Source of the DNA: Marinomonas foliarum
GTDB taxonomy: Bacteria > Pseudomonadota > Gammaproteobacteria > Pseudomonadales > Marinomonadaceae
Assembly (NCBI RefSeq): GCF_003337275.1
Contig: NZ_QPJQ01000006.1
Span: 62,001-126,000 of the forward strand
Length of the DNA stretch: 64,000 nucleotides
Direction of reading: 5' to 3'
Position numbers and translations under genes: made by a program
In this document: piece after piece, positions 1 through 64,000 of the stretch
Layout: every line of letters starts with the position of its first letter
Position numbering within the stretch: the stretch's first letter is position 1
The notes under the pieces: model-generated
The model's input: the letters and a program-made list of their open reading frames with translations, nothing else
The model's database searches: none
Told to the model about the DNA's origin: nothing

Positions 1-1277
1 CCACCTTCCTCTCGATTTTTCGCAGTAATATGGCCTTTATGAGCCCGAATTATGCGTTGGGAAATAGTAAGCCCAACACCAAACCCACCACTATTCGCCT
101 CTCTTGCCTCAGAAGACCGGTAAAAGGCATGAAAGATCTTTTCTAATTTATCATCAGAGACACCGGGACCATTATCACGCACATATATATAAGCCATCCC
201 AGCCTTTTCGTGAGTCTCTACCTCTATAACTCCGCCATTACCGGCATAAAAACAGGCATTCCGAAGCACGTTCTCAATAGCATGACGCAACTGGAGCGGA
301 TCCCCCAATATTGTTTTAGGCATTCGACCCAGCCGAGTTACAGAAATCCCTTTTAGCTGACTCTCAAAACTCACATCAGCCACAATATCATCTAGCCACT
401 CTCGAAGATTCATCTCTTCTTTAATCAAAGAAGCCGCTTCAAGTCGACTCAATGTAAGCACCTGCCCAATCAACTCATCCAACTCATGAAGCTCTGTACG
501 AATCCTACACAAGTACCCTTTTTGAGCCTCTAATGCATACTTATCTTCCGCTATAGTCAGCGCCACTTCAATCCGAGCCAGTGGCGTCCTGAGTTCATGC
601 GAAACATCACGCATCAAGCGCTCCTTAGACGATAAGAGCGTCTCAATACGAACTGCCATTTCGTTAAACTCTCTCGCCAACTTACCGACAGCATCACTCC
701 TTCGAGCCAACTTATTCTCGACCCTCGCAGTCATATCCCCCTGTCCAAATGAGCGAGCTACTCGCTGCAGTTTAAGCAACGGCCCCAACAACCAATAAGC
801 TAAAACACCACTTGAAACCAACAAGCCCAACAACGAAAAACCAACCACGGCCTCTGGTGCAATAGGGCTAATTTCAGGGTTTGGCTTAAATATCAGCAGA
901 TACTGAACATTATTCCCACCTATCACCTGAATAAACTGACTATGCAAGAAATCCGCCGCTGGGCGACCCGCTGCCACACTGGGTGTATTCTGCTCCCTAA
1001 AGTTACGAGGTAACGGCTTCAGCAAAGGACGGCCATTTTCTTGATACAGATAAATCGTACCAGACAGCCGCTTCTCTGCCTTCTTAGTTTCCTCTTGCAA
1101 GGAGGTAATGCCAAACTTTTCATACCCAGCCACCAACTGAACACCCACATCTCCTAGTAGATCAGCCGACACCTGATTGCGCTTTTGGATAAACTGAACC
1201 ATCCCCAACCCAATACTGACAACAACAATATTGGACAGCAACACCACCAAAAACACACGCAGAAAAGTATTTTTCAT
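1..1277 (-). CDS. CpxA-like sensor histidine kinase (partial, C-terminus cut by window edge)
   Basis: Reading back from an ATG at 1277 gives about 425 codons that stay open to the window edge, so the C-terminal tail is missing. An N-terminal membrane helix (about residues 5-27) is followed by a periplasmic stretch, a second helix, a HAMP segment, and the phosphoacceptor motif SHELRTPLARIE, where the His is autophosphorylated. An N box (ENVLRNACFYAG), a DNGPGV G1 box and a GGFGVGL G2 box complete the ATPase domain. The response-regulator gene lies 6 bp upstream, so the two form an operon. The layout fits CpxA-type envelope-stress kinases; the actual signal is not visible. Confidence 0.9.
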   Translation of the reverse strand, partial: MKNTFLRVFLVVLLSNIVVVSIGLGMVQFIQKRNQVSADLLGDVGVQLVAGYEKFGITSLQEETKKAEKRLSGTIYLYQENGRPLLKPLPRNFREQNTPSVAAGRPAADFLHSQFIQVIGGNNVQYLLIFKPNPEISPIAPEAVVGFSLLGLLVSSGVLAYWLLGPLLKLQRVARSFGQGDMTARVENKLARRSDAVGKLAREFNEMAVRIETLLSSKERLMRDVSHELRTPLARIEVALTIAEDKYALEAQKGYLCRIRTELHELDELIGQVLTLSRLEAASLIKEEMNLREWLDDIVADVSFESQLKGISVTRLGRMPKTILGDPLQLRHAIENVLRNACFYAGNGGVIEVETHEKAGMAYIYVRDNGPGVSDDKLEKIFHAFYRSSEAREANSGGFGVGLTISQRIIRAHKGHITAKNREEG

Positions 1278-1283
1278 GAAAAG

Positions 1284-1982
1284 CTAAACACCTTGCTCAT
1301 TCGATACAAATATATAACCAACACCTCGCACTGTTTTAATCCGAGGATCACCATTTTCTAAATTACCAATTTTCTTACGCAAATTACTAATATGCATATC
1401 CAAACTACGATCATACATAGTTAATTTACGACCTAAAGCTTTTTCTGAAAGCTCTTGCTTTGTTAATACCTGACCAGGCGCCATCAACATACACTCAAGC
1501 AAGGTATACTCAGACGTTGTTAACTCGACCAACTCACCACTTAAGTAAACAGTGCGATCCTTGCGACGCAACAATACCCCAGAAAGCTCAATGTCGGCAG
1601 TAGGATCATCTTCACGCTCTTGGCTTGCGCGGCGTAAAATTGCCTTGATGCGCGCTAGTAATTCTCGCGGGTTAAAAGGTTTAGACAGATAATCATCTGC
1701 CCCCATCTCCAAACCAAGAATTCGGTCAATATCGTCACCCTTGGCAGTTAACATAATAACTGGCACCGCACTCTTATTACGGATTTGCTTTAAGGTTTCA
1801 AACCCATCTAATTCCGGCATCATCACATCAAGGATAACAATATCCGGCATATTCACAGCCATAAGCTCTAATGCCTCTCTGCCATTCCAAGCATGAGTAA
1901 CATCATAACCCTCACCATCAAAATACTCTTTAATCAAATCCGATAAACGAGCATCATCATCAGCAAGCAATAACTTAACCAT
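1284..1982 (-). CDS. OmpR/CpxR-family response regulator
   Basis: A 232-residue protein with a receiver domain (acidic pocket ADDD at residues 7-10, phosphoacceptor D52 in ILDVMMPELDG, conserved K in YLSKPF) and a C-terminal winged helix that binds DNA (motif DMHISNLRKKIG). An upstream in-frame ATG at 2012 is possible, but the ATG at 1982 has an AGAGGG ribosome site 8 bases away and starts right at the receiver fold, so it is preferred. The gene is immediately followed by its kinase. The pair is CpxRA-like; target promoters cannot be named from the sequence. Confidence 0.93.
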   Translation of the reverse strand: MVKLLLADDDARLSDLIKEYFDGEGYDVTHAWNGREALELMAVNMPDIVILDVMMPELDGFETLKQIRNKSAVPVIMLTAKGDDIDRILGLEMGADDYLSKPFNPRELLARIKAILRRASQEREDDPTADIELSGVLLRRKDRTVYLSGELVELTTSEYTLLECMLMAPGQVLTKQELSEKALGRKLTMYDRSLDMHISNLRKKIGNLENGDPRIKTVRGVGYIFVSNEQGV

Positions 1983-2136
1983 AAATATTCCCTCTTCAAT
2001 CTTACTATTCAAACAGCTAAATATGCTGCCATAAATTCAATTGTAAATATTACCTCACCCCCCGACAAACACAGCCCCCTCTTTTCACTCTATTTACAAA
2101 GAATACTAATAAGATGAACTTAGCCAGTTTAAAATA

Positions 2137-2166
2137 CAAAAAAAACCGCTAAAAGCGGCTTTTTTA
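2137..2166 (-). terminator. Rho-independent terminator after purA (bidirectional)
   Basis: An AAGCCGC/GCGGTT-type stem with a short TTTTA loop is flanked by an A-run on one side and a T-run on the other, 24 bases past the purA stop on the minus strand. The flanking runs would also allow termination in the other direction. Confidence 0.8.
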
Positions 2167-2189
2167 ATCAATCCATTAAACAATTCAAA

Positions 2190-3503
<1,314 letters not shown>

Positions 3504-3526
3504 TTAGATAGTTCTTAAAGAAAACT

Positions 3527-4705
3527 CTAGCTCTGAATCGGCATCAACTGCCAAGTCTTATCAACAAATTCCAACTTAAAGTCAGCATCTCCAGCATAGA
3601 CATCATCCAAGACCTCTATCACTCGATATCCATCAAACCGCAGGGAATTCGCTTTCCGCCAAAGCTCATCTGTTGAGCAAATTGGCGACAGAACCGTTTT
3701 TGGCTTATTGACCACGACATCAGTCAAAGCAACCAAGGCTTTTACATCCGTACTAAAACCCGTAGCCGGACGTGACCGACCAAACACTTGCCCAATGTTG
3801 TTATAGCGCCCGCCGCGAGCAATGGCATTACCATGACCAGGAACATAAGCAGCAAAAACAACACCAGTATGATAGCTATAGGAAACCAAATCGCTTAAAT
3901 CGAAATGCAACCCCACTCCAGGAAAACGCTGACAAATTGAATCACTTACTTTTTGCAGCAAAACAACAGCATCACGAATAGATTCATTCACATTACCCAA
4001 TAAATCCATCGCACGCTTTAACACTTCTTTGCCACCACATAAACGTGGCAACCCAACCAACCACTGCTGCTGAATGCCACTCAAGCCATTCAACCCTTCT
4101 ACGTAGCGATCAAGCTCAGGCAAGTCTTTTGCCTTATACAATTCAATCAACTTACTTTCTTGATCGGCATCAAGATCACAAGCAGCAAGAACACCACTCA
4201 CAACATCAACATGTCCAAGATCAAGAACAAGGTTTGACAAGCCAGCAGTAGACAAGGTCTGCAACATTAAGGACAAAACCTCAACATCACTTTCTACACC
4301 ACCATGGCCATAAATTTCCGCCCCCAATTGAATCGGGCTACGTGTGCCATCAAGGCCAGCCGGCATTGTTCTTAAAACACTGCCACAATAACTTAAACGC
4401 TGAACACCATCATCTTTAAGACAATGAGCATCAATTCGAGCAACCTGGGATGTAAAATCGGCACGAATACCTAGAAGTCGACCTGATAACTGGTCAATTA
4501 CTTTAAATGTTTCAATTTCTAGGTCAGAGCCAGCACCCGTAAGAAGGGAATCCAGATACTCTAATAGAGGAGGTATTACTAAGTGATATCCCCAACTCTC
4601 ATGGAGATTAAGCAGAGTTCTTCTAAGGTGCTCGATCTTAGCGGCCTGTTCAGGCAACGCTTCATCAACGCCCTCAGGAAGTAACCAGCGATCTGCTAAT
4701 GTCAT
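3527..4705 (-). CDS. hisZ: ATP phosphoribosyltransferase regulatory subunit
   Basis: A histidyl-tRNA synthetase paralogue of 392 residues that is not a synthetase: in the known family it pairs with the short form of HisG to make the first enzyme of histidine synthesis sensitive to histidine. The class-II synthetase core is recognisable (IRADFTSQVARI near residue 80, GRYNNIG and RPATGFS in the C-terminal half), but the anticodon-binding domain is absent and the C-terminal tail is short. It sits 12 bp after yjeT and 38 bp before purA, a common order in Pseudomonas-like gammaproteobacteria. hisG is not in this window. Confidence 0.93.
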   Translation of the reverse strand: MTLADRWLLPEGVDEALPEQAAKIEHLRRTLLNLHESWGYHLVIPPLLEYLDSLLTGAGSDLEIETFKVIDQLSGRLLGIRADFTSQVARIDAHCLKDDGVQRLSYCGSVLRTMPAGLDGTRSPIQLGAEIYGHGGVESDVEVLSLMLQTLSTAGLSNLVLDLGHVDVVSGVLAACDLDADQESKLIELYKAKDLPELDRYVEGLNGLSGIQQQWLVGLPRLCGGKEVLKRAMDLLGNVNESIRDAVVLLQKVSDSICQRFPGVGLHFDLSDLVSYSYHTGVVFAAYVPGHGNAIARGGRYNNIGQVFGRSRPATGFSTDVKALVALTDVVVNKPKTVLSPICSTDELWRKANSLRFDGYRVIEVLDDVYAGDADFKLEFVDKTWQLMPIQS

Positions 4706-4717
4706 TAAATTGTCCTC

Positions 4718-4915
4718 TTAGCTTCGAGTCAGCAAAAGAAGCATTAATCCAAGAAACATACTAACCGCACCCAGAATGCGTAAATTCAAATCTGAGCTCG
4801 CGATAGCTTTCACCATTATTTCCCGCCAAACATTCGGAACTAGAAACGGCAAAACACCCTCAGCGATCAATAAAAGGCTGACGCCAACCAGCAGCGACTG
4901 CAACAATTCCTGCAT
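4718..4915 (-). CDS. yjeT: DUF2065 (YjeT-like) small membrane protein
   Basis: A 65-residue protein with two hydrophobic helices (about residues 8-28 and 46-62) and the pattern ILGAVSMFLGL typical of the DUF2065/YjeT family. No function is established for the family. The gene lies between hflC and hisZ, its classical position. A strong terminator lies between hflC and this gene, so yjeT-hisZ-purA probably has its own start signal or relies on read-through. Confidence 0.85.
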   Translation of the reverse strand: MQELLQSLLVGVSLLLIAEGVLPFLVPNVWREIMVKAIASSDLNLRILGAVSMFLGLMLLLLTRS

Positions 4916-4937
4916 AGATTCTCTTTATTTTGACCAT

Positions 4938-4964
4938 TAAAAAACCGGGCTTGGCCCGGTTTGT
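4938..4964 (-). terminator. Rho-independent terminator after hflC
   Basis: On the minus strand a nine-base stem AAACCGGGC/GCCCGGTTT with a CAA loop is followed by six or more T, 67 bases past the hflC stop and only about 25 bases before the yjeT start. It separates hflK-hflC from yjeT-hisZ-purA. Confidence 0.85.
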
Positions 4965-5030
4965 GTAATAGTACCATGTTTCCCATTTTAACAAATAGGT
5001 CTCATGTACGATTATTGATGAATATCTACT

Positions 5031-5912
5031 CTATTTAGAACCACTATTGGTAGAGCTATTCAAATATTTAAAGAATTCACTATCTGGCTCAAGTACGAAC
5101 AAATCACTACTGCCACTAAAGCTCTCACGATAGGCCTGCAGACTACGGTAGAACTCATAGAATTCAGGATCTTGCTTGTAGACCTTAGAGTAAATTGCTG
5201 CAGCATTAGCGTCACCATCACCACGAATCATCTCGGCATCACGCTGAGCTTCCGCTTCAAGTACAACCTGCTGGCGATCGGCGTCAGCACGAATACCTTC
5301 CGCAAGCTCCAAACCTTTCGATCTGTGCTCACGAGCTTCACGCTCACGCTCGGTTCTCATACGCTGATAAACAGATTCACTAACATCTGGCGGCAGATCA
5401 ATTCGCTTAACTCGGATATCAACAATAGAAATACCCAATTCACTTTGAGCCACTTCGTTTAGGTCATCACGCAATTCTGTCATTAACAAATCACGCTCAC
5501 CCGAAACAACCTCGTGCATTGTACGCTCACCAAACTTATTTCGAAGTCCGGTATCAACACGAGAAGAAAGCACTCGATTAGCTACAAATTCATCACCAGA
5601 CGTTGCTTGGTAAAATTTAGCAACAGAGTCTATTTTCCATTTAACATAAGAATCCACAACAACAGCTTTCTTCTCTAGCGTCAAATAACGCTGAGGACGA
5701 GAGTCCATTGTCAAAATTCGAGCATCAAATTTCTTAACTTCGTTCATAATCGGAAGTTTAAAGTGAATGCCAGGTTGAACATCATCCTGAACAATCTCAC
5801 CAAACTTAAGAACAACCGCACGCTCAGTTTCATTTACAACAAAAAGCGTTTGTGAAGCAATCAGTACACCGAGAAGAACAACAAATAAAACTGAAAAAGA
5901 AAAGCCTCTCAT
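5031..5912 (-). CDS. hflC: FtsH protease modulator HflC
   Basis: An inner-membrane SPFH/band-7 protein that with HflK encloses and modulates the FtsH protease. One N-terminal signal anchor (about residues 5-23) is followed by the band-7 fold (NETERAVVLKFGEI) and a long charged helix (EREREAREHRSKG) with the periplasmic face expected. Length 293 fits the family. Its ATG overlaps the last base of hflK (TAATG), which indicates coupled translation. A strong terminator follows. Confidence 0.97.
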   Translation of the reverse strand: MRGFSFSVLFVVLLGVLIASQTLFVVNETERAVVLKFGEIVQDDVQPGIHFKLPIMNEVKKFDARILTMDSRPQRYLTLEKKAVVVDSYVKWKIDSVAKFYQATSGDEFVANRVLSSRVDTGLRNKFGERTMHEVVSGERDLLMTELRDDLNEVAQSELGISIVDIRVKRIDLPPDVSESVYQRMRTEREREAREHRSKGLELAEGIRADADRQQVVLEAEAQRDAEMIRGDGDANAAAIYSKVYKQDPEFYEFYRSLQAYRESFSGSSDLFVLEPDSEFFKYLNSSTNSGSK

Positions 5913-7159
5913 TAGTTTCTGCCCTCTCTACGGATTGTTGCACCTTGGCGTTTACGTATCTCCTCAAGAACCTGATCCGTCAACGTCCCGACATTACTAG
6001 AACTCAATGAGCTTGTAGACCCTTTAGACGATTCTGCACGCTGCTTCATTAACTGATCCAAAGGCAAATACATCATGTTATTACCACCTTTAGTATCCAC
6101 AACAACTTTGTTCACGTCTTTATAGACGGACTCCATTGTCTCAATATACAAACGACGGCGAGTAACATCTGGCGCCTTAGTATACTCTCGATACAATCTA
6201 TCAAAACGATCTGCCTGACCACTTGCTCGAGCAACGATTTCAGAGCGGTAAGCTTCCGCCTCCTCTCTAATACGCTGAGCACGACCACGAGCTTCAGGGA
6301 TAATACCATTTGCATAAGATTCGGCCTCGTTACGAACTCGCAACTCATCCTCTTTCGCTTTGATAACATCATCAAATGCCTCTTGGACCTGAGTAGGAGC
6401 CTGAGTATTTTCGACGTTAATTTTTGAAATCAGCAAACCAGTGCCGTAAGCGTTACCATAATCCTGAATACGAACCTTAACTTCTGCCGCCAACAACTCA
6501 CGACCTTCTGTTAAAATTTGATCCATCTCAGAACTACCAACAACATGACGCAGCGCACTTTCTGTTGCTTGAGCCAAAGACTCTTCTGGGTTACGTACAT
6601 TCAGCAAAAAGTCTTTCGGGTCTTGCACAGAATACTGAACCGAAACACCAACCTCAACAATCGCATCATCAACTGTCAGCATTAACGCTTTGTGATCATG
6701 AGAACGAACTTTAGTTACATTCACCTTACTGACAGAGTCAATCATAGGTGGATTCCAGTGAAGACCAGGCATAACAGTTGAGTGATACTTCCCTAATCGA
6801 AGCACAACACCACGTTCCTGCTGATCAACCTGATAAACGCCCGTTGCAGCCCAAAGAGCCAGCAATACAATCAGAACAAGAGCAATTAAACCACCGCCAA
6901 ATTTGCCCGAAAAATTAGAGCCACCACCATTAGAGCCACCAGATTTGCGGGATTTTTTAACGCCTAGCATCCCCATTAATTTCTGGAAAGCCTCATCCAA
7001 ATCTGGAGGACCTTGCTCATTCCCAGTAGGCTTGCGCCCCCATGGGTCATTGTTGGTTTCCTTTTCACGTTCGCCATCTGGGCGTCCAGCACCATTATTA
7101 CGGTTTTTATCTGGATTCCATGGGTCATTGTCGTTATTACCCGGTTCATTCCAGGCCAT
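5912..7159 (-). CDS. hflK: FtsH protease modulator HflK
   Basis: Partner of HflC in the FtsH-HflKC membrane assembly. The first 80 residues are a Pro/Asn/Gly-rich cytoplasmic tail (MAWNEPGNNDNDPWNPD), followed by a Gly/Ser-rich linker, one transmembrane helix (LIALVLIVLLALWAATGVY) and an SPFH domain starting QQERGVVLRLGKY. Length 415 fits the family. It starts 39 bp after the hflX stop and overlaps hflC by one base, so the two are one transcription unit. Confidence 0.97.
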   Translation of the reverse strand: MAWNEPGNNDNDPWNPDKNRNNGAGRPDGEREKETNNDPWGRKPTGNEQGPPDLDEAFQKLMGMLGVKKSRKSGGSNGGGSNFSGKFGGGLIALVLIVLLALWAATGVYQVDQQERGVVLRLGKYHSTVMPGLHWNPPMIDSVSKVNVTKVRSHDHKALMLTVDDAIVEVGVSVQYSVQDPKDFLLNVRNPEESLAQATESALRHVVGSSEMDQILTEGRELLAAEVKVRIQDYGNAYGTGLLISKINVENTQAPTQVQEAFDDVIKAKEDELRVRNEAESYANGIIPEARGRAQRIREEAEAYRSEIVARASGQADRFDRLYREYTKAPDVTRRRLYIETMESVYKDVNKVVVDTKGGNNMMYLPLDQLMKQRAESSKGSTSSLSSSNVGTLTDQVLEEIRKRQGATIRREGRN

Positions 7160-7198
7160 ACTACGTCTCCACTTTATTTTAATGATAATCCTGACAGC

Positions 7199-8488
7199 TT
7201 ACACAGCTTCAATCTGATCCTCAGACATGCCAGCGCGAGCCAAAATTTGTAAATAATCTTTTTTAGGCAACTTAACATCAAGGACAAATCGGCCCGCCTC
7301 ATCAAAGCGCTCCGACTTAACCGCCCCATGCTCGAACAACATAGCCCTTAATCGACCATATTTGCTCGACAAGTAAAGAGTTTCATTAAAAACATCTTCC
7401 GCTAACAGCTCTGCAATTGCCTGCTTAAGCAAATCAATACCTTGACCATCACGAGCAGACAACCAAACTCTCAAAGGGTTCCCGTCTGGGTCACGATCTA
7501 TTCGAGGCTCTGCTGTTGGCAAAGCATCTATTTTATTAAATACCTTAAGCGTCGGCACTTCATTGGCACCAATCTCTTCTAGCACAGAATCCACATGCTT
7601 CATATTCTCGTCGCGAGAAATGTCAGATGCGTCGACAACATGCAATAACAAATCAGCCTCTGAAGACTCTTTCAATGTCGCCTGAAACGCCTTGATCAGC
7701 CTATGCGGCAATTGGCGAATAAAGCCCACTGTATCAGCTAAGACAATCGAGCCGATTTGCTCAATATCCAAACGTCGCAATGTCGGATCCAATGTAGCAA
7801 AAAGCTGGTCAGCGGCATAAACATCAGAGCCAGTCGCTCGATTGAACAATGTCGACTTCCCTGCGTTAGTGTAACCAACAATAGATACAGTTGGGACTGA
7901 AGATCTATCACGGGATCGACGGTTTTGATCTCGCTGAGAACCCACTTTCGCCAATCTCTTTTGAATCGCTTTAATACGCTCTCTAAGTAATCGGCGGTCA
8001 GTCTCAAGCTGAGTCTCACCTGGCCCACGCATACCTATACCGCCCTTCTGGCGCTCTAAGTGCGTCCAACCTCGAATAAGACGAGTAGACATGTGCTGCA
8101 GCTGCGCCAATTCGACCTGCAATTTACCCTCATGGGTACGTGCACGCTGCGCAAATATATCAAGTATAAGCCCTGTACGATCAAGCACACGACACTGCAA
8201 TACACTTTCTAGGTTACGTTCTTGGGAAGGAGACAAAGCATGATCGAAAAGGACCACTTGAGCCTCTTCTCGATCAACAATGTCTTTTATTTCTGCTAGT
8301 TTACCGGTACCGATAAAATACCGGGCATCAGGACGCTGACGCGACCCCGAGACTACAGCAACAGGATCTGCGCCAGCAGAAATAGCAAGTTCAACAAACT
8401 CTTCTGGTCCATAAGACTCATTTTGATCATGAAAATCTATATGAACCAATACAGCTATTTCACCACTATCTGGACGTTCAAAAAACAA
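7199..8488 (-). CDS. hflX: GTPase HflX (ribosome-splitting factor)
   Basis: A 429-residue GTPase that in E. coli splits stalled ribosomes under heat stress. The N-terminal HflX domain is followed by an Arg/Lys/Gln-rich coiled segment (RGPGETQLETDRRLL) and a G domain: P loop GYTNAGKSTLFN, G3 DTVGF, G4 NKID. It lies 35 bp after hfq, in the usual hfq-hflX-hflK-hflC order. Confidence 0.97.
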   Translation of the reverse strand: MFFERPDSGEIAVLVHIDFHDQNESYGPEEFVELAISAGADPVAVVSGSRQRPDARYFIGTGKLAEIKDIVDREEAQVVLFDHALSPSQERNLESVLQCRVLDRTGLILDIFAQRARTHEGKLQVELAQLQHMSTRLIRGWTHLERQKGGIGMRGPGETQLETDRRLLRERIKAIQKRLAKVGSQRDQNRRSRDRSSVPTVSIVGYTNAGKSTLFNRATGSDVYAADQLFATLDPTLRRLDIEQIGSIVLADTVGFIRQLPHRLIKAFQATLKESSEADLLLHVVDASDISRDENMKHVDSVLEEIGANEVPTLKVFNKIDALPTAEPRIDRDPDGNPLRVWLSARDGQGIDLLKQAIAELLAEDVFNETLYLSSKYGRLRAMLFEHGAVKSERFDEAGRFVLDVKLPKKDYLQILARAGMSEDQIEAV

Positions 8489-8523
8489 TCTAATATTCCT
8501 CTGTTCGCCTTATTACAGACAAA

Positions 8524-8769
8524 CTATTCAGCGTCATCTTCCGGCTGATCAGGAGACGGGATGCGGATAGTACGGGAAGGTACCACCGTAGAAATGGCAT
8601 GTTTATAAACCATTTGGCTAACAGTGTTTTTTAATAGAATCACAAACTGATCGAATGATTCGATTTGACCTTGAAGCTTAATTCCATTTACAAGAAAGAT
8701 AGATACTGGCACTCTTTCTTTACGTAGAATATTTAGATAAGGGTCTTGTAATGATTGCCCTTTTGACAT
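8524..8769 (-). CDS. hfq: RNA chaperone Hfq
   Basis: An Sm-like hexameric RNA chaperone that matches small RNAs with mRNAs. The 81-residue product has Q8 and the distal-to-proximal face residues of the [11 protein letters not shown] motif near residues 56-66, and a short acidic tail (DQPEDDAE), shorter than in E. coli. An in-frame ATG at 8787 exists, but its first codons contain the ribosome site AAGGAG that lies six bases before the ATG at 8769, so 8769 is the real start. It follows miaA by 89 bp, room for its own promoter. Confidence 0.98.
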
Positions 8770-8858
8770 TGTGATCTCCTTAAACAAGCAAAAAATATTA
8801 AATTAAATATTGATAAAACAATACTGTAGATACTACACCAATTTTTTATCTATTTCCC

Positions 8859-9791
8859 CTATATAATCCTGCTTTCTATGTAATTCAAGGCTTCCGGCAC
8901 AAGATCTTTCGACAAACTATCGAAAATCATCAGATCCTCCCATCCCCTTAACCAAGTAAGCTGCCTTTTTGCCAACTGACGAGAAGCAACTACCCCTTTA
9001 AAGATAGCATCATCTAGCAAATCAGCACCGTCTAAATATTGCCACAACTGCCGGTAGCCAACACAACGCATAGAAGGCATATCGGCAGACAAATCACCAC
9101 GATGATAAAGCCCCTCAACTTCAGCTAAAAAGCCTTGATCCATCATGTCATAAAAGCGTTGCTCTATTCGCTCATGCAACACGCTTCGTTCTTTAGGCAT
9201 TACTGCCATATTAATCATATCAAACGGCAAGGACACAGCTTCTTGCTGCGCCCAAAACTGAGTCATGGTTTTACCAGTTAAACGATATACCTCAATAGCA
9301 CGCTGCAATCTCTGTGGGTCGTTGGGATGAATGCGAGAAGCCGCTTCTGGATCAAACGCCTGCAACTCTTCATGTAGAGCTTCCCAGCCTTTTTCAGCAG
9401 CCTCCACTTCAATCTGAGCTCGCAGTTCAGCATCTGCCTGCGGCATTTCTGCCAAACCTTTTTGCAGCGCATTGAAATACATCATAGTGCCACCAACCAA
9501 AAGTGGCGTTTTACCTTTCGCTATAATTTCTCGCGATTGCTCAACCGCATCCAAAACGAAGTCGGCTGCCGAATAGGACTCAAGCGGATCAATAATATCA
9601 ATTAGCCTATGGGGAGCCCTTGCAAGTAACGCTGCATCTGGCTTGGCCGTACCAATATCCATTCCTTTATAAACAAGAGCAGAGTCCACACTGATGATTT
9701 CAAAATCATGATGTTCAGCCAACTCAACAGCCAATCCCGTTTTTCCAGAAGCCGTTGGCCCCATTAAACAAACAACGTGCGGCTTTGTCAT
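8859..9791 (-). CDS. miaA: tRNA dimethylallyltransferase
   Basis: Adds a dimethylallyl group to A37 of tRNAs that read codons starting with U, including the tRNA-Leu(CAA) encoded at 27.4 kb. The 310-residue product shows the P loop [11 protein letters not shown], the substrate motif [16 protein letters not shown] and the [10 protein letters not shown] motif. It starts one base after the mutL stop, so the two are certainly co-transcribed. Confidence 0.97.
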
Positions 9792-9792
9792 A

Positions 9793-11724
9793 TTAACGCC
9801 CCCTCAAGAAAAGTTTATCCAAATCAGACATGGTCAAATGCGCCCAAGTTGGTCGGCCATGGTTACATTGCCCGCTTCGTTCAGTCACTTCCATATCCCG
9901 AAGAAGGCTGTTCATTTCAGCAATAGTCAACTTACGGTTTGCTCGCACCGCGCCATGACAAGCCATTGACGCCATCAACTCATTCGCCCTAGATTCCATT
10001 AGGTCAGATACACCATTGATCGATAAATCACTTATTACGTCACGAACCAACCCTTCAACATCCCCTCGAATCAGTATAATAGGAACTTCTCGAACCATGA
10101 CACTTTCTAAGCCAGTTCTTTCTACACGAAAGCCAAAAGACCCAAAAACATCACCACTTTCTTCCACCAGATCCGCTTCACTTTGCGATACAGAAACATT
10201 AATTGGCACCAATAATGGCTGCGATGATATGTTTTTTTGATAAAACGCCGTCTTCATACGCTCATAAACAATTCGTTCATGCGCCGCATGCATATCCACC
10301 AAAATTAACCCTTGCTCACTCTCAGAGAGAATATAGACACCATGCAACTGGGCAACCGCGAAGCCTAACGGTGGTACAGCCTGATAATCACCTTCTGATC
10401 TAACAAATGGATCGTCAAATTGCCCCAGAGAGCTTGGCGGAGTAATTTCTCGCACCTCTCCTGTTTCAGGGTCAACCTCCTCAGTTTTAGAGACATACTC
10501 CTGTGCATAACCAGACAGTCGACGCAAACCATCAAGCTGACCACGCACCTCTGAAGCCCCCAAAGAGCTCGTTGGAGAATTAGATTGCATCCACTCCATA
10601 CCAGAAGCTGCAGGACGATTCGATAGCTGCAAAGCAGATTGCTCTGTAATACTTGAACTGTAAGAAGAAGGCTCACTGGCAGTAGAGTCTTGCATGCCTG
10701 TTGGCGCCCCATCAGATTCAGGACGCACATCAGCAATCGCTTTATGAATACGACTAAACAAGAAATCATGCACCAAACGCCCATCGCGAAACCGCACTTC
10801 ATGCTTGGTTGGATGAACATTTACGTCCACAGTAGAAGGATCTAACTCAAGATACAAAACAAACGTAGGATGACGACCATTATACAAAACATCACGATAA
10901 GCCTGACGAACAGCGTGAGCGACCAATTTATCTTTAACCACTCGACCATTTACAAAGAAATATTGCAGATCCGCCTGAGAACGAGAAAATGTCGGCAGAC
11001 CAATCCAGCCCCACAAGCGCAAGCCAGCCGCTTCAACATCCAGCGTTAATGAGTTTTCAATGAATTTTTTACCCAACAAGGTCGCCAGCCTGTGCTCAGC
11101 ATGAAGCTGATCTGTCACGGGGCGAAGATCGTATACCTGCTTGCCGTTATGACTTAGACGAAAACCTGTTTCATAGCGACTAAGCGCCAACCGCTTCACC
11201 ACTTCTTCTAGGTGAGCAAACTCGGTTTTTTCAGTACGAAGGAACTTACGACGAGCAGGCGTATTAAAAAACAAATCACGCACATCGATAGTCGTCCCCT
11301 GAGGATGGGAAGCAGGACGAATCGCCGTCGCCATATCCTTGCCCTCTGCCTCTACTCGCCAAGCTTCATTTTCGCTTTCTGCTTGAGATGTAAGATGCAT
11401 TCTCGACACAGAGCTAATACTGGCCAATGCTTCACCACGAAAACCTAGCGTACACACAGCTTCTAGGTCATCTAAAGTAATTATTTTGCTTGTTGCATGT
11501 CGACTTAACGCCAAAGACAAATCATCTTTCATGATACCCGTGCCGTTATCACGGATCTTTATACGCCTAACGCCCCCTTGCTCAACATCGATATCAAGCT
11601 GAGACGCACCAGCATCAAGACTATTCTCAAGCAACTCTTTCACAACGGAGGCTGGTCGTTCAACCACCTCACCCGCTGCAATTTGGTTAGCTAAACGTGG
11701 AGATAAAAGATTAATTCTTTGCAT
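9793..11724 (-). CDS. mutL: DNA mismatch repair protein MutL (endonuclease type)
   Basis: Couples mismatch recognition by MutS to strand removal. The N-terminal GHKL ATPase shows [14 protein letters not shown] and [10 protein letters not shown]; a variable Ser-rich linker (about residues 340-440) leads to the C-terminal dimerisation domain. That domain carries [12 protein letters not shown], which fits the MutL endonuclease metal motif, plus ACHGAVR, CNHGRP and a terminal FLRGR. This set marks MutL proteins that nick DNA themselves, as in bacteria without MutH. Length 643. It lies between the amidase gene and miaA. Confidence 0.97.
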
Positions 11725-11786
11725 GAACGACCTTTGATTTCTGAGCCCTTTAGTTCATAAACACAAGAGCATAAGACTATTAGATT

Positions 11787-13115
11787 TTAGCCGGCAGGAA
11801 TGACAAGCTTCTGACCAATCCAAATAACATCATTATTCAAATTATTTACTTGTCTTAAAATAGGTAAAGACACCTGATTACGCCTAGCAATTTCAGACAA
11901 AGTATCACCTTTACTAACGGTGTACACATAATCAGAATGTTTCTTTTGCTTCCAAGCCACTAAGGTTCCATCTGGCGCATTCTTAGTAAAGTATTCAATG
12001 ACGCCCTTAGAAATAGAGGCTGCCAGCTTTACTCGATACGTTCTACTCGATAAATTTTTTGCTTCTGTCTTGTTTGATACAAACCCGGTTTCAATAAGTA
12101 TTGACGGAATATCTGGTGATTTCAGCACAACAAAGCCTGCCTGCTGCACACTGCCTTTATGTAAGACAGCCACATTTTTCATCTCCCCCAAGACACTTTC
12201 GCCGATGTTCAGACTCATCTGAATTGTCGAATTCATCGACATATCTAACAAAACCTCAGCAAGTAACTGATCTTTGTCATCTAAAGAAATGCCGCCAACC
12301 AAATCTGCGGAGTTTTCTTGTTGCGCCAGCCAGCGACCCATTTCAGAACTTTTACCACTTAATGACAGAGCCCACACCGAAGCCCCGCGAGCACTCGATT
12401 TTGTAAAAGCATCCGCATGCACGGAAATCATCAAATCTGCATTGGCTTCACGCGCTACACGAGAACGGTCACGCAATTGAAGATAGGTATCAGTTGATCG
12501 AGTCAACACCGCTTTAAAACCATCTACAGCATTAATTCGACTAGCCAATTCCTTACTAATCGACAGCACTATATCTTTTTCACGAACTCTGTATTGCCCC
12601 AAAGCACCAGGATCTTTGCCGCCATGACCTGGGTCGATCGCAATAACGATATCACGCTTTTCTTTGGACAAGTTTGCTAAGCTTTTTACAACTGTTACAG
12701 GCTTACTGACACCATATTCAAGCTCAACTAATATTCTCGGACCATAAGTCCCATTTGCAGCCAAGACAGTACTCTTCGCTTTTGCCTTTTGAGCCAAATC
12801 CAACACAAACCGGACACCATTATCCCGTTTTGCATAACGAACTCGCATCAAAACGTCCGAAGATAAAGCTGATAAGCCATTTACTACGGACGTACTCAAG
12901 TCAACATTACTCACATCGAGTACAATGCGCTCAGGGTTTGAGAGAGGAAAAATACGATGCTCAGACGCATCAGAAAGCTCAAAAACCAAACGTGTTACGC
13001 CCTCTTGTTGAGCGACACGTATATCTCTAACTTCTGCCGCAAAAGCATTCGTGGCAACCAAAGAGACAATAAAAGAGAAAAAAACAAATAAATAAGTATG
13101 AAATTTAGTATGCAT
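11787..13115 (-). CDS. amiB: N-acetylmuramoyl-L-alanine amidase with AMIN and LysM domains
   Basis: A secreted cell-wall amidase that helps split the septum. The 442 residues begin with a signal peptide ending near NAFA-AEV, then an AMIN domain (about 28-120), an Amidase_3 domain (about 155-375) with zinc ligands in DPGHGGKDPG, a following Glu and ISVHADAF, and the catalytic Glu in LIETGFVSN. A C-terminal LysM domain (YTVSKGDTLSEIA) binds peptidoglycan. Position between tsaE and mutL is that of amiB; the LysM domain is the Pseudomonas-like form rather than the E. coli one. Confidence 0.94.
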   Translation of the reverse strand: MHTKFHTYLFVFFSFIVSLVATNAFAAEVRDIRVAQQEGVTRLVFELSDASEHRIFPLSNPERIVLDVSNVDLSTSVVNGLSALSSDVLMRVRYAKRDNGVRFVLDLAQKAKAKSTVLAANGTYGPRILVELEYGVSKPVTVVKSLANLSKEKRDIVIAIDPGHGGKDPGALGQYRVREKDIVLSISKELASRINAVDGFKAVLTRSTDTYLQLRDRSRVAREANADLMISVHADAFTKSSARGASVWALSLSGKSSEMGRWLAQQENSADLVGGISLDDKDQLLAEVLLDMSMNSTIQMSLNIGESVLGEMKNVAVLHKGSVQQAGFVVLKSPDIPSILIETGFVSNKTEAKNLSSRTYRVKLAASISKGVIEYFTKNAPDGTLVAWKQKKHSDYVYTVSKGDTLSEIARRNQVSLPILRQVNNLNNDVIWIGQKLVIPAG

Positions 13116-13201
13116 ATCAGACAGCTAGCTAGTATATCTGACACACTATAACTGCTGATTACATGGATCTCAATCTTACTTAGAGTAAAGACGTCTATAC
13201 A

Positions 13202-13675
13202 TCAAGACGTTATGACCTTTTTCAGCCCATTTATAGCCACCAAACCTTTTTCAGTAATACCTTCTATCACCACATGGCGACCCTGACGAATTAAACTTAA
13301 TGAAACAATCAAATCCGCCTCAGGCAAAATACCTCGCCCCATTTCAGCCCACTCAATCAGGCACAAACTGCTGTCCGAGAAATAGTCACGAATCCCTATA
13401 AACTCAAGCTCTTCAGCGTCTGAAACGCGATAAAGGTCAAAATGAAATGCTTCAAGGCCGGATAATTCATAGGGTTCAACAATCGTGTAAGTAGGACTTT
13501 TAACTGGCCCCAAATGACCTAAGCCACGCAACATACCTCTAACAAGCGTGGTTTTACCCATACCAAGGTCTCCCTCTAGATACACAACCGCGCCCGCCTT
13601 CAAAACCGAGGAAACAGCCCCGCCTAGACTTTCCATCAACTCTTCACCGTAAACATCTTTCTCTATTTGCATCAC
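13202..13675 (-). CDS. tsaE: tRNA threonylcarbamoyladenosine biosynthesis ATPase TsaE
   Basis: Needed for the t6A37 modification of tRNAs reading ANN codons, together with TsaB, TsaC and TsaD. The 157-residue product has the P loop GDLGMGKTTLVRGML and the family motifs SPTYTIVEPY, FHFDLYR and LIEWAEMG. The listed start is a GTG with an ATG as second codon; either could be used. It is the first gene of the minus-strand superoperon seen here, divergent from the TSUP permease. The nnrE and queG genes often found upstream of tsaE are absent. Confidence 0.95.
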   Translation of the reverse strand: MMQIEKDVYGEELMESLGGAVSSVLKAGAVVYLEGDLGMGKTTLVRGMLRGLGHLGPVKSPTYTIVEPYELSGLEAFHFDLYRVSDAEELEFIGIRDYFSDSSLCLIEWAEMGRGILPEADLIVSLSLIRQGRHVVIEGITEKGLVAINGLKKVITS

Positions 13676-13833
13676 TTACCAATCCCTCTCTACTCAAAAA
13701 GAGCAAACACCAATCACATGGCTCATTAATTTCTGACAATTCTAATACAGAAGCCTTTTGAAACAAGTGGCAATCCCCCATAATCAATATGCATTTTTAC
13801 CGCTCACCACAAACATCTAACCAGAGGACACTT

Positions 13834-14583
13834 ATGGATTGGCTGCTTATGTCACTCATTGCCATTGCCGTATTTATTACTGGCATTTCTAAAGGTGGTT
13901 TCTCTGGCGCTTTCGGCATACTTGCTGTACCGCTTATTTCACTCCAAACCTCCCCTACTCTGGCCGCCGCCATAATGCTCCCTATACTATGTATCATGGA
14001 CATTTTCACTGTGCAGAAGTTTTGGAAGAAGTGGAACACAGAGCAACTAATCAAATGCATACCTGCCGCCATCATCGGAGTAGTCATTGGCGGCTTAACA
14101 GCATCGTGGTTTTCTGCTGAATGGTTAAAAATCATGGTAGGCGTTATTGCTGTTGGCTTCACACTAAACTCATGGCCCAAAAAAAACCGCACAAAAGAAC
14201 GACAACCGCTGAATTCGTTCATAGGAAAACTTTGGTGCACCCTTGGCGGTTTCACCAGCTTTATAGCTCACGCTGGCGGACCGCCTATGAGCGTCTATCT
14301 ACTAAGAGCAAACCTAGACAAAACACAATACGTGGCTACAGCAGCCGTCATCTTCACAGCAATAAACTACGTAAAACTCATTCCATACGGCATGCTTGGA
14401 CAACTCAACAGCACCAACATCCTGTTATCACTTTGCTTTACACCCGTTGCGTTTATTGGCGTCCAGCTTGGCGCATGGCTGCATTACAAACTATCCACGG
14501 CCGTATTTTTCAAATTCATGTACGGCTTTCTTTTCCTAACAGGAATCAAACTAATATGGGATGGTGTGGCAGGACTGAGTTAG
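13834..14583 (+). CDS. TSUP (TauE/SafE) family permease
   Basis: A polytopic inner-membrane protein of 249 residues with about eight hydrophobic helices and the family features GISKGGFSGAFG near the N-terminus and AHAGGPPMSVYLL in the middle. Family members export sulfite, sulfoacetate or other small organic anions; the substrate here cannot be read. The ATG at 13834 (MDWLLMSLIAIAV) has AGAGGA five bases upstream and begins at the first helix, so it is preferred over the ATG at 13789. It stands alone between divergent tsaE and convergent orn. Confidence 0.88.
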   Translation: MDWLLMSLIAIAVFITGISKGGFSGAFGILAVPLISLQTSPTLAAAIMLPILCIMDIFTVQKFWKKWNTEQLIKCIPAAIIGVVIGGLTASWFSAEWLKIMVGVIAVGFTLNSWPKKNRTKERQPLNSFIGKLWCTLGGFTSFIAHAGGPPMSVYLLRANLDKTQYVATAAVIFTAINYVKLIPYGMLGQLNSTNILLSLCFTPVAFIGVQLGAWLHYKLSTAVFFKFMYGFLFLTGIKLIWDGVAGLS

Positions 14584-14640
14584 TGGACACAGAACCCACC
14601 AACTCATAACAAGAACAGGTTAGATTAGCGGCATGTGCTA

Positions 14641-15198
14641 TTAAGATTTATCGTCCATACCAAACATAGTTCGACGATAATGCTTCAATTCGCCAATAGA
14701 CTCTAAAATATCGTCCATCGCCAAATGTGAGCCCGACTTAGTAAACCCTTCTAGCGCCTCTGGCTTCCAACGTCGTGCCAACTCTTTAATTGTACTAACA
14801 TCCAAATAACGATAATGAAAAAATGCTTCCAAATTAGGCATGTAACGGTACAAGAAGCGACGATCTTGCCCAACACTATTACCACATATTGGTGATTTAC
14901 CCGCTGGCACATATTGAGCTAGAAACTTGATCGTTTCTTCCTCTGCTTGTGACATACTAATCGTTGACGACAACACCCTTGCCGTTAACCCTGAGTCACC
15001 ATGATGCTGTGTGCACCACTCATCCATTGCGTCCATCACCGCTTTGTCTTGATAAACAGCAAGGCTAGGGCCTTTTGCCAAAACATTCAGATGCTTATCG
15101 GTGACAACGGTTGCAATCTCAATAATAGTATCCGTTTCTGGGTCCAATCCGGTCATTTCAAGATCGATCCACACTAAATTCTCTTCATTTAAGCTCAT
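14641..15198 (-). CDS. orn: Oligoribonuclease
   Basis: A 3'-5' exonuclease that degrades 2-5 nucleotide RNAs and pGpG to mononucleotides. The DEDDh fold is visible: D12 and E14 in [10 protein letters not shown], the middle Asp in [10 protein letters not shown], and the His/Asp pair in [12 protein letters not shown]. Length 185 is typical. It is divergent from rsgA, 74 bp apart, a conserved gammaproteobacterial arrangement. Confidence 0.97.
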
Positions 15199-15272
15199 AA
15201 TCTTCCAAGTCCTTTATTATCAATGCCAAGCATTATACTCTATGCGCCTTACTTTATGACCAGACGAATCTA

Positions 15273-16307
15273 ATGTCGAAGCGAAAACTTACTAAACAAC
15301 AAACTTGGCGAATCGAAAAAATCCACAAAGAGCGCGTTGAACGCACTCAAAAAAGAGGGGATGTCGCCGAGGAACTTCTTCAGTCATCCGACCTTGGGGC
15401 TGAAACAGAAGGCATTATTATTTCTCACTTCGGCACACAAGTTGAGGTGGAAGGCACTCAAGAACCTTTTATTGGCGCATCTACTCGCTGTAATTTACGC
15501 GCCAATCTAGGCCAATTGGTGACGGGCGATAAAGTTATATGGCGTCCAAAACAGAATGAAGGCGGGGTAGTCGTTGCTACAACTCCAAGACACACCTCTT
15601 TATCTCGTCCTGACATGCATGGCAGAATAAAACCTGTCGCAGCAAACATAGATCACATCATTGTTGTTATTGCTGCTGAGCCTGTTGCTCACGCCAATTT
15701 AATTGATCGCTACCTAGTTGCCGCAGAAACCGTTGGCATCCCGCCAGTCATCCTGCTTAACAAATGCGATTTAATAGACGAGAAAAACAAAGAAGATCTA
15801 GACAAGCTCCTTAAAACCTATGAAGACCTAAATTACAACATCATCAGAACCTCGATCAAAAACCAAGCAGGCATGGAGTCTCTGTATGACTTTCTGCAAG
15901 ACAAAACGAGCGTTTTTGTTGGGCAATCAGGCGTAGGTAAGTCGTCTCTGATCGGTACTCTACTTCCTGACATAGACATCAGCGTTGGCGAGCTCTCCCA
16001 GAAACGAAAAAAAGGCGTACATACCACTACCACAGCCCGACTATTCCACATGCCAAAAGGCGGGGACCTCATTGACTCTCCAGGAATACGCGAGTTTGGT
16101 TTATGGCATATTTCAGAAGACGAATTGCTCAACGGCTTTATCGAGTTTCGATCACATATTGGTTATTGCCGATTCCGCGATTGCGCTCATGAGAAAGAAC
16201 CAGGTTGTGCGATCCTTGAAGCCTTAGAAAAAGGTGAAATAACAGAACACCGCTTCCAAAGCTTCTTAAGAATTAAGCACTCGATACGTGAAAACCAGGC
16301 ATTTTAA
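15273..16307 (+). CDS. rsgA: Small ribosomal subunit biogenesis GTPase RsgA
   Basis: A circularly permuted GTPase that checks late maturation of the 30S subunit. A basic N-terminus leads to an OB fold, then the permuted G motifs (NKCDLID, GQSGVGKSSLIG, DSPGIREFGL) and a C-terminal zinc knuckle (YCRFRDCAHEKEPGCAI). Length 344 is usual. Its stop overlaps the stop of convergent motB: both TAA codons share one TTAA. Confidence 0.97.
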   Translation: MSKRKLTKQQTWRIEKIHKERVERTQKRGDVAEELLQSSDLGAETEGIIISHFGTQVEVEGTQEPFIGASTRCNLRANLGQLVTGDKVIWRPKQNEGGVVVATTPRHTSLSRPDMHGRIKPVAANIDHIIVVIAAEPVAHANLIDRYLVAAETVGIPPVILLNKCDLIDEKNKEDLDKLLKTYEDLNYNIIRTSIKNQAGMESLYDFLQDKTSVFVGQSGVGKSSLIGTLLPDIDISVGELSQKRKKGVHTTTTARLFHMPKGGDLIDSPGIREFGLWHISEDELLNGFIEFRSHIGYCRFRDCAHEKEPGCAILEALEKGEITEHRFQSFLRIKHSIRENQAF

Positions 16308-17209
16308 AAAACGGCCTCAGGCGTAAGATTCTCAATAGATTGCTGGGCTGCATCACCGAAATTACGGCGATTCTGATCCAGCAATTTTTTATAAGCATCA
16401 TCCGTTAACAAGGTAATACTAATGCGCCTATTCTCTGCACTATCGGTATCAAAACGATTGTAAGGAATCGAATCAGACAAGCCTATCACTTGAGCAATAC
16501 GCTTATCTGCCACACCACCCTCTTCTAAAATTCGACGGGCAGCATTGGCCCTTAATGCTGACAAGTCCCAATTATCCAAGCGTCCACCACTAAATTTCGA
16601 CGAATCCGTATGACCAGTAATAACAATAGGATTAGTAACCTTATTAAAAATCGGCGACATAGTAAGAAGCGTATTTTCTATGTCTGGCATCATGCGAGCA
16701 CTGCCGCGCTCAAACATAGGCTTATCGGGATCGTCCAACAATGTAATGCGTACACCAAGAGGCGTGATCTCGATGCGCATATTTTGCTGCTGGGAAAGCA
16801 GAACATTCATTTTCCCAACTTCCTCTTGCAACATATCATTGATGCTCTTTGACTCCGACGACTCAGGCCCATTACCCAAACGATCATCCCGAGAAGGCAC
16901 ATCGACACTACCAGGATCAGGCAGCTGCAAATCTAATTTCTTTTCAGCACTTTTTGCAGGACTTCCACCTAAATCAATAGGATTGGCGCTAAAGCCAGCT
17001 GTTGACGACCCCATTGGATCTTGAAAGTATCCTTCAATACTTTTTAGCTCCTCTGGAGAAGCCACACTCATAATCCATAAAACTAAAAAAAGCGCCATCA
17101 TTGCTAAAGCGAAATCCGCCAAGGCTATCTTCCAAGCACCGCCATGATGACCACCTTTCTTGATTTTTTTGACCCGACGAATAACTAAGCCATTGGTACC
17201 TATAGCCAT
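16304..17209 (-). CDS. motB: Flagellar motor stator protein MotB
   Basis: The stator subunit that anchors MotA to peptidoglycan and carries the proton-accepting D32 in the single N-terminal helix (WKIALADFALAMMALFLV). A plug/linker stretch follows, then an OmpA-like peptidoglycan-binding domain (ITGHTDSSKFSGG, LSALRANAARRIL). The basic tail before the helix and the ADFALAMMA motif are those of H+-type MotB, not the Na+-type PomB. It lies 33 bp downstream of motA, and its stop codon overlaps that of rsgA. Confidence 0.95.
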   Translation of the reverse strand: MAIGTNGLVIRRVKKIKKGGHHGGAWKIALADFALAMMALFLVLWIMSVASPEELKSIEGYFQDPMGSSTAGFSANPIDLGGSPAKSAEKKLDLQLPDPGSVDVPSRDDRLGNGPESSESKSINDMLQEEVGKMNVLLSQQQNMRIEITPLGVRITLLDDPDKPMFERGSARMMPDIENTLLTMSPIFNKVTNPIVITGHTDSSKFSGGRLDNWDLSALRANAARRILEEGGVADKRIAQVIGLSDSIPYNRFDTDSAENRRISITLLTDDAYKKLLDQNRRNFGDAAQQSIENLTPEAVF

Positions 17210-17242
17210 TGCTCACACCTCATCTTCTTACGCTTTTCCATA

Positions 17243-18097
17243 CTAGCGATACTGCTTAAGACCATCAGACAACTCAATAAAGCTAGGACGCATTTCAGGT
17301 GGAAGTAACTTACGGCCAGTCTCGACCGCTACTGGCGGAGCATAACCAGACACAATCGAATTCAAGCAGGCTTTTATACACAGATACGCTTTTAACTCGT
17401 GGGTTCCCAAGCTCTCTAAATGTGAAGCGGCAGGCCCCACAAATCCATAACCAAAGAAGATACCTAAAAATGTCCCTACCAGCGCAGCCGCAACGTGAGC
17501 GCCAATTTCTTCAAGCGGCCCACCTATTGATCCCATGGTGATAACGATCCCCAATACGGCCGCCACAATACCAAAACCAGGCAATGCTTCAGCGACACGA
17601 GTCAAGGCATGACTTGGTGCAACCAATTCTTCCTGAATTTGCTCAATTTCATTATCCATAATTGCCTCTATTTCATAAGCAGGCAATCCAGTAAGCGTGA
17701 AAATACGATAATTATCCGTCAAAAAATCAACAACTTCATGATCTCGAATCACATCAGGAAAACGAGCAAACAACTCACTCGTAAAAGGCGACTCGATATC
17801 TTCTTCAACAGACAAAAAACCCTGCTGTCGGCTTTTTTGGAAAAGACAATACATCAACCCCAACAACTGAAGATAAAAAGTTTTATTGTGTCGACTCCCA
17901 GTGAACACCTGCGGCAGCATAGTAAATACTTTTTTCTGCACAATGAACGGGTTGGCAACCATAAAAGCCCCAAGGGCTGCACCACAGATTATAATCACCT
18001 CAAAAGGCTGCCATAGGGCTAACATATTCCCATGGGATGCAATATAGCCAAACACCACACTAACAATGACCACTAGCAAACCAGCTAATGCAAACAT
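17243..18097 (-). CDS. motA: Flagellar motor stator protein MotA
   Basis: A four-helix inner-membrane protein that with MotB forms the proton channel and drives the flagellar rotor. The conserved prolines lie in the segment PGFGIVAAVLGIVITMGSIGGP around helices three and four. The open frame extends upstream to 18208, but the ATG at 18097 has AAGGAAGG just before it and gives MFALAGLLVV, the standard N-terminus; 284 residues fits MotA. The pair motAB is transcribed on the minus strand, divergent from an HDOD-domain gene. Confidence 0.95.
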   Translation of the reverse strand: MFALAGLLVVIVSVVFGYIASHGNMLALWQPFEVIIICGAALGAFMVANPFIVQKKVFTMLPQVFTGSRHNKTFYLQLLGLMYCLFQKSRQQGFLSVEEDIESPFTSELFARFPDVIRDHEVVDFLTDNYRIFTLTGLPAYEIEAIMDNEIEQIQEELVAPSHALTRVAEALPGFGIVAAVLGIVITMGSIGGPLEEIGAHVAAALVGTFLGIFFGYGFVGPAASHLESLGTHELKAYLCIKACLNSIVSGYAPPVAVETGRKLLPPEMRPSFIELSDGLKQYR

Positions 18098-18219
18098 ATT
18101 ACCTTCCTTAATACTGACAAAGTATGCTCTCACCTCAATATACAGTATGATTAATAAGAACCGAAATATAAGAGCAACTTTTAAAAAACCACCAACATGA
18201 GCTCTCAATGTAACCAGCT

Positions 18220-19704
18220 ATGATAGACAAGTCACCTTCTGGCCTAAATGAATGGCTACATTTTCTGAAAAACAAAAAATTTCCCGTCAAAGCGGTAAGT
18301 TTGTCTCGTCTAAAAACCCAAATAGCGAGAACAGAGGACACACTTGATGGAATGCAAGCCAATATCGCCTCTGATCCACTATTAGCCTTCGCTATACTAA
18401 ACGAAGCTAATCGAATAATACCTAATAAAAACAATGAAATAAAAAATCCTTTCCATGCAGCATCAATGGTTGGGATGAGCGGCATAGGAAAAATTTTCTC
18501 AGCTTTTGCCCCATACAAGTTCTATCCGAAGAACAATCCACCGCATGTAACAGCTTTTCTTAGCGAAATACAAACCAGCTATGAAGCTGCTACTATAGCG
18601 AGACACTGGTCGATAGAGAAACTAACTAGCCACGAAGATGATATTTTTTGGATCACCTTATTTCGCGATTCAGCAAGGTGGCTTCTATGGTTTTATGCCT
18701 ATCCAACAATGATGGACATTAAAAACAAACTAAGCCAAGGTGAAAAACAAAGCCAAGCAGAACTGAATGTTTTAGGCTGCCGCATAGACGAACTAACCGT
18801 TCACTTATGCTCTCATTGGAACACACCAAGCAAAGTCATCGAGTCCTTCTCAACCAAGTTCATACCGAATAAAAAAGAGCTACAAAGCCTGGCACATTTA
18901 GCTCACCACCCAGAAGAACTACCTGGCTTCACAGAAGACAAAAGACTAACAATATTAATAAACAACCCACTTATTTTTTCATACTGCGCAACCAAGGTAG
19001 CCCATGAAGCCGATTTAATAGGCTGGGATTCTAAAAATCTGCCTTTCTTCTATCGTGTTGTCGCAACGATAATGCATCGTCATGTGGGTGAAGTTATCCA
19101 AACCGCGCACCTTGCCAGTGCAGAAGCAGCTAGACTATTTAATAACGGCGGAAGACCCCCCTTAGCACAGCAATTACTAGACCCTAATTTATATACAGGC
19201 AAAAAAGCAAGAGACACCAACTCAGCCAATAAAACATCACCCATTGCAGCCCTGAAAAAGGCATTGGGCAAACACGACATCTATGATTCAAAGCAAAAAG
19301 CAAATATGGCTTTAAAAACCATTAAGCAAGCCATACCGAACACACAACACTGCATCCTCTTCAAACAATCCAAAAGCACTGTGTCGCCTATTTTCCAATA
19401 TGGCTACAATATCAACACGCTTAAAGCCATAAAATGGGACGCGCCTTCTAACCTATTTAACAAACTATCAACCAAAAAGTCAGCCACACACCTTTTCGGC
19501 AAAAAGCTAGACGGAATATTAAAAGACCTGCCACACACAGCAGATCAAATAATCGATTCGAACAGCCACCTAATGCTCGCTTCTACACAAACGGCAGAGC
19601 GAGAAATGATCATTTTTTGGCTGGAAACTCGAACCGAATTTAATGAAAAAGATTTCTCAAGCCTAAAACAGATTGTGTCCCTTATAAGCCACAGTCCAAT
19701 TTAA
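18220..19704 (+). CDS. HDOD-domain protein
   Basis: A 494-residue cytoplasmic protein whose first about 300 residues follow the HDOD pattern (LLAFAILNEANRII, AASMVGMSGIGKIF). HDOD domains resemble HD phosphohydrolases but usually lack the metal ligands and act in signalling. The C-terminal about 150 residues are not assigned; they could be a degenerate GAF-like or other sensor region. Divergent from motA (about 120 bp between starts) and 36 bp upstream of psd, so it could influence motility or simply be co-transcribed with psd. Function unknown. Confidence 0.75.
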   Translation: MIDKSPSGLNEWLHFLKNKKFPVKAVSLSRLKTQIARTEDTLDGMQANIASDPLLAFAILNEANRIIPNKNNEIKNPFHAASMVGMSGIGKIFSAFAPYKFYPKNNPPHVTAFLSEIQTSYEAATIARHWSIEKLTSHEDDIFWITLFRDSARWLLWFYAYPTMMDIKNKLSQGEKQSQAELNVLGCRIDELTVHLCSHWNTPSKVIESFSTKFIPNKKELQSLAHLAHHPEELPGFTEDKRLTILINNPLIFSYCATKVAHEADLIGWDSKNLPFFYRVVATIMHRHVGEVIQTAHLASAEAARLFNNGGRPPLAQQLLDPNLYTGKKARDTNSANKTSPIAALKKALGKHDIYDSKQKANMALKTIKQAIPNTQHCILFKQSKSTVSPIFQYGYNINTLKAIKWDAPSNLFNKLSTKKSATHLFGKKLDGILKDLPHTADQIIDSNSHLMLASTQTAEREMIIFWLETRTEFNEKDFSSLKQIVSLISHSPI

Positions 19705-19740
19705 ACATTTATTTAAACTTTACTTATTAGGACAATAAAC

Positions 19741-20604
19741 GTGACTAAAGACCAACTTTTCGCATTTGCTCAACACATCACACCTCAAAAAGCATTATCA
19801 AGAGCCATTGGTAAAATCGCCGAATGCGAAAACTCATGGGTTAAAAACACTTTTATTAGCCAATTTGTAAAAAAATACCAAGTCGACATGTCGGAAGCCA
19901 TCAACAGTGACGAGCTATCCTACCGCAACTTCAACGATTTCTTCACACGCGCCATTCGCCCAGAACTCCGCCCTATCTGCGAAGAAGATAACAGTATTGC
20001 CTGCCCTGCAGATGGCGCTATCAGCCAACTAGGCAACATCGAGCACGGCACACTCTTCCAAGCAAAAGGCCATCATTACAGCCTCACAAGCCTTCTTGGT
20101 GGCGACGCATCCTTATCCAATGATTTTCTTGGTGGTACTTTTGCTACCGTTTATCTTTCACCAAAAGACTATCACCGCGTTCACATGCCACTGACAGGCA
20201 AACTAACTAAAATGATCCATATTCCAGGAAAGCTCTTCTCTGTCAATAAAGTCACCGCCGAGCAAATCCCTAACGTTTTTGCTCGCAATGAACGCACCGT
20301 ATGCCTATTTGAAACAGAAGCAGGCCCAATGGCTGTCATACTAGTCGGCGCCATGATTGTAGCCAGCATAGAAACCGTATGGGCAGGACAGGTCACACCA
20401 TTCAATAAAAATGTCGTGACATGGGACTACAACGAACTAAGCAACATAGAGATCAAGAAAGGCGAAGAAATGGGGCGATTCAAACTAGGATCAACCGCCA
20501 TCGTCTTATTCGGAAAGAATGCCATCAACTGGGAGGAATCACTCCAAGCAGAAACACCAACCAAAATGGGCATGCATTTCGGTACTGTTACTGAAAAACA
20601 ATAG
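19741..20604 (+). CDS. psd: Phosphatidylserine decarboxylase
   Basis: Converts phosphatidylserine to phosphatidylethanolamine at the inner membrane. The proenzyme cleaves itself at the LGST motif (Ser251 of 287), where the Ser becomes the pyruvoyl group of the alpha chain. Other family segments are visible (YRNFNDFFTRAIRPELRP, DYHRVHMPLTG). The start is GTG. A terminator follows within 12 bases of the stop. Its substrate-making partner pssA is at 46.2 kb in this window. Confidence 0.97.
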   Translation: MTKDQLFAFAQHITPQKALSRAIGKIAECENSWVKNTFISQFVKKYQVDMSEAINSDELSYRNFNDFFTRAIRPELRPICEEDNSIACPADGAISQLGNIEHGTLFQAKGHHYSLTSLLGGDASLSNDFLGGTFATVYLSPKDYHRVHMPLTGKLTKMIHIPGKLFSVNKVTAEQIPNVFARNERTVCLFETEAGPMAVILVGAMIVASIETVWAGQVTPFNKNVVTWDYNELSNIEIKKGEEMGRFKLGSTAIVLFGKNAINWEESLQAETPTKMGMHFGTVTEKQ

Positions 20605-20614
20605 ACATTAGAGC

Positions 20615-20646
20615 AAAAGCCTACCCTTCAATTGAGTAGGCTTTTA
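20615..20646 (+). terminator. Rho-independent terminator after psd
   Basis: A GCCTAC/GTAGGC stem flanked by an A-run and a T-run lies directly after the psd stop. It can serve convergent transcription from the serine hydrolase gene as well. Confidence 0.8.
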
Positions 20647-20668
20647 AATATGAAAAATAAAAAAAGGA

Positions 20669-21670
20669 TTATTTCGCAGCTTGAATAATGGAAACTATAT
20701 CCTGACTGACCATATCATGCAGCAAATCACGGTAACCGGTTTTGCCAGAAGGCAAATACTCATCAGAAGTGATAGCGATTGTTAAATCTAATGTTGGAAA
20801 AACATAAATCATTTGCCCACCGTAACCCCAACCGTAGTAGCCTTGCACATTAGCAAACGTCTGAATAAACCAACCATATCCATAAAGACCACGATGAAAA
20901 CGAGACTCAGTCCTAGGCTGCCAACTTTCTTCTATCCATTTCTTAGAAAGAATCCGCTTACCTTTCTCAGTAACCCCACCTCTTCGATACAGCTCGCCAA
21001 ATGCCAACAAAGAGGCAGGCGTCATGCCAACTTGATTTCCTCCCATTGGCACTCCTTGAGGATCTGTCTCCCAACTCTGAACCCAAACACCAGTCCCTTT
21101 AAACCACTTATTCGCTAGTTGATAAGTATTTTCGCCACTCTGGCGCATGATGATCGCAGACAAAAGGTGAGTATTTCCCGTTGAGTACTGCATATCACCA
21201 CCAACCTCATCAATAAAGGGCCGCGACAGTACAGTTTGAACCCAATTATCACTTGCTACCCAACGCCCGTAATAACGCCCAGAAGTCCTCTCTAAACCCG
21301 CCTGCATTGAAAGCAAATGCGAAACCGTAATCTTTTTCAAACGTGGATCAGGGTCTTTCGGTAAAGAATCATCAAAAATAGGAGCGATAGCTTGATCGAC
21401 ACCATGAATAACATCACGCTCAATCGCCATACCAACGACGGCAGACATCAGAGACTTTGATGCCGACTTAATATTAGCAACCGCATCAAGATTTGCTTTG
21501 TTATATGCCTTTGCCCAAACAACATCACCTTTGTACGCGATGTGTATTGTTTTAATATTAGGAAAACCTTGGGCCGTTTTATCCATATCACTAAAATCTA
21601 GAGCCTTAGCTTGAACACTAAAAAGCAAAATCAGTGAGCCAAGTAAAAAATAATACATAAAAAAATTCAC
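20669..21670 (-). CDS. Secreted serine hydrolase of the class C beta-lactamase family
   Basis: A 333-residue exported protein with a hydrophobic signal peptide ending near VQAKA-LDF. The serine hydrolase motif SASK (S-x-x-K) lies near residue 87 in IKSASKSLMSAVVG, and a Tyr in the segment MQYSTGNTHLLSA is the likely general base. Family members include esterases, D-aminopeptidases and penicillin-binding-protein-like enzymes; true beta-lactamase activity is not implied. It stands alone between psd and secF, with terminators on both sides. Confidence 0.85.
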   Translation of the reverse strand: MNFFMYYFLLGSLILLFSVQAKALDFSDMDKTAQGFPNIKTIHIAYKGDVVWAKAYNKANLDAVANIKSASKSLMSAVVGMAIERDVIHGVDQAIAPIFDDSLPKDPDPRLKKITVSHLLSMQAGLERTSGRYYGRWVASDNWVQTVLSRPFIDEVGGDMQYSTGNTHLLSAIIMRQSGENTYQLANKWFKGTGVWVQSWETDPQGVPMGGNQVGMTPASLLAFGELYRRGGVTEKGKRILSKKWIEESWQPRTESRFHRGLYGYGWFIQTFANVQGYYGWGYGGQMIYVFPTLDLTIAITSDEYLPSGKTGYRDLLHDMVSQDIVSIIQAAK

Positions 21671-21752
21671 CCTATTATTAAATCAACACTCAATCAGAAC
21701 AGAAAACCATCAGCTTACTATAAGGAAGTGACACTTACCGATTAAAGCACAT

Positions 21753-21782
21753 AAAAAAACCTGCACGAAGCAGGTTTTTTTA
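21753..21782 (-). terminator. Rho-independent terminator after secF
   Basis: An AACCTGC/GCAGGTT stem with an ACGAA-type loop is flanked by A- and T-runs and follows the secF stop by about 22 bases on the minus strand. Confidence 0.85.
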
Positions 21783-21804
21783 TGTATCAAAAGAAGCTTA
21801 ACAA

Positions 21805-22719
21805 CTAAGGCAAGTCATCTTCCAATTCTTCTTTTGGTGCTGGCACCAAGTCTTCTCGCTTCACATCCATCGCAAGCAATAGATTGGCAGCTACGAAAAT
21901 AGAAGAATATGTACCAATCACAATCCCTACCAACAACGCCATAGAGAAATTATGAATCGCTTCACCGCCAGCAACAAACAACACCACCAACACAAATAAG
22001 GTTGTCATGGAAGTAATCAAAGTACGACCAAGCGTTTGGTTGATCGACTCATTTACCAAGTCGAAAGGCGTTGTATCGCGCATGATACGAAAATTCTCTC
22101 GAATCCGGTCACACACTACGATGGTATCGTTTAGGGAGTAACCGACAACAGCAAGTAGCGCTGCCAACACAGTTAGGTCAAATTCCACCTCAAAAAGAGA
22201 GAAGAAGCCCAGCGTGATGATCACGTCATGAATCAAAGCTGCTACAGACGCCACAGAGAACTTAAATTGGAAACGTACCGCAACGTAAATCATCACAATA
22301 GCCAAGGCAAGCAACATGCCTAGACCACCTTGCTCACGCAACTCCTCACCCACTTGCGCACCAACAAACTCAGAACGCTGAAGCGACACATTTGTCTCAC
22401 CGTGATTCTGTAATGTTGATAACACTTCATCACCCAGTGTTGGGGTATAGGAATTGGCCATACGAACCACTACATCGGTTGGCGACCCAAAGTTTTGCAC
22501 CACCACATCTGTATAGCCGTTCTCACCAAGCAAGGCTCGAACATCATCTAATTTAGGCGCCTCATCATAAGCCACCTCAATCAAAGTACCACCGGTAAAG
22601 TCCAAACCAAACTGCAGTCCTTTTGTTGCCAAAGAACCCAGAGAGATAAGAATCAAAACCAGCGAAAAGGCTGCTACGATTTTACGCATTGCCATAAACG
22701 GAATATTTGTCACTTTCAT
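21805..22719 (-). CDS. secF: Protein translocase subunit SecF
   Basis: A six-helix membrane protein that with SecD uses the proton gradient to help pull secreted proteins through SecYEG. The N-terminal helix is followed by the periplasmic motif LDFTGGTLIEV, and the C-terminal half has the RND-type segment VVGYSLNDTIVVCDRIRENFR. Length 304 is standard. AGGAGGG precedes the ATG. It lies 9 bp after secD. Confidence 0.97.
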   Translation of the reverse strand: MKVTNIPFMAMRKIVAAFSLVLILISLGSLATKGLQFGLDFTGGTLIEVAYDEAPKLDDVRALLGENGYTDVVVQNFGSPTDVVVRMANSYTPTLGDEVLSTLQNHGETNVSLQRSEFVGAQVGEELREQGGLGMLLALAIVMIYVAVRFQFKFSVASVAALIHDVIITLGFFSLFEVEFDLTVLAALLAVVGYSLNDTIVVCDRIRENFRIMRDTTPFDLVNESINQTLGRTLITSMTTLFVLVVLFVAGGEAIHNFSMALLVGIVIGTYSSIFVAANLLLAMDVKREDLVPAPKEELEDDLP

Positions 22720-22728
22720 GGCACCCTC

Positions 22729-24579
22729 CTAAATATACAGTTTTTTGTTTTTACGACCGCCATACACAAGATTCACCTGTGCACGCGTTACAACAATCGC
22801 TGTAAACATCGAAGTAAGAATACCCAGTGATAAGGTCACTGCAAATCCTTTAACCGGCCCTGTTCCAACTGCAAACAAGATAACAGCAACCAACAATGTA
22901 GTGATATTGGCATCAAAAATCGTTGTAAATGCACGGTTAAATCCAGAATGTATCGCCTGCTGGTTTGGTGTTCCGTTTGCCAATTCTTCTTTTATTCGCG
23001 AGAAAATCAACACATTGGCATCCACTGCCATCCCCATCGTCAACACAATACCCGCAATACCAGGCAAGGTTAATGTTGCAGAAAGCAAGGACATGCAGGC
23101 CATCAAAAGTATGATATTAAGCGCCAAAGAAATGTTAGCAATAATACCAAACACCTTGTAGTAAACCAGCATGAACAACATCACAACCAGCAAACCAATT
23201 TGCGCTGAACTGACACCCAACTTGATGTTCTCAGCACCCAAGCTTGGTCCAATAGTACGCTCTTCAACAAAGTAAATTGGCGCTGCCAACGCACCAGCAC
23301 GAAGCAGCAAAGCCAACTCAGAAGACTCACGAGGGCTGTCCAATCCAGTAATGCGGAATGAATTACCAAGCGTCGTCTGGATTGTCGCCAAAGAGATAAT
23401 CCCTTTTTCACTGTAACTCCTACGCACCTCTTCCATTTTGCCGTCTTTCTCAACAAAACGGCTACGAGATTTGTGCTCAATAAACACAACCCCCATATTT
23501 CGGCCGACAGCAGAGCGAGTTACTTTACTCATCTGCTTGCCACCCTTGGAATCCAGGTTAATGTTTACCTGTGGGCGACCATTTTCATCGAAAGAAGAAC
23601 TCGCATCAGAAACACTATCACCCGTAATAATAAGGTCACGCTCTAAACGCGCAGTACGACCACTGCCATCACGGAACGTCAATGTTTCGATATCAGCACC
23701 TCTATCGTCTAAGCCTGCTTCCAAATGAAACTCAAGGTTAGCTGTTGCACCAATAATTCGTTTCGCTGCCGCAGTATCCTGTACACCTGGCAACTCAACC
23801 ACAATACGATTACTACCCTGACGCTGTACCAAAGGCTCAGCCACACCTAGCTCGTTCACACGGTTACGTAATGTGGTTAAGTTTTGCTGCAAAGCGTAGG
23901 ATTCAATTTCTTTCGTAGCCGCTTCCGTAAAACTCACATTCAGGTAAAAATCGCTGCCGTCTTGTAGAGTCGCGTAGCGATATTCAGAGAAATCACGTTT
24001 CAAAAGTGTTTCAGCCAAATCTAGATCTGATTCCTGCAAAAAGCGAATAGACAAAACACCGTCTTCAACGTCAACACTACGATAGCGAATTCGATCACTG
24101 CGCAAAGCTGCTTTCATTTCACTAGAGCTCACTTCAAGTCTTTGTTTCAGCGCAGCAGGCGTATCTACCTCTAACAAGAAATGCACACCACCACGTAGGT
24201 CAAGACCCAACTTAGCAGGCCCCGCACCCAAAGAAGACAACCAATCAGGCGTTGTTGGTACCAAGTTAAGCGCAGTGACAAAGTCTTCACCCAAAGCTGC
24301 AGCCACGACAGGCTTGGCAGCAAGTTGGTCCTCACCACTATTAAAGCGCAAGGTACCGCCAGCAGAAGTAAGCTCTGCTTGTTTTAAATCTATGTTGGCT
24401 TTTGAAAGCGCATCTTTTGCTTTTTGCAACGACTGCTCATCAACAATAGCAGTACTTTTCTGGGTAGATAATTGTAGCGCTGGATCATCCGGATAAAGGT
24501 TTGGGAAGGCATAAAGTAGCCCCAAAGCCAAAACTAGAAGAATTAGCAAATACTTCCACAAGGGGTACTTGTTAAGCAT
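22729..24579 (-). CDS. secD: Protein translocase subunit SecD
   Basis: The large RND-like partner of SecF, 616 residues. The N-terminal helix (LWKYLLILLVLALGLLYA) precedes a large periplasmic domain with LGLDLRGGVHFLLEVD, and six helices form the C-terminal channel part with MAVDANVLIFSRIKEEL. The gene order secF-secD-yajC-tgt-queA (minus strand) is conserved in proteobacteria. A terminator separates it from yajC. Confidence 0.97.
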   Translation of the reverse strand: MLNKYPLWKYLLILLVLALGLLYAFPNLYPDDPALQLSTQKSTAIVDEQSLQKAKDALSKANIDLKQAELTSAGGTLRFNSGEDQLAAKPVVAAALGEDFVTALNLVPTTPDWLSSLGAGPAKLGLDLRGGVHFLLEVDTPAALKQRLEVSSSEMKAALRSDRIRYRSVDVEDGVLSIRFLQESDLDLAETLLKRDFSEYRYATLQDGSDFYLNVSFTEAATKEIESYALQQNLTTLRNRVNELGVAEPLVQRQGSNRIVVELPGVQDTAAAKRIIGATANLEFHLEAGLDDRGADIETLTFRDGSGRTARLERDLIITGDSVSDASSSFDENGRPQVNINLDSKGGKQMSKVTRSAVGRNMGVVFIEHKSRSRFVEKDGKMEEVRRSYSEKGIISLATIQTTLGNSFRITGLDSPRESSELALLLRAGALAAPIYFVEERTIGPSLGAENIKLGVSSAQIGLLVVMLFMLVYYKVFGIIANISLALNIILLMACMSLLSATLTLPGIAGIVLTMGMAVDANVLIFSRIKEELANGTPNQQAIHSGFNRAFTTIFDANITTLLVAVILFAVGTGPVKGFAVTLSLGILTSMFTAIVVTRAQVNLVYGGRKNKKLYI

Positions 24580-24624
24580 GAAAAATCCTTTAAACCTAAA
24601 AAATTGAATAGATCGATAAAGAAG

Positions 24625-24648
24625 AAAAGCGCCGAAAAGGCGCTTTTC
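24625..24648 (-). terminator. Hairpin between yajC and secD
   Basis: A perfect AAAAGCGCC/GGCGCTTTT stem with a short loop of five bases and flanking T-run sits 10 bases after the yajC stop and 46 bases before the secD start. It probably gives partial termination, so that yajC is made in excess of secD. Confidence 0.75.
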
Positions 24649-24657
24649 TAAGAAAGG

Positions 24658-24984
24658 TTAAATAGACTTTAACGTTCCTTTAGGTAAAACAGCTGCAACA
24701 GAAGACTTTTGGAATTTCATTTCAATGCCTTCAGCAACTTCAAGCACTACGTAGTTGTCATCTACTTTAGATACTTTACCCAATACACCACCGCCAGTTA
24801 CTACCTCAGTGCCTTTCGCTAGAGATGCAATCAAGTTTTTATGCTCTTTTGCACGTTTCGCTTGTGGGCGCCACATAAGGAAGTAAAAAATAACAACGAA
24901 GCCAGCAAGAAGTACTAGGTTAAAAATACCTGCATCTGCTGGTGCGCCGCCTTCAGCGTAAGCTGGTGAGATCAATGCGATCAT
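24658..24984 (-). CDS. yajC: Preprotein translocase accessory subunit YajC
   Basis: A small single-span inner-membrane partner of SecDF. The 108 residues contain one helix (about 22-40, ILAGF-type hydrophobic run followed by WRPQAKRAKEHKNL) and a cytoplasmic SH3-like tail (GTEVVTGGGVLGKV). It lies between tgt and secD in the standard order. Confidence 0.96.
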   Translation of the reverse strand: MIALISPAYAEGGAPADAGIFNLVLLAGFVVIFYFLMWRPQAKRAKEHKNLIASLAKGTEVVTGGGVLGKVSKVDDNYVVLEVAEGIEMKFQKSSVAAVLPKGTLKSI

Positions 24985-25056
24985 GGTGTTAACTCTCCAA
25001 TGGTTTATGAAACTGTTGCAAACTCTTTTGTAAAGAAGTCCGCATGATTTTGTTTA

Positions 25057-27269
<2,213 letters not shown>

Positions 27270-27380
27270 GGAAAGAAAGCTACCTAGAAAAAACGACCCA
27301 GTATTCTAGCGAAAATCCTGATAAAAAGGTACTTCCAAGCTATCAGAAGTGAAAAAGATAAAAAATAATCCTTATTGCCG

Positions 27381-27408
27381 TTGACATATGTTGGAAATAC
27401 CCTAGAAT
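27381..27408 (+). promoter_or_regulatory. Sigma-70 promoter of tRNA-Leu
   Basis: A perfect TTGACA at 27381-27386 and TAGAAT at 27403-27408 are 16 bases apart. The GC-rich discriminator that follows is typical of stable-RNA promoters under stringent control. The tRNA begins 19 bases downstream. Confidence 0.85.
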
Positions 27409-27427
27409 ACGCCTCACCTTTTTCAAG

Positions 27428-27512
27428 GCCAGTGTGGTGGAATTGGTAGACACGACGGATTCAAAATCCGTTGCCTTCGGGTGTGGCGGTTCGAGTCCGC
27501 CTACTGGTACCA
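27428..27512 (+). tRNA. tRNA-Leu (anticodon CAA)
   Basis: An 85-base class II tRNA with encoded CCA. The anticodon loop TTCAAAA (anticodon CAA, reading UUG) sits on an ACGGA/TCCGT stem; a long variable arm (TGCCTTCGGGTG) and a T arm with GGCGG-TTCGAGT-CCGCC are present. The acceptor stem GCCAGTG pairs with TACTGGT, which leaves G1-U72 and G7-U66 wobble pairs. A promoter precedes it and a terminator follows at once. Confidence 0.96.
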
Positions 27513-27516
27513 ACAT

Positions 27517-27551
27517 AAAAAAGCCCTGATCGATGATCAGGGCTTTTTTTT
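27517..27551 (+). terminator. Rho-independent terminator after tRNA-Leu
   Basis: An 11-base stem AAGCCCTGATC/GATCAGGGCTT with a GAT loop is followed by eight or more T, starting five bases after the CCA end. Confidence 0.9.
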
Positions 27552-27601
27552 CGTTCCTTGAATGTCATTCTTGGAAAGCAACGTCATTTAGGAACTAAAA
27601 C

Positions 27602-27799
27602 ATGAACCGTCGCAAAAAGATCAAAGACATATACGACAAACGTATGAAGCAAGCCAACTTAAAGGTTAACCCTAAAAAGGCCAAACCTAAGTATATATCT
27701 AAGGCTGAACGCGCCAAAATGGAAGCCGAAGCGGCTGCAAACGCAAGCACAGAAGCAGCTACAGAAACACCAGACACAAGCGAAACAAAAGACGCTTAA
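27602..27799 (+). CDS. DUF2986 small basic protein
   Basis: A 65-residue protein with a strongly basic first half (MNRRKKIKDIYDKRMK, NPKKAKPKYISKAERAKME) and an acidic Ala/Thr/Glu tail. The start and the KPKYISKAERAK motif match the DUF2986 family of marine gammaproteobacteria, whose role is unknown; the basic part suggests nucleic-acid or ribosome contact. Its stop shares a TTAA with the convergent XRE regulator. Confidence 0.75.
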   Translation: MNRRKKIKDIYDKRMKQANLKVNPKKAKPKYISKAERAKMEAEAAANASTEAATETPDTSETKDA

Positions 27800-28611
27800 A
27801 ATCGCGCTCTAAAATGCCAGTCACCTTCAGCCATATCATTATGGATTGACTGGCAAATATCCTCATCTATCTCATCACTCTTTGGGTCATATAAACCACA
27901 CTGAGCAACGGCGTGCTTTTTATTTATATTTTTTCCCAAATATTCGTACACAACTCGCACGCAACAAGGCGCTCTTTCGCCACTACCTGACACCCCTAGA
28001 CGCAAGCCTGTTAAGCGCTCAACGCGATTTCGAAAAGAAGGGTAAAGTATAGTCTGGGTCATTTCTACGTGTGTCTGACTTTCAAAGTCTAGCAAAAACA
28101 ATCGGTCCGAAAGCAATTGTACAAAGCCATTATAAACACCATGGAACGACTTTTTAATATTGCGCGGGTTTAGTCGCTCTGTACGTTTATAATAGGTCTT
28201 ACCGTCTTGCGACTCTATATGAACCAAGGTGCGTAATATTTTCCCTGGGCACGCCATAGAGTAATAATACTCAAAATAGTAACCATCATATTTTGCCAAA
28301 CCCAACTGACCGGATTGATTAAGCCGATTAAATTGCAACTGCTCAGGCGTCAGGTTTTTACTTTCTTCACTCTGACGAATTGGACGTACTTGCACCAACT
28401 TAACGAATTGTTCATGGGAGAGCATCATTTCATCAGGCTCTACACCAAAAAACTCACAGATACGCCGCTGAGTACTACTACTTGGCATGGTTGTACCATT
28501 GAGGTAACGGTTAAATTGTGCACGATTAATATTAAGTCGACGACATACATCCGCTACCGATTTGTAGTAACTGCATAACAATTGCAAGTTATCCGCAAAA
28601 TGCTGAACCAT
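27796..28611 (-). CDS. XRE-family transcriptional regulator
   Basis: A 271-residue protein with an N-terminal helix-turn-helix (SVADVCRRLNINRAQFNRYLNG, about residues 18-38) and a long C-terminal domain with no recognised ligand fold. It is divergent from the AGCS symporter gene, 226 bp apart, so control of the symporter-aspA-ansA cluster is an inference from position only. Its stop overlaps that of DUF2986 by four bases. Confidence 0.8.
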   Translation of the reverse strand: MVQHFADNLQLLCSYYKSVADVCRRLNINRAQFNRYLNGTTMPSSSTQRRICEFFGVEPDEMMLSHEQFVKLVQVRPIRQSEESKNLTPEQLQFNRLNQSGQLGLAKYDGYYFEYYYSMACPGKILRTLVHIESQDGKTYYKRTERLNPRNIKKSFHGVYNGFVQLLSDRLFLLDFESQTHVEMTQTILYPSFRNRVERLTGLRLGVSGSGERAPCCVRVVYEYLGKNINKKHAVAQCGLYDPKSDEIDEDICQSIHNDMAEGDWHFRARF

Positions 28612-28837
28612 GATAAGCCCTATTTAATCTTATTTTGCATACCAACATAAATTCGTCGCTAGTGTAATAAATCACAGAATAGATAACACGCATAAAATAG
28701 TGCTAGTTGACGCTACCATAGCATCAACTAGCATCAGACCGCACCTATTTACGAACTCCCCTTCCTACTCATTTTTCGTTCCAATGACCGCTTCAATACC
28801 CCCTTAATAAATCTAAAAACACTAGGAGTTATGATCC

Positions 28838-30262
28838 ATGTTATCCCTTCTCACTGACTTGCTTTGGAGCAAGGTCCTTATTGCCGTATTAGTCGGTCTT
28901 GGTATCTGGTTTACCGTTGCAACCCGCTTCGTACAGTTTCGCTACTTTGGCAATATGTTCAGTATATTGACGGCCAAACACCATGAAGCTAACAGCAAAC
29001 ATTTAAGCTCATTCCAAGCATTAATCTTATCCGTTGCTGGTCGCGTCGGTGGCGGTAATATTGCCGGCGTCGCAGTAGCCATTACTATTGGCGGTCCAGG
29101 CGCTATTTTCTGGATGTGGGTTGTCGGCCTCATGGGCATGGCGACCAGCTTTGTAGAATGCTTGTTAGCGCAAACCTACAAATCAGCAGAAAGTGACGGT
29201 TCTTACCGTGGTGGACCAGCATTTTATATTGAACGCGGCCTAGGCAAAAACTGGAAATGGCTATCCGTACTCTACTCGATATTACTACTAGCCACCTTTG
29301 GCATCGCCTTCACCACACTGCAATCATATTCTGTTGCAACGTCGCTAGAAGATGCGTTTGGCATTCAGCCTTACTACAGCGGCATCGGCATGGCGTTCAT
29401 TGTTGGCCTGATTATTTTCGGCGGCGTAAAACGTATCGCTCAAGTTGCTGAAATCTTAGTTCCTATCATGGCTGGCGGCTATTTACTTATCGCTCTCATC
29501 GTACTTGCGATGAACCTAAGTGCAATTCCAGACACGCTAGTTATGATAGTAAAAAGCGCCTTTGGCTTAGAGCCTGCATTTGGTGGCGGCATCGGTGCAG
29601 CCATTCTAATGGGCGTAAAACGCGGTCTGTTCTCTAATGAAGCAGGTCTTGGGAGTGCACCAAACGTGGCAGCGGTAGCTCACATTCCACACCCTGCAAA
29701 CCAAGGTATCGTTCAAGCTTTCTCTGTCTTTATCGACACCATTGTATTGTGTACTTGTACTGCTCTGATCATTCTTCTTGGCAGTGCTTACGACCCAAGT
29801 AGCACAGACACAGTTCAAGGCGTCGCCCTAACTCAAGCTTCTTTAGCCACACACATGGGTGATTACGGACGGATGTTTGTCAGTATTGCTTTGTTGCTAT
29901 TTGGCTTTAGTACCATTCTCTACAACTACTACCTAGGTGAAAATAGCGTTAGTTACCTAACCAAATCTGATAATCATGGTTTCTACATGAACGCCTTCCG
30001 CGTCATCATCATTTGCCTTTGCTGTACAGGCGCTATTCTTGATTTGGGCACCGTGTTCGCCTTTGCGGATCTAAGTATGGGGCTATTAGCGCTGGTTAAC
30101 TTATTTGCTCTTGCCTTGCTATTTAAAATTGCAAAGCGCGTCATGAAAGACTTTGACGATCAGCGCAAAGAAGGCAACAAAACACCAACATTTGAAGCCG
30201 CCCGCTTTCAAGACCTAGAACTGGACCAAGAATCTTGGCCAACAAACGATTCTCACCGCTAA
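28838..30262 (+). CDS. Alanine/glycine:cation symporter family (AGCS) transporter
   Basis: A 474-residue inner-membrane symporter that takes up amino acids with Na+ or H+. About ten or eleven hydrophobic helices are visible, and the AGCS motifs GRVGGGNIAGVAVAI near residue 66 and GLFSNEAGLGSAPNVAA near residue 265 are clear. AGGAG lies ten bases before the ATG. The genes for aspartase and asparaginase follow, so aspartate or asparagine uptake is possible, though known family members move alanine and glycine. The intergenic hairpin before aspA is described separately. Confidence 0.9.
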   Translation: MLSLLTDLLWSKVLIAVLVGLGIWFTVATRFVQFRYFGNMFSILTAKHHEANSKHLSSFQALILSVAGRVGGGNIAGVAVAITIGGPGAIFWMWVVGLMGMATSFVECLLAQTYKSAESDGSYRGGPAFYIERGLGKNWKWLSVLYSILLLATFGIAFTTLQSYSVATSLEDAFGIQPYYSGIGMAFIVGLIIFGGVKRIAQVAEILVPIMAGGYLLIALIVLAMNLSAIPDTLVMIVKSAFGLEPAFGGGIGAAILMGVKRGLFSNEAGLGSAPNVAAVAHIPHPANQGIVQAFSVFIDTIVLCTCTALIILLGSAYDPSSTDTVQGVALTQASLATHMGDYGRMFVSIALLLFGFSTILYNYYLGENSVSYLTKSDNHGFYMNAFRVIIICLCCTGAILDLGTVFAFADLSMGLLALVNLFALALLFKIAKRVMKDFDDQRKEGNKTPTFEAARFQDLELDQESWPTNDSHR

Positions 30263-30279
30263 TAACTCAACCTAGACTT

Positions 30280-30304
30280 CACCTCACCGTGATTCGGTGA
30301 GGTG
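30280..30304 (+). promoter_or_regulatory. Intergenic hairpin between symporter and aspA
   Basis: A perfect ten-base inverted repeat CACCTCACCG/CGGTGAGGTG with a TGATT loop lies in the 56-base gap between the symporter stop and the aspA start, and it has no T-run. It may stabilise or process the mRNA, or bind a regulator, rather than end transcription. Confidence 0.55.
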
Positions 30305-30318
30305 TCAGGAAACACAAG

Positions 30319-31722
30319 ATGAACACTCGCTCTGAATACGATTTACTTGGCAATATGGACGTTCCCGCCGACGCCCTGTACGGCATACAAACGTTACGTG
30401 CTGCACAAAACTTTTCCATTACTGGCGTTCCTATTTCGCACTTTCCTGAGCTGATCAAAGCGTTGGCTATGGTGAAAGCTGCTGCCGCTCGAACCAACCA
30501 AGAAATGAAACTACTTACGACTGAAAAAGCAGACGCCATCGTGTTTGCTTGCCAAGACTTAATTCAAGGCCAGTATCATGACCAATTTATTGTCGATGTG
30601 ATCCAAGGCGGCGCTGGCACATCCACTAACATGAATGCTAACGAAGTGATTGCCAACATTGCCTTAACGAAATTGGGCTATGAAAAAGGCGAATACAAAT
30701 ACCTACACCCAAATGACGACGTTAACCGCTCACAATCCACCAACGACGCCTACCCAACCGCAGCTTGTTTGGGCATCCAATTTGCTGCAGACAATTTTGT
30801 CCCAAGCCTAGCATCATTGAAAAAAGCGCTAGAAGACAAGGCTCGTGAATTCGCTCATATCGTCAAAATGGGCCGTACACAACTGCAAGACGCCGTACCA
30901 ATGACATTAGGTCAAGAGTTTGATGCCTTTGCAGTCACTCTTGGCGAAGACATTGACCGCATAAGAGAAGCGTGCGCGCTACTGTGCGAAGTTAACCTTG
31001 GCGGCACGGCAATCGGCACAGGCATCAATACGCCTGAAGGTTACGCCAAACTGGTGGTAGAAAAACTCGCTACCATTTCGACAAAACCTCTTGTACCAGC
31101 AAGCAACCTAGTAGAAGCAACTTCTGACATGGGAGCCTTTGTTTTCTTCTCCGGCATATTGAAGCGCCTAGCTATTAAACTCAGCAAGATGAGCAATGAC
31201 TTACGCTTATTATCAAGTGGCCCTCGTACTGGCTTAGGCGAGATCAACTTACCTGCAATGCAGCCAGGCTCTTCCATTATGCCGGGCAAGGTAAACCCCG
31301 TTATTCCTGAAGCAATGAACCAAACGGCCTACCAAGTCATCGCATCCGATCTTGCAGTAACATTGGCCGCTGAAGCAGGTCAACTACAACTCAATGCCAT
31401 GGAGCCGATGATCATTTACAACGTTTTGAATTCGTTAAAAATGCTCAAAGAGGCTTGTCAGATGTTAGAAACACGCTGCATTCGTGGCATCACTGCAAAC
31501 GAAAGCATTTGCGCAGGTCATGTTGAAAACAGCATCGGCATCATCACTGCATTGGTTCCGCACATTGGTTATGCCAACGCATCCCGCATTGCCAACACCG
31601 CGCTGCACACTGGCAATACCGTAAAAGCCTTGGTCATTGAAGAAAACCTACTAACAGAAGAGCAAGTGAATATTTTACTGAGCCCACAATCCATGCTGTC
31701 ACCTGGCAAGGTTGTCATATGA
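30319..31722 (+). CDS. aspA: Aspartate ammonia-lyase
   Basis: Splits L-aspartate into fumarate and ammonia. The 467-residue product carries the fumarase/aspartase signature GSSIMPGKVNPV and the motifs GGAGTSTNMNANEV, SQSTNDAYPTA and GRTQLQDAVPMTLGQE, which separate aspartase from fumarase when read together with its closest relatives. The next gene, ansA, overlaps its stop by four bases (ATGA), so the pair turns asparagine into fumarate with release of two ammonia. Confidence 0.95.
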   Translation: MNTRSEYDLLGNMDVPADALYGIQTLRAAQNFSITGVPISHFPELIKALAMVKAAAARTNQEMKLLTTEKADAIVFACQDLIQGQYHDQFIVDVIQGGAGTSTNMNANEVIANIALTKLGYEKGEYKYLHPNDDVNRSQSTNDAYPTAACLGIQFAADNFVPSLASLKKALEDKAREFAHIVKMGRTQLQDAVPMTLGQEFDAFAVTLGEDIDRIREACALLCEVNLGGTAIGTGINTPEGYAKLVVEKLATISTKPLVPASNLVEATSDMGAFVFFSGILKRLAIKLSKMSNDLRLLSSGPRTGLGEINLPAMQPGSSIMPGKVNPVIPEAMNQTAYQVIASDLAVTLAAEAGQLQLNAMEPMIIYNVLNSLKMLKEACQMLETRCIRGITANESICAGHVENSIGIITALVPHIGYANASRIANTALHTGNTVKALVIEENLLTEEQVNILLSPQSMLSPGKVVI

Positions 31723-32750
31723 GCGCACAAGTTCTCATCTTATACACGGGTGGCACCATTGGCATGATTCAAACAGAGCAGGGGTTGGCTCCTGCTTCTG
31801 GCCTACAAGAGCGCATCGAGATGGCATTAGGGATGAGCGTAAACACGCTGCCCTCTTTTGAAGTGTTAGAGATTTCACCGTTAATCGATAGCGCGAACAT
31901 CACACCAAAACACTGGACGAAGTTAGCGTCTATTCTTGCGACTCACTGGAAGGACTACGAAGGTTTTGTCATTCTCCATGGCACGGACACCATGGCGTAT
32001 ACAGCTTCGGCCTTGTCTTTTATGCTTGGTGCCTGCACTAAGAATATCATCCTAACCGGTTCGCAAATCCCTTTAGGTATGAATCGAAGCGATGCGACTT
32101 CCAATTTACAAGCCGCATTATCGCTAGCAGTTTTCCATAAAATACCCGATGTGAGCTTAGTTTTTGATGGCAAGCTAATGCGTGGCAACCGCATTCAAAA
32201 AGTCAGTAGCAACCATATTGAAGCCTTCCAAGTACCCAATGATGATTTACTTGGCGAGCTGGCTATTGATATTAAACTTCACCCAGATCGCATGATTAAA
32301 AGTAACGAAGAGAACTCAACACCCTTGATTGAAAACCGCATCGTTTGTTTTATAACAGGCGCTGTTAGTGTCATCACTCTTCACCCAAGTCAACCCATTA
32401 CAGTTTTCCAAAGTCTACTCGATGACGAAAATTGCAAAGCCATTGTTCTGCTAACCTATGGTGCAGGCAATGTACCAGATCAGAATCCCGCGTTTTTATC
32501 CTTCTTAACAGAAGCCATGCTGCGCAAGAAAAACATCGTAAATGTGACGCAATGTCTGCACGGTGGAGTTTCTCAGGGCGCTTATGCGACGGGATCCATC
32601 TTATCGTCGATGAACGTATTAAGTGGTAGAGATATGACCTTAGAAGCCGCCTTCTGCAAACTCCATTGGCTAATTGCCACAGGGGAAACCTATCACGGTA
32701 TTCTAGAGAAATGGAACACAAATTATTGCGGTGAGTTTACCTCTCTGTAA
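31719..32750 (+). CDS. ansA: Type I (cytoplasmic) L-asparaginase
   Basis: Hydrolyses asparagine to aspartate, the substrate of the upstream aspartase. The catalytic Thr motif YTGGTIGM lies at the N-terminus and the second motif HGTDTMAYTASAL near residue 88. There is no signal peptide, so it is the cytosolic form. The ATG overlaps the aspA stop. A terminator follows. Confidence 0.95.
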   Translation: MSAQVLILYTGGTIGMIQTEQGLAPASGLQERIEMALGMSVNTLPSFEVLEISPLIDSANITPKHWTKLASILATHWKDYEGFVILHGTDTMAYTASALSFMLGACTKNIILTGSQIPLGMNRSDATSNLQAALSLAVFHKIPDVSLVFDGKLMRGNRIQKVSSNHIEAFQVPNDDLLGELAIDIKLHPDRMIKSNEENSTPLIENRIVCFITGAVSVITLHPSQPITVFQSLLDDENCKAIVLLTYGAGNVPDQNPAFLSFLTEAMLRKKNIVNVTQCLHGGVSQGAYATGSILSSMNVLSGRDMTLEAAFCKLHWLIATGETYHGILEKWNTNYCGEFTSL

Positions 32751-32757
32751 ATATTCT

Positions 32758-32795
32758 AAAGGCCTTTATGTTGAGCAACACAAAGGCCTTTAAAA
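32758..32795 (+). terminator. Terminator-like hairpin after ansA
   Basis: Two copies of the palindrome AAAGGCCTTT flank a 14-base loop that itself can pair (TGTTGAGCAACA), ending in TAAAAG. It lies between convergent ansA and the VOC gene and may serve both. Confidence 0.65.
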
Positions 32796-32796
32796 G

Positions 32797-33153
32797 TTAC
32801 TTGCTCGGCTCACTCCATACCGCCCATTCATTGCCGCACGGATCAAGGAAGTGAAAACGACGACCACCCGGAAAATCAAAAATCACCTGTTCTATCGTAC
32901 CACCAGCCGCTTGAACTTTATCAAACACCACTTCAAGCTCATTGCTGTACAAAATCACCAAGGCTGCGCCATTTTGTGGGCGCGAACAAAAATTGGCCTG
33001 AAAAAAACCACCATCTAATCCCGCATTTTCAAAAGCTGAATATTCAGGACCATAATCTTTAAAACCCCAACCAAACACCCGAGTAAAAAAAGTTTTATTT
33101 AACGCTAAATCCCGCGCTGGCAATTCAACATAATTGATTTTATTAGACTCCAC
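32797..33153 (-). CDS. VOC (glyoxalase/bleomycin resistance) family protein
   Basis: A 118-residue vicinal-oxygen-chelate protein with the pattern NYVELPARDLALNKTFFTRVFGWGF and the C-terminal segment FLDPCGNEWAVWS. Members bind a metal and act as isomerases, dioxygenases or drug-binding proteins; nothing identifies the substrate. It starts six bases after the stop of the DMT transporter gene, so both are one transcription unit. Confidence 0.85.
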   Translation of the reverse strand: MESNKINYVELPARDLALNKTFFTRVFGWGFKDYGPEYSAFENAGLDGGFFQANFCSRPQNGAALVILYSNELEVVFDKVQAAGGTIEQVIFDFPGGRRFHFLDPCGNEWAVWSEPSK

Positions 33154-33159
33154 ATACCC

Positions 33160-34047
33160 TCACTTAACGGTCGATACCACAACCAAGATAACGCTCATCA
33201 CAATCATAGCGCCACCAATCCATTGCTGCTTCGTCATTTTCTCAGCAAAGCGCACTTTCGAATAATACAAGGTTCCGATGATTTCAATCTGTCCTAAGGT
33301 TTTCACTAAAGCAGGATTCACCAAAGCAAAACCGGTAAACCAACCAATGGAACCTAAAGAGCTTAGTACACCTACTTTACAACTTAACGCCAACTCATTT
33401 TTAAATGGCGCCAACAAATCCTTACTTCTATAGATTTGAACACCGCACAAAATAATAGACTGTAAAGCCAAAACATACCAAAGTGTAACCCCTGCACCGG
33501 TTATCAAAGAGCCAGATAAAGAATGGCTGGCCATCGACGCGGTAACGGAAGTAACAGCAAAACAAAAACCACTCGCCAATCCAAGTAACAAAGAAATATC
33601 TTTATGAGCCTGTTTAATATTCTTCCATTTCACGCTCATAACAACGGCACCTAATACCCCTAAAAAAATCCCAATCCACGAGCCAATCGTCAAAGTATAA
33701 TGCAACAGAGGTAAACCAATTAATGCAGCCAACACCGCTTCCGTTTTTGCCAACAAGGTTCCTAGTGCAAAACTACCAGACTGAAATGCACGTAACATAA
33801 AATACGTCGCCATAATTTGGGCTATAGCGCAAATACTAGCAGCAACCCAAAAGCGCAGATTATTGTCGACTGATACCCAGCCAAATAATTGCCAACAGGC
33901 CACAAGATAGACACTGACTAATGGCAAACCAAACAAAGATCGAGACATGGTCGCATGCAGGAAGCCTGTTTCACGAGCCAACGTATTTTGATACGCCGTT
34001 CGAACTGACTGACAACCTGCTGCAAACAGAGTAATAAAGATCCACAT
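33160..34047 (-). CDS. DMT/EamA-family transporter
   Basis: A 295-residue membrane protein with ten hydrophobic helices in two homologous halves, as in the drug/metabolite transporter superfamily (C-terminal half with VLSSLGSIGWFTGFALVNPA and GGAMIVMSVILVVV). Such proteins usually export amino acids or metabolites. The substrate is unknown. Its downstream neighbour is the VOC gene, six bases away. Confidence 0.85.
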   Translation of the reverse strand: MWIFITLFAAGCQSVRTAYQNTLARETGFLHATMSRSLFGLPLVSVYLVACWQLFGWVSVDNNLRFWVAASICAIAQIMATYFMLRAFQSGSFALGTLLAKTEAVLAALIGLPLLHYTLTIGSWIGIFLGVLGAVVMSVKWKNIKQAHKDISLLLGLASGFCFAVTSVTASMASHSLSGSLITGAGVTLWYVLALQSIILCGVQIYRSKDLLAPFKNELALSCKVGVLSSLGSIGWFTGFALVNPALVKTLGQIEIIGTLYYSKVRFAEKMTKQQWIGGAMIVMSVILVVVSTVK

Positions 34048-34146
34048 ACCAATGCCTTATATTGGATTTAAAGCGCTAGCATGAGGTTAAGAGAAGTATT
34101 TGTAAAAGGAATAAATCTTATATTTTGGATTCCATAAAGGAATGCT

Positions 34147-35205
34147 TTAGGTTGTAACTCGACAAACGTCGGCAAATTGCTTGGTTAATTCAAAAGCCGA
34201 TATTTCTTTGCAACCTGACACATTCTGACCACTCCACAAAGAAGAAAAGTCATCCGAGCCATGCTTCTCTGCCAAAGCTTTCAACTGCGCCATTTCCATT
34301 GAGGCATGTGGAAACTCTGGAACATTATCATTCATATAACCAAGATCTTTCATAACTCGATTAGCGATTCCTCTTGCTGGTCGCCCCGTAAACACATTGG
34401 TTAAAGCAGTATGGTTAGCTTTTTGGCTTTTTAATGCAGCGCGATGCAACGCCGATGTTTTAGCTTCATCACACAACAAATAAGACGTACCTATTTGCAC
34501 CGCCCCAGCACCAAGCGCCAATGCCCCATTAATGCTGCGAGCATCACAAATACCACCAGCCGCAATAACAGGGATATCAACTCGATCAACTATCTGAGGC
34601 ACTAACGAAAACAACCCAACTTGCGTAGAAACATCTTTCGAAAGAAACATTCCTCGATGCCCGCCAGCCTCAAGACCTTGCGCAATAATACCATCAGCAC
34701 CATTCTCTTCCAGCCAAATAGCCTCCTCCAACGTTGTCGCCGAAGACAACACCTTAGTTCCCCAGCGCTTAACTCGAGCCAGCAGGTCCGGTTCAGGCAA
34801 GCCAAAGTGAAAACTAATAACTGGTGGAGCAAAACCTTCTATCGCATCGGCAACATCATGACTAAAAGGCATTCGCGAAGCCGCTTTTACTGTCTCATCA
34901 TATTGACTAGAGAATTCATCAAAATAAGGCTTTAACAAGCCACGCCACTGCTGATGTTTTTTCTCGTCGTATTCTGTTGTCTGATGACAGAAAAAATTCA
35001 GGTTATAGGGTTTATTCGTAACCGCTTTAATTAAGGAAACCTGACGAGCAATATCATCCACACTCAACATAGCGCATGGCAAAGAGCCCAAGCCACCCGC
35101 TTTCGATACAGCAATCGCTAAAGCGCTGTCTTGAACGCCAGCCATAGGCGCCTGAATAATGGGAAAATCTATTCCCAACCATTCACATGTACGAGATTGC
35201 TTCAT
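34147..35205 (-). CDS. Nitronate monooxygenase (2-nitropropane dioxygenase-like)
   Basis: An FMN-dependent TIM-barrel flavoprotein of 352 residues that oxidises nitronates such as propionate-3-nitronate. It shows the N-terminal IIQAPMAGVQDSALAIAVS, GGLGSLPCAML, the QGLEAGGHRGMF loop and the PVIAAGGICDARS phosphate-binding region. Directly upstream on the same strand is an NADPH-dependent FMN-reductase gene, about 40 bp away, so one may supply the other with reduced flavin, although this enzyme class does not require it. Confidence 0.9.
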   Translation of the reverse strand: MKQSRTCEWLGIDFPIIQAPMAGVQDSALAIAVSKAGGLGSLPCAMLSVDDIARQVSLIKAVTNKPYNLNFFCHQTTEYDEKKHQQWRGLLKPYFDEFSSQYDETVKAASRMPFSHDVADAIEGFAPPVISFHFGLPEPDLLARVKRWGTKVLSSATTLEEAIWLEENGADGIIAQGLEAGGHRGMFLSKDVSTQVGLFSLVPQIVDRVDIPVIAAGGICDARSINGALALGAGAVQIGTSYLLCDEAKTSALHRAALKSQKANHTALTNVFTGRPARGIANRVMKDLGYMNDNVPEFPHASMEMAQLKALAEKHGSDDFSSLWSGQNVSGCKEISAFELTKQFADVCRVTT

Positions 35206-35246
35206 TCGGCTTCCTTATATTTAAGCGAAAATTTAAGACCGTAAAT

Positions 35247-35762
35247 CTAAAATTTAGCAACAATGCCCGACAGTGCCTGTTTAACAGACTCGTCAACCAT
35301 CTCGCCGTCTTTCATCACGCCATAAAAATTAGGCACACTCAGGCTACCAACAACGTTACCCTTAAAAAAAGGCATACTGTTTACCGTTTGAGCCAACACA
35401 CTGCTCGCGCCACCAGGACCAGGCGATGTTGAAAGCACAACAATTGGCTTATCTTGATAAACCGCTTTTTCAATACGAGATGCCCAATCGAAGATATTTT
35501 TGTAGGCCGCAGAATAAGAACCATTATGTTCAGCAAATGAAGCTACAATAGCATCGGCTTGAGCAATAGCATCTACAAACGCTTGTGCTTGAGCAGGCAC
35601 ACCAGATTCTTTTTCAAAGTCCTCACTAAAAAGCGGCATTTCAAAATCATTTAAATCAAGTAGCGTTACTTCCGCACCATCAACCAAGTTAGCTGCATAA
35701 CCAGCCAAAGCTTTGTTAATAGACTGTCGGCTTGAGCTAGCGCCAAATGCAAGTATTTTCAT
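35247..35762 (-). CDS. NADPH-dependent FMN reductase family protein
   Basis: A 171-residue flavodoxin-fold protein: KILAFGASSSRQSINKALAGY at the start binds the FMN phosphate, and STSPGPGGASSVLAQ near the middle is family-typical. The open frame extends to 35870, but the ATG at 35762 has AGAAGGAT a few bases upstream and gives the expected N-terminus. It probably reduces flavin, quinones or azo dyes. It lies just upstream of the nitronate monooxygenase. Confidence 0.88.
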   Translation of the reverse strand: MKILAFGASSSRQSINKALAGYAANLVDGAEVTLLDLNDFEMPLFSEDFEKESGVPAQAQAFVDAIAQADAIVASFAEHNGSYSAAYKNIFDWASRIEKAVYQDKPIVVLSTSPGPGGASSVLAQTVNSMPFFKGNVVGSLSVPNFYGVMKDGEMVDESVKQALSGIVAKF

Positions 35763-35849
35763 TTTCGATCCTTCTATTTCGGGAATGTAAAAAACGATGA
35801 TAACAGGAGTTTCATATTTTTTTGATGTACCTATATTTAGAATGCCATC

Positions 35850-36278
35850 ATGAGACGCATTTTTAAACATACATTTTTACGCTTTGCTATTGTGGGTGGC
35901 TTTGGCTTCTTAGTCGACCTTACAAGCATGGCGCTGCTTTCTATCTGGTTACCCCACCTTGCTGCCAGAGGCATCGCCTTTTGGGTCGCCGCGAGCTCAA
36001 ACTGGTGGTGGAACCGCAGTATTACCTTTAGGGAAGCCAAGCAAAGCCACACCAACAAAAAAGCCGCCGCATTGCAGTTCATGCAATTTCTCGGCGGCTC
36101 TGTAGTGGCCTTTATACCAAACTGGGGCTGTTATCTAATACTCATGTCTCAACCACCAGCCAATATGACACTGGCTCTTTTATGGCCTTATCTAGCCATG
36201 GTACCAGGCATATTAGTGGGGTTAGTCCTCAATTACGCTTTCTCTCGCTTTTGGGTATTTTCCTCAGCAAAACTTTAA
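35850..36278 (+). CDS. GtrA-family membrane protein
   Basis: A 142-residue protein with four helices and the family start FAIVGGFGFLVDLTSMALL plus the segment NWWWNRSITFRE. GtrA proteins are thought to flip undecaprenyl-phosphate-linked sugars across the inner membrane. A GT2 sugar transferase and a GT39 enzyme, which would make and use that lipid-sugar, lie at 39.5-42.0 kb. The pirin gene and a two-component system stand between them. The ATG at 35850 overlaps the upstream extension of the FMN-reductase frame, a further argument for the shorter reductase start. Confidence 0.88.
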   Translation: MRRIFKHTFLRFAIVGGFGFLVDLTSMALLSIWLPHLAARGIAFWVAASSNWWWNRSITFREAKQSHTNKKAAALQFMQFLGGSVVAFIPNWGCYLILMSQPPANMTLALLWPYLAMVPGILVGLVLNYAFSRFWVFSSAKL

Positions 36279-36304
36279 AGCATAACTACCTAAACATTGT
36301 TAGC

Positions 36305-37309
36305 TTAAGCTTCGCTATTACCGTGATCAGCAAAGCGCCCTTTTGCTTTATCATGCACTTGGTCATGGCGTGGCCAAGGCCAGCCGCCAAATTGAGTACG
36401 TTGATAGTCACTAAAAGCTTGTTGTAACTCAGCTCTTGTATTCATTACAAATGGGCCATGCTGTTCAACATGCTCGCCAATAGGGCGACCTTGCAACAAC
36501 AAGAAGCGCGCTTTTTTACCTTTGTTTTTCAGCACTAAAGACGCATCGCTTTTTAGGACAAAGGCTTCATTGATAGAGACGTTCGTTTCATCTAATGTCA
36601 CCTTTTCACCTTCAAAGAAGTATAAAGTACGGCTCAAACCAGCCGCCGCCGCAGGTAACGTCCATTCACCATTTTCTGGCAAGTCGATCAACCAAATAGC
36701 TACATCATTTTTACTATCCGCTGCCCATGAGTTTGGAGGACATGGCGAAGGATCGACATTCTGAAACGTACCAGCAACCACTTTGACTTGAGTGTCTAAA
36801 CCGTTCGCATCCGCCACGCTCACCACTGGCGTATCCTCATCCCAAAGCATCGCAAAATGTGGCGGTACCATTTTGTTTTTACTTGGTAGATTCAACCAAA
36901 TTTGAAAAAGCTCCAATGGATTAGGGCCATCTTCGTTTAACAAAGGAAACATCTCAGAATGCTGAACGCCTTCCCCAGCTGTCATCCACTGGGTATCGCC
37001 TTCACCATAACGACCTGCCGCACCGATGGAATCAGCGTGATCCACAAAGCCCTTGTTTACAATGGTCACTGTCTCAAAGCCACGATGTGGATGCGCAGGA
37101 AATCCTGGCACACTTTTTCCGTGGTACATACGCCAGCCATCAATACCGCCAAAGTCTTGTCCCAGCGGACGATTATTTAACGATGCATCAGGTCCCATAG
37201 AGCCATTGGCTTTAGGATAAGTATCATTGTGGAAGGCACAAAATAGAAAAGGATCAAATGTCGGCCAGAACATTTGTAACGGTATACGTTTTAAAATTGT
37301 TGAGCTCAT
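36305..37309 (-). CDS. Pirin family protein
   Basis: A bicupin protein of 334 residues. The N-terminal cupin carries the metal-binding pattern of pirins (FPAHPHRGFETVTIV, and DSIGAAGRYGEGDTQWMTAGEGVQHSE in two stretches). The ATG at 37309 (MSSTILKRI) has GGAGA seven bases upstream; the longer frame from 37360 has no ribosome site. Bacterial pirins act as quercetin dioxygenases or metabolic regulators; the role here is unknown. It stands convergent to gtrA. Confidence 0.9.
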   Translation of the reverse strand: MSSTILKRIPLQMFWPTFDPFLFCAFHNDTYPKANGSMGPDASLNNRPLGQDFGGIDGWRMYHGKSVPGFPAHPHRGFETVTIVNKGFVDHADSIGAAGRYGEGDTQWMTAGEGVQHSEMFPLLNEDGPNPLELFQIWLNLPSKNKMVPPHFAMLWDEDTPVVSVADANGLDTQVKVVAGTFQNVDPSPCPPNSWAADSKNDVAIWLIDLPENGEWTLPAAAAGLSRTLYFFEGEKVTLDETNVSINEAFVLKSDASLVLKNKGKKARFLLLQGRPIGEHVEQHGPFVMNTRAELQQAFSDYQRTQFGGWPWPRHDQVHDKAKGRFADHGNSEA

Positions 37310-37444
37310 AGGATGTTCTCCATCAAAAATCGGTATCAATATAAGAGATAGTAACATCAAAAAAGTCGATTGTTTTATGCTGATATTGAATCTAACCCAT
37401 TAACTATTTGAATCTATTAACACCTTTAAACACTAACACCACCA

Positions 37445-38707
37445 TTAAGAGGAATGAGGAAAGACCACCGTTGCTCGACAACCCCCATCGGCATTATCTA
37501 CCAACGAAAACGAGCAATCGTATTTAGCACAGATATCACGCACTATCATCAAACCCAAACCATAGCCCTCACCGCCAGGTTTGACACTCAAGCCACACCC
37601 GCTATCGACAATCGCTAACTCGTTTTCTGAAATAACAATATTTACATAACCCTCTTCGGTACAAGCCATGGCATTTTTCAACAAATTGCCCACTAAAATA
37701 TGAAAAGTCGGAACTGGCAACTTCGTAATAATTTGACCTTTATTGATAATCTCAACGGTTACCTTTCTGCCAGCCAAATACCCTAAATGCATCTGTCTAA
37801 TATCGTCATATTCACTCGTCTGAACCTCGCGCGAAGCAATGACATCTAAATCTTCATCTCGGGTCAGAGACAACAAGGTCGTGATGTAATCTTCCATCTC
37901 TTGGCAAGCCTGGGCCATTCGCACTCGTTGCCTTTCTAAAAACTCTTTTGAATCCGATTTACCCAGCAAAGTCGTTGCCCCTTTCATCACCATCAAGGGC
38001 GTTCGAAGTTCATGACTAGCATAGCGGTTGAATGCCCGCTCTCGCTCAATCAAATCACGAATTTGATTCTGATAAAGGTTTAAACGATCAACCAACTGTC
38101 GAATTTCTCTTGTCGCTGCCCCTTCAGGCAATTCAATGGCCGATAGATTAGCAGGACTACGCACACCAAGGCTTTGCGTTAACTGAGCCAATGGTTTAGT
38201 TAAACGGCCAGAAATCCGCATCACCACCCACAAGCTGACAATTAAAAGCAATAAGGACAAGATCAATTGAGTACTTTGTGTTTCGAACATTTGCCCTTCA
38301 GAAATCTCATATATTTCATCGTAATGAATAACATAAATCTCTTTCAGCTCACCGTTCAACACGACTTGTGAACGCATAGCAAACATCTCAAGCGAGGTAT
38401 CAGAAGCTTCATCCAGCTCAAATGGTTTGTCATCTACCATGCCTTGCGCTAACACAATCCCTGGAGGCAAATTTTCTTTGCTAACATACACATCAGAAAA
38501 AGGCGGAACCGCCACATGGGCTAGCTCAGTACCATCTAACAAAGACACCGCGGTATTTTTATCTTTCAGCATGCGGTTTTCAGCATAAATCATTTCTATG
38601 TTTTCTATCATTGAAGTAAACATAGAAAAATGAAACGCGATGATCGCAAAAGCCACAATAGAAAAATACGTGAAGGTTAACTGTTTCGCGGTTTTAATTT
38701 GCTTCAT
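37445..38707 (-). CDS. Sensor histidine kinase
   Basis: A 420-residue kinase with an N-terminal helix (TYFSIVAFAIIAFHFSMF), a periplasmic sensor of about 120 residues, a second helix (LILSLLLLIVSLWVVM), HAMP, and the phosphoacceptor motif RYASHELRTPLMVMKGA. The N box (VGNLLKNAMACTEEG) and the glycine box (GEGYGLGLMIVRDI) are clear. It is four bases overlapped with its response-regulator gene. Divergent GT2 and GT39 genes suggest that the pair controls surface-glycan modification, as PmrAB-like systems do. Confidence 0.93.
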   Translation of the reverse strand: MKQIKTAKQLTFTYFSIVAFAIIAFHFSMFTSMIENIEMIYAENRMLKDKNTAVSLLDGTELAHVAVPPFSDVYVSKENLPPGIVLAQGMVDDKPFELDEASDTSLEMFAMRSQVVLNGELKEIYVIHYDEIYEISEGQMFETQSTQLILSLLLLIVSLWVVMRISGRLTKPLAQLTQSLGVRSPANLSAIELPEGAATREIRQLVDRLNLYQNQIRDLIERERAFNRYASHELRTPLMVMKGATTLLGKSDSKEFLERQRVRMAQACQEMEDYITTLLSLTRDEDLDVIASREVQTSEYDDIRQMHLGYLAGRKVTVEIINKGQIITKLPVPTFHILVGNLLKNAMACTEEGYVNIVISENELAIVDSGCGLSVKPGGEGYGLGLMIVRDICAKYDCSFSLVDNADGGCRATVVFPHSS

Positions 38708-39390
38708 TCATCACCTTCAGCAACAAGCCGATAACCCACTTTAGAAACGGTTCTCAAATAAGCATGCTCAAAAGGTCGATCTACCAAGCTACGCAATTGA
38801 TAAATATGACTACGCAGCACTTTACTGTCGGGCTCTTCATCGCCCCATAAAGCATCGCAAATTTCGTCTTTTGATACGACTTCTGGGGCTTTTTGTATCA
38901 GGCACTTTAAAATGGTGTACTGAGAAGGGTTTAGTGAGTAACGGCCACCCTCTCTTTGCAAAACACGAGTATTCATATCTAAGGATAAACGCCCAAAAGT
39001 CAGGGTTTTGTTAGCCACACCTCCTTTACGTCGTCTAACCAAAGCCTGCAACCGAGAATCCAGAATTTCTAAATCAAAAGGTTTGACCAAATAATCATCG
39101 GCAAGATGGTCAAAGCCCGCCAATATATCGTCTTTAGTATCGCGCGCTGTCAGCATTAAAATTGGCGTATCAACGCCCGCTTCACGCAAAGACTTACAGA
39201 CGGTTAAACCATCCATTTTGGGCAGCATGATGTCTAAGATAATCACATCATAATGTTCCGTTTTTGCTAACTCGTACCCTTGTAAACCATTGTTTGCATA
39301 GTCCAAGACATACTCTTTGATTTCGAAATAATCAAAAATCACTCCTGCAATGTCTTTATGGTCTTCTATTAAGAGTAGTTTCATAGTCAT
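38704..39390 (-). CDS. OmpR-family response regulator
   Basis: A 228-residue regulator: acidic pocket EDHKD near the N-terminus, phosphoacceptor Asp in ILDIMLPKMDGL, Lys in DYLVKPFD, and a winged helix with SHIYQLRSLVDRP. An alternative ATG lies two codons in (39384). It overlaps the kinase by four bases (ATGA). The divergent GT2 gene starts about 145 bp away; the space holds AT-rich sequence suitable for a promoter. Confidence 0.93.
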   Translation of the reverse strand: MTMKLLLIEDHKDIAGVIFDYFEIKEYVLDYANNGLQGYELAKTEHYDVIILDIMLPKMDGLTVCKSLREAGVDTPILMLTARDTKDDILAGFDHLADDYLVKPFDLEILDSRLQALVRRRKGGVANKTLTFGRLSLDMNTRVLQREGGRYSLNPSQYTILKCLIQKAPEVVSKDEICDALWGDEEPDSKVLRSHIYQLRSLVDRPFEHAYLRTVSKVGYRLVAEGDE

Positions 39391-39534
39391 CTCAGTGATT
39401 AGTAAAGAAGATAGATAACACTATTTTATGACATCTATTGTCACACAGTGACATGAAAAAAAAGTGAATCACCTTTTTGCGACTTAACTATCTTTATTAT
39501 GCCTTCATCGCATTTCCCCTTATTGGAGAACTCA

Positions 39535-40545
39535 ATGAAAGCCATTCCTTACAGACAATACGCGCAAACAGAGCCCGTAACAAAAGCCCAACCTTTGGTA
39601 ACGGTTATTATTCCTTTTTTAAACGAAGCCGATGTTCTAAACGTTTGCCAACAGCGAGTGTGTGACGCACTGTCCCAACTTCATCAATACTGTGAAATTC
39701 TCTATATTGATGATGGCAGTCAAGACGATAGCTGGGCATTAGTCAATCAGTTCACCCACCCATTACACCAATTACGCTGCCTACGCCTGAGCCGAAACTT
39801 CGGCAAAGAAGCGGCCATGAGTGCTGGTTTAAAAGCCTCAACTGGCCGTTGCGTCATTCTGTTAGACGCTGACTTACAAGACCCACCAGAATATATCCCA
39901 GCTATGGTAGAAGCTTGGGAAAACGGCGCGCAAGTCGTTGAAATGCAACGCCGCGAACGGCATGGCGAAAGCTGGATGAAACGCACTACGGCTCATTGCT
40001 TTTATCGCTTCATGTCGAAAATAAGCGACCACCAAATCACAGAAAACGTGGGGGACTTTCGCTTAATGGACCAAAAAGTCGTCAATGTCATTAACACCTT
40101 GCCGGAACGAACTCGCTTTATGAAAGGCTTATTAGCTTGGCCCGGCTTCACTCGTAAAATACTCACCTTTGACCGTGACCCGCGCTTGGCAGGCAATACT
40201 AAATGGAACTACGCAAAACTCATCCATTTGGCACTAGAAGGCATCACTTCATTTAGCACAAAACCACTTCGTTGGGCCACTATGGCAGGTATCACTACCT
40301 CTGTGATTGCCTTCATTATGGCTCTGGTGGTTTTCGCAAAAACCATCATCTGGGGCGACCCAGTAGCAGGTTATCCTTCAACCATGCTGATCATTTTATT
40401 TTTAGGCGGCTTTCAACTCCTATCCATTGGAGTATTAGGAGAATACGTCGGTCGATTGTTCATTGAATCCAAACAACGACCACTGTATGTCCTCATGGAA
40501 GACACCATCAAACAACCAACTTTTCACCCAATGGACACTGAATAA
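39535..40545 (+). CDS. GT2-family glycosyltransferase (undecaprenyl-phosphate sugar transferase, ArnC/DPM-like)
   Basis: A 336-residue membrane glycosyltransferase. The GT2 domain (TVIIPFLNEADVLNVC, YIDDGSQDDSW, LDADLQDPPE) leads to two C-terminal helices, as in GtrB, ArnC and YfdH. It should attach a sugar to undecaprenyl phosphate on the cytoplasmic side. The ATG at 39535 has GGAG six bases upstream and is preferred over 39499. Its stop overlaps the GT39 start by one base (TAATG). Confidence 0.9.
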   Translation: MKAIPYRQYAQTEPVTKAQPLVTVIIPFLNEADVLNVCQQRVCDALSQLHQYCEILYIDDGSQDDSWALVNQFTHPLHQLRCLRLSRNFGKEAAMSAGLKASTGRCVILLDADLQDPPEYIPAMVEAWENGAQVVEMQRRERHGESWMKRTTAHCFYRFMSKISDHQITENVGDFRLMDQKVVNVINTLPERTRFMKGLLAWPGFTRKILTFDRDPRLAGNTKWNYAKLIHLALEGITSFSTKPLRWATMAGITTSVIAFIMALVVFAKTIIWGDPVAGYPSTMLIILFLGGFQLLSIGVLGEYVGRLFIESKQRPLYVLMEDTIKQPTFHPMDTE

Positions 40546-41972
40546 TGCCAAAGACAATAACCCAACTACCATCCTATAAAACGCTATTCATTCTGCTATT
40601 CAGCTGCTTAATACTGCGTCTTATTTCTCTTTCGCTTTACCCATTGATGGATACAACAGAGGCTCGTTACGGAGAAATGGCGCGTATCATGTTTGAAACG
40701 GGTAACTGGATAACACCGATGTTTGACTACAATGTGCCATTTTGGGGGAAACCGCCTATTTTCACTTGGCTAAGCAGTCTTGGATTTGAACTCTTTGGCG
40801 TCAATGAATTTGCTGCACGCGTACCACATCTAATTGTTGGAGCGGGCGTTATTTGGTTAGTTTATAAACTGGCAAAAGACTATTTTCAATCCTCATCAGT
40901 GGGTCTTTTTGCTGCCAGCATTCTCGCATCAACAGTTTCTTTTATCATTTTAAGTGGTGCCGTGATGACAGACACCGCACTGACTTTTTCCATCAGCTTA
41001 AGCATGATCAGCTTCTGGCAAGCATGGAGCAACAAAGGCAAAGTTTGGGGTTATTTATTCTTCATAGGCTTGGCACTAGGTATGTTATCAAAAGGCCCGT
41101 TAGCGATCGTTTTGATTGGCATAAGTTTAACCATTTGGCTACTTCCTAATGGGCGCTGGAAAAAGCTTTGGAATGTTTTACCTTGGGGATACGGCACACT
41201 GATTTTTCTTGTTATTTCTGTGCCTTGGTACGCCATTGCCGAATACAAAACACCAGGTTTTTTAGATTATTTCATCGTTGGTGAACACATTAAACGCTTC
41301 ATCGTAAGCGGTTGGCAAGGCGACTTATATGGCACCGCACATGAAAGGACACGCGGTACGATTTGGGTCTATGCGATTATTTCTATGCTACCTTGGAGCC
41401 CACTACTCATTATGCAATGGATTCGCGCCATTAAAGACAACAAAGACGTTGAGCAAAGCACTGACGGTTTCGGTGGCTTCCTATTTTTCTGGATGCTGTC
41501 TCCTATGTTACTTTTTAGCTTTTCGGGCAATATTTTAGCCAGTTACGTAATGCCAGCACTACCCGCCACCGCTTTATTGATCGTTTATTTACACGATAAA
41601 AAACCATTACCAAACTGGCTCTACAAAATCGGCTTTATTACTCCAGTTTTACTTATTGTTCTTTTTAGTGTTTTGCACTTTGATTTAGTGCCAAAACGCT
41701 CAGAAGACAAAATACTAGCCATCTGGAAACAGCAATCAGAAGCCACACAGAGCGATTTATTTTATCTGCATAAACGCCCCTTCTCAGCTCAGTACTATTC
41801 GTCTGGCAAGGCGAAACAGCGTGCAGCAGACATCAACAGCTGGCTAACAACACAAAAAACACCTTTCTTCATAGTGCAGTCTAAGAAAGATAGAACAACC
41901 TACCCAAACTGGCTATGCACCCAAAAAGCTCAAACAAGCAAAGAAATACTGTTGTATTGCCAGATAGAATAA
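40545..41972 (+). CDS. GT39-family (ArnT-like) glycosyltransferase
   Basis: A 475-residue polytopic protein with the ArnT/PMT start MDTTEARYGEMARIMFETGN, where the Asp and Glu are the likely catalytic residues, and FWGKPPIFTWLSSLGFELFG. About eleven helices are followed by a periplasmic tail. It would transfer a sugar from undecaprenyl phosphate to lipid A, LPS or protein in the periplasm. Translationally coupled to the GT2 gene. The full Arn set is not seen here, so the sugar is unlikely to be aminoarabinose made from this locus. Confidence 0.9.
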   Translation: MPKTITQLPSYKTLFILLFSCLILRLISLSLYPLMDTTEARYGEMARIMFETGNWITPMFDYNVPFWGKPPIFTWLSSLGFELFGVNEFAARVPHLIVGAGVIWLVYKLAKDYFQSSSVGLFAASILASTVSFIILSGAVMTDTALTFSISLSMISFWQAWSNKGKVWGYLFFIGLALGMLSKGPLAIVLIGISLTIWLLPNGRWKKLWNVLPWGYGTLIFLVISVPWYAIAEYKTPGFLDYFIVGEHIKRFIVSGWQGDLYGTAHERTRGTIWVYAIISMLPWSPLLIMQWIRAIKDNKDVEQSTDGFGGFLFFWMLSPMLLFSFSGNILASYVMPALPATALLIVYLHDKKPLPNWLYKIGFITPVLLIVLFSVLHFDLVPKRSEDKILAIWKQQSEATQSDLFYLHKRPFSAQYYSSGKAKQRAADINSWLTTQKTPFFIVQSKKDRTTYPNWLCTQKAQTSKEILLYCQIE

Positions 41973-41987
41973 TTTTCTTTCACCCAT

Positions 41988-42026
41988 AAAAAAGCCCAAG
42001 CCTCAAAAGAATCAAGACTTGGGCCT
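41988..42026 (-). terminator. Rho-independent terminator after gbdR
   Basis: A GCCCAAG/CTTGGGC stem with a loop of about 16 bases has a six-T run on the minus-strand side, 19 bases past the gbdR stop. In the other direction the T-run is poor, so it mainly serves the minus strand. Confidence 0.7.
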
Positions 42027-42044
42027 TAGTGAATCCGCCACAAT

Positions 42045-43160
42045 TTACATTGAAACGGACCCATAACTTGGCTCAGAATGCGAATTATTCAACGCATCAT
42101 GGGCATGTGGAATATAAACAATTGCTTCACCAGACTCAGGATTCACCGCAAGGTCTGGCACTTCTCCTTTCCAAGCAATTTTTCGTTCGTCTCTTGGCGA
42201 AACACCAATATGCTTACGATAACAGCGACTAAAATGGGGCGTGGATATGAATCCACATGCCATCGAAATCTCCACAATCGACATATTAGATTGCTTGAGC
42301 AGTTTACGTGCTCTTTCAAGACGCAAACGCAAATAATAACGAGAAGGCGAACAATCTAAATGACGGTGAAACATACGCTCAATCTGACGACGAGACACGT
42401 CGACAAAAGTGGCTAACTCATCAAGCTCAATCGGCTCTTCTAAGTTGTTTTCCATCAACTCAATCACATCTACCAGCTTAGGAGTACAAACACCCACATT
42501 ACTAAACTGACGCATCGGCATACGCTGCTGATCAGACTCATTACGAATACGATCACAAATAAACATATCAGAAATAGCGTTAGATAATTTTGGACCGTGC
42601 TGCTTCGTCATCATGTTTAAAAGCATGTCCATCGGCGCACTACCACCTGATGACGTTAGACGATCCTTATCAATAGAGAAAAGCTTATTATTGCAATTCA
42701 CCTTAGGGAAAGTCTCTTGCAAGGCAGTTAAACACTCCCAATGCACGCTGCATTGATAGCCATTCAGAAGCCCTGCATATGCAAGTACATACGCTCCAGT
42801 ACAAATACCACCTAATTTAACACCTTTACGCGACTGCTTCGTCAGCCATGACACCTGCTTCGCTGTAAAAGCTCTGGTGATATCAACACCACCAGCCACG
42901 ATGATAAGATCAAATTCACCACTGTCTTCAATAGATAGATCTGGTGTTAAAACCAGCCCATCGCTTGCAGTTACCGGCTTCCCATCCACGGAAATTAAAT
43001 TCCAACTATACAGTTCTTCGGCCGACAATTGGTTCGCCATACGCAGCGGCTCAATCGAAGAGGCAAGCGCAATCATTGTAAAATGATCGAGCAATAAAAA
43101 ACCCACTTTAGTCGTGCTTCTTGCATCAAAAGCAAGACCTGAGTCATTTGCCATTACCAT
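42045..43160 (-). CDS. gbdR: GlxA/AraC-family regulator of glycine betaine catabolism
   Basis: A 371-residue protein with an N-terminal DJ-1/PfpI-like domain (VGFLLLDHFTMIALASSIEPL, GGICTGAYVLAYAGLLNG) and a C-terminal AraC helix-turn-helix (DELATFVDVSRRQIERMFHRHLD, SIVEISMACGFISTPHFSRCYRKH in two pieces). The ATG at 43160 has GAGG eight bases upstream; the longer frame starts at TTG. In Pseudomonas this family (GbdR) activates betaine demethylation genes, and gbcB lies right upstream, so the assignment fits. Confidence 0.85.
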   Translation of the reverse strand: MVMANDSGLAFDARSTTKVGFLLLDHFTMIALASSIEPLRMANQLSAEELYSWNLISVDGKPVTASDGLVLTPDLSIEDSGEFDLIIVAGGVDITRAFTAKQVSWLTKQSRKGVKLGGICTGAYVLAYAGLLNGYQCSVHWECLTALQETFPKVNCNNKLFSIDKDRLTSSGGSAPMDMLLNMMTKQHGPKLSNAISDMFICDRIRNESDQQRMPMRQFSNVGVCTPKLVDVIELMENNLEEPIELDELATFVDVSRRQIERMFHRHLDCSPSRYYLRLRLERARKLLKQSNMSIVEISMACGFISTPHFSRCYRKHIGVSPRDERKIAWKGEVPDLAVNPESGEAIVYIPHAHDALNNSHSEPSYGSVSM

Positions 43161-43401
43161 ATTAGAGTCCTCATTTTTGTGCTTCTCTATGCTAGGCAAG
43201 AACTAGACCAACATAACCATTTTCACTAAGAAGTACTTTTATTATTTTTAAGGAGATACAGAATCAAAGGCATCCTATCTTATATTCACATAATAATAGT
43301 CGAGCTAGAGAAAAACGTACTCTAGCTCACACCTAAAATCTAACACCATGCACTAATATAGAACAAGATCGCTCTTTTATTGAACGTTTTTTTTATAATT
43401 T

Positions 43402-44529
43402 TCAATACTCAAGTACAACGTCAGATTTCGGTACGGTACAGCAAGACAAAACATACCCAGCTTCAATGTCTTCATCGGTAATACCACCGTTATGATCCAT
43501 CTGAGTTTCGCCCTCTTTGACCAGCACCTTACAAGTACCGCAAATCCCCATACCACAGGCTTTAGGTATCATCAGATCCAGTTTCGCAGCCGCGTTATGC
43601 AAGGTTTCACCCGAACCAATCTGAATACTCTTACCGCTTCCAGTGAACTCAACACGGATTAAATCTTCTTGATTGACCGCATCAGCCTCTGCCTGAGCCA
43701 CTTCCGCTTGTTCAATCGCATCTTCCACCACACTGGCAGGCGTCGCACCAAAAGACTCCTCATGGTAGTGACTCATATCAAAACCTCTTGCGATAAGAAG
43801 GTTTTTCACAGCTTTCATGTAAGGCGCAGGTCCACAACAGAAGATCTCTCGCTCCATGAAATCAGGCGAAATCATATCCAGTTTCGACTCGTCTAAATAA
43901 CCGCGGTATCCCTGCCAAGGCAAACCGTTTTCCATACGCTCAACAATCAAGTACAAGCCAAAGTTGTCTAATCGCGCTGCCAAATGATCAAGCTCACGAG
44001 TATAAATAACGTCTCTTGGAGAACGAGCACTGTGTATAAAAGTCATATCGACATCAGCATTGGTATCAAACCACCAACGCGCCATCGACATCACAGGCGT
44101 AATACCAACGCCGCCTGATAACAACAACACCTTCTCTGCAGGATAATCAATACAGTTAAACTGACCAACAGGACCATGCACTGCCAATTCAGTACCTATC
44201 GCCATGTTGTCATGCAACCAATTAGACACTTCCCCACCAGGAACACGCTTCACCGTAATGGAAAAGCTGTATGGCACAGAAGGCGAACTCGAAATAGTGT
44301 AAGAGCGCATTACCTGCTTACTCTCAATCTCCAGCTCTAGAGTGACAAATTGCCCTGGCTTAAAGAAAAACATCACAGGCTGCTGAGCCATAAAACAGAA
44401 TGTTTTCACATCCCATGTTTCATGAATGACTTTTACACAACGTACGTTGTGACGTCCATTCACCCATGTCTGAGTATTTACCGGTGCTAAATAATCAGCA
44501 TTCACCATAGCAGAAGAAGAGTTGGTCAT
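43402..44529 (-). CDS. gbcB: Glycine betaine monooxygenase, reductase subunit
   Basis: A 375-residue oxidoreductase: FAD domain (RSYTISSSPS), NAD(P)H domain (LLSGGVGITPVMS), and a C-terminal plant-type [2Fe-2S] ferredoxin with Cys in ACGMGICGTC and LSCCTVP. An acidic/Ala-rich linker (about residues 245-275) joins the reductase to the ferredoxin part. It feeds electrons to the Rieske oxygenase GbcA, encoded divergently 278 bp away. The pair turns glycine betaine into dimethylglycine and formaldehyde. Confidence 0.92.
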   Translation of the reverse strand: MTNSSSAMVNADYLAPVNTQTWVNGRHNVRCVKVIHETWDVKTFCFMAQQPVMFFFKPGQFVTLELEIESKQVMRSYTISSSPSVPYSFSITVKRVPGGEVSNWLHDNMAIGTELAVHGPVGQFNCIDYPAEKVLLLSGGVGITPVMSMARWWFDTNADVDMTFIHSARSPRDVIYTRELDHLAARLDNFGLYLIVERMENGLPWQGYRGYLDESKLDMISPDFMEREIFCCGPAPYMKAVKNLLIARGFDMSHYHEESFGATPASVVEDAIEQAEVAQAEADAVNQEDLIRVEFTGSGKSIQIGSGETLHNAAAKLDLMIPKACGMGICGTCKVLVKEGETQMDHNGGITDEDIEAGYVLSCCTVPKSDVVLEY

Positions 44530-44623
44530 ATTGAAATCTCTTTATTTTAAGTCGAGTACATAATAATTGAATGACGCCTTTTCGAGCCATTTTGGGCGCA
44601 GTTTGTGTATGCGAGTTAACTCT

Positions 44624-44642
44624 GAGCGACAATAAGTTGCTC
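44624..44642. promoter_or_regulatory. Inverted repeat in the gbcA-gbcB divergent promoter region
   Basis: GAGCGAC and GTTGCTC form a seven-base inverted repeat with one mismatch and a five-base spacer, inside the 278-base gap between the divergent gbcB and gbcA starts. It could be an operator, possibly for GbdR. Position is the only support. Confidence 0.35.
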
Positions 44643-44807
44643 GTGGAGGTCAAACCTAGAGGATACATACAATAGCGAGTCGATTTATGTATCACCCTAT
44701 GTCGTGAATAGTCATTTTTTTGGCCGATAATTCAGCGACTATAGCCTCGTAGTTAATAAACGACGCGAAATTGCCCATCAATCTTTTTGTCATGAAGGTC
44801 CAGAAAG

Positions 44808-46082
44808 ATGAATCAACACGATTTACTGAACGTACGCCACGCTTCCTTAGACGAAGCAAAAACGACAATGTCTGAGTTACTAGAGAATCGCGCCAGCAAT
44901 TACTCACTAGATGCTCAGCTATATAATGATCCACACATGTTCAGAATCGACATGGAAGAGATCTTTCAAAAAGAGTGGCTATTTGTTGGAATGACCAGTG
45001 AAATTCCAAAGAAAGGCGACTACATCACCGTCGATGTTGGGCAAAACTCATTGCTTATCTTGCGTGACGCTGAAGGCAATGTGAATGCTTTTCACAACAC
45101 CTGTAGACACCGTGGCTCGGTACTTTGCACAGAACACAGAGGCAAGGTTGCCAACCTAGTTTGTCCTTATCACCAATGGACTTACGACCTAAAAGGCAAC
45201 TTACTGTTTGCCGGCACAGAAATGAACAAAGACTTCGACCTTAAGCAACATGGCCTTAAGTCGGTGTTTTGTAAAACCGGTGGCGGATTCATCTATGTTT
45301 GCCTAGGAAAAACACAGCCTGATGATGGCTTTGACGATTACCTAGCAACACTCGATGCCTACATGGAACCGTATGATGTTGAAAACACCAAGCTAGCTGT
45401 TGAATCTACAATGTACGAGCGCGCTAACTGGAAGCTAGTATTAGAGAACAACCGCGAGTGCTACCACTGTTCAGGCAGCCACCCTGAGTTGCTTAACACA
45501 TTGCTAGAATGGGATGACACAGAAGACCCACGTGCGCCACAAGATTTCCACGACCACTACAACGCTCAAGCAGCGAAATGGGACGCAGAAGGCATTCCGC
45601 ATAAGAGCAAAAGCTTTGGTGAAGTACAGCGTAACCGAATCGTACGTATGCCTTTGAAAAAAGGCACACAGGTTATGACAATGGATGGCTCTGCTGCTTG
45701 TACAAAACCATTAGGACGCATTCAAAACCGTGAACTAGGCTCAATGCGTATCCTGCATTTGCCGAACTCTTGGAACCACATGCAATCCGACCACTTTATC
45801 GTATTCCGTGTATTGCCTGTTTCTGCACAAGAATCCATTGTCACCACAAAATGGTTCGTTCACAAAGATGCAGTAGAAGGTGTTGATTACGATACCGACA
45901 AACTACGCAGAGTTTGGGATGCAACCAACGAACAAGACAAAGTACTTGGCGAACGCAACCAACTAGGTATTAACTCAATTGGTTACCAGCCTGGACCTTA
46001 CTCAGAGACCTTCGAGTTTGGCGTAATCAATTTCTTAGAATGGTACTCAAATACTGTTAAGAAAAACCTTAAAGCAAAATAA
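44808..46082 (+). CDS. gbcA: Glycine betaine monooxygenase, Rieske oxygenase subunit
   Basis: A 424-residue ring-hydroxylating-type oxygenase acting on the methyl group of glycine betaine. The Rieske cluster ligands are in CRHRGSVLC and CPYHQW (residues about 97-125); the mononuclear iron site is in ENNRECYHCSGSHPELL. Divergent from gbcB, with gbdR beyond it: the same three genes are grouped in Pseudomonas and other marine bacteria. The dimethylglycine and sarcosine demethylases are not in the window. A terminator follows. Confidence 0.93.
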   Translation: MNQHDLLNVRHASLDEAKTTMSELLENRASNYSLDAQLYNDPHMFRIDMEEIFQKEWLFVGMTSEIPKKGDYITVDVGQNSLLILRDAEGNVNAFHNTCRHRGSVLCTEHRGKVANLVCPYHQWTYDLKGNLLFAGTEMNKDFDLKQHGLKSVFCKTGGGFIYVCLGKTQPDDGFDDYLATLDAYMEPYDVENTKLAVESTMYERANWKLVLENNRECYHCSGSHPELLNTLLEWDDTEDPRAPQDFHDHYNAQAAKWDAEGIPHKSKSFGEVQRNRIVRMPLKKGTQVMTMDGSAACTKPLGRIQNRELGSMRILHLPNSWNHMQSDHFIVFRVLPVSAQESIVTTKWFVHKDAVEGVDYDTDKLRRVWDATNEQDKVLGERNQLGINSIGYQPGPYSETFEFGVINFLEWYSNTVKKNLKAK

Positions 46083-46131
46083 AATAGCTTTAAGGTGCTC
46101 AGCAACACAAAACCAAAAAACACCAAAACGC

Positions 46132-46163
46132 AAAAAGCGAATCTTAGGATTCGCTTTTTTTTG
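46132..46163 (+). terminator. Rho-independent terminator after gbcA
   Basis: An AAGCGAATC/GATTCGCTT stem with a four-base loop is followed by eight T. An A-run on the left lets it also serve convergent pssA. Confidence 0.85.
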
Positions 46164-46186
46164 GTTTAAAATAGGCGTGAGCTTTT

Positions 46187-47524
46187 CTACAGAATACGCT
46201 TAAGTAATCGATCCGCTCGTGTACGAATAATTCTTCTCAGCAGTTTTTGCGTTTTGACTGGATAATCATGGATAGTTTCGAGTTGCTCATAGGATGAAAT
46301 GCATTGAGTATGCTGATGGATATTATCAAACTCAGCATTGAACTTAGCCAACAAGTGCTGCTCTGGATCATCAATCAACAGACCATTTTCCAAATCCAGC
46401 GCCCAAGCTCGTGGGTTCACATTATTGCCCGTTAGCAACATAGAACAACGGTCGACCCAAAGTCCTTTTAAATGGTAACTATTGTTATCGTGCTTCCATA
46501 AGTGAATCGATAACCCGCCAGACGCAGTATAAGATTTATTGGCCTGAGCAAACCGACGTAAATTCATTTCATACAAATATGGCAAACCACCAATCGCCTT
46601 AAAAGGCTGATCTGGCGCAATATAAAAATCATTGGCTGTTTTATCACCCACAATCACATGAACCTTAACACCACGTTTAATAGCGCGCTTAACTTCCCTC
46701 AAGACAACTTTAGGCAGGTTAAAATACGGCGTACAAAGCACAATCTCTTGTTTCGCACCAGACAATAGAGAGACGATTTTTTGATTCAATACATTGTTAC
46801 GTTTACCCACACCCACCATAGGCGTTACCGCCACCTGCTGATTGCCAACCGCTTGCTTTTCGCCACGATAAGACGACTTACCTAACGACATTCGGAACTG
46901 TCGAATATCAGATTTAATGTCTTTCGTTGTCGGCAAATCCGTCTGGGTTAAATTATGTACCGCAGGCTGTAAGACAATCTCATTATGAATAAATCCCACC
47001 ATACTATCGGCCAAGGCTTGCTGTTGGATAATATGATAACGATCGAAACGGTAACGATCTTGTCGGTGAAGGTAAACATTATTAATACTGGCGCCGCTGT
47101 AAATCACAGTGTCATCAATAATTGAGCCTTTTAGATGCAATACTCCAAACACTTCGCGGTTACGAACAGGAACACCATAAACAGGAATAGCATGCTCATA
47201 TTTTTCAGCAAATGCTTGATACATACCGGCATTGCCTTTCGACTTATCTGCACCGATCAAACCACGCTGAGCGCGATGCCAATCAACACAAATCGCAATA
47301 TCTAAACTGGGGTTACGCTGCTTGGCTTCATAAGCCGCCGTCAAAACTTCTCTGCCCGCTTCATCATCTTCAAGATAAAGCGCAACAAGATAGATCCTAG
47401 ACGTGGCGTTATGGATCGCTTCTAATAAATATTCTCGAAAACTAAGGGCAGATTGCAGGACATGGAATTGGTCAGGCTCAACAGCAAATGTAGGCAGTGA
47501 ACCGAATAAATTTCTAATGGGCAT
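46187..47524 (-). CDS. pssA: CDP-diacylglycerol-serine O-phosphatidyltransferase (PLD type)
   Basis: Makes phosphatidylserine from CDP-diacylglycerol and serine at the inner membrane; psd at 19.7 kb then yields phosphatidylethanolamine. The 445 residues belong to the phospholipase D superfamily with two HxKxxxxD motifs, HLKGSIID near residue 133 and HLKGLWVD near residue 352. Length and start match E. coli PssA. It is monocistronic here, convergent to gbcA. Confidence 0.95.
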   Translation of the reverse strand: MPIRNLFGSLPTFAVEPDQFHVLQSALSFREYLLEAIHNATSRIYLVALYLEDDEAGREVLTAAYEAKQRNPSLDIAICVDWHRAQRGLIGADKSKGNAGMYQAFAEKYEHAIPVYGVPVRNREVFGVLHLKGSIIDDTVIYSGASINNVYLHRQDRYRFDRYHIIQQQALADSMVGFIHNEIVLQPAVHNLTQTDLPTTKDIKSDIRQFRMSLGKSSYRGEKQAVGNQQVAVTPMVGVGKRNNVLNQKIVSLLSGAKQEIVLCTPYFNLPKVVLREVKRAIKRGVKVHVIVGDKTANDFYIAPDQPFKAIGGLPYLYEMNLRRFAQANKSYTASGGLSIHLWKHDNNSYHLKGLWVDRCSMLLTGNNVNPRAWALDLENGLLIDDPEQHLLAKFNAEFDNIHQHTQCISSYEQLETIHDYPVKTQKLLRRIIRTRADRLLKRIL

Positions 47525-47654
47525 AATACAGAAGTGCTACCTTATTTTTAACTAACGCCAGACTGTAACAAATTCATCAATTTTTTTCTTAAAAATAATC
47601 GGCTCAACGAAAAAAGAGCCATAAAAATAGAGTAAATGTCGTATTCAATACCTA

Positions 47655-48608
47655 CTAAAGCCTAACCTCCTCCATATCTGGGTGTCGCTCGAGATACGCC
47701 AACCAAGAAGAATCAATCACCTTCACCTCATCCTCAAGCCAACGTTTAAACGTCATCACCTTCTGATACTTAAAATGCGGCGCAGGCGCGACAAGATAAA
47801 AATCATACTGTGACTTCATATAAATAGGTAATGGACAAATCAACTGCCCTTTCTCGATCTGCTCATACACCAAACCATAACGCATCATGGCTATGCCTTG
47901 TCGAGACAACAGCGCCTCCACCAAAGAAGTAGAATCCGCCACATGCAAATGCGACTTCATTGGCATATCATAGAGATCCAAAAAACGCTGCAACACAGGC
48001 CACACATGCGCAACATCAGGCCCTGTATCAGTAATCATAGGAATAGAAACTAACTGCTCTCTAATCGGCTGCTGCGCATCAATCATCGAAGGATGACACA
48101 CCAATACCAAATGCTCTCGAAACAATAATTGCGACTTTAGCCCTGCGTATTCACCTCGACCCAAGCGAATACACAAATCCAAATCACTGTCCACAAACGT
48201 CGACAACTCAATACTCGGACTCAAGCGAAGGTTAATCTCCGGCTCCTGCGTTTGAAACCCACCCAAACGCGACACCAACCAACGGCTCGAAAACGACGGC
48301 ACCGAACTAATCACCAAAGTACTAGGATTAGGATCTTCCGTAATGCCTTTCACACCCTCTTCTAATAAAGCAAACGCCTTCTCAACGTACTCAAACAAAT
48401 ACTGCCCTTCCGACGTCAGCACAACTTGGCGAGTATGCCGTTCAAACAACTCCACGCTTAACGCCTGCTCCAAAGTTTTGATCTGCTGACTCACCGCCGC
48501 CTGCGTCACAAAAAGCGACTCCGCCGCCTTCTTAAAACTCAACGACTGCGCCGCATAACGAAACGCCTGCAAAGATTTAAGCGGTGGTAAAGCTCGACTA
48601 GAAGACAT
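47655..48608 (-). CDS. LysR-family regulator (GcvA-like)
   Basis: A 317-residue regulator with an N-terminal winged helix (FRYAAQSLSFKKAAESLFVT, QAAVSQQIKTLEQ) and a substrate-binding-like effector domain. The order ALPPLKSLQAFRYAA is typical of the GcvA subgroup. The frame opens at a GTG at 48617, but the ATG at 48608 fits better with AAAGG about nine bases upstream. It is divergent from a DUF1127 gene about 130 bp away, which it may control; no metabolic target can be named. Confidence 0.9.
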   Translation of the reverse strand: MSSSRALPPLKSLQAFRYAAQSLSFKKAAESLFVTQAAVSQQIKTLEQALSVELFERHTRQVVLTSEGQYLFEYVEKAFALLEEGVKGITEDPNPSTLVISSVPSFSSRWLVSRLGGFQTQEPEINLRLSPSIELSTFVDSDLDLCIRLGRGEYAGLKSQLLFREHLVLVCHPSMIDAQQPIREQLVSIPMITDTGPDVAHVWPVLQRFLDLYDMPMKSHLHVADSTSLVEALLSRQGIAMMRYGLVYEQIEKGQLICPLPIYMKSQYDFYLVAPAPHFKYQKVMTFKRWLEDEVKVIDSSWLAYLERHPDMEEVRL

Positions 48609-48738
48609 GAAAAACACCTTTTATAAGTAAGTTTTTCTTAACTATAAAACACTTTTTCTCGTTTGTCGCAGTGCAATTAATAGACGATTATTTGAACATA
48701 AAGCAAACACCTCAATAAACAGAGAAAAGGAAAACACC

Positions 48739-48981
48739 ATGAAAACGTGCATATCAGAAGAAATGAACAACCACGAAAACAGCCAGCTAAACGTAAGCCA
48801 ATGCTGTAAAGCCACATTAGATAATCTGAAAGAAAAACCATGGAAAGCGATTATCAAGAAAATCGCTCATAACTGGCGTACAAGAAGCAGATTGAACCAC
48901 CTAAACGAAGCGCAACTGAAAGATATTGGCCTGACGGCTGCCGACGTGGATCACGAAGTTAGAAAACCGGTTTGGAAGTGA
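48739..48981 (+). CDS. DUF1127 domain small protein
   Basis: An 80-residue basic protein whose C-terminal part (WRTRSRLNHLNEAQLKDIGLTAADV) matches DUF1127, the Arg-rich, YjiS-like domain. In other bacteria DUF1127 proteins take part in phosphate metabolism, RNA turnover or stress responses, often in contact with RNA. It is divergent from the LysR gene and followed by a terminator, so it is a single-gene unit. The first 40 residues show no recognised motif. Confidence 0.85.
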   Translation: MKTCISEEMNNHENSQLNVSQCCKATLDNLKEKPWKAIIKKIAHNWRTRSRLNHLNEAQLKDIGLTAADVDHEVRKPVWK

Positions 48982-48992
48982 GTTATAAGGAG

Positions 48993-49028
48993 TGAAAAAG
49001 GGTGTTTTATGATGAAACGCCCTTTTAT
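48993..49028 (+). terminator. Terminator after the DUF1127 gene
   Basis: An 11-base stem AAAGGGTGTTT/GAAACGCCCTTT with one wobble pair and a six-base loop, 15 bases after the stop, ending in TTTTAT. Confidence 0.7.
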
Positions 49029-49131
49029 GTATAAATAACACCCCGTAACTGAATAATATTTTGGGTTTAATCCCAATTCCTTTTGCTTTATCGTCATCTC
49101 CCCTATGACAACCTCAGCAAAGGAGAAAAGC

Positions 49132-49398
49132 GTGAATCAAGACAACGAATGGGATCTAGATATTGGACAAGAGCATTTTGTCGTACAACGCCGATACGAA
49201 GCTCTAGGCGCATTCAATGACGTATTAATTGCTGTGTGGTTCTTGATCGGAAGCTTTTTTTTTCTCAATGACTCACTGGTCGAAAGCGGAACATGGTTGT
49301 TTATCGTTGGCAGCGCCCAGCTAATCATCAAGCCTTTAATCAAATTAACGAGTTTAATTCACGTGGGCAGGATAGCGCCTACGAACAATCAAAAATAA
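49132..49398 (+). CDS. YrhK-domain membrane protein
   Basis: An 88-residue protein with two hydrophobic helices (VLIAVWFLIGSFFFLN and GTWLFIVGSAQLIIK) and the YrhK pattern FVVQRRYEALGAFNDVLI. The function of the family is unknown. The GTG at 49132 has AAGGAG six bases upstream and is the better start; the ATG at 49105 has none. The gene is the last ordinary chromosomal gene before the cassette cluster. Confidence 0.82.
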   Translation: MNQDNEWDLDIGQEHFVVQRRYEALGAFNDVLIAVWFLIGSFFFLNDSLVESGTWLFIVGSAQLIIKPLIKLTSLIHVGRIAPTNNQK

Positions 49399-49496
49399 CA
49401 GCGTGTGAAGGGGGCAAAGTAAAATTAAACTCCCCTTCTATTTTTAGTCGCTGTTTTTTCGCTACCTTAACCTGTCAGGAGCGTATTCCATTTTTT

Positions 49497-49550
49497 AAAT
49501 TTTAACTCTGACCCCAATTATTTAAATTTTAACTCTGACCCCAATTATTG
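49497..49550. repeat. Two tandem copies of a 27-bp repeat
   Basis: The unit starting AAATTTTAACTCTGACCCCA occurs twice in direct repeat with a 27-base period (49497-49523 and 49524-49550, last base different). The core TTAACTCTGACCCCAATT resembles sequences I recall next to REP-associated transposase genes; no such transposase is seen here. The right copy encodes the last six codons and the stop of the Cap15-like gene, so the repeat forms the end of that gene. Confidence 0.85.
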
Positions 49551-50173
49551 ATTTCACGCTCTGCCTGCTCATATGTGCTATATAATTTCTCTACACGACC
49601 AACCAATTTCATTCCACCTTTGGTTGCCCTATCTGTCCAATAATGTCCTTCAAGTTCTTCGACTGGAGAACCATGAATTTCTAGTGCGAAAGAGCCATGA
49701 TGTATTTCGCTTCTTACACCTTGCAATTCAATTTTGGGTTCATTTCGATAAACACCAACTAGCTTGAACAGATCTTCATCCTCTTGCTGTTCTATACTGT
49801 GAGCCACCAACACAGATCTAGATTCCTTTGTCATCAACCTCAAACTAAGAAAAGTTAACGACTGCCTGATGACTGCATATCCATAGATTGGTGCGATTCC
49901 TTCACCAGTTTCAGGGTTTATCCAGCTACTTTTCAATTCAACTTTCCACGTTCCCCTCAAGTCTGGTCTTTTAACATACCAACCTTTAAATACTTTCCAT
50001 GACCACATGTATTTGTTGAAAAAGGTTACAAATAGAGTTATGACACCAACTACTGTACCAAATGGTTTTACAAAGTCCGCGCTGAGTACAGGCATGCCTT
50101 GAATCCATAGAGCAAGCAACCAAACCGCGATCGTGAGACCAATAAATGTTGAAATATGAAGTCTAGTTAGCAT
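49529..50173 (-). CDS. cap15: Cap15-like CBASS effector (two-helix membrane, beta-strand-rich)
   Basis: A 214-residue protein with two N-terminal membrane helices (about residues 7-25 and 34-52: ISTFIGLTIAVWLLALW and VVGVITLFVTFF) and a beta-rich domain opening at RPDLRGTWKVELKSSW. This is the layout of the SMODS-associated 2TM-beta family (Cap15), whose beta barrel binds the cyclic nucleotide made by a CD-NTase and whose helices then disrupt the inner membrane. Its ATG overlaps the CD-NTase stop (TAATG), so 50173 is used rather than 50197. The last residues NNWGQS come from the 27-bp repeat. Confidence 0.85.
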   Translation of the reverse strand: MLTRLHISTFIGLTIAVWLLALWIQGMPVLSADFVKPFGTVVGVITLFVTFFNKYMWSWKVFKGWYVKRPDLRGTWKVELKSSWINPETGEGIAPIYGYAVIRQSLTFLSLRLMTKESRSVLVAHSIEQQEDEDLFKLVGVYRNEPKIELQGVRSEIHHGSFALEIHGSPVEELEGHYWTDRATKGGMKLVGRVEKLYSTYEQAEREINNWGQS

Positions 50174-51072
50174 TATTCGAAACCTATGTAGTCCCACGCA
50201 TCACTTAAGAACTGATGAGCACTCTCTCGTGTCCATGGCTGTGAGCCCCTGAAAAGATATTTCAATTCATTTACTTCGCCCCATTCAGAACACTTTTCGT
50301 TAGATAAAGTATTGTTGAACAGTTCTGCGAGAACCGCCCTAACCATTGGCTTAAAAGACTGATATTGAAAACATGCGTTTGATGCGTTGAACACCAAACA
50401 CTCAATGAGAAAGCTCGGTGCATCTTTTGCTGATTGAACTCCATTTGACGCCATTTCATTCGATAACTTTTTTAAGACCCGAACAACTCTTTTGTACTTT
50501 CTAGAGGTGGCGTCGTTTTTTGAAACTCCATTTTCGTAATGCTGCTCCGGCCAATTTTTTACCCTAGGCGGGTCATAATCATCAGGAATCATTTCTACGC
50601 CGGAATGATAATAGGTTGTGGTTACATATCGGCGATGTTCAAAAAATGCTGCTACATCGGACTCTACGCGATAAGTATTCGCTTTGATATCAAAGGCTTT
50701 ACTACCACGCGTAACCGCTGCCCTTCCAAATCTAGCTACAAGCGCCTCTTCAAGTTCGCTTTTAAAAGTCGCGTATTCATAAGTAGCAGGGACAAAGCTT
50801 TTTGCGAGTTCCAATTTTACGTTGTCATCAGGGTATTCAGGAAAATATGTATCGAAGCAGAGGACACCCACATCTACATCACTGTCCTGCCTTACATTAA
50901 CTCTGTTTCTGTAAGAACCTTGTGTAAATACTTTGATATTCCTATTTTTTAACTTATCACTCGCCTGAATGGCCTGCCTTATCTGCCTCTCGGCATTTTC
51001 CGCCCGCTCTTGCTCGGTTTTACCTGGACCTTGCGACCAAGTTGTAAATACAGATTCCCAATCCCTACTCAT
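50173..51072 (-). CDS. CBASS CD-NTase (cyclic oligonucleotide synthase)
   Basis: A 299-residue nucleotidyltransferase of the cGAS/DncV-like family. From the ATG at 51072 the active site reads G52-S53 in QGSYRNRV, D65-x-D67 in DSDVDVGV, and a third Asp at about D139 (RVESDVAAFF), so the metal-binding triad is complete. The product should be a cyclic di- or trinucleotide made on phage infection, which activates the coupled Cap15-like effector. AGGAG lies seven bases before 51072; an alternative start at 51099 falls at the attC edge. The clade (CdnB or CdnE type) cannot be fixed by eye. Confidence 0.9.
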   Translation of the reverse strand: MSRDWESVFTTWSQGPGKTEQERAENAERQIRQAIQASDKLKNRNIKVFTQGSYRNRVNVRQDSDVDVGVLCFDTYFPEYPDDNVKLELAKSFVPATYEYATFKSELEEALVARFGRAAVTRGSKAFDIKANTYRVESDVAAFFEHRRYVTTTYYHSGVEMIPDDYDPPRVKNWPEQHYENGVSKNDATSRKYKRVVRVLKKLSNEMASNGVQSAKDAPSFLIECLVFNASNACFQYQSFKPMVRAVLAELFNNTLSNEKCSEWGEVNELKYLFRGSQPWTRESAHQFLSDAWDYIGFE

Positions 51073-51097
51073 GAAATTACTCCTAACCTGGGAAAGC

Positions 51098-51145
51098 AAC
51101 TAACGCCGCAATCACGCGCTTGTCGCGTGCATTGTTTTGTTAGCG
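51098..51145 (-). other. attC site after the HEPN cassette
   Basis: Read on the minus strand it starts CGCTAACAA, ends GGCGTTAGTT, and folds as CAAT-(G)-CACGCG / CGCGTG-ATTG with a bulged G and an ACAAG loop. Bulged bases of this kind set the recombination strand in attC sites. It lies between the HEPN stop and the CD-NTase start. It is short for an attC. Confidence 0.8.
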
Positions 51146-51157
51146 CTTACTGTTGCA

Positions 51158-52336
51158 TCAAAACGGAATTTCCACATCAGAAATCGTGGAAGGCATCCAT
51201 GGATACTGATTTGAACCAGAAATAAAGTCAGACTCATAATGCGCACGAGTACCCCAATATTCTACTTCTGTAGCCGCGACAATTGGGGTACTCATGTTCC
51301 CGAGCGAAACCGACCAATAACGACTTCCGTCACTTCTATTGTTCACGCTCGCGGAAGCGCTCTTAGTCTCAACTAAGCTTCCTCTCGCCAAATGGTCCTG
51401 CTGGAGAAGATCCGTTTCTTCGTCGACGGTTAATACTACATCGTTTAACGCCTCTACGATGAACTCTAGGTTATTTGTAAGCGTATCCTTGGAAAAGACG
51501 ATGCTAACTTCCTTCGTGGTTTTTATGTCGAAGTTTTCGTGTTGACCTCCCCACATTCCCCCCTCTGAAATGTAAATACAATTATCCCTTAAATGGGGAT
51601 ACTTCTGAAAAAGCTGGTCTGTTCTGAAGTTTCCGAGCTTGTAGGAGCAAAACGTTTCGCCATACTTAGTTTTTTGCAAGGTTGGAACTACGTATCCGAT
51701 ACACACTCGGACCCATTCTTCGTTCTCGCTGTGAAACAGCGACACCTTAATATTTTCGCTTCCTATTGGTTTTATCTGCTTGTACCATTCATACTCAGTA
51801 TTTGTTGGAACAACTGTTGTGATGGATGTGATTTGCACTAAACACGTTTCTATCTCAATCAATACATGCTTAGTGTTTTGCTTTATCAGATCTATATCAT
51901 CTTCCTTTATCGGCCTAAAGTGGGCCAGTGAATTTCTGACCATTCCTATTTCTTTTAGCTTGGTGGCCACAATAGCTTTAGACGCTTTAAAGTAAGATGC
52001 AAAATGTTTCCAGTATGCATCTGAAATTATGATATCGATAAGTTCTCCGCTGTTTAGATAAAGCATAGGCGACGAAAGCTCATAACCCAGATAAGCATGC
52101 TCTTTAGCTTTTGCAATTCTAGATTTGGTTTCGCTCTTTATTGTTCCGCCCGTCGATATGGCTGCCTCCGACCATTTCTCTTTAAATTCTTTTTTCAATA
52201 CTATATAGACAAATACTCTTAGTGCGTTTTCAAAACGAAATAGGACGTTCAACGCCTCGTAATAATAGAGGTGCAGCCAACGCTCTGGGATCTTGACGAG
52301 TCCGCCTTCATGCTTTTCGGGCTTTTTCCACTGCAT
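51158..52336 (-). CDS. HEPN-domain protein of unknown function
   Basis: A 392-residue cytoplasmic protein, no signal peptide or membrane helix. The N-terminal about 170 residues are helical and carry R134-x4-H139 (RNSLAH), the R-x4-6-H motif of HEPN ribonucleases. The C-terminal about 220 residues appear beta-rich and are not assigned. HEPN proteins are often toxins or anti-phage effectors; that role is inferred from the motif and the cassette setting. AGGGG lies seven bases before the ATG, which stands about 27 bases after the preceding attC. No antitoxin partner is seen. Confidence 0.7.
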   Translation of the reverse strand: MQWKKPEKHEGGLVKIPERWLHLYYYEALNVLFRFENALRVFVYIVLKKEFKEKWSEAAISTGGTIKSETKSRIAKAKEHAYLGYELSSPMLYLNSGELIDIIISDAYWKHFASYFKASKAIVATKLKEIGMVRNSLAHFRPIKEDDIDLIKQNTKHVLIEIETCLVQITSITTVVPTNTEYEWYKQIKPIGSENIKVSLFHSENEEWVRVCIGYVVPTLQKTKYGETFCSYKLGNFRTDQLFQKYPHLRDNCIYISEGGMWGGQHENFDIKTTKEVSIVFSKDTLTNNLEFIVEALNDVVLTVDEETDLLQQDHLARGSLVETKSASASVNNRSDGSRYWSVSLGNMSTPIVAATEVEYWGTRAHYESDFISGSNQYPWMPSTISDVEIPF

Positions 52337-52362
52337 TTAAATCCCCTTTTCGTTTTATTGAA

Positions 52363-52463
52363 CGCTAACGCCTCATTCAGAGGCAATAAAATAGCTGGTT
52401 AAAATTGGCGAGGCACGAGCAAAAACCAGCTGTTTTTTGTCCTGCTGAAATGACTTGTTATAT
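52363..52463 (-). other. attC site after the PIN cassette
   Basis: A 101-base site. On the minus strand it starts ATATAACAAGTC, ends GAGGCGTTAGCG, and contains the arm pair AGCTGGTT/AACCAGCT and TCATTTCAG/CTGAATGA with one extra T. It is longer than the other two, with a loop typical of VCR-like attC sites. Confidence 0.85.
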
Positions 52464-52492
52464 CACGGCAGCACCTAACTGATCTTTTGCTC

Positions 52493-53599
52493 TTATTCAC
52501 CACTTAAATCTAAATATTTGACACTAATCGTTTCACTATTTTCTTCATTTAGTTCAAATGCAGAATCTGTAAAATCTAATTCTGAAACTTCTGCATTTGC
52601 CCTAATACCATCCATGTAATCAATATTTACATAAGCTGAAAACACTTCAGTGTGCTTTTTCACAATATCGTTATGCAAGACAAACATATAAACTTTATCT
52701 TCAGGATCCCATGGTGAGCGATCGTAATCAGCAATTGAATAGTGAGCTTTTAGGACTATTTCAAAGTCAATTTCATACTCAACATGTTCATCTGAAACCG
52801 AAATTATGTTTTTGTGATTTATACAAACAGACTCAATATCTATTTGGTAAATTTCATCATCGAACTCATTTGCTTCGTCTGAGTAAAACTCTGATGAGCT
52901 AATTATCTCTCTGGCGCTTTCAATTAAATTTTCTTCTAGCTGTTCAAAAATACTGTCTGCAAATTTTACAGGCTCTTTTAATTCCTCTTCTTTCCTAACA
53001 ACCAAATCTAATAGGTCATCAACTCTCTTTAGATGAATCAAGTTATCTAAAGTGTCAGCATATTTTTCCATATCTCCATCATCACTGATGACGTATAAAG
53101 TATGCCCACGCTCTCTACTTACTTTGCCTACAGCTTCGAGCACAAATGCGTCAGGAAATTCAGATTTTTTATTTGCTCCTCCAAATGGAGGTTCAGAATT
53201 AAAGTATTTGTCGAAAACAATTGAGGCATCTACATTTTTTATATCTACAATTTCAGCTGAACTCTTATCAAGAAACTCTTCAAATTTTTCTAAAGCAATT
53301 TTATAAACATCTTCGGCTTTTACTTTCTCGAAAATGCCGTGACAAGCTAGTTCGGGTGTATTCCTTAAGAACATAGCTTCTTTTTGTATTTTCTTTATAG
53401 CTCTTGCCGATTCTTCTGCTTTTGATAATAAATGAGCTTTTATTTCATTGATCGTAATTTGTGTAATAAGGAGGTGAAGTCTTTCAGATTCAAGAAAGTC
53501 ACAAAGCTTACCTAGAGCATGCTCATTGAATTGGTAGTTTTTACTCTCATATGCTGAAGTATCAACAAATACCAATCTACTTTCTAATTCAGTGCTCAT
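52493..53599 (-). CDS. PIN-domain protein (DUF4935-like)
   Basis: A 368-residue protein with an N-terminal PIN nuclease domain: D13 in FVDTSAY, E52 in TINEIKAH, an Asp in SEFPDAFVLEAV near residue 148 and an Asp in VISDDGDME near 167 form the expected acidic set. The C-terminal about 170 residues are acidic and not recognised. The gene is notably AT-rich. AAGGA precedes the ATG, about 15 bases after the attC of the GNAT cassette. PIN proteins cut RNA and act as toxins or defence nucleases; that is inferred. No antitoxin gene accompanies it. Confidence 0.75.
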   Translation of the reverse strand: MSTELESRLVFVDTSAYESKNYQFNEHALGKLCDFLESERLHLLITQITINEIKAHLLSKAEESARAIKKIQKEAMFLRNTPELACHGIFEKVKAEDVYKIALEKFEEFLDKSSAEIVDIKNVDASIVFDKYFNSEPPFGGANKKSEFPDAFVLEAVGKVSRERGHTLYVISDDGDMEKYADTLDNLIHLKRVDDLLDLVVRKEEELKEPVKFADSIFEQLEENLIESAREIISSSEFYSDEANEFDDEIYQIDIESVCINHKNIISVSDEHVEYEIDFEIVLKAHYSIADYDRSPWDPEDKVYMFVLHNDIVKKHTEVFSAYVNIDYMDGIRANAEVSELDFTDSAFELNEENSETISVKYLDLSGE

Positions 53600-53613
53600 G
53601 AGTTTCCTTAGTG

Positions 53614-53669
53614 ATATAACGCTTAAAGCTGCGGCGGTGAAACCGTCCGACAGACTTGCCTTGTTAGCC
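53614..53669 (-). other. attC site after the GNAT cassette
   Basis: A 56-base site. On the minus strand it starts GGCTAACAAGG and ends GCGTTATAT; the middle folds as CTG-(T)-CGG-(A)-CGGT / ACCG-CCG-CAG with two bulged bases and a TTC loop. The GNAT stop codon TAA is part of the first core site. Confidence 0.88.
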
Positions 53670-54116
53670 TTTTACATACTTTTTCATATAAACGCGGCTA
53701 TATCCACTTTCATGTATGCGATCAAAAATATCGTAACCTATACGTTGATAGAGGCTTATATTCTCATTCATCTTTTCGTGAGTATATAGTTCGACATAGT
53801 CAAACTTTAATTCTCTAGCAGTTTTTTCGGCTAATTGAAGGAGAGCTTTACCATATCCCTTGCCTTGAGCCGAAGTATGAATTGCTATATTTTCGAGCAA
53901 AAACTTCCCCTTTGAAATAACTAAAACTAAGACACCGACTACACCCAACTCAGAATCTTCTAAGACATAAGTTTTATGGCTCTCGATTGCTTTATTGTAA
54001 TCAGCAAGCATTGGGGCAGGCTTAATACCTATGCGATCTATATAGTGCATATAAGCTGATTTAACACTTTCTTCAATGCTTTTCTGGTCACCTTTGCATG
54101 CAATTCTTATTTTCAT
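53664..54116 (-). CDS. GNAT-family N-acetyltransferase (first cassette)
   Basis: A 150-residue acetyltransferase with the acetyl-CoA-binding motif A at HTSAQGKGYGKALLQLAEK (Q/R-x2-G-x-G/A) and the C-terminal MNENISLYQRIGY. The N-terminus MKIRIACKGDQKS is standard for this fold. It is the first gene of the cassette cluster, 20-odd bases after the half-site at 54137, and would be transcribed from a promoter at 54147-54174. Substrate unknown; small molecules, antibiotics or a tRNA-bound toxin target are all possible. Confidence 0.88.
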   Translation of the reverse strand: MKIRIACKGDQKSIEESVKSAYMHYIDRIGIKPAPMLADYNKAIESHKTYVLEDSELGVVGVLVLVISKGKFLLENIAIHTSAQGKGYGKALLQLAEKTARELKFDYVELYTHEKMNENISLYQRIGYDIFDRIHESGYSRVYMKKYVKG

Positions 54117-54136
54117 AAATCACTTCTAGTCTTTTA

Positions 54137-54174
54137 GGCTAACATTTTAATAGTGCGCATGCTCGTTTAGACAA
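54137..54174 (-). promoter_or_regulatory. Array-start half-site and putative cassette promoter
   Basis: GTTAGCC (minus strand) at 54137-54143 is a recombination core at the left edge of what would be an attI or lost attC. Just upstream on the minus strand, TTGTCT and TATTAA stand 16 bases apart and could be a promoter for the cassettes. Both are short matches. Confidence 0.45.
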
Positions 54175-54423
54175 TTTCAAAACTGTCCAAAAAACCTTAT
54201 AAACAATTGAATAATAAAAATTTTATAAAGCTATTCACAAAAGTGAAAACTGGAAAAACGAGCGTGCGCGTTATTCTTTTTATCCACAGCGCGTTATTTC
54301 TGTTGCGGATATTCTTATTCATTGATACTAAAAGACTTTCTAACCAGCCACCAGTAAAAACACGCACTTTTTTGATTATTTTTCAGACAAAACGAGCCAG
54401 AAATCCGAATAATGAAAAATAAA

Positions 54424-54439
54424 CTGTATATTCACGCAG
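54424..54439. promoter_or_regulatory. LexA-like box
   Basis: CTGTATATTCACGCAG fits the SOS operator pattern CTG-N10-CAG and is flanked by AAA and TTT. No SOS gene follows. Integron-integrase promoters often carry such a box, so it may be a relic; it could also be chance. Confidence 0.4.
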
Positions 54440-54460
54440 TTTACAACGGTTGGAAATGGT

Positions 54461-54570
54461 GATTGATGCGGTGCAAGACAAACGCCAAAGCGAGGTCAAA
54501 CGGCAATCTAAAACAGTAACGTCGAGTGATGGTGTTTGGTTTGCTCGCATATCCAGTGGAGGTCAGAGAC
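54461..54570. repeat. Direct repeat, copy A
   Basis: Contains GACAAACGCCAA, GAGGTCAAACGG, CAGTAACGTCGAG and GGTGTTTGGTTTGCTCGC, all found again in copy B (54621-54721), and the first of these again in copy C (54797-54843). No coding pattern. Confidence 0.85.
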
Positions 54571-54575
54571 AATGG

Positions 54576-54595
54576 ATCCCCGCCTTCGCGGGGAT
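54576..54595. repeat. REP-like palindrome
   Basis: ATCCCCGC-CTTC-GCGGGGAT, a perfect eight-base stem with a four-base loop, followed by GACGG, has the look of the short REP sequences seen in many proteobacterial intergenic spaces. Confidence 0.75.
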
Positions 54596-54620
54596 GACGG
54601 CGGATCGTATGACTTTATAG

Positions 54621-54721
54621 TAGCGCGACAAACGCCAAGAGCTAGGTCAAACGGTAATCTATAACAGTAACGTCGAGCGGTGGTGTTTGGTTTGCTCGCG
54701 TCTACAACGGAGGTCAGGGTC
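54621..54721. repeat. Direct repeat, copy B
   Basis: Shares four conserved blocks with copy A in the same order and orientation, with scattered point differences. Ends in GGAGGTCAGGGTC against GGAGGTCAGAGAC in copy A. Confidence 0.85.
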
Positions 54722-54758
54722 AAAACTCCGAAGAGCCAAAGTAATAACCCCTCCCTCG

Positions 54759-54787
54759 CCCTCCCCTTGGAAGACATAAGGGGAGGG
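54759..54787. repeat. Inverted repeat CCCTCCCCTT / AAGGGGAGGG
   Basis: A perfect ten-base inverted repeat around a nine-base loop, without a T-run. It looks like a dispersed intergenic element rather than a terminator. Confidence 0.7.
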
Positions 54788-54796
54788 AATAATTAC

Positions 54797-54843
54797 GTTG
54801 ATGCGGAGCAAGGCGAACGCCAAGAGCGAGGTCAAGCGACTTT
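54797..54843. repeat. Direct repeat, partial copy C
   Basis: Only the first third of the unit is present (GTTGATGCGGAGCAAGGC, then GAACGCCAAGAGCGAGGTCA), close to copy A's start. Confidence 0.7.
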
Positions 54844-54871
54844 AACCGCCGCTAAACAAGCTAGAATTGAA

Positions 54872-54922
54872 AAATGACATTCCTACGAGGTAGGCGATAG
54901 TTTCGAGGAAGGAATGTCATTT
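54872..54922 (-). terminator. Inverted repeat / terminator after xdhC
   Basis: AAATGACATTCC and GGAATGTCATTT are perfect 12-base arms around a 27-base loop, starting three bases past the xdhC stop. The minus strand continues with further T, so it can act as a terminator; the large loop also allows a small mobile-element end. Confidence 0.55.
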
Positions 54923-54924
54923 CT

Positions 54925-55791
54925 TCAAGTCTCTGCGACTGAGTCACTTAAGGCGTTGTTGATTTCTTTCCAAGTAAGTCCGCTGCCCTTTTTGGCTTCG
55001 TCTTTGGTTTGGGTGATTTGGATAATTTGCCCTGCGATGGAGATGGCGATTTCGAAGGGTTTCTTGCCTGCGATTTCGTTTAGTCCCACTGGGCAATGTA
55101 CTGAGTCGATTTCCGCTTGGCTAAAGGAAGCGCTGACGAGGCGTTTTTTGAAGCGTAGGGCTTTGGTTTTCGAGCCGATTAAGCCGATGAATCGGCAGTC
55201 TTTTCGATCTAACAAGGCTTCCACTAGCTGATAATCCAACGCGTGGTCGTGAGTCATAACTAAGGCGATTTCGTTATAGCTCATGTGGTCGATGTGTTCC
55301 AACATGGATTCATACAAAAAGGGTGTGACGTTACTCGGTAAGCCTTGGATGTTGTGGTCTTGTGAAAGGTTCTCACGGCTGTCGACCCACGAGATTTTCG
55401 CCTTCATGTTGCCCAATACATTGACCAAGGTGGTTGCGACGTGTCCCATTCCAAAGATAGTGATCTTTGTAGCGGGTTCTGGGAAGTACTCTAGCAACAC
55501 GCTAACCGTGCCGCCGCAACATTGATTGGTTTTGGCGGCGAGAGGAAAGTTTTCCAGCACATGAGAAGGCGAAGACGCATCTTGCAACATGGCACGGGCT
55601 TTTTGGCAGACAGCGTATTCCAGCTGTCCACCGCCGATGGTGTCGAAGCTGTGTTCCTCGGTGATAATCATCTTGCTGGATGATTCCCGCGGCGCAGAAC
55701 CTTGGGTGCCAATCACGGTGGCGATCACCCAAGCCTGCCCTGCTTTTTCCACTTCCTGTAATGCCTGTACCCAGCTCATAGAAGACATCAT
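54925..55791 (-). CDS. xdhC: Xanthine dehydrogenase accessory protein XdhC
   Basis: Binds and sulfurates the molybdenum cofactor and inserts it into XdhB. The 288-residue product has the N-terminal XdhC segment (GSAPRESSSKMIITE, TIGGGQLEYAVC) and a C-terminal Rossmann-like domain (ITIFGMGHVATTLVNVL, FIGLIGSKTKALRFKKRL). Its ATG overlaps the xdhB stop by four bases (ATGA). It is the last gene of xdhA-xdhB-xdhC, just before the repeat-rich non-coding region. Confidence 0.95.
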   Translation of the reverse strand: MMSSMSWVQALQEVEKAGQAWVIATVIGTQGSAPRESSSKMIITEEHSFDTIGGGQLEYAVCQKARAMLQDASSPSHVLENFPLAAKTNQCCGGTVSVLLEYFPEPATKITIFGMGHVATTLVNVLGNMKAKISWVDSRENLSQDHNIQGLPSNVTPFLYESMLEHIDHMSYNEIALVMTHDHALDYQLVEALLDRKDCRFIGLIGSKTKALRFKKRLVSASFSQAEIDSVHCPVGLNEIAGKKPFEIAISIAGQIIQITQTKDEAKKGSGLTWKEINNALSDSVAET

Positions 55792-58133
55792 AGGCTGACT
55801 TCCCCACCTGTTTTGTGATTTTGCGCCGCTTGCATGGCGTAAAACACCGCTTCTGGCGTGGCTGGCACGGACAATGGAGGCGAGATTTTATGGTCTGCCA
55901 TAGCTGCACAAGCGTCTTTTAATGCACACCAAACGGAAATCCCCAGCATGAGTGGCGGTTCGCCCACAGCTTTAGAACGATAAACAGATTCTTCACTGTT
56001 AGGACGGTCGAACAATTTAACATTGAATTTTTCTGGAATATCCGCCGAGGTTGGAATTTTGTAATTAGCAGGGCTGTTGGTGGTGATGCGACCTTTATCA
56101 TCCCAGCTTAATTCTTCTGAGGTGAGCCAGCCCATGCCTTGTACAAACGCGCCTTCGATTTGTCCTATATCCAAATCTGCGTTTATCGAATCCCCTACGT
56201 CGTGCAAGATATCCACTTGGGTAACTTTGTATTCGCCGGTAAAAGTATCGACTATCACTTCAGACACGGCCGCGCCATTGGCAAAGTATAGGAAAGGTCG
56301 GCCTTTGGCGGCTTTGCGGTCGTAGCCAATCTTCGGGGTTTTATAAAACCCGGTAGACGATAAAGACACGCGGTTCATGTACGCCAATTTAATGAATTCA
56401 GGGAAGCTCATTGTCTCGCTGCCTAGAATCACTTGATCGTCTTCAATAGCAAAGGCATCGGCGGCGATGCCGAAGTGTTCCATAGCGAATTCTTGCAAGC
56501 GGCTTTTGATCGTCAGTGCGGCGTCTAGCGCTGCCATGCCGTTCAAATCCGTTCCTGCTGATGCGGCGGTTGGTGATGCGTTTGGCACTTTGTCAGTACG
56601 AGTAGAGCCCACGTTGACGCGTTGGTAATCGATACCAAACGCTTTGGCGACAATTTGCGCTACCTTGGTATAAAGCCCCTGCCCCATTTCCGTTCCGCCG
56701 TGGCTCACATGCACACTGCCATCTGTGTAGATATGCAGCAAGGCGCCACCTTGGTTTAAGTGTTTCGAGGTAAAGGAAATACCGAACTTAACAGGCGTGA
56801 GCGCGAGCCCTTTTTTGAGGAAAGGATTCTGCTTATTGAAGGCCTTAATCGATTCACGGCGAGCTCGATAATCTGAGCTGGTTTCCAGTTCTTCAATCAA
56901 TGTCAGCAACACATCGTCATCGACTTTTTGCCCATATGGCGTGGTGTCTTTATTCGCTTGATAACAATTCAGCTTGCGAATGTCTAAGGAATCTTTGCCC
57001 ACGGCGCAGGCGATTTCCTCAATGACGTTTTCCGCTAAGATCACGCCTTTTGGCCCACCAAAACCACGAAATGCGGTATTGGAAACTGTGTGGGTTTTAC
57101 CACGATAACCACTGATACGTGCGTTTGGTAGAAAGTAAGCATTGTCCGCATGGAACATAGCACGGTCGACGACGCCGTCTGACAAATCAGCGGTACAGCC
57201 ACATTTGCCGACCATGTCGTATTCTGCCGCGATAATTTCACCCTCATTGGAAAAGCCAACTTCGTAGCTGTTCCAGAAGTCATGGCGTTTACCGGTTTGT
57301 ACCATGTCATCTTGGCGCGGCATGCGATATTTCACCGGACGACGATTGCGCACAGCGAGTACCGCCGCCATACAGCCCAGCACCGCTGCTTGCGATTCTT
57401 TGCCGCCAAAGCCGCCGCCCATACGTCGTACTTCAACAAGTACTTGTGCCACAGGCAAACCCAACACACGCGCCACCAGCTTTTGCACTTCGGCAGGATG
57501 CTGAGAGGATGCAAATACTTGCACGCCGCCATCTTCATTAGGCGTTGCCACACTGATTTGCCCTTCCAAATAGAAGTGCTCTTGGCCCTTGATGTATAAA
57601 TCGGATTTAAGCTTGTTCGGCGCGCTTTCCAGTGCGCCTTTGGCATCACCACAACTGATAGTGTGAGTCGGTAAAACGAACTCTTGGCGCTCTAACGATT
57701 GGCGAGGATGCAAGGTCGCTTCTCGCGTTTTGTACTCTATCTCAGCCAAAGCAACGGCTTGTTTCGCCGCACGTAAGCTGGTGGCTGCAACGGCAAAAAT
57801 TGATTGCCCAATAAAATGCACAAAATCGCCAGCGAGTAGTAAATCGCCACTTAACACAGGCGACACATCCACTTCCCCGGGAATATCGGCCTGTACAATC
57901 ACATCGACCACGCCTGGATAAGCACGTACTTTGTCTAAATTGATCGACACAATATCCGCATGGGCTTCGGTCGATAATCCCGTCGCTACATGCAGTTCAT
58001 TTGGCCATTCTGGCATGTCGTCGATGTAAACAGCTTGACCTGTTACGTGCTTGATCGACGATTCATGAACGGGCAAAAGCCCCTTTTTAAAAGCTTTTGT
58101 GTCGAGAGTGAAATCTTGTGGAAGTTTACGCAT
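55788..58133 (-). CDS. xdhB: Xanthine dehydrogenase, molybdopterin-binding subunit
   Basis: The 781-residue catalytic subunit that oxidises hypoxanthine and xanthine to uric acid. N-terminal IKHVTGQAVYIDDMPEWPNELH is typical of XdhB, followed by the Moco-binding loops RMGGGFGGKESQAA, AFRGFGGPKGV and HGGTEMGQGLYTKVAQI. The catalytic Glu lies in the C-terminal part (KAVGEPPLMLG). It overlaps xdhA by eight bases and xdhC by four, so the three are translated together. Confidence 0.96.
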   Translation of the reverse strand: MRKLPQDFTLDTKAFKKGLLPVHESSIKHVTGQAVYIDDMPEWPNELHVATGLSTEAHADIVSINLDKVRAYPGVVDVIVQADIPGEVDVSPVLSGDLLLAGDFVHFIGQSIFAVAATSLRAAKQAVALAEIEYKTREATLHPRQSLERQEFVLPTHTISCGDAKGALESAPNKLKSDLYIKGQEHFYLEGQISVATPNEDGGVQVFASSQHPAEVQKLVARVLGLPVAQVLVEVRRMGGGFGGKESQAAVLGCMAAVLAVRNRRPVKYRMPRQDDMVQTGKRHDFWNSYEVGFSNEGEIIAAEYDMVGKCGCTADLSDGVVDRAMFHADNAYFLPNARISGYRGKTHTVSNTAFRGFGGPKGVILAENVIEEIACAVGKDSLDIRKLNCYQANKDTTPYGQKVDDDVLLTLIEELETSSDYRARRESIKAFNKQNPFLKKGLALTPVKFGISFTSKHLNQGGALLHIYTDGSVHVSHGGTEMGQGLYTKVAQIVAKAFGIDYQRVNVGSTRTDKVPNASPTAASAGTDLNGMAALDAALTIKSRLQEFAMEHFGIAADAFAIEDDQVILGSETMSFPEFIKLAYMNRVSLSSTGFYKTPKIGYDRKAAKGRPFLYFANGAAVSEVIVDTFTGEYKVTQVDILHDVGDSINADLDIGQIEGAFVQGMGWLTSEELSWDDKGRITTNSPANYKIPTSADIPEKFNVKLFDRPNSEESVYRSKAVGEPPLMLGISVWCALKDACAAMADHKISPPLSVPATPEAVFYAMQAAQNHKTGGEVSL

Positions 58134-59625
58134 GAGTGCTGCCCTCCGAACCGGTCGATAAAATGGAATCGCTGACAGCGTGACCGGAGAAAGTCACCAC
58201 CTCGGTGCCATTTAGTTCCAACCAGGCTTTGCGAATCAGGTTACAGGCCATATCCAAACGGTATTTCGCGCTGGCACGCATGTCGCTCATGGGTGTTAAC
58301 TCGTTGCGTAATGCGTCGATGGCTTGGTTTAAGGCTTGTTCGTCGTTAATGGCTCTGTCAGTCAGCGCTGCTTCTGCTTTTAGTCCACGAATCGGCGTAG
58401 CCGCCATGCCACCAAATGCCAAGCGCACATCGCTTAACTTGCCGTTATCGACTTCAAAGCGAACCGCCAACATCACGCTGGAAATATCGTCTTCCATGCG
58501 TTTAGACACTTTATAGAAACGATGAAACTGCGCGAGCTTATCGAGCGACAAATCAAAGGATGCGATCATTTCATCCTTCGCTAATTGGGTTTGTTTGTAG
58601 CCTTGGTAGAAATCATTGATATTTACCGTTCTGGTACTGCCGTCTGTTTTCAGCAATTGAATATCGGCATCAAACGCCAATAATAAAGGCGGTAAATCGG
58701 CAATAGGTGAGGCGTTCGCGACGTTGCCGCCAATCGTGCCGCGGTTACGAATTTGTCGAGAGGCAATTCTGCTCAGCAAGCCATGGATCTGTGGATAGAG
58801 TATCTTACTAAAATCTTCCAACTCACTGTAAGTCACCGATGCGCCTATGGTTAAAGTGATGGCACCAATGTCCAGCGTTTTGAGTTCAACCACGCTAGAT
58901 ACGTCAATTAAGGTATCAAAATCACGATAGCGCTGAGTGTTTTCTAGCATCAAATCCGTACCACCGGCGATCAAGGTAGCGCCTGGATTCGAGGTTAATG
59001 CCTGAGCAAGTTGTTCTAAATTGGTAGGTTGCAGATAATTGCTTTTGGCATTCGCCTCGGCTTGTAGGTTTTCAAGCAGACTTTTAATGCCTTCGTTTTT
59101 ACTCATCAGCTCAATAAAAGGTGTCTCTTTTGCTTCTTGCACCTTAATCATAGATAAACCAGCTTCGATGATTGGACGATAGCCAGTGCAACGACACAGG
59201 TTACCAGAGATGGCATCGCAAACTGCTTCACGATCAATCGGCTGGTCAGCGTTCTGTTTATTTTCGTATAACCCTGCCAAAGACAACACAAAACCCGGTG
59301 TACAAAAGCCACACTGTGAACCATGAGATTCCACCATGGCTTGTTGAGCAGGATGCAACTCATCCACCTTGGACAAATATTCAACAGAGACAACATGCTT
59401 GCCCGACAAGGATTGCACTGGCGTAATACATGAATTGAGCGTTGAATAAGTCAACTCGCCGTTTTCTAACGCACCAACAAGAAGCGTGCATGCACCACAA
59501 TCTCCTGATGCGCAGCCCTCCTTCGTTCCGGTTAATCCACGCTTTTCTCTTAGATAGCGCAAAGCAGTAAAGTCGCTAGGGAGCGTGTTATCGTCGATGA
59601 GCTCATCGTTTAGTATAAATTGCAA
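58126..59625 (-). CDS. xdhA: Xanthine dehydrogenase, [2Fe-2S]/FAD subunit
   Basis: The 499-residue electron-transfer subunit: a plant-type ferredoxin domain with Cys in GCASGDCGACTLL, a second [2Fe-2S] domain with CGFCTPGFVLSL and GNLCRCTGYRPI, then a FAD domain (TLIAGGTDLMLE, RNRGTIGGNVANASPIADLPP). The start codon is TTG at 59625 with AAGGAG about seven bases upstream. It begins 231 bp from the divergent cupin gene; the gap is the likely promoter region for both. No regulator gene is next to it. Confidence 0.96.
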   Translation of the reverse strand: MQFILNDELIDDNTLPSDFTALRYLREKRGLTGTKEGCASGDCGACTLLVGALENGELTYSTLNSCITPVQSLSGKHVVSVEYLSKVDELHPAQQAMVESHGSQCGFCTPGFVLSLAGLYENKQNADQPIDREAVCDAISGNLCRCTGYRPIIEAGLSMIKVQEAKETPFIELMSKNEGIKSLLENLQAEANAKSNYLQPTNLEQLAQALTSNPGATLIAGGTDLMLENTQRYRDFDTLIDVSSVVELKTLDIGAITLTIGASVTYSELEDFSKILYPQIHGLLSRIASRQIRNRGTIGGNVANASPIADLPPLLLAFDADIQLLKTDGSTRTVNINDFYQGYKQTQLAKDEMIASFDLSLDKLAQFHRFYKVSKRMEDDISSVMLAVRFEVDNGKLSDVRLAFGGMAATPIRGLKAEAALTDRAINDEQALNQAIDALRNELTPMSDMRASAKYRLDMACNLIRKAWLELNGTEVVTFSGHAVSDSILSTGSEGSTHA

Positions 59626-59856
59626 AGCGCTCTCCTTATTTAAAATGATGTTAGCAATGATAGCTTAAATGCAAAAACCTGACCAACCGTACAAACTTTT
59701 AATTTGAAGACTATTATGATCTCTTGAACAATTGATATTACAAGGCACAGAATAAATGTGTTTGACCTAAAGAGGAATTAGATACAAAAAACAAAAATTG
59801 CTCTAGAAAAACATACAAATGAGTTTTATTATCATTTATAGATTCATCGTAAGGAT

Positions 59857-60174
59857 ATGAAAGTAATGAGTATGGATAAAATTAGTATCAATGAGCAATT
59901 CTCTCTTCTTAAAGAAGAATGGGCACCAAAAATCATTGCCGAGTCCAATGGGCAATCGGTACGCATCCTAAAAGGGACAGGAGAGTTAGGCTGGCACAAA
60001 CATGAAAACGAAGAGAAAATAATCATGGTATTCAAAGGCCAACTGACATTAAAGCTCAAAGAATCCAACGACATCACCCTTGAGACAGGCGAAATGTATG
60101 TCATGCCAAAAGGCGTCGATCACTGCCCAGTCGCACAAGCTGACACGCACTTCATGATGATAGAACCATCTTAG
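59857..60174 (+). CDS. Small cupin-domain protein
   Basis: A 105-residue single-cupin protein with the metal motif GELGWHKHENEEKIIMVFKG and the second motif LETGEMYVMPKGVDHCPVA. Two or three in-frame ATGs stand within the first six codons (59857, 59866, 59872); AAGGA upstream fits 59866 best. It is divergent from xdhA. The function is unknown; as a single cupin it may bind a small metabolite. Confidence 0.85.
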   Translation: MKVMSMDKISINEQFSLLKEEWAPKIIAESNGQSVRILKGTGELGWHKHENEEKIIMVFKGQLTLKLKESNDITLETGEMYVMPKGVDHCPVAQADTHFMMIEPS

Positions 60175-60523
60175 TACGCACTCCGAAGTAAACATCAAAC
60201 ATAAGTCCAGAACGACAAAGATACAGTACCTCCAAAAATTTAGGTCTGAAATATGACCTAAATTTTGTCTAAAAAATAAAACAAAGAGCCTCAGGCTATC
60301 GCCTATCAAGTCTGTTGATATCGCACCATTTTGTTTCATTTTTTCTTTTCGAATCCTTCCCTGTCTTATCACCAAAAGTCTTCCACTTTACTTTTTAATA
60401 TTAAATTCAATCACTTAAAAAATTAAATACGTCCTCTCCACAAACATGGAACAAATGTTGCTACATACATTTAATATGAAACAAGCGGGTCTTTATCCCC
60501 TATTAATTGTATGGAGTATGCTT
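60175..60523. other. Intergenic region before the ABC importer (about 0.35 kb)
   Basis: No gene is visible. It holds one strong inverted repeat (60235-60266), an AGCCTCAGGCT palindrome near 60287 and AT-rich sequence before the importer start, where a promoter must lie. I see no purine-riboswitch fold. Confidence 0.7.
60235..60266. terminator. Perfect inverted repeat after the cupin gene
   Basis: AAAATTTAGGTC and GACCTAAATTTT, 12 bases each, with an eight-base loop. On either strand the arm ends in a short T-run, so it may be a bidirectional terminator about 60 bases past the cupin stop; its symmetry would also suit an operator. Confidence 0.55.
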
Positions 60524-61519
60524 ATGAAAACGGCAAAGAAAACAGCAATTCGATTGACTCTTTTAGCCAGTCTCATCTCAACCACCTCTGCCATGGCAGC
60601 AGATCAGGTAACGTTTCAATTAGACTGGTTACCAGGTGGTGATAAAGCGCCCGTTTATGTAGGCATCCAACAAGGTTTCTTTGCTGACGAAGATTTGGAA
60701 GTTAAGATCGCCAGTGGTCGTGGTTCCACGGATGCATTAACTAAGATGGCCACTGGCCAATCGGATATTGGCAGTTCTGATATTGGCGCTCTGATGGCAG
60801 CTAAGGCGCAGGATAATGTGCCCGTTGTAGCGGTTTATCCTTACTTCACGCAAGCACCACACGCATTTTTCGTATTGAAAAGCAGCGGCATTAAATCGAT
60901 CAAAGATTTAAAAGGCAAAAAAGTCGCTACCTCTCCTTTCACTTCATCCAATGCTTTCTTGCCATTGGTATTAGAACAAAATGGTTTGAGTGAAGACGAC
61001 ATTAAATTAGTGAAATCCGATCCGGGTGCCCTAGCGCCAATGATGATCACTGGCAGTACAGATGCCATTATCGCTTGGGTCACCAACACCGCCCTGTATG
61101 AGTCGCAAGCAAAAGGCGCAGGCAAAGAGCTGATCGAAATGCCTTGGTCAAATTCTGGTTTGTCACTTTATAGTTCCTCTGTCTTAGCCTCTGAAAAATT
61201 CTTAGAAGAACGCCCAGATGTCGCTAAACGCTTCATCAAAGCTTTCGCGAAATCCATTGAGTTTACTTATGCCAACCCAGATCAAGCGGGTGCTGACTTA
61301 CACAAAATGGTACCAGAAGTAGACGCCAAGATTGTCTCTGCACAAATTAAGAGCATTTATAACTTGGTGTACAACGACGTCACAACACAAGACGGCTTCG
61401 GTAACTTCACCGACGCGCGTATTCAAAAAACATGGGAATACGTAGCGCAAGCCAATGGTGTATCTGTGGATGCAATAGACCCAAAAACCGCAGTGAACAA
61501 CAGCTTTAAGCCGGAGTAA
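60524..61519 (+). CDS. ABC transporter substrate-binding protein (NMT1/THI5-like)
   Basis: A 331-residue periplasmic protein. The signal peptide runs to TSAMA-ADQ. The mature part begins QVTFQLDWLPGGDKAPVYVGIQQGFF, as in the NMT1/SsuA/TauA family, which binds pyrimidines, riboflavin, sulfonates or nitrate-type ligands. The ATG at 60524 has GGAG seven bases upstream; the frame from 60446 adds 26 residues with no ribosome site. ATPase and permease genes follow at once. The purine-gene setting suggests a nucleobase, which is inference. Confidence 0.88.
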   Translation: MKTAKKTAIRLTLLASLISTTSAMAADQVTFQLDWLPGGDKAPVYVGIQQGFFADEDLEVKIASGRGSTDALTKMATGQSDIGSSDIGALMAAKAQDNVPVVAVYPYFTQAPHAFFVLKSSGIKSIKDLKGKKVATSPFTSSNAFLPLVLEQNGLSEDDIKLVKSDPGALAPMMITGSTDAIIAWVTNTALYESQAKGAGKELIEMPWSNSGLSLYSSSVLASEKFLEERPDVAKRFIKAFAKSIEFTYANPDQAGADLHKMVPEVDAKIVSAQIKSIYNLVYNDVTTQDGFGNFTDARIQKTWEYVAQANGVSVDAIDPKTAVNNSFKPE

Positions 61520-61523
61520 GGGT

Positions 61524-62327
61524 ATGGAAGATAAAAATACGACGGATGGCAACAAATCCGCCTACGTTAGCATGAAAAAAGTGGGTCATAAATTTGACCC
61601 ACGCCCAGACGCGCCCATGGTTGTGCAAGACATTGACCTCGACATCCACCGCCACGAATTCGTTGCAGTGGTTGGGCCTTCTGGTTGTGGTAAATCCACC
61701 CTATTGCGCATGGTGGCTGGCTTACTGATTCCTTCTCATGGTGAAGTGTCGGTCTTTAACCGCCCCGTCACCGAACCGCGTGATGATGTGGGCATCGTGT
61801 TTCAAAAAGCCAATTTATTGCCATGGCTAACGGTACGTAAAAATGTGCTGTTTCCACTGAAACACAAATACGGCCGCTATTCCCCTAGTGATGAAAAGCG
61901 CGCAAACGAGTTACTGGAAATGGCAGGCTTGACCCAGTTTGCTGACAAGATGCCAGACGAATTATCTGGCGGCATGCAACAGCGTGTTGGCATTGTGCGA
62001 GCGCTTTTGCTCAACCCAGACATTCTTTTGATGGATGAACCCTTCTCGGCATTGGATGCGTTAACTCGTGAACAAATCGGTTTCGACCTGCTCGATATCT
62101 GGAAGAAGAACCCAAAGACCGTGCTGTTTATTACTCATTCTATTAGTGAAGCTGTGTTGTTATCGGATCGTATCCTCGTCATGAGCAAACGCCCTGGGTC
62201 GGTGCTGGATTTGATCGAGGTGGACTTACCTCGCCCCCGTTCTTCACAAACCATTAACTCCCCTCGTTTTGCAGAGCTAACCGATATAATCAGAGGCTAT
62301 ATTTATGAACCAAACGTACCAGCCTAA
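61524..62327 (+). CDS. ABC transporter ATP-binding protein (SsuB/TauB-like)
   Basis: A 267-residue ATPase with Walker A GPSGCGKSTLLRM, Q loop VFQKANLLPWL, signature LSGGMQQRVGIVRALL, Walker B ILLMDEPFSALDALT and switch His in VLFITHSISEAV. The order matches importers of the SsuB/TauB/NrtD group. It starts four bases after the binding-protein stop and overlaps the permease start by 23 bases. Confidence 0.95.
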   Translation: MEDKNTTDGNKSAYVSMKKVGHKFDPRPDAPMVVQDIDLDIHRHEFVAVVGPSGCGKSTLLRMVAGLLIPSHGEVSVFNRPVTEPRDDVGIVFQKANLLPWLTVRKNVLFPLKHKYGRYSPSDEKRANELLEMAGLTQFADKMPDELSGGMQQRVGIVRALLLNPDILLMDEPFSALDALTREQIGFDLLDIWKKNPKTVLFITHSISEAVLLSDRILVMSKRPGSVLDLIEVDLPRPRSSQTINSPRFAELTDIIRGYIYEPNVPA

Positions 62328-63096
62328 AACCTGGCTCGGCCAACAAGCCAACCGCTTCGCACCGGGCTTATTCTTTATCGGCCTAGTGCTGTTATGGGAA
62401 TTAATTTGTCGATTTGGCAATGTGCCAAATTACATTCTGCCCTCTCCAGCCGCGATATTCATGGCGTTTTTTGATGTGGAGTTTTCCCGCTGGCTTACGC
62501 ACCTTTGGGCCACGTTACGAGTTGCACTAATGGGCTTTGGTCTGTCTATTCTCATTGCGATTCCATTGTCGATTGGCATGATGCGTTCCGAGTTGATGAA
62601 CCGCGTGCTGTATCCAGCTTTGATCGTGATTCAATCTACGCCTGTAGTCGCTGTTGCGCCTTTGATCATCGTCTTGCTGGGTACAGACGATCCATCTCGC
62701 GTGCTGATCACTTGCTTAATCACCTTCTTCCCTCTGGTGGTATCCACCACAACGGGCATGTTGGAAACGCCACCAGAAATGATCGAACTCAGCCAATCTT
62801 TGCGTGCTCCACGATATCGTGAAACTTGGCAGATCCGAATTCCTTATGCGATTCCACACATTTTTAGTGGCCTTCGTGTCTCTATCACCTTGGCGATTAT
62901 CGGCGCTGTGGTAGCAGAGTTCGTCGCGGCAGAAGAAGGCTTGGGCTATTTCATTCAGTTTTCCACCTCGTTCTTTAAAATTCCACAAGCTTTTGCTGGG
63001 CTAATCTTCTTGTCGGTTATCAGCTTGTTGCTGTTTAAATCGATCCAGTGGATTCAGGCGTGGTTTTTCCCGTGGAGCCTTCCTAAGAAGAAATAA
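62305..63096 (+). CDS. ABC transporter permease (SsuC/TauC-like)
   Basis: A 263-residue inner-membrane protein with six or seven helices and the EAA-type loop before the conserved Gly in FSGLRVSITLAIIGAVVAEF. It belongs with the preceding ATPase and binding protein as a complete importer. The N-terminal helix starts at PGLFFIGLVLLWELI. Confidence 0.93.
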   Translation: MNQTYQPKTWLGQQANRFAPGLFFIGLVLLWELICRFGNVPNYILPSPAAIFMAFFDVEFSRWLTHLWATLRVALMGFGLSILIAIPLSIGMMRSELMNRVLYPALIVIQSTPVVAVAPLIIVLLGTDDPSRVLITCLITFFPLVVSTTTGMLETPPEMIELSQSLRAPRYRETWQIRIPYAIPHIFSGLRVSITLAIIGAVVAEFVAAEEGLGYFIQFSTSFFKIPQAFAGLIFLSVISLLLFKSIQWIQAWFFPWSLPKKK

Positions 63097-63149
63097 CTTA
63101 CGATTATTGTGCTCATGACATCGTAAAAATCTTAATAACAGAGACAGAT

Positions 63150-63626
63150 ATGACATTAAATACAAAAGACACAGACTTTCTACGTCAAAGCTTCGCACTT
63201 GCGGATGAAGCCAAACAACAAGGCATCCACCCGTTTGCGGCGATCTTAGTCGACGATGAAGACAATGTACTAATGACGCAAGTAAACGGCTACTTGCCTG
63301 ATTTCGATATGACGGGACACGCCGAGCGCAAATTAATGACTCGTGCGAGCAAGGCGTATCGCCCTGACTTTTTAGCGAAATGCACCATGTACGTTTCCGC
63401 CGAGCCTTGCGCCATGTGTGCAGGTTCTGCCTATTGGGCAGGTTTAGGACGCCTTGTGTATGGATTAAGCGAAGACAGCTTGAAACAGATCACCGGGAAT
63501 CATCCAGAAAACCCAACTTTGGCTTTGCCTTGTCGCACCGTATTTGAATCGGGGCAACGAAAAGTAGAAGTGATTGGGCCTTGCCTTGAAGAAGAGGCAG
63601 CAAAATTGCATGAAGGTGTTTGGTAA
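63150..63626 (+). CDS. Nucleoside/guanine deaminase (CDA fold)
   Basis: A 158-residue cytidine-deaminase-fold enzyme. The zinc site is HAERK (His ligand and catalytic Glu) and PCAMCAG (two Cys), and the C-terminal AYWAGLGRLVYGLSED is typical of the TadA/guanine-deaminase group. TadA proper acts on tRNA; the xdh and importer neighbours make guanine deaminase, which gives xanthine for XdhAB, the better reading. It lies 54 bp after the permease and before a dioxygenase gene. Confidence 0.85.
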   Translation: MTLNTKDTDFLRQSFALADEAKQQGIHPFAAILVDDEDNVLMTQVNGYLPDFDMTGHAERKLMTRASKAYRPDFLAKCTMYVSAEPCAMCAGSAYWAGLGRLVYGLSEDSLKQITGNHPENPTLALPCRTVFESGQRKVEVIGPCLEEEAAKLHEGVW

Positions 63627-63729
63627 TACTAATTAAGCAATAGAAAACAATCGGAGTAGAAGCAGTCAGATGTATTTCTTTTGAAGTGCATCAGGTCATT
63701 GCTCCATTTTCCACTAGGAGGAGACCATA

Positions 63730-64000
63730 ATGACTGATTCATATTCATTGGAAGAGCTACAACGTGAAACCACGTTTGGTGGTGCAGGCGAAGACACCAA
63801 CGACCGAGAAATTCGCATTATCGATATGAGCGATTTTGAAAATCGCCGAGAAGAAATCACCGAGCAGCTTTGGCTAGCTGCCACCGAGATTGGCTTTTTC
63901 CAATTAAGTAACCACGGTATTGATCCTGAAGAAATAAAAGCGGCCTTTAAAGAGTCCGAGCGTTTCTTTAGCCTTCCAGAAAGTATTAAAAGCAAATACC
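63730..64000 (+). CDS. Isopenicillin N synthase-like 2-oxoglutarate/Fe(II) oxygenase (partial)
   Basis: The first 90 residues run off the window edge. AGGAGG stands ahead of the ATG. The N-terminal segment REIRIIDMSDFENRREEI followed by LWLAATEIGFFQLSNHGIDPE and FKESERFFSLPESIKSKY is that of the isopenicillin-N-synthase-like family. The metal-binding His/Asp are beyond the edge. Its place after a guanine-deaminase-like gene suggests a step in nucleobase use, but that is only by position. Confidence 0.88.
   Translation, partial: MTDSYSLEELQRETTFGGAGEDTNDREIRIIDMSDFENRREEITEQLWLAATEIGFFQLSNHGIDPEEIKAAFKESERFFSLPESIKSKY

Follow-up and report, generated by a model that had tools for sequence, protein, structure and literature searches.

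What does a HEPN protein do when it stands as a lone gene in an integron array, beside a CBASS system, and carries a second half that belongs to no known family? This question is raised by one gene of Marinomonas foliarum, in a stretch of 64,000 nucleotides (contig NZ_QPJQ01000006.1, positions 62,001 to 126,000), which we call the window and whose numbering is used throughout. HEPN RNases are established in defence (PMC3710099, PMC9519451), and no paper on this protein family was found in the open-licence literature. An earlier note, made from the letters alone, had suggested a stand-alone defence ribonuclease whose second domain senses phage. Here we follow up that suggestion.

Results

The HEPN domain and its predicted catalytic motif

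The gene and its parts are as follows.
51158..52336, minus strand: HEPN protein gene, an open frame of 392 aa with ATG at 52336 and stop at 51158; four further full-length homologues
51851..52243, minus strand: Swt1-like HEPN domain, residues 32-162 (Pfam PF18731, E 1.1e-7; PADLOC PDC-M34B, E 7.3e-16 over residues 30-154)
51920..51937, minus strand: predicted catalytic motif R134-N-S-L-A-H139, with R134, N135 and H139 invariant in homologues
51161..51826, minus strand: C-terminal half, residues 171-392, of no known family; 171-314 is the most variable part and the tail 357-392, with a YPWM motif, is conserved

The match to HEPN_Swt1 (PF18731) scores 32.6 bits against a cut-off of 27.5, and the most diverged full-length homologue falls just under that cut-off at 24.7 bits. 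Among the PADLOC profiles, PDC-M34B fits the HEPN half best. The R-x4-H pattern occurs once in the 392 residues, which proves little on its own because composition alone would give about 0.36 copies; it counts because of the HEPN domain match and because of its conservation. R134, N135 and H139 are unchanged in all five full-length homologues, the window copy included, and in three more distant HEPN proteins, so that the protein carries the conserved R-x4-6-H motif of the HEPN superfamily. The earlier note had named this protein from R134-x4-H139 in its N-terminal domain and had offered a motif that varied among homologues as one result that would overturn the claim; the domain match and the invariant residues bear the claim out. 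AlphaFold models residues 18-169 as helical with modest pLDDT, and the HEPN toxin HepT is the top VIA-align row for this half, at a Z of 6.8 that lies within the chance range for helical models. Our assignment to HEPN rests on the Pfam match, on the invariance of the three residues and, weakly, on the HepT row. Matches to PHROG 24039, PHROG 35246, DUF1951 and, with low scores, Cas13a/Csx1 were set aside.

A fast-evolving C-terminal half

Residues 171-392 matched nothing in Pfam, NCBIfam, PADLOC, PHROGs or the PDB sequences, and no CARF, SAVED or CBS match was found there. The roughly 220 residues that had been called unassigned at the outset therefore stay so, and no housekeeping enzyme, a match that would have spoken against the proposal, appeared in these libraries. 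The same note had described the half as beta-rich, and on this point we differ. AlphaFold runs with two and three input sequences gave mean pLDDT values of 53 and 55, and the low-confidence model from three sequences places strands within 175-282 and 327-345 and a helix at 290-313, for which mixed alpha/beta seems a better description than plain beta-rich. Foldseek matches (best E about 0.03) were left unused, the model being untrustworthy for the C-terminal half, and VIA-align rows for residues 172-314 (Z of about 4-5, to assorted alpha/beta domains) were too weak for naming a fold.

The two halves of the protein have diverged at different rates. Across the five full-length sequences, 42% of positions are invariant in residues 32-170 and 13% in 171-314, and conservation returns in the YPWM-containing tail (36% in 357-392). 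In each of the ten pairs the dN of residues 171-392 exceeds that of residues 1-170 by a factor of 1.6-2.9, with dN in the HEPN half at 0.08-0.52 and synonymous sites saturated or near saturation. Taken together, these values indicate that the whole gene is constrained and that the C-terminal half is either freer or pushed to change; the HEPN protein gene is under strong purifying selection. Faster C-terminal divergence fits what would be expected of a recognition domain, without proving one, and could also reflect relaxed constraint and not an arms race.

Position of the HEPN gene within an integron array

On the minus strand the array reads attI, GNAT, PIN_12, HEPN, CBASS cyclase and CBASS 2TM/Cap15 effector, so that the HEPN gene is the third cassette.
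54123..54432, minus strand: attI/promoter block of the integron, whose copies are homologous as far as the GTTA crossover
53664..54116, minus strand: first cassette, GNAT acetyltransferase (Pfam PF13508)
53612..53668, minus strand: attC-like site between the GNAT and PIN cassettes (sequence, stem, z -2.7)
52493..53599, minus strand: second cassette, PIN_12 domain protein of 368 aa (Pfam PF16289, E 9.3e-33)
52363..52463, minus strand: attC-like site between the PIN and HEPN cassettes (sequence, stem, z -2.6)
52337..52362, minus strand: leader of about 26 nt from attC to ATG, in which AAAGGGGA is the likely ribosome-binding site, judged from sequence
51096..51147, minus strand: attC-like site of about 52 bp closing the HEPN cassette (stem with an extra-helical base, z only -1.0)
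50173..51099, minus strand: CBASS cyclase (PADLOC cyclase PDLC00801, E 1.9e-132)
49529..50197, minus strand: CBASS 2TM/Cap15-type effector (PADLOC E 6.2e-95; Pfam Cap15_CD_rec E 8.2e-16)

Attachment sites of attC type thus lie on both sides of the HEPN gene, and the attI lies upstream of the array. In our attC scan a first pattern was too strict and a looser one gave scores no higher than in shuffles; the attC sites are therefore called from where they lie, from their core sequences and from the layout of their stems, and no attC was seen after the CBASS pair. With these sites and the adjoining cyclase and 2TM/Cap15 effector, the earlier reading of a separate cassette that adjoins a CBASS cassette stands. 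The promoter scan found no more promoter-like sites in the HEPN region than in shuffles, and since the leader is only about 26 nt long and holds a good ribosome-binding site, the HEPN gene looks promoterless and transcribed from upstream.

The integrase gene is absent at the window's array. In the relative G763 the corresponding stretch, at the same locus, shares 93% identity with the attI block and is followed by an intact integrase gene. Identity is 77% with the sequence that flanks the integron integrase gene of contig C4. This gene, the only integron integrase gene found in the genome, carries one in-frame TAA.

Several neighbouring features deserve mention in their own right. The PIN_12 protein, encoded in the cassette directly upstream, has about 190 C-terminal residues of no family and could, from its sequence, act as another stand-alone nuclease. 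With the DefensePredictor family DS2_2 the CBASS cyclase scores 174 bits, under the cut-off of 350. Two consecutive copies of a sequence of about 25 nt (TTAAATTTTAACTCTGACCCCAATTATT) lie where the effector gene ends (49502-49545), and no attC follows. The array on contig C4 (L021 9900-15700) comprises a pentapeptide/ion-channel gene, genes resembling nucleotidyltransferases, one for an HNH protein similar to CBASS endonuclease effectors and one for a TPR protein whose N-terminus is weakly Cap4/HamA-like. In a relative, the same locus as in the window has a different HEPN protein as its first cassette (L033 2457-3194; HEPN_Cthe2314, E 7.4e-8), so the platform has carried HEPN genes more than once.

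Distribution and genomic settings of the other copies

Full-length relatives were found in Aromatoleum toluclasticum (L009, 57%), an IMG/VR contig (L011, 59%), genome G1083 (L036, 58%) and, more distantly, genome G1227 (L041). The gene is rare, being present in one of 390 genomes of the order and missing in the 17 further members of the genus listed in that search. A sample of 398 genomes of the phylum gave full-length matches in the window's genome and G1083 only; the viral collection gave one close copy, and annotated plasmids and phages gave matches to the HEPN half only, or none. The HEPN gene is rare, patchy and borne by mobile elements.

Two of the five copies follow zot in genomes of filamentous phages (inoviruses). 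On the IMG/VR contig the gene lies after an Ace-like gene and zot and before an integrase fragment. The G1227 copy directly follows, without a change of strand, genes for replication, ssDNA binding, an Ace-like protein and Zot, and a DUF3653 phage gene comes farther along, a gene order that marks the setting as an inovirus prophage. Two further copies occupy unrelated chromosomal spots. The Aromatoleum copy sits in a low-G+C patch (0.50-0.51 against 0.58-0.70 in its surroundings) with a VapB-like ORF upstream, and the G1083 copy stands alone between a sugar operon and ORFs of no assigned family. Two of the five copies adjoin no recognised defence or phage gene. The ORF lists revealed no partner gene common to the five loci and no neighbour shared by the non-phage copies, in line with the earlier remark that no antitoxin partner is seen, and no Rfam RNA was detected near the four copies scanned.

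Two features beside these copies are recorded here. Inoviruses frequently use pili as receptors, and the pilin-like gene with an N-terminal methylation motif that adjoins the HEPN gene in the G1227 inovirus (L042 6699-7184) may, for that reason, have a role in excluding other phages. Upstream of the G1083 gene a unit of about 275-285 bp, which contains palindromes, is present three to four times in tandem (L040 9170-10111).

Discussion

We propose that the window protein is probably a HEPN RNase that acts as a single protein, is activated by infection and works in the manner of Tha, its fast-evolving C-terminal half being a control or sensor region. In the proposed mechanism, the HEPN half would be the catalytic unit, probably a dimer with R134 and H139 in its cleft, and would cut RNA. 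In the uninfected cell the RNase would be silenced by its own C-terminal half. Upon infection, a phage product or an infection signal would act on that half and release the RNase, which would then halt translation and phage growth in an abortive type of protection. The HEPN_Swt1 match above cut-off, the invariant motif, the strong constraint and the faster C-terminal half argue for this proposal at the level of sequence, as do the five contexts with no common partner, the integron array with CBASS, the two inovirus genomes and the low-G+C patch of Aromatoleum. Its rarity (1/390), the low-confidence model of the C-terminal half and the two of five copies that lie away from defence or phage genes count against it. 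The stand-alone defence ribonuclease of the earlier note thus fits the motif, the lack of a partner, the mobile carriage and the faster C-terminal half. The other part of that suggestion, a second domain that senses phage, stays conjectural, as no fold, ligand or trigger was found for it.

A functional precedent is Tha, a lone HEPN RNase that is switched on by phage tail proteins and whose motif, RNSIMH, is almost that of the window protein (PMC11087260). Tha-1 and Tha-2, from Staphylococcus aureus prophages, resemble the window protein as lone HEPN proteins with an R-N-S-x-x-H motif and phage carriage, a likeness drawn from that paper that covers the motif and one-gene carriage only. The Tha RNase is released by infection (PMC11087260), and we propose the same here. 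However, the HEPN domain is C-terminal in the 301 aa of Tha, where minor tail proteins are the trigger, whereas it forms the N-terminal half of the 392 aa of the window protein. PDC-M34, the phage-defence candidate of PADLOC whose B protein gave the best profile for the HEPN half, is a pair of an A gene and a short B gene; the window locus lacks an A gene and has an extra half of 220 aa, and in the ORF lists no A-type gene of matching size lies beside any of the five copies. Pairs of this kind, with a short Swt1-HEPN B protein, were seen in two other genomes of the phylum (L037 1453-2653 and L039 704-1890). Swt1-like proteins of about 335-365 aa (L012, L014, L038 and Acidisarcina WP_114211201.1) also have HEPN near the N-terminus and the same motif. 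Their HEPN halves align with the window family at 97.7% probability but their C-terminal halves do not, hhalign finding no relation between the latter and those of the window-type proteins. DS-11, a one-protein CBS-HEPN system (PMC13092281), combines a HEPN defence domain with a regulatory second domain in one chain, as the protein proposed here would; the window protein nevertheless scores 16.3 bits with the NCBIfam model of DS-11 (NF053863) against a cut-off of 260 and has no CBS match. Anantharaman et al. 2013 grouped AbiF/AbiD (Abi2) with Swt1-like HEPN proteins (PMC3710099); the window protein differs from AbiF/AbiD in having no Abi2 match in Pfam and no associated Rfam RNA found.

Several other explanations have to be weighed against the Tha-like RNase. 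The protein might belong to a toxin-antitoxin pair as its toxin, the antitoxin being a small protein or RNA that escaped notice. Many HEPN proteins are such toxins, HepT gave the best structural row, PDC-M34B, close in profile to the HEPN half, is accompanied by a partner gene at the two loci examined, and the VapB-like ORF upstream of the Aromatoleum copy could be read in the same way. A type II pair of the HepT-MntA kind has a conserved adjoining partner, however, and the five loci show neither this nor a PDC-M34A-type gene. The Rfam search returned no RNA of the AbiF-linked kind, the window leader leaves just about 26 nt after the attC, and the L011 copy shows nothing that corresponds to the antisense ORF at 51593-51841. 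Having no partner gene or known RNA in common makes a toxin-antitoxin pair unlikely. The position of two of the five copies after zot would also suit an inovirus life-cycle factor, or an inovirus superinfection-exclusion gene, that has spread elsewhere and has no general defence function; yet three of the five copies lie outside recognisable inoviruses, one of them in a cassette array with CBASS, and only one close copy came from the viral collection, which leaves this origin distinctly unlikely.

Adjacency in the array raises the further idea that the protein is an effector of the neighbouring CBASS, its C-terminal half binding the cyclic nucleotide of the cyclase, and HEPN effectors with nucleotide-binding domains do exist (Csm6/Csx1, DS-11). 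The CBASS already has its 2TM effector, though, and an attC of its own separates the HEPN gene from it; CARF, SAVED and CBS domains went unmatched over residues 171-392, and a cyclase of the window's family is absent from the two other genomes tested. After this last search we put the CBASS effector very low. Some HEPN families act in RNA processing (PMC3710099) and defence is itself still a predicted function here, so a catalytically active protein that serves in stress or in RNA processing and has nothing to do with phage can be conceived; we give it hardly any weight against a distribution that is rare, patchy and mobile-element-borne, with the gene missing from the 17 other genomes of the genus listed in the order search.

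Going further than the Tha-like RNase itself, we suggest tentatively, at somewhat less than an even chance, that these proteins form a new family of HEPN RNases, each a one-protein system that senses phage through a domain of no assigned fold, spread as integron cassettes and as filamentous-phage cargo. What is new here is the protein family, its C-terminal half with no known match, and the fact that an integron array and inoviruses alike carry it. Storage of phage-defence genes in integrons has reportedly been described already by Kieffer et al. and Darracq et al., both cited in PMC13092281. If the proposal is true, a compact, antitoxin-free RNase switch would be added to the known phage-defence proteins, one defence gene would be common to an integron array and filamentous prophages, and the fast-changing C-terminal half together with phage escape mutants would offer a ready route to the trigger.

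Dispersed attI-like blocks

The attI/promoter block of the window is also a dispersed repeat. The M. foliarum genome holds ten copies (54123-54432 in the window and further ones in L049-L056), a relative holds up to 18, and the block was found in 37 of the 39 genomes of the genus. A limited search of the literature returned nothing on integrase-less attI platforms, and no integrase lay within the stretches covered around nine extra copies. Homology among the copies breaks off at a common point, where every copy read but one has GTTA, and a different gene follows each; from sequence, this looks like many integrase-less attI platforms per genome.
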